A stretch of 22,545 bases of DNA from IMG/VR virus record IMGVR_UViG_3300023179_000549, positions 1-22,545 of that record; one strand, given 5' to 3'. The notes beneath the pieces are model-generated. The model did not search any database. It was not told the DNA's origin and worked only from the letters and a program-made list of their open reading frames with translations. This DNA is from a virus. Made by a program: the position numbers and the translations under genes. Of the stretch, positions 1 to 22,545 are shown piece by piece (within the stretch, counting starts at the first letter, position 1; each line of letters starts with the position of its first letter).

Positions 1-3000
1 GTCCAGAACCATCATCTGCACGAGTAATCTGATCACCACCGCCAGTATTACCGCCAAGATCTAGTGTATCATTACCATCCGCGCCACCCAGACTCTGCTG
101 CCCACCATCTACTGTATCCTCATCATCAATTATATCATCCCTTCTTGTAGTTGTAATTACTCTCGTACCTCCGGAATTATTAGCATCATTTTGTGAACTT
201 ACAATAACAATTATTAAATCACCACCGCCAGTATTACCGCCACCACTACTACCGCCAGTATTACTACCGCCAGTATTACTACCGCCAGTATTACTACCGC
301 CAGTATTACTACCGCCAGTATTACTACTACCGCCATTATCGGTTGGAACTATTTGACCTAGAGGAGTAACTCTGGTTGTAAGAGTCTTTACAAAACCAGA
401 AGTAGTAAATGTAAATGTCCATGAAAAAATTCCTGGTCCAGCTTCCCAATCAGGTTCATAATATTCTATTGTACCCCCAGCATCAGCATAAAATGAAGCA
501 GTTGCAGATAAAAATGCTCCAGTATCCCAGTTATACGATCCTGTGTAAGGTACATATTCCCCTGGCTGGCACCTGGAAATAATCGCTCTAAATTCCTGAT
601 CTTCCCTTATAAGAGTTGGAGCATTAATAATGGGTTCTGGATAAGTTTTAACAGCATTATTAGTAACAACATTGGGTGAAGTATTGCTTGTTACTTCAAT
701 ATAGCCTGGTTTAGATGCATTTAATTGCCTAATTATTGGAACTTCATTGTAAGGTAAACTAATAAATTGATTTCCTGATATACAAGATATTGTATTGGCA
801 TCTGATCTATCAAATATATTTTCTATATTATATGTAAACCTACAAGGAACAAGCTCACTTTTTTCTGTATCAATATAACAACAATTTTCTGGGTTACTTA
901 AATTAACTACATTAAAATTATCAAAACCATCAACTAAAAATCCATTTTTAAACCTATTTTGAGCTGGATTGTTTGAACTAGGAATAACCTTATCTATAAT
1001 AGAAGCTTCTAATTTATTTAACAACAGTTCTTTTTCTATCGCTTGAATTCTTTTCTCTAAAGAGTTTATTCTGGTCATAGAATAAGCCCTAGGAGATATT
1101 GATCTATCAGTACTGTTCGTAATGTTTTTAATTTTGTATCTATCTTCTCTTAAATTAACAATTGTAAAATCATTTCCTACTTTTTTATCTAAGATAGAAA
1201 AGGTCGTATTAGAGTAATTGTAAGGAATTGAAGGATAAGGAGGAATATAAACATTACTAATAGTTAAGGAATCTATTGACTTTGGAGGAGCTTTTAAATT
1301 CGAATATGTATCTGGATTTCCTTTTGATACTCTTACCTCATTTTGAGAAGTGACGTATACATTATCTATCCTTGGTAAATAATATTCTACACTTAATATT
1401 ATTTCTGAATCTGGCAAAGGAAAATATTTTTCATCAGTGTTAATTGTCTGTGAATTAGCAGGATTTATAGTGGCACTAGCTACTGTATTTGAGAAAACAG
1501 CAGTGTTAGTACAATATGGTCTAAAATCTATACAATCAATAGTATCGTAATATCTACCCTCTGAAGTTAAAACTTCTGGAATTTCTAAAGAATTAATGTA
1601 TAGATTGTTGTTAAATCCTGCGCTATCACTAACAATAGGAGTGTACGAATCTCTTGTAATATATCCTTCGGATGAATTTACATCAAAAGCATCAAATTTT
1701 ACCAACAGCCATTGATTATTTGGAATTTCTAAAGCTGAATTTTTCTTTAAAACTAAATGAGCATTTTTTACTTTGTCTCCATCGTCTTGAGAATTAATGT
1801 AAAAATATTGAGTAACATCAGCAGAACTGGTAGTATTACCAAAATAAACATTTTTTAACCTGAATACATCAGGAATACCTAAACTCCAAGGACCATAGGT
1901 ATTATTACCTGAAGATATAGTATTATTATTTCCTGTGTAAATCTTTACATAAAGATCCCTATTTAAATCTTTATTAATTTGACTGGCATTAGGGATTTTT
2001 AAGTTATAATTAGCAACTACGTTTACTGACGATAAAAGTGAGCTATTACCTATATTAATGCGAACTGTAGAAGGTGTTGGATCTGTAAGTATCGTCCTAT
2101 CATTCCTCTCAAAATTTATAGGATATAATGCAGGAAAAAATAAACAAACATTAGCATTTGAATCGGTAAAAGAACAATTTTGGTTTAGTATAATTAAAGT
2201 GTTATTAACTATGTTTTCTATTCTCTTCACATCAGTAGAATATCCACCAGTTTCTTGTATTTTAATATAATCTCCAACTTTGTAATCACTAACAAAAGTA
2301 GTAGAAGTTCCCACTAAGTTTGGAGTTGAAGTACCACATGCAACTGATCCAGCAGAGTTAGCAGCTTGAACATTTGCTGTAGGAAATATTACAAAATCTT
2401 TTTTCTGTTGATTTGATAGAGAAGCTGAACCACCATATGGAAATACATGCGAGGCATCAGAAATGTCTAATGATCCATTAGCGTAAAGAGTTAATCCGTT
2501 GTTAGAAGTTCTGTAAATATACGAAAGATTAGAGATTGATTTTACACCAAATAAACTAGTTTTAAAAATAATATCTGGACTTTCTGTGTTATACAGGTAA
2601 GTTACTACGCTGTTTGAGCTAGGATCATTTTCAGTTATTGTGTCACAAATTCCATCATGAGTACTATTAAAGTAGACTGATCTCACATCTCTAAAATTTT
2701 TACCGGCATTCATTTCTATATCAAAGAGATACATCCTAAAAGTACATTTTGGTGTTCCAACAACACCAGAGTCATAAACTAAAGATCTTATCCTTGCTAC
2801 TCCTATTTTATTTCCGGTTGGAGTTATATTAGATGAGGCTCCTATAGTTACATTTGTTAATCTTCGATGAGCTGTATCGTATAAATCTACTTCTGCTCCT
2901 ATATTAAATTGAAATTCACCTACTATTTCATTTACTCTTACGTAATTACCATAGTTTGCAGTAAGGGTGACATTGTAATCTGTTCTAGTAGTATTTGCCT

Positions 3001-4546
3001 TCGCTACATCAACTAAAATACCCGAATTTGTTTGAATTCTCTTTCCACTTATGTAAGCGGTACCAGGATTGACTACCATACTTATATGAGAATTATTAGA
3101 AAGTTTTTCTTTGGAATAAACAGTGAATGGGTTAATTACAAAGTTTCCAGCAGTTTCAAAGGTCCTTCTTTCAAATTCTCTAGCTAATTTGTTATAAGAA
3201 GAATCTCTATTTTCTTTGGCAGGTAAACCATTTACAAATTCTACCAGTGGAAAGAATTCAGAATTAGATGAACCTTCATCTGAATTAATTGCATATAAAA
3301 CAGGATTGATTGCTAATCTATCAGCACCTGGAGCGTTTTCATTAAGAGTGTTTGCAGCGTTGTCGTAAAGTGAAGAATCTGAAGTATAAGTTACTATAGA
3401 TTCGTTTGATTTAAACCCTACCATCACGTTGTTTGGAGTAGAATTATACTTACTAACTATTAAAGATTGCTGATCTACTCTGCAAAAAACTCCTTTTTGA
3501 TATATTACCCCTGGTGTAACAGAAAAACCATAACCATACCCAACAGGATTATTGTAAGCATTTCCTGCAACCCTAACTTTAGCAAAAATATCAGAAGTAG
3601 AGAGGTCAAGAGTTGATACTGAGGCAGTTATAGAAGATGGTTTAATTACTGCTTGGGGAAGTGTTGTATAACCAGTACCGCCTGACGATAAAGTAATGCT
3701 TTGAACAACACCTAGTGAATCTGTAGAAATTAATCCTCTAGCTCCTTCTCCGACAGAAAACAAAACATTTGCAACAGCAGAAGAAGTATTTCCAGTCAGA
3801 TTTAATCCGCTTTCCATGTACCAAGATAAGGAATTGGCAGAGGAGTTAGCTAGTTGTTCTGAATTTAATGGTTTTATAGAAAGAATTTTTCTTTCAGGTG
3901 AATATGGATCATTATAAATCCCAACTATTTGTGCTCTTGCTCCAGTATTAGATTGAGTTACTATTTCATTGTTTTGAAATGTTCCACTAGCAACATTTAC
4001 TGTTAAAGCTGGAACTATATGAAGAATATCAGAATTTGAAAATCCTAAACCACCATTGTTTACATTAACTTTAAACAGTTGATAATTTTTATTAAAAATT
4101 TCTAATAATTCTGAACTTGAAAAACTTTCGCTATTTAAACTAGAACCAGAGTTAAGGTATTTTAAATATAAAGTATTTAAATCAGGATCTTTGGATTCAA
4201 AGCCAGGCTCATATTTACAAATTAAAGCTTGTAGGTTAGAAGAATTTCTTAGATATAATCCCAAATAAGCAGTTGGAGTAACTGGAGCATTATCTTCAGT
4301 TATATCTAAAATTTTAATGTAGGGAAATAGTGGATTATAATCAAAATTAATCCCACTTACTATAGTTCCACTTTTAAATACATGATCACCAAATCTTTCT
4401 ACTTGATTTTGAATAATAGATTGAAGTTGATTTAATTCTCTTGTTTGGACTGAAAGACCTGGTTTAAATAAGATTCTTTGAAAATTTTTATTTTCATTAT
4501 AATCATCCCAGTAAGGATTGGTGTTAAGATTTGTCTCTAAGGCCAT
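1..4546 (-). CDS. Giant DUF4815-like virion structural protein, 3' end beyond window
   Basis: One uninterrupted frame runs from ATG at 4546-4544 to the left edge (1515 codons visible); the C terminus is outside. The start has AGAGG just upstream and lies 9 nt after the gp8 stop. The N terminus (start MALETNLNTNPYWDDYNENK, then FQRILFKPGLSVQTRELNQL and IIQNQVERFG) fits the DUF4815 proteins of marine T4-like phages, from memory of that family. A bead-like repeat (SGTFQNNEIVTQSNTGARAQI) lies near residue 180. A short coiled-coil-like stretch (RINSLEKRIQAIEKELL) is near 1157-1175. The visible end is Gly/Asn-rich: SNTGG tandem repeats near 1407-1432, then an RTX-like GADGNDTLD near 1485. Its place after gp8 suggests a peripheral baseplate or fibre component, perhaps host-binding. 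That role is inference; virion protein is fairly safe. Confidence 0.8.
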   Translation of the reverse strand, partial: MALETNLNTNPYWDDYNENKNFQRILFKPGLSVQTRELNQLQSIIQNQVERFGDHVFKSGTIVSGINFDYNPLFPYIKILDITEDNAPVTPTAYLGLYLRNSSNLQALICKYEPGFESKDPDLNTLYLKYLNSGSSLNSESFSSSELLEIFNKNYQLFKVNVNNGGLGFSNSDILHIVPALTVNVASGTFQNNEIVTQSNTGARAQIVGIYNDPYSPERKILSIKPLNSEQLANSSANSLSWYMESGLNLTGNTSSAVANVLFSVGEGARGLISTDSLGVVQSITLSSGGTGYTTLPQAVIKPSSITASVSTLDLSTSDIFAKVRVAGNAYNNPVGYGYGFSVTPGVIYQKGVFCRVDQQSLIVSKYNSTPNNVMVGFKSNESIVTYTSDSSLYDNAANTLNENAPGADRLAINPVLYAINSDEGSSNSEFFPLVEFVNGLPAKENRDSSYNKLAREFERRTFETAGNFVINPFTVYSKEKLSNNSHISMVVNPGTAYISGKRIQTNSGILVDVAKANTTRTDYNVTLTANYGNYVRVNEIVGEFQFNIGAEVDLYDTAHRRLTNVTIGASSNITPTGNKIGVARIRSLVYDSGVVGTPKCTFRMYLFDIEMNAGKNFRDVRSVYFNSTHDGICDTITENDPSSNSVVTYLYNTESPDIIFKTSLFGVKSISNLSYIYRTSNNGLTLYANGSLDISDASHVFPYGGSASLSNQQKKDFVIFPTANVQAANSAGSVACGTSTPNLVGTSTTFVSDYKVGDYIKIQETGGYSTDVKRIENIVNNTLIILNQNCSFTDSNANVCLFFPALYPINFERNDRTILTDPTPSTVRINIGNSSLLSSVNVVANYNLKIPNASQINKDLNRDLYVKIYTGNNNTISSGNNTYGPWSLGIPDVFRLKNVYFGNTTSSADVTQYFYINSQDDGDKVKNAHLVLKKNSALEIPNNQWLLVKFDAFDVNSSEGYITRDSYTPIVSDSAGFNNNLYINSLEIPEVLTSEGRYYDTIDCIDFRPYCTNTAVFSNTVASATINPANSQTINTDEKYFPLPDSEIILSVEYYLPRIDNVYVTSQNEVRVSKGNPDTYSNLKAPPKSIDSLTISNVYIPPYPSIPYNYSNTTFSILDKKVGNDFTIVNLREDRYKIKNITNSTDRSISPRAYSMTRINSLEKRIQAIEKELLLNKLEASIIDKVIPSSNNPAQNRFKNGFLVDGFDNFNVVNLSNPENCCYIDTEKSELVPCRFTYNIENIFDRSDANTISCISGNQFISLPYNEVPIIRQLNASKPGYIEVTSNTSPNVVTNNAVKTYPEPIINAPTLIREDQEFRAIISRCQPGEYVPYTGSYNWDTGAFLSATASFYADAGGTIEYYEPDWEAGPGIFSWTFTFTTSGFVKTLTTRVTPLGQIVPTDNGGSSNTGGSNTGGSNTGGSNTGGSNTGGSSGGGNTGGGDLIIVIVSSQNDANNSGGTRVITTTRRDDIIDDEDTVDGGQQSLGGADGNDTLDLGGNTGGGDQITRADDGSG
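251..325 (-). repeat. Five perfect 15-bp tandem repeats encoding SNTGG
   Basis: The 15-bp unit accgccagtattact (plus strand) occurs five times without a mismatch, with degenerate copies on both sides (about 222-250 and 326-336). It is in phase with the minus-strand giant protein and encodes Ser-Asn-Thr-Gly-Gly. It probably forms a flexible glycine-rich linker. Identical copies make slippage-driven length variation likely. Confidence 0.95.
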
Positions 4547-4555
4547 GTAGTCCTC

Positions 4556-6319
4556 TTAAAACTTCAAAATAAGTTTAATAGTTTCTGATTGTAAATCATT
4601 TCTATCTATTGGATCTATATTTTCTATGTATAAGATCTCCCCACTACCTTCTACTATATCAGAAGGCCATGATGCACCTAAATTCATTACAGCACTAGAT
4701 ACAGTTCCTGTAATGGTGTTAGATAAATTTATGATACCCTTTTTATCTAACAAGTATACATAAGTAGATGTGTTAGAATGAAAATATGCGTTTGAAAATT
4801 CTGTAGCTAATTGAAATACTTGTTCATCTTCTATAAAGTTTCCAAAAGAAGACGTGTAAGAATATTTTAACCTATTATCAAATGTATTAAAATTTTTTAC
4901 TTCTCCATTAATATCATAACTAGTAACATTAGCCACTGTACCTGAAGTTAATCCTGTTAAAGTCTTACCAGTCTCAAAAATACCTTTAACATCGGTTAGA
5001 GAAATTGATGATAAAGTCTTTTCCTTTACTTTTCCTGTAGCATTTGTATTTGCTTGAATAACAATTTCATTATCAATAAAAAGCCCTGAAGTATTGGAAA
5101 TATTAATATTTACATTAGAAAATAAAGGATCCTTAATAATACCTATTGTTCTGTAATCATTTTTTGTTGGAATACTTCCAGATTCATTATTAGAGAATGT
5201 CACACTAATTCCTACATACTTACCTCCTAATTCTGCTTGAGGATTTTTTCCATGACCTCCCTTAGGGCCATAAACTACACTTAAAATAGCAGAATTGGAT
5301 ATACCTCCTGTGTTACCTTGAACAACAGCATTAGCGTAAGTATAACCTGAACCTCTTGATATAATCTCTATTTTGTAAATACTGTTTGATGAAGATGAAT
5401 TTACTAAAGCCCTTGCTATAGCATTAGTTCCATCACCAGTTATAACGACTGATGGAGTTATCTCATACACAGAAGTGCTGTCAGGTTTAATTGCAAACTC
5501 ACTGTCAATAGTAATTTGCTTACTATTACCGATTACGTTGTAACCTATAATTTTTTTATATTGTCCAATTCCTGTTCCATCTGTAATATAAATTAAACTT
5601 GCAACATAAAAAGCGTTTGTACTTGGTGCATTATTTGCAATACCATATATTAGATTGTTTCCATTGATTGTTAAATCAGAAAATAAAAACGTATTACTTA
5701 AATAAGTATTGTAGTTGGATCCTGGATACTTAATTTTAATTATATCAATAACTCCTGATACAGCATTAGCTTGTACATCTACATCTTCCACTACAGGAAT
5801 ATATTCACTAGTTGCAAATCTATCAAAAACTGATTTTTCTACTTTATACATATACTTCCACACGTATCCATCGGAGGTACTGTAATAATCATCGTCGGCA
5901 CCTGTTTCATAATAACTTGGTCTAATTACTGAATTGGCTCCATTATTATTGTCTAAAACTTTGAACACATAGTAATAAGAAGCATTGTTAACTACTGCAT
6001 AGTATTTTGAACCGGTAAGATCCGTGTTACTAGAATATTCTGAATATTGAGTTCCCGAAACCCAATCATAACGAGGAATCATTACTTTAACATCATTCAC
6101 AGAAACTCTCTTACCAAATACCATATTTTTGTATGGATCTATATTTACAGTGTTATTTGTATTAATAATATTAGGTACATTATCATCGCCATTATCAAAT
6201 GGTGTACTTTTAGCTGCAAAAACATAGTAAACACTGTTTGCTTCTTCGTTTATAGATTCTACAAACTGTTTTGCATTATGGAGATTAAAATATGTGGTTA
6301 TTAAATGTTTTTCTGACAT
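4556..6319 (-). CDS. 8: Baseplate wedge subunit gp8, enlarged
   Basis: Homologue of T4 gp8, a wedge component of the contractile baseplate. T4-like landmarks appear in order: MIPRYDWVSG (80-89; T4 has VIPRRDWG), DGYVWKYMYKV then EYIPV (150-176; T4 DGYVWEYLFEI), DYRTIGIIKDPL (388-399; T4 ISIITNPL) and the C-terminal GSGEILYIENIDP...IKLILKF (558-587; T4 SGEMIYMENRPP...INILFTF). GPKGGHGKNPQAELGGKYVG (351-370) is typical of marine T4-like gp8. Length is 587 residues against 334 in T4. The extra material is mainly 180-350 and 400-555, and 405-470 contains two bead-like repeats. The start overlaps the gp7-like stop by 1 nt (TAATG), suggesting coupled translation. Confidence 0.9.
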   Translation of the reverse strand: MSEKHLITTYFNLHNAKQFVESINEEANSVYYVFAAKSTPFDNGDDNVPNIINTNNTVNIDPYKNMVFGKRVSVNDVKVMIPRYDWVSGTQYSEYSSNTDLTGSKYYAVVNNASYYYVFKVLDNNNGANSVIRPSYYETGADDDYYSTSDGYVWKYMYKVEKSVFDRFATSEYIPVVEDVDVQANAVSGVIDIIKIKYPGSNYNTYLSNTFLFSDLTINGNNLIYGIANNAPSTNAFYVASLIYITDGTGIGQYKKIIGYNVIGNSKQITIDSEFAIKPDSTSVYEITPSVVITGDGTNAIARALVNSSSSNSIYKIEIISRGSGYTYANAVVQGNTGGISNSAILSVVYGPKGGHGKNPQAELGGKYVGISVTFSNNESGSIPTKNDYRTIGIIKDPLFSNVNINISNTSGLFIDNEIVIQANTNATGKVKEKTLSSISLTDVKGIFETGKTLTGLTSGTVANVTSYDINGEVKNFNTFDNRLKYSYTSSFGNFIEDEQVFQLATEFSNAYFHSNTSTYVYLLDKKGIINLSNTITGTVSSAVMNLGASWPSDIVEGSGEILYIENIDPIDRNDLQSETIKLILKF

Positions 6320-9300
6320 TATTTTTCTATAAAAACTGAAAGGTAAGCAATATTAGCAAAAGTATTTGAAGATAATCCAGAAATCGTACTTCCTGTGTCA
6401 ATCAAATTTATAGTATTGGAAATTACTAGTGTATTTATAGCTGAGCTTATAATATAGGTATTTGTAGAAGTAGAATTAATAAAACCTTCTACACTGTCTC
6501 CAACTGCAAATTTACCTCTTACGTTATTTAATAGATAAGAAAAATGGGTTGAATTTGCTAAATCAAAATCAAACACATTTGCAAAAGCCGCATTAGAAGA
6601 AGAATTTGGAGATTTTATTGAAGTATTTGAAATAAATGGGAATGATTTTTTAATAATCGAAGCAGAGTTATTGAATGGAAGATTTTCATATAAAGTCATA
6701 TGTGTAGAGTTTGAAACAGTTTTAATCCTTCTAATTACAGAATTATTACCACTAGTAATATAAACAAAATTATTATTTTGAAATGAAGTATCAAAGTTAG
6801 TTCCTGTTCCTATCACATTCAAAGATGAATTAGTTACTGATACAGTTCCTGATAAATTGGAACTTAAAGTGTTTGAAACAGGAAAATAAATTACTGAATT
6901 TAATTTTTGTTTTACTAATCCCAAACCTTTAATTGTTGTAACATTTGATAATGTGGTAGTAGTAGATGTAGAATTAAAAATGTTAGAAGAAACAAATCCC
7001 GATATAGTGTTTGATGAAGTAAAGGTTCCTACTACTTCTTTAACATATAATAAAGTAACATTGGCTGATACATTAGTAGATTTACCAATTAGGTTGGCTT
7101 GGGCAACATAACTGTTAGCATTAGGCATATACACAGGTCTGTTAATTAGAAAATTGTTGTTACTATTAGGTACTTGGATTACAAGGATACCATTGGAGCT
7201 AATTACATTTGAAAGCACCTCTGTGTTTACAAAAAGAGAAGTTTGGTTAGAATTTCCATCAGAAAAAACAATGTATTCATCTTTTATAAATGAAGAATTT
7301 GATATACTATTTAAAGATATTTCTGTATACCTACCTACATTAGAAGATACCAATAAATCATTTTCAATGATAGAATCCTTAACTATTTTACCAAACATTT
7401 TAGTTCCTGCTACATGAACCAATTTCTTTAGGACTTCACTATATCTAGACAAAGGAATTTTAGATTGTATTTCATAACTGTATTCTTGATAATAATCACT
7501 ATCATGTAATTTTTTATCCCAAGATAAAAAACCTCCAGTATCTGAGTAAAATCCTTCTCCCTTACCTTGACGTAATAAGTTTGTTTGAGCTGTTATAACA
7601 TAATTAACGTTGTTATTTAATAACGTAACATTTTCATTTTGTAAATACCCGAAACCTGAATCAATAACTCTTAAAGAAGAAACTGAATCTACTGAACGTA
7701 CATTAGAAGAAATTATTGCATTTTCTCCAACAGGAAAACTATTTAAGTCTGGTGAGCTACTAACTAAATTAGCAACGGCCCCAGATGTTTTTCCAATAAT
7801 ACTAAAACCATCTCTAAAAGGAATTGTGCTTATTCTTTTAACCTTTAAATTATTTTGATCTATTATTTGTTTAACTAAACCAAAATTAGTGACAGCTATA
7901 GAAAAAACTGAAGAGTTAGAAATGTTACATGTAGCATTAGTTGTCAATGTTTTTAAAGAGTACCCATTGATATTAGTATTTTGAAATGTTCCGGTAACGT
8001 CTCTGATGAGAACTGATCCAGTTCCATTCACTAAACTAGTTGAATAAACAAATCCCGTTGCTATGTTAGATGTACCATTACTTTGGAAGACAACCTCGTT
8101 AATTTCAAAGTTTGATGTAGAAGTTCCATTAGCTGCTATACCTGAAAAGTTACCTACTCTTATTAATATACCTGGATCAATAGAAGTTTGCTCTATTTTT
8201 TCACCTAAAACAAAAGATTTAGTAGGTGTAGTAATTTGAAAATTAAAATCTCTGTATTGGTATCCTGCTATATCTTTTTCAATAACTAATACAAACGGAT
8301 CTAAATTATAACCTTGGCCAGGATTAATATTTTTAAGCTGGGTAATTGTTCCTACTTTTACTGGAATAAATCTCAAAGTATCTATTAGTCTACTAGTTAT
8401 ATCTGATCCAGGATACTTGACAAAACCATATCCTGGAGAATTGGCATTATTGGGATTCAAATCCAAATTTATAGAAAGAAATGGAACATTTCCTATATTT
8501 TTTCCTCCAATAAAATCAGGACATAATAATACTTCCTCCTCATAATCTAAAGATCCAACTACAAAATTCGCTCCAGATCCAGTACTTACAAAATCAAAAT
8601 TAGCATATGTATTAGATGATATGCCTCTAACACGAGAAAAAATAGAATTTGGTTGAAAAGCATTGACCACACCATCTAAACCGATGTGACTGTTGTTTGA
8701 TCCTATGAAAGTACCATTTGCAGTAATAATAGAATTATTTACTATAGTAGCAGTAAAAGAAAGATTTGAAGAATAAGTATTAATAATTCCTGTTATATTA
8801 TTATTACCAAGTAATCTGAAAGTTGCATTAGTAGATAATAAATTACCTGAAATCGGATTTACAAGTAGACTTCCATGTGTTGAATTAGTAGTTGAACTTG
8901 TTACTATATACGCAGAAGCATTTGCAGTACTATTAGAAGAAATAATATACGAATTATTACTAAAAGATGAAATATTAGAAGATGTATCAAAAGTTACATC
9001 TACTAATACTGCTTTAATCGTTGAATTAGTTGCTGCAATATTTCCAGTTAAATTTGTAACTGTCAATATTCCACGACTACCAGATATTATTGTTATTGCA
9101 ACTATACCAGCTGTTGAATTTGAAACTGTATTATTACCTTGCGCAAAAATAACTGTATTAACACTTAACATGCTTGTATTAATAGCTGAATTAACACCTA
9201 AATTAATTAAATCTTGTCTAACTGTTTCAAATCTTTCAAATCCCGATATAAAAGTATTTGAATTAGTAACATTAGAAACTCTCAAGACTTTGTCGGAAAT

Positions 9301-10125
9301 TAAAACAGTAGCATTAGTACTAAAACCCCAACCTCCATCAACGATATTAAAATCTGCAGTACCTGTAGCTGTTGAAATAGATCTGACAACAGCCTTACCA
9401 TTCTTTCCATTATTAGAAATTATGTCTAACTTATCTCCAACTAAAAATCCTTGCCCACCATTTATAACTGTTAAACCGTTTAATGAACCTACAACAGAAG
9501 GAGAATCTATTAAATTAGTGTTACTTACTTCGGTAATTTTCTCCCCATAAACAAAATTTCCCCTCCTGTTGGACAAGTATAACAAATCAATGTACTTAGA
9601 ATTGATCCTCTTTTTAACTACACCCTCACAAAAAGCTCTAGCACCAGATATCGAACCAATAATTTCTTTGTTATTAAAAGAAGAATTTTTCTTAGAAACT
9701 GAAATTTCTAAGTATGTTGGTTCTACCCAAGTTCCATCAGAAGTTTTAAAAATATCTTCTCCAGGATAGTACACAGAACTTTCTTTATTAAATAAAGCTT
9801 GAATAGCAAGCTTTACGCTTAGAGGATCACCTTTATTTTGATAAAAATATAAAGCATTTTTAAGCAACAACTTTTCTGTTGAAATTGAAACCCTTGGAAA
9901 ATTTTTTAAGTATGTTTCTTTAAAATGAGTGACAAACTTATTTAAAGTTGCGTCAATATCTCTATATTCTAAAAGATTTCTAGAATGATATAAAGGGTTA
10001 TTAGATTTTTCTAACCATTTGTAATAACTTTTAACAAATTGTATAAAAACTTCTCCCTCTTCTTTATAAAAAGCGGGAAATTGTTCCTTTACAAGAGGAG
10101 AAATAAGGTCTTCAATAAACTTCAT
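6319..10125 (-). CDS. 7: gp7-like baseplate wedge protein with very large repeat insertions
   Basis: The 1268-residue product sits between gp6 and gp8, the place of gene 7 in T4. Residues 1-135 (FPAFYKEEGEVFIQFVKSYY, RNLLEYRDIDATL, LYFYQNKGDP, YYPGEDIFKTSDGTW) resemble the C-terminal part of T4 gp7 as I recall it (FEAFCEAYIQYL, NNLRNLI, DFYSTKGIEASYKFLFKVLYNEE). A second block near 863-910 (SWDKKLHDSDYYQEYSYEIQ, SRYSEVLKKLVHVAG) matches T4 gp7 INRSRSYYVMKI...SRWKSDVIRFVHPVG. The N-terminal beta-rich part of T4 gp7 is absent. The two blocks are separated by about 700 residues of Asn/Ser/Thr-rich bead-like repeats, and more repeats follow to the C terminus. It overlaps gp6 by 4 nt (ATGA). Family membership is likely; equivalence to gp7 rests on motif memory plus position. 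Confidence 0.72.
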   Translation of the reverse strand: MKFIEDLISPLVKEQFPAFYKEEGEVFIQFVKSYYKWLEKSNNPLYHSRNLLEYRDIDATLNKFVTHFKETYLKNFPRVSISTEKLLLKNALYFYQNKGDPLSVKLAIQALFNKESSVYYPGEDIFKTSDGTWVEPTYLEISVSKKNSSFNNKEIIGSISGARAFCEGVVKKRINSKYIDLLYLSNRRGNFVYGEKITEVSNTNLIDSPSVVGSLNGLTVINGGQGFLVGDKLDIISNNGKNGKAVVRSISTATGTADFNIVDGGWGFSTNATVLISDKVLRVSNVTNSNTFISGFERFETVRQDLINLGVNSAINTSMLSVNTVIFAQGNNTVSNSTAGIVAITIISGSRGILTVTNLTGNIAATNSTIKAVLVDVTFDTSSNISSFSNNSYIISSNSTANASAYIVTSSTTNSTHGSLLVNPISGNLLSTNATFRLLGNNNITGIINTYSSNLSFTATIVNNSIITANGTFIGSNNSHIGLDGVVNAFQPNSIFSRVRGISSNTYANFDFVSTGSGANFVVGSLDYEEEVLLCPDFIGGKNIGNVPFLSINLDLNPNNANSPGYGFVKYPGSDITSRLIDTLRFIPVKVGTITQLKNINPGQGYNLDPFVLVIEKDIAGYQYRDFNFQITTPTKSFVLGEKIEQTSIDPGILIRVGNFSGIAANGTSTSNFEINEVVFQSNGTSNIATGFVYSTSLVNGTGSVLIRDVTGTFQNTNINGYSLKTLTTNATCNISNSSVFSIAVTNFGLVKQIIDQNNLKVKRISTIPFRDGFSIIGKTSGAVANLVSSSPDLNSFPVGENAIISSNVRSVDSVSSLRVIDSGFGYLQNENVTLLNNNVNYVITAQTNLLRQGKGEGFYSDTGGFLSWDKKLHDSDYYQEYSYEIQSKIPLSRYSEVLKKLVHVAGTKMFGKIVKDSIIENDLLVSSNVGRYTEISLNSISNSSFIKDEYIVFSDGNSNQTSLFVNTEVLSNVISSNGILVIQVPNSNNNFLINRPVYMPNANSYVAQANLIGKSTNVSANVTLLYVKEVVGTFTSSNTISGFVSSNIFNSTSTTTTLSNVTTIKGLGLVKQKLNSVIYFPVSNTLSSNLSGTVSVTNSSLNVIGTGTNFDTSFQNNNFVYITSGNNSVIRRIKTVSNSTHMTLYENLPFNNSASIIKKSFPFISNTSIKSPNSSSNAAFANVFDFDLANSTHFSYLLNNVRGKFAVGDSVEGFINSTSTNTYIISSAINTLVISNTINLIDTGSTISGLSSNTFANIAYLSVFIEK

Positions 10126-11909
10126 ATCTTGATAGGTAACATGCTTAAAATAATATCTTCATCTTTAATAGTTAATATTGAATTTTTATTACTATAGATA
10201 TCTTTACTTTTAGGCTTTGCATAAATTTTTATTGAAGAACCTTCGAAATTATTAACTCTAAATCTATTTAAAGTTAAAATCCCTGTTTTATAATTTACAG
10301 TACCTGTTTCCTTTACTGTTTCAGCTAAACTTGATGAAGTTTTTATAATATATAATTTTCCCAATGAATCATCTACTATTTTACACATATAATTATTGAA
10401 CTTAAAACTGGTAGAAGTTATTGTATAACCATAGTTAGTCTGATCTTCTTTTAAATTCACTCCATCCCCTGAAGAAAGTTCGAAACCAAAATCAACTAAC
10501 AAATTATTATCAAAGTTAATTATTGGATTTATAGTTCTTATTGCTCTTAATTCAGTGGAATTTCCAACTATACTTTCATCAGATAAATCTATTTCTTTCA
10601 ACAATTTACTGTAAAAAAGAGTTTTTTTAAACCCATTTAAATAATCTAAGTTGTATTTGCTAATGGTAGAAAGAATTAAAGTTTTTAAATCGTTTGCTAA
10701 TTTGGAGGATATGTTTACATTATATTTTATTGTGGAAACTACCTGAACATATAAAAAATCAGGATTCACAAAAACAGTATCTATAGAAAGTGGGGTTCTA
10801 TCTTTAAGAAAATCTTTGTATGTTAAAACTTTATTTAAAGGTACTCCATCTGCTCCTTTAATATCAACTGCTATAAACACCTTTCCAAATCTAGGAGGAT
10901 CGACTAATTCACCTCCATATGCTGATACCGATTCTATTTCTGGAAAATTAGATTTTAATAACAACTCATAATCTGAAGCTGTAACTGCTCTGTTTTGGGT
11001 TTGATAATTTCTAGGTGCATTAAATCTTATAGATTCAATAGATTCGTTTATTGATCCTCCATAAGATTTATTAATCGTTGTTACTACTACATTAGAATGC
11101 CCACCAATATTTCCATCATTTTTAAATATAGTTGCACCATTTGGTAGTTCACCATTACAATTTCTATATTCTGCTACAATAATACTGCCGTCTTTAGGTT
11201 TTCTACCAAATACATTATTACCAAAAATTATTTCATACTGTTGATTTTCTGCTGCTTGTAAAAAGAAAATTTTTGAATCTGAAGTAATCCCAAACAAATT
11301 CTCTGCTCTTAAATAACTTAAAATATTAGTACCGTTATCTTCATAAACATTTACAGTTAAACTTGTCGTATCTACTGTCTGATTCGAAATAACAAATCTT
11401 TGATTATTATTAGAATAGTTTATTACAAAAGTATCAGTAACATACAACCCTTCGTAAATTTCTAAAGTGGTAGAAAAAATTCCTCCGGAAGAAAAATTAA
11501 TAATTTGATTAGAATCAGTGGAAAAGGAAAATGTATTAGATCCCACCTTAGATGTAAAAACAGTTCCTTTAGGAATAAGTACATTAGATACATTAGATGA
11601 AGGAGTTATGCCTACTCTTATATCAGCTTTAGAGGAAAGAAATGATCTTGGTGTGTAATTTAGCATTTTAGCATGAGATATGACACTATCTCTTAATTGT
11701 GCAGAATCTAGGAACATCTCACTAGCAACCATATTAGTATAAAACGAATTTAGATATGTGTTATAAGTTAAAATATCTAACAATACACTAATATTTGATC
11801 CTTCAAAATCTATATCTTTGAATGATGTATTGTTTTTTAAATAATTTTTAAGATTTAATTTTATAGAATTAAAGTCTAACCCAACTAAATCTATACTAGT
11901 ATTAGACAT
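10122..11909 (-). CDS. 6: Baseplate wedge subunit gp6
   Basis: Homologue of T4 gp6 (J-like family), whose dimers form the inner ring of the baseplate wedges. The N-terminal helical part (LDFNSIKLNLKNYLKNNTSF, then SVLLDILTYNTYLNSFYTNM, then EMFLDSAQLRDSVISHAKML) is the typical start of this family. The conserved core near residues 297-350 reads NYQTQNRAVTASDYELLLKS then FPEIESVSAYGGE. Length is 595 residues, slightly below the roughly 660 of T4. The start codon overlaps the gp25 stop in TAATG, and the end overlaps the next start in ATGA, so gp25, gp6 and the gp7-like protein are probably made by coupled translation. No unusual insertion is seen. Confidence 0.95.
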   Translation of the reverse strand: MSNTSIDLVGLDFNSIKLNLKNYLKNNTSFKDIDFEGSNISVLLDILTYNTYLNSFYTNMVASEMFLDSAQLRDSVISHAKMLNYTPRSFLSSKADIRVGITPSSNVSNVLIPKGTVFTSKVGSNTFSFSTDSNQIINFSSGGIFSTTLEIYEGLYVTDTFVINYSNNNQRFVISNQTVDTTSLTVNVYEDNGTNILSYLRAENLFGITSDSKIFFLQAAENQQYEIIFGNNVFGRKPKDGSIIVAEYRNCNGELPNGATIFKNDGNIGGHSNVVVTTINKSYGGSINESIESIRFNAPRNYQTQNRAVTASDYELLLKSNFPEIESVSAYGGELVDPPRFGKVFIAVDIKGADGVPLNKVLTYKDFLKDRTPLSIDTVFVNPDFLYVQVVSTIKYNVNISSKLANDLKTLILSTISKYNLDYLNGFKKTLFYSKLLKEIDLSDESIVGNSTELRAIRTINPIINFDNNLLVDFGFELSSGDGVNLKEDQTNYGYTITSTSFKFNNYMCKIVDDSLGKLYIIKTSSSLAETVKETGTVNYKTGILTLNRFRVNNFEGSSIKIYAKPKSKDIYSNKNSILTIKDEDIILSMLPIKI

Positions 11910-12334
11910 TACCTTATCCTATTTAAAATAAATTCGAAAGTTATAGGTTCTGATTTATTTAGTATGCTAAAAATTATAGTTACATTAAGCTGATTTAATT
12001 CATCATTTGATGATACTAAAATATCTAAAATATTAGCTCTTGTTTCAAAATTTTCTATAGCATTTCTGACTAATTCTGTAATTACTTGCTCGGTAGCAGA
12101 GTTAAAATTCTCAAATAAGCTATATCTAATGTCACTTCCAAATGTGTTATTAAAAAATCTTTCACCCCTGTTAGTCAACAATATATTTTTAATTGAGGTT
12201 TTCACTGAATCTTCATTAACTATATTTTCCAGATCATTTTTAACACTGTATAAAGAAAAAGAAGTTTTTATATCAGAATATAAAACGGATTCTCTTTTAG
12301 TATTATTTGTGCTATTTCTTAATATTAGAGCCAT
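11909..12334 (-). CDS. 25: Baseplate wedge subunit gp25 (GPW/gp25 family)
   Basis: A 141-residue product with the core of the gp25/TssE family, which helps hold the wedge core and connects baseplate to sheath. Characteristic stretch near residues 45-75: IKNILLTNRGERFFNNTFGS then DIRYSLFE, followed by a helical ELVRNAIENFETRANILDI segment and a beta-rich end (LNVTIIFSILN). Length matches the family (T4: 132). It abuts the gp5 stop without a spacer and overlaps gp6 by 1 nt. Despite the 'lysozyme-like' label sometimes given to this family, no catalytic site is expected and none is seen. Confidence 0.95.
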   Translation of the reverse strand: MALILRNSTNNTKRESVLYSDIKTSFSLYSVKNDLENIVNEDSVKTSIKNILLTNRGERFFNNTFGSDIRYSLFENFNSATEQVITELVRNAIENFETRANILDILVSSNDELNQLNVTIIFSILNKSEPITFEFILNRIR

Positions 12335-13183
12335 TTAATTACCTATAAAAACTGTAACGGAACCTGATTTTATTTGATGCTGATGTGTTCCAGATTTGAT
12401 GTCAGTTGAATCATCTATCCTAGCTGCACCTTTAGTACCATTGTTCAAATTGATAGTCCTACCATTTATAATTATATTTCCTGAAACATTTATTTTGTAA
12501 TCCCCCAACACATTTAACTCAGCATTTCCATTTACTAAAACAGAAGAATTTCCAATTATTTCTACATTACAATTACCTTTAATAAAAACTGTTTTATTTT
12601 TTACAACTACTTCAATATCATCATCCACAACTTTCTTTACAAACCTTCCTTGATTATTAATTTCGAAATACGTACCTATTTTATGAAATAAATGTATTCT
12701 TTCTTTACTTGGAGAATCATCTAATTCAACGACATGGCCACTTTCTGACTGAAATACCTTGTTAAAGGGATATACAGAAGAAAAAGAAGAAGGTGGTTCA
12801 GGACCTATTATTTCTTTTTTTAAATTATTAACTTCTCTTGCTAATAATGAAACATCGTGATTATCTTTATCTGAAGAAGGTATTCCATGTAAGCTCCCCA
12901 ATACCACAGGAATTTGTCCGTTCATCCCATCAGCGAAAAAACCGAACACTGTGGAACCTTCTTGCAATCCATTAGGAGATATTCCAACCTGTTTTAAGCT
13001 TGAGTTAGTAGGAGGTACTATAATAGAAGCCCATGGAAGATCCTCTTTTGAACTTACTACCTCATCACCATGAAAATTGTAAACTCTAACTTTAACTCTT
13101 CCTAATTTTTCGGGATCGTTTCTATCTTCTACTAACCCAAACCACCAAAAAAATCCTTCCAATCCTGCAACTTTTGTAGTCAT
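12335..13183 (-). CDS. 5: Baseplate hub/spike gp5 without lysozyme domain
   Basis: The 282-residue product begins with a gp5-type OB fold (about 10-105: FFWWFGLVEDRNDPEKLGRV, then PWASIIVP, GSTVFGFFADG, PVVLGSLHG). It passes through a linker and ends in a beta-helical needle. Residues about 199-248 fall into octads of the VxGxxxxx type (VFIKGNCN, VEIIGNSS, VLVNGNAE, LNVLGDYK, INVSGNII), as in the T4 gp5 C-terminal needle but with far fewer copies. The lysozyme domain that T4 gp5 (575 residues) carries between OB fold and needle is absent. Near the end is THQH (266-269), an HxH like the iron-binding tips of P2-type spikes. It forms the hub with the adjacent gp27-like protein (ATGA overlap). 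Confidence 0.93.
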   Translation of the reverse strand: MTTKVAGLEGFFWWFGLVEDRNDPEKLGRVKVRVYNFHGDEVVSSKEDLPWASIIVPPTNSSLKQVGISPNGLQEGSTVFGFFADGMNGQIPVVLGSLHGIPSSDKDNHDVSLLAREVNNLKKEIIGPEPPSSFSSVYPFNKVFQSESGHVVELDDSPSKERIHLFHKIGTYFEINNQGRFVKKVVDDDIEVVVKNKTVFIKGNCNVEIIGNSSVLVNGNAELNVLGDYKINVSGNIIINGRTINLNNGTKGAARIDDSTDIKSGTHQHQIKSGSVTVFIGN

Positions 13184-14418
13184 GATACTCCTACCTTATT
13201 ACAATCAAAAGAAATATAATGCTTGGCTTTTCCGGAAGTTGTAATGTTGTGTCTCAGTCTTGTAATTATATAATTACCTGGTGTTAGCTGATCGGAAGCC
13301 CTCTTGGTAGTACCATCCGATTTGGGTAAATTAATTTCAATCACATCCCCTACTTTAACAGAAGAATCTCCTGGAATATAAATTCTTATTACATTTGCAT
13401 TAAATAATTTTAAAAAAGACAGTCTCGATCCTAACATATCTTCCAAATAATTACTATTTCTGTTAGAATCTTTAGGAATAAAAAAATTAAAACTTGACCT
13501 ATCAGCAAAGTTTTTTATTAAATTATCAGACACAGGAAGAGTATTTTTTTTATCCAAATTAACCAAAGAATTAAATTTTTTAGTCATATCAAACTCCACT
13601 TCATTAACACTTTTAGTAAATAAATCAAAACTTCTCACCTTATTTTTTATTCCTCCTTCTTGAACGAGATCAGTAACATCTAATTTAAAAATGTTTTCAT
13701 ATTCTATGATATTTCTAAAAGTCAATGCTTCAGATTTTCTATCAGTTTTTCCTCCCGAAAAATAATAGAATTTTTTACTTGATATAAGTGGTTTGTTATC
13801 TTCTATTAATTGCTCTATACATTTAAAATTAAATCCATCTTGATTTTCAAAAAAAACATAAGATGAAGAAATAAATCTTGGATGTACAGCTCTTTGCCTT
13901 AGCATATCTATTGAAGAAAAGGGAGTTAGCTTAGGAAAACTAATAGGTTCATTACCCCTACATTCATCAATATTTAAAATTTTATCGGTTAACAAATATC
14001 TATCAAAAATATTTCTAATAATTACATCTATGTTTTCTCTGTAACTTTGTGTAATCACAAGGTTACTTTGAATAATTTGTTCCTTACTTGTAAATTTAAC
14101 TAGATAATTTATTTCTTTTCCATTAGGATTTATTTGGATGTTAGAAACTGAAAAAGAAAATAATTCGTAAGTTGTAGGATTAGGAAGACCAGGAGTTAAA
14201 AAAGTAATTTCTAGCTGTTCTTCTCCTATAATTGGAAAGTCATTTAATAAATTTATTCCATCTGAAAATGCTATCTCAGCATACAGAGAAGGAGAATTAA
14301 AATCTTCATAAACATCTATAAATAAAATTTGATCAGCGGGGTTCATTTCAGCTTGAGTGTTTTTGTTTATTAATCTTAAGCTCAAAATTTGAACATCACC
14401 TATTTCGTAAAATTTCAT
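13180..14418 (-). CDS. 27: Baseplate hub protein, gp27-like
   Basis: A 412-residue protein directly upstream of gp5 in the operon, overlapping it by 4 nt. T4 gp27 (391 residues) forms the torus to which gp5 binds. The N terminus (MKFYEIGDVQILSLRLINKN) is followed by beta-rich segments (ILFIDVYEDFNSPSLYAEIA, EQLEITFLTP). The C-terminal part reads VKVGDVIEINLPKSDG then LTPGNYIITRLRHNIT and HYISFDCNK. This matches in layout the end of T4 gp27 (LTPGVKIIF...[22 protein letters not shown]). The middle (200-270) holds residues expected of hub domain insertions. Assignment rests on size, position and the C-terminal pattern; direct similarity to T4 is weak by eye. Confidence 0.72.
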   Translation of the reverse strand: MKFYEIGDVQILSLRLINKNTQAEMNPADQILFIDVYEDFNSPSLYAEIAFSDGINLLNDFPIIGEEQLEITFLTPGLPNPTTYELFSFSVSNIQINPNGKEINYLVKFTSKEQIIQSNLVITQSYRENIDVIIRNIFDRYLLTDKILNIDECRGNEPISFPKLTPFSSIDMLRQRAVHPRFISSSYVFFENQDGFNFKCIEQLIEDNKPLISSKKFYYFSGGKTDRKSEALTFRNIIEYENIFKLDVTDLVQEGGIKNKVRSFDLFTKSVNEVEFDMTKKFNSLVNLDKKNTLPVSDNLIKNFADRSSFNFFIPKDSNRNSNYLEDMLGSRLSFLKLFNANVIRIYIPGDSSVKVGDVIEINLPKSDGTTKRASDQLTPGNYIITRLRHNITTSGKAKHYISFDCNKVGVS

Positions 14419-15251
14419 GATAAAAGATCTCTTACATCTTTAACAATTTTATTTAAGTATGAGCTATCAAGAATTTTTATATTAAACTTAGATTCATTAA
14501 CTTCATTTTCGTAAGTGTAGTAATCAACTGCTTCCCAAAAACTTGCTTCAGAGTCTGGTATTGATTGACTTATTAAATTTTGGTTATATAATACAGCACT
14601 AGCTGAAGACTCCTGACCAACAATACTACCATTAGAAAAACTACCCAAAACCTTACTTATTATTAAATTGGTGGAATTGGCATATTCTATCATTCCCCTG
14701 TTGGTATTTTGATATAACATTTCTCCTTCAGTAAAAGTTCCATTAGACGAATTAATTGAAAGATTAATTATTTTATTTGTTTCTATAGCTAAATCCATTT
14801 TTTTACGTTTGTAAGAAACAATATTTTCATTGTATCCAAAGACAGGCGCAAAATATTTTTTTGTACCAGAATTTATACTTTCATAACTTGAAGGAGAAAT
14901 AAGACTTTCAGAATTTAGATAATTTACTCTAAAAAATGCAATTTTAGACTTAGCATAATCTAAATTTACATACTTTGCAATTAAAAACTCGTTAAATTCT
15001 TCTATGTTTTTTGGCCAATCATAATATGGATCTACAATATTATTAGACAAATATATTATCCAATCATAGGTTGGATCGCCATAATATCTCTCAGATATTT
15101 GATCAGCTCTTTCTCCCTGTTGAATAGTATAAGGGTAAAAAATAGCTAGATTGTTCTGTATAGACTGATCAAATTTTATTTTGACTAGAATATTAGTGGA
15201 TAATTTATTACTGTAATTGAGAACTGGAAAAAAATTAAAATAACCTGGCAT
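14415..15251 (-). CDS. 53: Baseplate wedge subunit gp53, LysM-like domain
   Basis: A homologue of T4 gp53, which clamps neighbouring baseplate wedges. The LysM-like region at 41-80 (YTIQQGERADQISERYYGDP then YDWIIYLSNNIVDPYYDWP) aligns with T4 GSPRPEELANAIYGNPQLYW then NDNYDPYYGW. The last 45 residues (SFWEAVDYYTYENEVNESK, ending DLL) parallel the T4 C terminus. The protein has 278 residues against 196 in T4; most of the excess lies at about 160-230 and is a bead-like repeat pair (NGTFTEGEMLYQNTNRGMI and LGSFSNGSIVGQESSASAVL), also found in the gp7-like and gp8 proteins. It abuts gp48 with no spacer and overlaps the gp27-like start by 4 nt. Confidence 0.9.
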   Translation of the reverse strand: MPGYFNFFPVLNYSNKLSTNILVKIKFDQSIQNNLAIFYPYTIQQGERADQISERYYGDPTYDWIIYLSNNIVDPYYDWPKNIEEFNEFLIAKYVNLDYAKSKIAFFRVNYLNSESLISPSSYESINSGTKKYFAPVFGYNENIVSYKRKKMDLAIETNKIINLSINSSNGTFTEGEMLYQNTNRGMIEYANSTNLIISKVLGSFSNGSIVGQESSASAVLYNQNLISQSIPDSEASFWEAVDYYTYENEVNESKFNIKILDSSYLNKIVKDVRDLLS

Positions 15252-16319
15252 TTAAATTACACCCGAAAAGACTGTTGGAGCGCCTTTGTCCTCTTCACTA
15301 GCTTCCTTAAAATCATTCCTTGTAAATACTTCTGTTTCTTTAAAGCTCATCGATAATTCTATATCAGTAGGATTTCCATCTTTAAAAAAAGATGGTATTC
15401 CATTTGGAGCATAATTGACACTAAAATTAGTCATTACACAAGTTTTAAATTTATAAGGAACTTGATCTTTAGGACCAAAACTAATATCTACTGTATCTGG
15501 AAATGTAAACAAAGGACCGGTAGAACCATCACTCAAAGTTCCAGGTAGCATTCGAATCTTAATGTTTTTTATAATATTTTTTAAAATTTTAGATTCACTA
15601 GAATTTCTTGGAGAAAATCTAAAGCTAAAAGAATGTTCTCTTAAACTTATATCTTTAAAAATAGCAGCTAGGTGTGGATTTGGTACAATTCCTGTAGCCT
15701 TATCTAAATTAGCAGCCAAGGTTTCATTTGTTATTTTACTTTTAGCAAAAGCATATCCTGTTTCAGCTATATTGGATCCAAGAGATTTAGTTGCTCCCCC
15801 TAAAGCTCCGCTTAACTGATTCATAACACCTCCACCGGAAGCAGAAGCTCCTTGCTTCGCTCCTTCCATCAGAGCTCCTGTTATAGGACCAAGACTAGCA
15901 TCATTGTAACTAACAGAAAAATTATCATTTAAATTAGTCGGAATTGGTAATACTACCACAATTGTGGGAATTTTTTTAGATTTTTCTAAAGCTATAAGTC
16001 TTTGATATTCTTGAAAGGAAAACTTTATAAAATATTTACCTATATCTTCTGGATATGTAAATACTGTAAATTTATCTGGTTGTTGAATTAGTTTTTGAGT
16101 GGATTCTTTAACAAATTTACTAGGATCATTAGGAAAATTGTTTAATTTAAATTTGGTTACAGGTTTAAACCCTGAAGATCCAGCTCCACCAATATTTCCC
16201 AGTTTTAGGGTATTGAATGCCTGTGTAGATCCTGAAATAATACCATTCACTTTTTCAGCAATAGATGCCCCAACTGCAAGTCCAGCAACAGTAGCAGCAG
16301 CTTTTGTTAAAATTGACAT
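15252..16319 (-). CDS. 48: Baseplate tail-tube cap gp48
   Basis: First gene of the minus-strand operon; ATG at 16319-16317 with AGGA about 7 nt upstream. The 355-residue length fits T4 gp48 (364), the protein ring between hub and tail tube. The second half has family landmarks: HSFSFRFSPRNSSESKILKN (T4 KVFTWDLTPRSTEDLMAII), and a tube-type end CVMTNFSVNYAPNGIPSFF then PTDIELSMSFKETEVFTR (T4 SIRFDKTPNGNF...PSTFTLEITMREIITL). The N terminus is Ala/Gly-rich and mildly hydrophobic (AAATVAGLAVGASIA), and a Gly/Ala/Ser-rich middle (about 150-190) interrupts the fold. In T4, genes 48 and 54 are neighbours; here they lie in diverging operons. Confidence 0.88.
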   Translation of the reverse strand: MSILTKAAATVAGLAVGASIAEKVNGIISGSTQAFNTLKLGNIGGAGSSGFKPVTKFKLNNFPNDPSKFVKESTQKLIQQPDKFTVFTYPEDIGKYFIKFSFQEYQRLIALEKSKKIPTIVVVLPIPTNLNDNFSVSYNDASLGPITGALMEGAKQGASASGGGVMNQLSGALGGATKSLGSNIAETGYAFAKSKITNETLAANLDKATGIVPNPHLAAIFKDISLREHSFSFRFSPRNSSESKILKNIIKNIKIRMLPGTLSDGSTGPLFTFPDTVDISFGPKDQVPYKFKTCVMTNFSVNYAPNGIPSFFKDGNPTDIELSMSFKETEVFTRNDFKEASEEDKGAPTVFSGVI

Positions 16320-16324
16320 AAATA
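16317..16324 (+). promoter_or_regulatory. Possible T4-type late promoter before gp4 (CATAAATA)
   Basis: The octamer differs from the T4 late promoter element TATAAATA at the first base only. With T4-like spacing (+1 six bases after the last A) transcription would begin at about 16330, next to the A of the gp4 ATG. Such octamers occur by chance in AT-rich DNA, so only the position makes it interesting. Confidence 0.35.
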
Positions 16325-16330
16325 TTTCCT
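16320..16330. promoter_or_regulatory. 11-bp divergent gap between the two operons
   Basis: Only 11 bp separate the start codons of gp48 (minus) and gp4 (plus). Read on the minus strand, the gap contains AGGA, the ribosome binding site of gp48. On the plus strand it holds no Shine-Dalgarno-like sequence for gp4. Promoters for both directions must therefore lie inside the opposing genes or overlap the gap. Confidence 0.9.
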
Positions 16331-16774
16331 ATGAGCTATAAAGGACGTTATAAACCAAGGAATCCTTTGAAATATCAAGGAGACCCTACAAATATTATTT
16401 ATCGTAGTAGTTGGGAAGCAAAACTTATGAAGTATTTGGACGATCACCCCGATGTTTTAAGTTGGGCAAGTGAAGAAATAGCTATTCCTTACAGATCCCC
16501 TATAGATAATAAAATACATAGGTATTTTCCTGATTTTAAAATTAAAAAAAGAAATTCAAAGGGCATAGTTGAAACTATAATTATAGAAGTAAAACCCAAG
16601 TCACAAACAACACCTCCTAAAATAATCAATAAAGTATCCAAAAAATATGTAAGTGAAGTTTATACTTGGGGTATCAACTCTGCGAAATGGGAGGCGGCTA
16701 AAAACTATTGTGGAGAAAGGAAATGGAAATTTTTAATTATGACAGAAGAACATCTAGGTATTAAAAATGTCTAA
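16331..16774 (+). CDS. 4: Head completion protein gp4, PD-(D/E)XK/TnsA-like nuclease fold
   Basis: A 147-residue protein of the gp4 (gp50/65) head completion family, which acts on the DNA-filled head before tail joining (T4: 150 residues). The N terminus (MSYKGRYKPRNPLKYQGDPT, then IIYRSSWEAKLMKYLD) and WASEEIAIPY are highly typical. Putative nuclease-fold residues are all present: E29 in SSWEAK, D68 in RYFPDF, and E86-V-K88 in IIIEVKPK. The set looks intact, so catalysis is possible, though the biochemical role in head completion is not established by this sequence. No Shine-Dalgarno is seen upstream. The gene overlaps the next one by 8 nt. Confidence 0.93.
   Translation: MSYKGRYKPRNPLKYQGDPTNIIYRSSWEAKLMKYLDDHPDVLSWASEEIAIPYRSPIDNKIHRYFPDFKIKKRNSKGIVETIIIEVKPKSQTTPPKIINKVSKKYVSEVYTWGINSAKWEAAKNYCGERKWKFLIMTEEHLGIKNV
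16396..16403 (-). promoter_or_regulatory. Possible T4-type late promoter for the minus-strand operon (GATAAATA)
   Basis: Reads GATAAATA on the minus strand, one mismatch from TATAAATA. It lies inside gp4 about 77 bp upstream of the gp48 start codon, a suitable place for the promoter of the baseplate operon. The expected +1 would be near 16390. Chance occurrence cannot be excluded. Confidence 0.3.
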
Positions 16775-17360
16775 TTATTTTACAGATTTAATGAATCAGG
16801 CCTTGGCTAAAGGTCTTGAAGCTTATAAAATTCAAGATGCTAGGAACTGGTTTTCAACTCAAACTAATAACGTAAGAAGAGTTCAGCCTAGAGTAGTCCT
16901 ACAAAAATCTAACAACAATCTAACTAACATAACATATATTGGTAAGATGTATATGTTTATATATGATCCTGCTACAAAACAAACTTTACCTTATTTCGAT
17001 AGATTTCCATTGATTTTTCCATTTCAAAAAGTGCCAAATGGGTTTTATGGAATAAATTTGCATTATTTGCCTTATTTATTAAGAGCGAAATTAATGGATT
17101 CACTTTATCAAACCATTAATAACGACAAGATGGATGAGACTACAAGATTAAAAATTAATTATGGTATTCTTAATAGAGCTGCTAAGTTTAAGTATTTTAA
17201 ACCTTGTGTAAAGCACTATCTAAATAACCAAGTAAAATCTAGATTCTTATATGTGGATCCAAAACAATGGGAGACCGCTTTATTCCTTCCTCTAGAAAGA
17301 TTCGAAGGTGCTTCTAAAACCCAAGTTTGGAAAGATTCTAAAAGAAAGATTGGCATTTAA
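16767..17360 (+). CDS. Conserved T4-like phage protein of unassigned role
   Basis: A 197-residue protein I cannot name with confidence. The central part is strongly patterned and reads like a conserved phage family: MYMFIYDPATKQTLPYFDRF then PLIFPFQ, then GFYGINLHYLPYLLRAKLMD. No membrane segment, signal peptide or obvious catalytic motif is seen. The start at 16767 has AGG at 16756-16758 and overlaps gp4 by 8 nt; the stop overlaps the gp54 start (TAATG). The position between head completion and tail-tube initiator points to a virion or assembly protein. A DNA-end-protecting role, as for T4 gp2, is one possibility but nothing here proves it. Confidence 0.85.
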   Translation: MSNYFTDLMNQALAKGLEAYKIQDARNWFSTQTNNVRRVQPRVVLQKSNNNLTNITYIGKMYMFIYDPATKQTLPYFDRFPLIFPFQKVPNGFYGINLHYLPYLLRAKLMDSLYQTINNDKMDETTRLKINYGILNRAAKFKYFKPCVKHYLNNQVKSRFLYVDPKQWETALFLPLERFEGASKTQVWKDSKRKIGI

Positions 17361-18181
17361 TGGCAGCTAAATTTTTAGGTACAGCACTATCAGCTTTGAG
17401 TCTTTACTCAGCTTTAAAAAAGACGTCGTCGTCTGGTGCTCATGGAAAATTCAATGAATTTTTATCTCAATTTAGAAACTCTTCATTTGCAAGAACCAAT
17501 TTATTTGAAATAACAATATTTCCTCCTAAAGTAATGTTTGGGGATAAACTCAATTCTTCTCTCCATCTATACGCCGATTCAGTAAGCATCCCTGGAATAA
17601 ACTTTGCAACTTCAGAGACTAGAAGATATGGATATGGTCCAATCGAAAAAAAACCATACGCTCCCATATTTAACGACATTACCATTTCATTTTTAGTAGA
17701 TGGATCTGGAAATTTATATAAGTATTTTTATAAGTGGATGAATAGAACAATTTCTTCCGATCAATACATAAATGGAAATTCTTCTTCTAATGGACTTGAA
17801 GCTTTCGAAGTAGAATATAAAGATGATTATAAATCCCAAATTAACATATCCACTTTTGATGAAGCTGGTAATGCTGTGTTAAGTTCCCAATTAGTAGATG
17901 CTATTCCCATAAGTTTATCTGATTCTCAATTTAGTTGGGGTGAAACAGATCAAATTTTAAGGTTAAACATGACATTTACTTTTTTTCAACACATACTAAC
18001 AGATTCAGATAGCAAAGAACCAATCACTGGCCACGTTAAACCACTATCAGGTTTGCAACAATTAATTAAAGCTGGAACTGCTCTTCAAACTTTATCCACT
18101 TTAAGAAAACCAACAAACGTAGGTGATGTAATAAATGTAATTAACAATGCCAAAATTATAACAAGAGGTTTTGGTATATAA
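17360..18181 (+). CDS. 54: Baseplate tail-tube initiator gp54
   Basis: A 273-residue protein with a tail-tube-type fold pattern. After a short variable N terminus comes FARTNLFEITIFPP (T4 gp54: NNMFSCVFATTP). It is followed by NDITISFLVDGSGNLYKYFY then KWMNRTI (T4 PLVISFRMDSEACNYRAMQDWVNSV), QINISTFDEAGNAVLSSQLV (T4 DIQVNLHSRNGLPHTAVMF), and IPISLSDSQFSWGETDQILR then LNMTFTFF (T4 IPISVSAPELSYDGDNQITTFDVTFAY). This favours gp54, the platform on which the tube polymerises, over the shorter tube protein gp19. The gene overlaps its upstream neighbour by 1 nt; gp26 follows after 11 nt. Confidence 0.82.
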   Translation: MAAKFLGTALSALSLYSALKKTSSSGAHGKFNEFLSQFRNSSFARTNLFEITIFPPKVMFGDKLNSSLHLYADSVSIPGINFATSETRRYGYGPIEKKPYAPIFNDITISFLVDGSGNLYKYFYKWMNRTISSDQYINGNSSSNGLEAFEVEYKDDYKSQINISTFDEAGNAVLSSQLVDAIPISLSDSQFSWGETDQILRLNMTFTFFQHILTDSDSKEPITGHVKPLSGLQQLIKAGTALQTLSTLRKPTNVGDVINVINNAKIITRGFGI

Positions 18182-18192
18182 CTGGAGTCATC

Positions 18193-18903
18193 ATGCTACC
18201 TAAAATATCTCATCCCACTTTTTCTCTTATTCTACCTTCAACAAAACAAGAGGTAATATTTAGACCTTTCTTGGTGAAAGAGGAGAAAATTTTGCTTATA
18301 TCCCAACAGGCTCAAGATCCAGCTGAAACAATTAGATCTATAAAACAAGTAGTTCAAAATTGCATTTTATCAGATGGAATTTTTGTAAATGATTTTGCAA
18401 CATTTGATTTAGAATATTTTTTTATTAAGTTAAGAAGTAAATCTGTAAATAATGTTGTTAAATTATCCTTCAAGGATAATGATGATAATAAAATATATGA
18501 CTTTGAAGTTGATTTGGAGGAAATTAAACTAGTAAATCAAAATAGTAATTATGATACTGAAATAGTAATAGATCAGGATACTAATTTAAAATTGAGATAT
18601 CCTAAAATAGATTTAATGGAACAAATGAAATCTATTGAAAATCCAAACGACTTTGCTTTCCTGCTATTAAAGCATTGTATGTATGAAATCAATCATAAAA
18701 ATCAAATCTTTAAAACATCAGAATATTCCGCAGAGCAAATTGATGATTTTGTTAATAATCTTGACTTAAAAACTTATCAAAAAATTCAAGATTTTTTTGA
18801 ATCAATCCCCAGACTAGAATATGTCATCAATTATACTAATAGTAATAATAAAGAAGTTAAAATAGTTCTTAATAATTTAAACGATTTTTTTACATTGGGC
18901 TGA
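18193..18903 (+). CDS. 26: gp26-like baseplate/tail assembly protein (0-frame product)
   Basis: A 236-residue protein of the T4 gp26 type. The N terminus LPKISHPTFSLILPSTKQEV then IFRPFLVKEEKILL is characteristic of this family (short peptide, beta strand, 'RPFLVKEEK'). The rest is helical with a final PRLEYVINYTNSNNKEVKIV segment before LNDFFTLG. GGAG about 7 nt before the ATG supports the start. T4 gp26 (208 residues) is listed as a baseplate hub component. The gene ends in a run of seven Ts followed by TGA, and the -1 frame continues open across the gap to the next gene. By position (between the tube initiator and putative tape-measure-type genes) and by this frameshift it looks like the short form of a tail assembly chaperone. 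Confidence 0.78.
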   Translation: MLPKISHPTFSLILPSTKQEVIFRPFLVKEEKILLISQQAQDPAETIRSIKQVVQNCILSDGIFVNDFATFDLEYFFIKLRSKSVNNVVKLSFKDNDDNKIYDFEVDLEEIKLVNQNSNYDTEIVIDQDTNLKLRYPKIDLMEQMKSIENPNDFAFLLLKHCMYEINHKNQIFKTSEYSAEQIDDFVNNLDLKTYQKIQDFFESIPRLEYVINYTNSNNKEVKIVLNNLNDFFTLG

Positions 18904-19076
18904 GCCACAATAGTCTTGCAAACTATTACACTCTAAATTTTAGTTTGGTTCAGCATCATAAATATTCTTTATCTGAAATTGAAAATATGTATCCATATGA
19001 AAGAGACATTTACGTAGATTTACTTAAAGACTATCTAGAAAAAGAACAAGAAAGACTACAAAAGAGAAATGGCTGA
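18193..19076 (+). CDS. Predicted -1 frameshift fusion of the gp26-like protein (GT-like, 294 residues)
   Basis: Reading gp26 to the second TTT of the T-run (18889-18891), slipping back one base and continuing at TAC 18891 gives 233 + 61 residues, ending at TGA 19074-19076 just past the next gene's ATG. The added tail (YIGLSHNSLANYYTLNFSLV, then QHHKYSLSEIENMYPYERDI, then YVDLLKDYLEKEQERLQ) looks like real protein: amphipathic, with an 'xYSLSEIExMxPxERxIYxxLLxxYLExE' pattern seen in tail assembly chaperone C termini. The -1 frame has no plausible independent start: its first ATG (18987) would give 29 codons. In T4, gene 51 follows gene 26; this tail may be the gp51 counterpart. Slippage itself is predicted, not shown. 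Confidence 0.75.
18885..18891 (+). promoter_or_regulatory. Slippery heptamer T_TTT_TTT for -1 frameshifting
   Basis: Seven consecutive Ts phased as GA(T TTT TTT) in the gp26 frame, so both tRNAs can re-pair perfectly after a -1 shift. It lies three codons before the 0-frame stop and inside the window where the -1 frame is open (from 18876). It fits the X_XXY_YYZ rule. Confidence 0.8.
18899..18954 (+). ncRNA. Stem-loop downstream of the slippery site (frameshift stimulator)
   Basis: GCTGAGCCA (18899-18907) can pair with TGGTTCAGC (18946-18954): nine pairs, one of them G.U. It begins 7 nt after the slippery heptamer, within the usual 5-9 nt spacing. Inside the loop AATAGT (18909-18914) pairs with ACTATT (18922-18927) around a 7-nt loop, giving a branched element. 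It also encloses the 0-frame TGA stop. Pairing is read by eye; no energy was computed. Confidence 0.6.
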
Positions 19077-20493
19077 TAATTTTTACGGCGCTGCTAAACA
19101 AAAATTTGTTGAAGGTCTTAAAGAAAAGATCTTTGGTCAAGGACTTTTAGGAAAATCTTTAAGAGCTGGGTATGAAGCTAAGTTTGGAACAAAAAAAGAA
19201 AAAAATAACGATAGTGAAAATATACAAAAGCAAAATGTATCTATTCTAAGAAGAATTAATATAGTAGTAACCAATATTTCTGATAATATTTACAATATAG
19301 CAGGAGTTTTAAATGCTCAGTTGACTTCTATGAAAGAAACTGAAGAAGAAATGAGACGTCAGGAATTAGAAAAATTAGTTGCTTCAGAAGAACAAAGTAT
19401 AGAATCTAAAACTTCAATAATACCTAAAACCAATCAAAAACCTAAAGCAGAAAAAAAAGATAATATTTTTAATAATCTTAACGAAAGTTTTTCATCATTT
19501 AAAAATAGTATCCTAAAATTTAGTAAAGGTCTATCTTCTCTTTTAAAGAGTAAAAAATTTCTAGCATTAGCAAGCGTAGCTGCTCTAGGAGGAGCTGCTG
19601 CTTATTCTACAGCTAAAGATAAGGAACCTGAAAAAAATATTTCCGAAGAAAGTATTAAACAAATTACATCTGTATCTTCACCAGACGTTACTTTACAAGT
19701 ACCAGAGTCTGGTAAGGAAAATCCTGCTACAACTAACCTACCTCAAAATAATTTAACTTTAGATAAAAAAACTTCTGATTTACAATCTGTAGCTACAAAA
19801 AAACCATCTTTAACACCAAACATAAAAGAAAATGATAATTTCTCAGCACCTACTATTAATAATGATTTAGAGTCTCAAGCAACAACTCCAAATCAATATT
19901 TTTCCAATGTAATAAAAATTAACGAACAAAAACAAGCCGAAAAAAATGCTACTATAAAAAAATTAAGGTTAGAAAATAAGTATGCAGGAGAGATTCCAGA
20001 AAATTCTCCTGAACTTTTAGAAATTGAAAAGAAATATCAAGAACCTTTGATTAATGCTATTTCTCCTAAAACTACCGAACTTCAAGCTAAACAGGTAAAA
20101 ATAAGTAAAGAAACCACAAATTCTTTTAAAAATTTTATTTTACAAAAAACTAATCTTTTAAATAATGTTCAAACTTCAGATGTTCAGCCAACAGATAAGC
20201 CTGAAATAGTAGTTCCTAATATTAGTGGTAGTTTTTCAATAGGATCTTCTACTCCTTCTTCCGATGTAAATAATGCTAAACAAATTCCTTCTTTTCCAAG
20301 CACAGGTAGTATGATAAACGAAACTTCTTCCAATGTAGAAGCTTTATCAGATAATTTTGCTCCTCCTGTTATTTCTAATGTTAATAATAGTTCTCTTAAC
20401 TCTATTGATACTTCAGAAAAACCAAGAATGAAAATTCCAACTCCCGTTGCTAATAGAGGTTCATTAGATAATTATTCATTCTTCCATGGATAA
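19069..20493 (+). CDS. Tail protein downstream of the chaperone; tape-measure or hub candidate
   Basis: A 474-residue protein I do not recognise by family. Visible parts: a basic helical N terminus; a module at about 57-101 (LRRINIVVTNISDNIYNIAG then NAQLTSMKETEEE) that recurs in the next gene; a single hydrophobic segment at about 162-181 (KKFLALASVAALGGAAAYST); then a long Ser/Asn/Pro/Lys-rich, probably disordered region with some helix (285-330). The start overlaps the -1 frame of the chaperone by 8 nt. The first gene after the chaperone is usually the tape measure; a helical protein with a membrane-active segment would fit. The low complexity of the second half argues for caution. A hub-bound accessory protein is the alternative. 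Confidence 0.6.
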   Translation: MADNFYGAAKQKFVEGLKEKIFGQGLLGKSLRAGYEAKFGTKKEKNNDSENIQKQNVSILRRINIVVTNISDNIYNIAGVLNAQLTSMKETEEEMRRQELEKLVASEEQSIESKTSIIPKTNQKPKAEKKDNIFNNLNESFSSFKNSILKFSKGLSSLLKSKKFLALASVAALGGAAAYSTAKDKEPEKNISEESIKQITSVSSPDVTLQVPESGKENPATTNLPQNNLTLDKKTSDLQSVATKKPSLTPNIKENDNFSAPTINNDLESQATTPNQYFSNVIKINEQKQAEKNATIKKLRLENKYAGEIPENSPELLEIEKKYQEPLINAISPKTTELQAKQVKISKETTNSFKNFILQKTNLLNNVQTSDVQPTDKPEIVVPNISGSFSIGSSTPSSDVNNAKQIPSFPSTGSMINETSSNVEALSDNFAPPVISNVNNSSLNSIDTSEKPRMKIPTPVANRGSLDNYSFFHG

Positions 20494-22513
20494 AAATTTA
20501 TCTAGAACTGCTGAGTTAGCAAATAAAATCTTAGCCAATAAACCCACTCTACAAATAAAAAAAGTAGACGATTTATTACAATCCCAACAGCAAGCAACTC
20601 TCTTACATTTAGAAACAGTATTTACAAATATTTCTGATAACATCTATAATATAGGTGGTATATTTAAAGCTCAGCTTACTTCTATGGAGGAAACCAAGCA
20701 AAATCTTAAGCAAAAATACCAAAATGAAAAATTACGTAACATTGAAAAAAAAATAGAAGAAAAAAAGAGATTTGATTCTAAAGAAATTGAAAATAAAATA
20801 ATTTTAGAAAAACTAGATTCTAAATTTAAATTTGAAGATATATTGAGTGATCTTGGAAAAATGGTAGAAGCTTCTTATTCTGGTTATGAATTATTTGATC
20901 ATGATAGAAAACAAAGGAATCAAAGAAAAGAAAATAAAAAATCTTCTCAAGTAAAAATTAAATCAAAATTTGATCCAGTTCTAAAACTTGGTGGAAAATT
21001 TGTCAAAAAAATTCCATTTATAGGTATTGTTCTAACAGTTGGAGAAGGTTTATATAAAACGCTAGAAGAAGACGAAGAAGTTACAGAGGCCAGGGGCGGA
21101 CCTTTAGCAAGTTTTGTTTACAATACAGCTGACGCATTAGTAACAAATATAACATTTGGTTTATTAGATATGAAAATTCTGGAAAACTCAAAAAAAGTAC
21201 TTTCAGAAAATGATGAAGGTAAAAAAATTCTTCAAAAAAATAAAGATGAAATAGTAGGAGCTTCATCGAAATTTGATTTTGTTTCGGGAAATGTTTCATC
21301 TGAAGAATCTATACCTCCAAAACTCCCAACATCTCCATTTATTAAAACCAGAAGTTTAAGTGCCCAAGAAACACAATCAACTTCTAAAGCAGAACTTTTA
21401 AAAAATAAAACTTTCGAAATAAAGACTGAGGAAAAATATGATTCTATAACTTTAGATGAACTAATTGGACAAAAAAACAAACAATATAGTAATAATATAG
21501 TAGTAACAGAATCTGGTGAAATTTTAGTTGATAGTCAGGGAGTTCCTGTAGGATCAAGTTCTTTAGATGAGCTGATAGAGCAAAGTCTTAAAAAAGAAAC
21601 AACTCAAGCACCTCCTTTTCCTGCTCCTACCCCTGCAAAACCTGCTGCTGCTCCTTCTCCTGTTTCCAAACCTACTGTTCCCACACCTGCAACACCTGCT
21701 GCTGCTCCCAGTGTAACTCCTTCAGCACCTATTCCAACACCACCTGCTCCTCCTCCTACACCTGTATCTAAACCTTCTCCAGGAGTACAAGGTATTTTAG
21801 GTGGAATAATTGAAACTATAAAACAAGCAGGAATAACATCGTATACTGCAATAAGTAACATTTTATCTCAAATAAAATCAGAAACTAATTTTAAGTTACA
21901 AAGTGAAAATTTAAATTATTCTTCAGCAGAACAAATACAAAGAGTTTTTGGTAAGAGGAGATTTCCAACTTTAGAAAGTGCTCAACCCTATGTAAAAAAT
22001 CCAATAGCTCTTGCTAATTACGCCTATAAAAACACGGATGGCAACTCTCAAGAAGGTGATGGATGGAAATACAGAGGTAGAGGTTGGATACAACACACTG
22101 GTAAAGCTCAATACGAGGCTATTTCAAAATACGCTGGTGTAGATCTTATAAGTAACCCTGATCTGTTAAATGATCCAATTATTGCTTCTAAAGCATTAAT
22201 GTGGTTCTTTTTTAACTATAAAAAACTTAAACCAAATGATTTAGAAGATATTTCCAAGGTCAATAGAGCAATTGGTTTTTCTGATCCAACAGGAAAAAAA
22301 GCAGAGTTAAGAGCACAAGAAGCTTTAGCTTTCCAAACAAAATTTGAATCGGGTCAAGAATTAAACGAAATTAGTGGCAATGTTAAAGCTGCAAAAAAAC
22401 AACCTCAAGGAACAACGGTTGTAAACGTAGACAATTCCATTAATTCAGCAGTCAAAATGCAAGGAGCCCCACAAGGGGGCTTTACTGTAGTACCTAAACC
22501 CGTAATGATCTAA
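20486..22513 (+). CDS. Tail-associated peptidoglycan hydrolase with GH19-type domain
   Basis: A 675-residue modular protein. Residues about 37-75 repeat the module of the preceding gene (LHLETVFTNISDNIYNIGGI, KAQLTSMEET), followed by a charged coiled-coil-like stretch to 115. A hydrophobic stretch lies at 172-190 (VKKIPFIGIVLTVGEGL). A Pro/Ala-rich linker spans 374-432, and a GH19 chitinase/lysozyme-like domain about 440-620: ILSQIKSETNFKLQSENLNY with E465 as likely general acid, KRRFPTLESAQPYVKNPIAL, then EGDGWKYRGRGWIQHTGKAQ (523-540, E523 a second acidic candidate) and SNPDLLNDP. It lacks a signal peptide and is embedded in tail genes, so a virion-borne wall-cutting enzyme used at infection is likelier than a lysis endolysin. 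It overlaps the upstream gene by 8 nt. Confidence 0.85.
   Translation: MDKNLSRTAELANKILANKPTLQIKKVDDLLQSQQQATLLHLETVFTNISDNIYNIGGIFKAQLTSMEETKQNLKQKYQNEKLRNIEKKIEEKKRFDSKEIENKIILEKLDSKFKFEDILSDLGKMVEASYSGYELFDHDRKQRNQRKENKKSSQVKIKSKFDPVLKLGGKFVKKIPFIGIVLTVGEGLYKTLEEDEEVTEARGGPLASFVYNTADALVTNITFGLLDMKILENSKKVLSENDEGKKILQKNKDEIVGASSKFDFVSGNVSSEESIPPKLPTSPFIKTRSLSAQETQSTSKAELLKNKTFEIKTEEKYDSITLDELIGQKNKQYSNNIVVTESGEILVDSQGVPVGSSSLDELIEQSLKKETTQAPPFPAPTPAKPAAAPSPVSKPTVPTPATPAAAPSVTPSAPIPTPPAPPPTPVSKPSPGVQGILGGIIETIKQAGITSYTAISNILSQIKSETNFKLQSENLNYSSAEQIQRVFGKRRFPTLESAQPYVKNPIALANYAYKNTDGNSQEGDGWKYRGRGWIQHTGKAQYEAISKYAGVDLISNPDLLNDPIIASKALMWFFFNYKKLKPNDLEDISKVNRAIGFSDPTGKKAELRAQEALAFQTKFESGQELNEISGNVKAAKKQPQGTTVVNVDNSINSAVKMQGAPQGGFTVVPKPVMI
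22463..22483 (+). terminator. GC-rich hairpin inside the end of the hydrolase gene (terminator-like)
   Basis: AGCCCC (22465-22470) pairs with GGGGCT (22476-22481) around a 5-nt loop, extendable by two G.U pairs to GGAGCCCC/GGGGCTTT. It is by far the most GC-rich helix in a very AT-rich region and lies about 30 bp before the stop. The following T-tract is short (TTTACTG), so termination would be weak at best. It could also be an RNA-stabilising or processing element, or simply coding for the Gly/Pro-rich end. Confidence 0.35.
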
Positions 22514-22545
22514 TTATTCGTAAGCCAATTTTTGGAAATAACTTA
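22514..22545. other. Short right-end remainder without a recognisable gene
   Basis: These 32 AT-rich bases follow the hydrolase stop. I see no ATG on the plus strand and no promoter or terminator; the next gene probably begins beyond the window. Confidence 0.6.

Follow-up and report, generated by a model that had tools for sequence, protein, structure and literature searches.

A putative programmed −1 ribosomal frameshift joins gp26 to a gp51-like C-terminal tail in an uncultured T4-like phage

The DNA analysed here is a 22,545-base IMG/VR virus record from an uncultured T4-like phage, and this whole stretch is referred to as the window. The end of its gp26 gene is best read as a programmed −1 ribosomal frameshift, a reading to which we assign a probability of about 0.93. 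A frameshift at this position had been claimed in a first-pass annotation made from the sequence alone, and the claim was supported by conservation of the signal in diverse relatives. According to this reading, gp26 would be a tail assembly chaperone in its short form, and a fraction of the ribosomes translating its end would slip back by one base at a T_TTT_TTT heptamer, the Phe tRNAs in the P-site and A-site pairing anew with TTT TTT in the −1 frame. A stem located 7 nt downstream would probably help by stalling the ribosome, and the slipped ribosomes would continue beyond the gp26 stop, extending the protein by 61 residues and yielding a fusion equivalent to T4 gp51. The short and long forms may act jointly in the folding or loading of the tape measure protein in baseplate-hub and tail assembly, like lambda G and GT. 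The occurrence of slippage and its efficiency, like the chaperone function, are what we infer here.

Organization of the gp26 locus

The features of the locus, with the evidence for each, are as follows:

18193–18903, plus strand: gp26 ORF, predicted short isoform, TAC-N (236 aa); Pfam PF12322, phrog_150, AlphaFold2 model
18885–18891, plus strand: slippery heptamer T_TTT_TTT, in phase with gp26; sequence and relatives
18892–18898, plus strand: spacer, 7 nt; sequence
18899–18907, plus strand: putative stimulatory stem, 5′ arm GCTGAGCCA; fold and compensatory changes in a 40-sequence clade
18946–18954, plus strand: putative stimulatory stem, 3′ arm TGGTTCAGC; fold and pair count
18891–19076, plus strand: extension in the −1 frame (61 aa and a stop), a gp51-like C-terminal tail; phrog_634, C-terminus of phrog_150, codon-position variability
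19069–20493, plus strand: next ORF, 474 aa, candidate part of the tape measure region; ORF and downstream place

The gp26 frame ends in AAC GAT TTT TTT ACA TTG GGC TGA, with the stop at 18901–18903. The −1 frame is open over 18891–19073 (61 codons), and its stop at 19074–19076 lies in an 8-nt overlap with the next ORF (ATG at 19069); the apparent intergenic gap, 18904–19068, is 165 bp. Together, gp26 and the −1 frame extension would provide the coding capacity for a long isoform (TAC-NC). The in-phase heptamer, the 7-nt spacer, the 9-bp stem and the 61-codon −1 frame described in the first-pass annotation were all found again on the sequence, and so was the lack of a usable start in the −1 frame, in which the first candidates, TTG at 18945 and ATG at 18987, both fall within the conserved peptide.

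Conservation of the heptamer among relatives

Because the AT-rich window contains 42 T7 runs (53 expected by chance, and thus no excess), such a run is uninformative by itself. The signal nevertheless exceeds chance, because its phase and position are fixed: when homologous loci were compared, as the first-pass annotation had suggested, an in-phase T_TTT_TT[TCA] was found at the site in 138 of 141 non-redundant gp26 loci, the set being what remained after reduction to <85% gp26 identity. The heptamer reads TTTTTTT in 68 loci, TTTTTTC in 68 and TTTTTTA in 2. The first Phe codon at the site is TTT in all 138, and TTT makes up 70% of the Phe codons elsewhere in the same genes. The residue before the Phe-Phe pair varies (Asp, Asn, Ser, Ala or Arg), and its codon ends in T every time. 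As a control, the other Phe-Phe pairs in the same genes were scored, and 11 of 133 form a T_TTT_TTY heptamer. The chance estimate for the conserved heptamer is log10 P ~ −43 if the clusters are treated as independent; the clusters are related, so this figure overstates the surprise.

The three loci scored as exceptions were L006, L219 and Pseudomonas phage Cygsa01. Two were set aside, L006 having an intact heptamer with a gp26 frame broken upstream and L219 being a partial match only, which leaves Cygsa01 as the one true case without the heptamer among the three. The broken frame in L006 is probably an assembly or sequencing error. Viral scans using the gp26 proteins of XZ1 and HTVC008M as queries added few extra loci.

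The −1 frame encodes a gp51-like peptide

Family searches with the −1 peptide gave phrog_634 (baseplate hub assembly catalyst, gp51; E = 2.5e-25) and the C-terminal part of phrog_150. Approximately 600 phage records match gp26 and approximately 600 match the tail; these are mostly phages of Synechococcus and Prochlorococcus and other cyanophages, with further matches in phages of Vibrio, Sinorhizobium, Pelagibacter and Methylophilales. In a redundant set in which contigs are repeated, all 156 loci with both matches have the tail in the −1 frame. The conservation of the −1 peptide, a further check suggested by the first-pass annotation, is protein-like over hundreds of phages. In the 40-locus clade of the window, mean variability at the three codon positions of the tail, read in the −1 frame, was 0.84/0.47/1.37 bits, and the corresponding values in the upstream gp26 frame were 1.04, 0.70 and 1.63; the −1 tail varies like coding sequence, in the pattern of the gp26 frame. 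Tail lengths, counted from the two slip-site Phe, cluster at 54–70 residues; the two shorter tails, those of L136 and L084, are truncated by contig ends. The 47 tails that were aligned share invariant Phe17, Pro35 and Glu37.

Comparison with the T4 proteins placed the tail within a longer product. T4 gp51 (249 aa) matches T4_baseplate over residues 1–201 and phrog_150 over 3–248, tail included, and the tail of the window aligns to T4 gp51 207–245 (E = 3e-5). T4 gp26 (208 aa) matches T4_baseplate over 1–206, and its end coincides with the end of the zero-frame product. The two T4 proteins align with each other at E = 2e-6. A direct BLASTP comparison of the window gp26 with T4 gp51 was not significant, and the link between these two proteins therefore rests on the families that they share. 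The first-pass annotation had equated T4 gp51 with the shifted tail; the homology stood, but T4 gp51 is the whole fusion, a gp26-like domain plus tail, rather than the tail alone. As judged by these alignments, the counterpart of the predicted unshifted product is T4 gp26, and that of the whole predicted shifted product is T4 gp51. Since T4 gp26 ends at the zero-frame end and T4 gp51 carries the tail, T4 places the short and the long form in two genes.

Annotation of the tail and start codons near the gp26 stop

The tail region is blank in the annotated records of S-CAM4, ACG-2014e and Aeh1. In the other annotated records that we opened it appears as a small gene with a varying start, and no joined gene across gp26 and the tail was found in the annotated regions of the records opened. 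Annotated gp51 starts range from an overlap with the gp26 stop to 75 bp beyond it; the start in C48C1, deep in the conserved peptide, is placed 75 bp beyond the end of the gp26 CDS. The scattered gp51 annotation likely represents a misannotated frameshift product.

Most database annotations imply that the tail is translated as a small gp51 protein of its own, through coupled termination-reinitiation at the gp26 stop. An ATG that would serve such a start overlaps or just follows the stop in S-PM2, Cr30, phiM12, XZ1, BUCT608 and Cygsa01, the last of which has it without the heptamer, and an ATG lies within −30 to +24 of the stop in 48 of 138 loci; reinitiation could therefore add to slippage, or replace it, in those loci. 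However, 73 of the 138 loci, that of the window among them, have no ATG, GTG or TTG within this interval; the nearest candidates in the window are a TTG at +44 and an ATG at +86. In addition, the annotated starts are scattered, with some deep inside the conserved peptide, the ATG-bearing loci still keep the heptamer, and T4 has the tail as a fusion only. On this evidence we regard a separate gp51 protein as an improbable account of the tail.

The downstream stem is supported in the clade of the window

The stem formed by 18899–18907 and 18946–18954 has 9 bp, including one G-U pair. RNA folding, which had also been suggested as a check, yielded this stem with an inner hairpin, the downstream segment folding at −15.5 kcal/mol (z = −2.35). 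In the 40 window-clade loci that share one stop distance, 87.5% of cells were paired, compared with 21–36% in arm-slid controls, and compensatory changes were found in 6 of the 9 stem pairs (15 double-change cells versus 5.6 in shuffles). Support for the stem rests on this pair count for a named structure, because RNAalifold predicted no consensus structure on the same clade alignment. Across all lineages, the mean downstream folding z was −1.62 at the site compared with −0.40, −0.43 and −0.23 in three control windows. Strong downstream folding (z < −1.5) was seen in 51% of relatives, so that about half are without a strong hairpin; other clades, such as that of S-PM2, have differing hairpins, and some clades have none. 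Overall, the alignment supports the stem in the clade of the window, and its stimulatory role is putative.

These data also bear on transcriptional slippage, by which the polymerase would slip on the T-run and produce mixed mRNAs encoding the fusion. The same product would be expected, and the seven-T run in an AT-rich phage speaks for it, but half of the relatives have TTTTTTC and thus six T only, which is short for polymerase slippage. Moreover, the T-run begins at the third codon position in 138 of 138 loci, as slippage of codons, not of polymerase, would need, and a covarying stem stands at the right distance. We therefore consider transcriptional slippage very unlikely. That the T-run merely encodes a conserved Asp-Phe-Phe, with the −1 ORF a relic or a product of chance, would suit the near invariance of the site Phe in the protein, but it can practically be dismissed, given that the first Phe codon is TTT here without exception compared with 53 of 133 other Phe-Phe pairs in the same genes, and that the −1 peptide shows protein-like conservation over hundreds of phages.

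Lineages that retain the tail without the heptamer

The −1 tail is retained without a canonical heptamer in Cygsa01 (L180), Vibrio K475 (L223) and the Ackermannviridae. The first-pass annotation had named, as evidence that would count against a frameshift, relatives in which the peptide is a separate gene with its own start or in which the T-run is out of phase; contrary cases of this kind were encountered only among these heptamer-less outliers, some of which have a start overlapping the gp26 stop. The heptamer-less Ackermannviridae and their relatives are L221, L224 and L226–L230. Six Ackermannviridae-type loci have ATT TTC ATT TAA before the tail in common, and the codon overlapping the gp26 stop in loci of this type is ATG, ATT or ATA. 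In the Straboviridae, the family to which T4 also belongs, the frameshift layout is seen in Vibrio phage XZ1 and Aeromonas phage Aeh1.

A tentative and rather doubtful extension of the frameshift reading is that a single homologous chaperone family produces its two isoforms by three or more routes, with the frameshift ancestral. The T_TTT_TTY frameshift would then be used by the Kyanoviridae, by Pelagibacter and Caulobacter phages and by the XZ1 and Aeh1 lineages of the Straboviridae, and separate full-length genes by T4 and RB43. In the Ackermannviridae the heptamer-less tail, which ATTTTCATTTAAT precedes, would depend on an undescribed recoding or initiation signal.

Identity of gp26 and the candidate tape measure neighbourhood

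The identity assigned to gp26 in the first-pass annotation was borne out by matches to Pfam T4_baseplate (PF12322; E = 1.2e-46) and phrog_150 (baseplate hub; E = 8.5e-49). The AlphaFold2 model of gp26 had a pLDDT of 92.4, and its top match among 350,542 PDB chains was the HK97 tail assembly chaperone 2ob9; this fold match was weak and non-significant (E = 1.0, probability 0.60), and we take it as only a hint. Viral fold matches of the model were T4-type gp26 proteins. No PDB sequence relatives of gp26 were found, and a Foldseek search with the tail model returned nothing significant. A chaperone role for gp26 would follow from what is known of the family, and the record of Acinetobacter phage AM101 has gp26, gp28 and gp51 annotated as tape measure protein assembly chaperones.

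In HTVC008M and Cr30 the annotated tape measure gene lies one gene further downstream, and the place in the window is comparable. The next ORF (19069–20493) had no family match of its own in Pfam and phrog searches. It shares a 63-residue stretch with ORF 20486–22513 at 43% identity (TNISDNIYNIxGxxxAQLTSMxET), and the latter ORF also has a chitinase-class (GH19) endolysin domain.

Comparison with known systems

If the −1 frameshift is accepted, the annotation of this locus would be corrected in approximately 600 phage records: what cyanophages and their relatives have as a small gp51 gene, its start placed arbitrarily, most likely represents the part of gp26 translated after the shift. The frameshift would also connect the "catalyst" gp51 of T4, long a puzzle, with chaperones made by frameshifting in other tails, and the natural variation among the conserved sites could be used to measure the importance of individual downstream structures.

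The proposed arrangement resembles lambda G/GT and P2 E/E′ in having a −1 shift near the end of the short tail gene that yields a C-terminally extended minor form, and may also share a place among the tail genes near the tape measure gene. The lambda slippery site is GGGAAAG, whereas the heptamer of the window is T_TTT_TTT. T4 is alike in that gp26 and gp51 both belong to PF12322, gp51 with the tail in frame and gp26 without it. T4, however, has two divergent genes, and RB43 two genes in tandem, where the window phage has a single frameshifting gene.

The first-pass annotation was unsure whether such a shift had been described in T4-like phages. Tail assembly chaperones of T4-like phages are the subject of Vladimirov, Gautam and Davidson (2022, Virology 566:9-15), as cited in PMC10885494 and PMC12846349. 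As those citing papers present the work, it is the source of the finding that the short gene of T4-like phages can carry poly-T frameshift signals (PMC12846349), and some T4-like phages have one short gene and one long fusion gene with no frameshifting (PRFect, PMC10885494). The window shares with these chaperones the predicted short and long form of one protein and the poly-T signal; as far as these accounts go, it differs in that the phage and its locus are unannotated, and T4 itself has separate genes 26 and 51. The kind of frameshifted chaperone is thus already known, and the window locus is an unannotated addition to it; what may be new is how many loci the conservation table covers, together with the covarying stem and the heptamer-less outliers. 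The chaperone of Pseudomonas phage Adele (Vandenendeviridae), as outlined in PMC12846349, likewise has a −1 frameshift, a conserved T-rich motif and a downstream ORF misannotated as separate, but its motif is GTTTTT and it belongs to another phage family.
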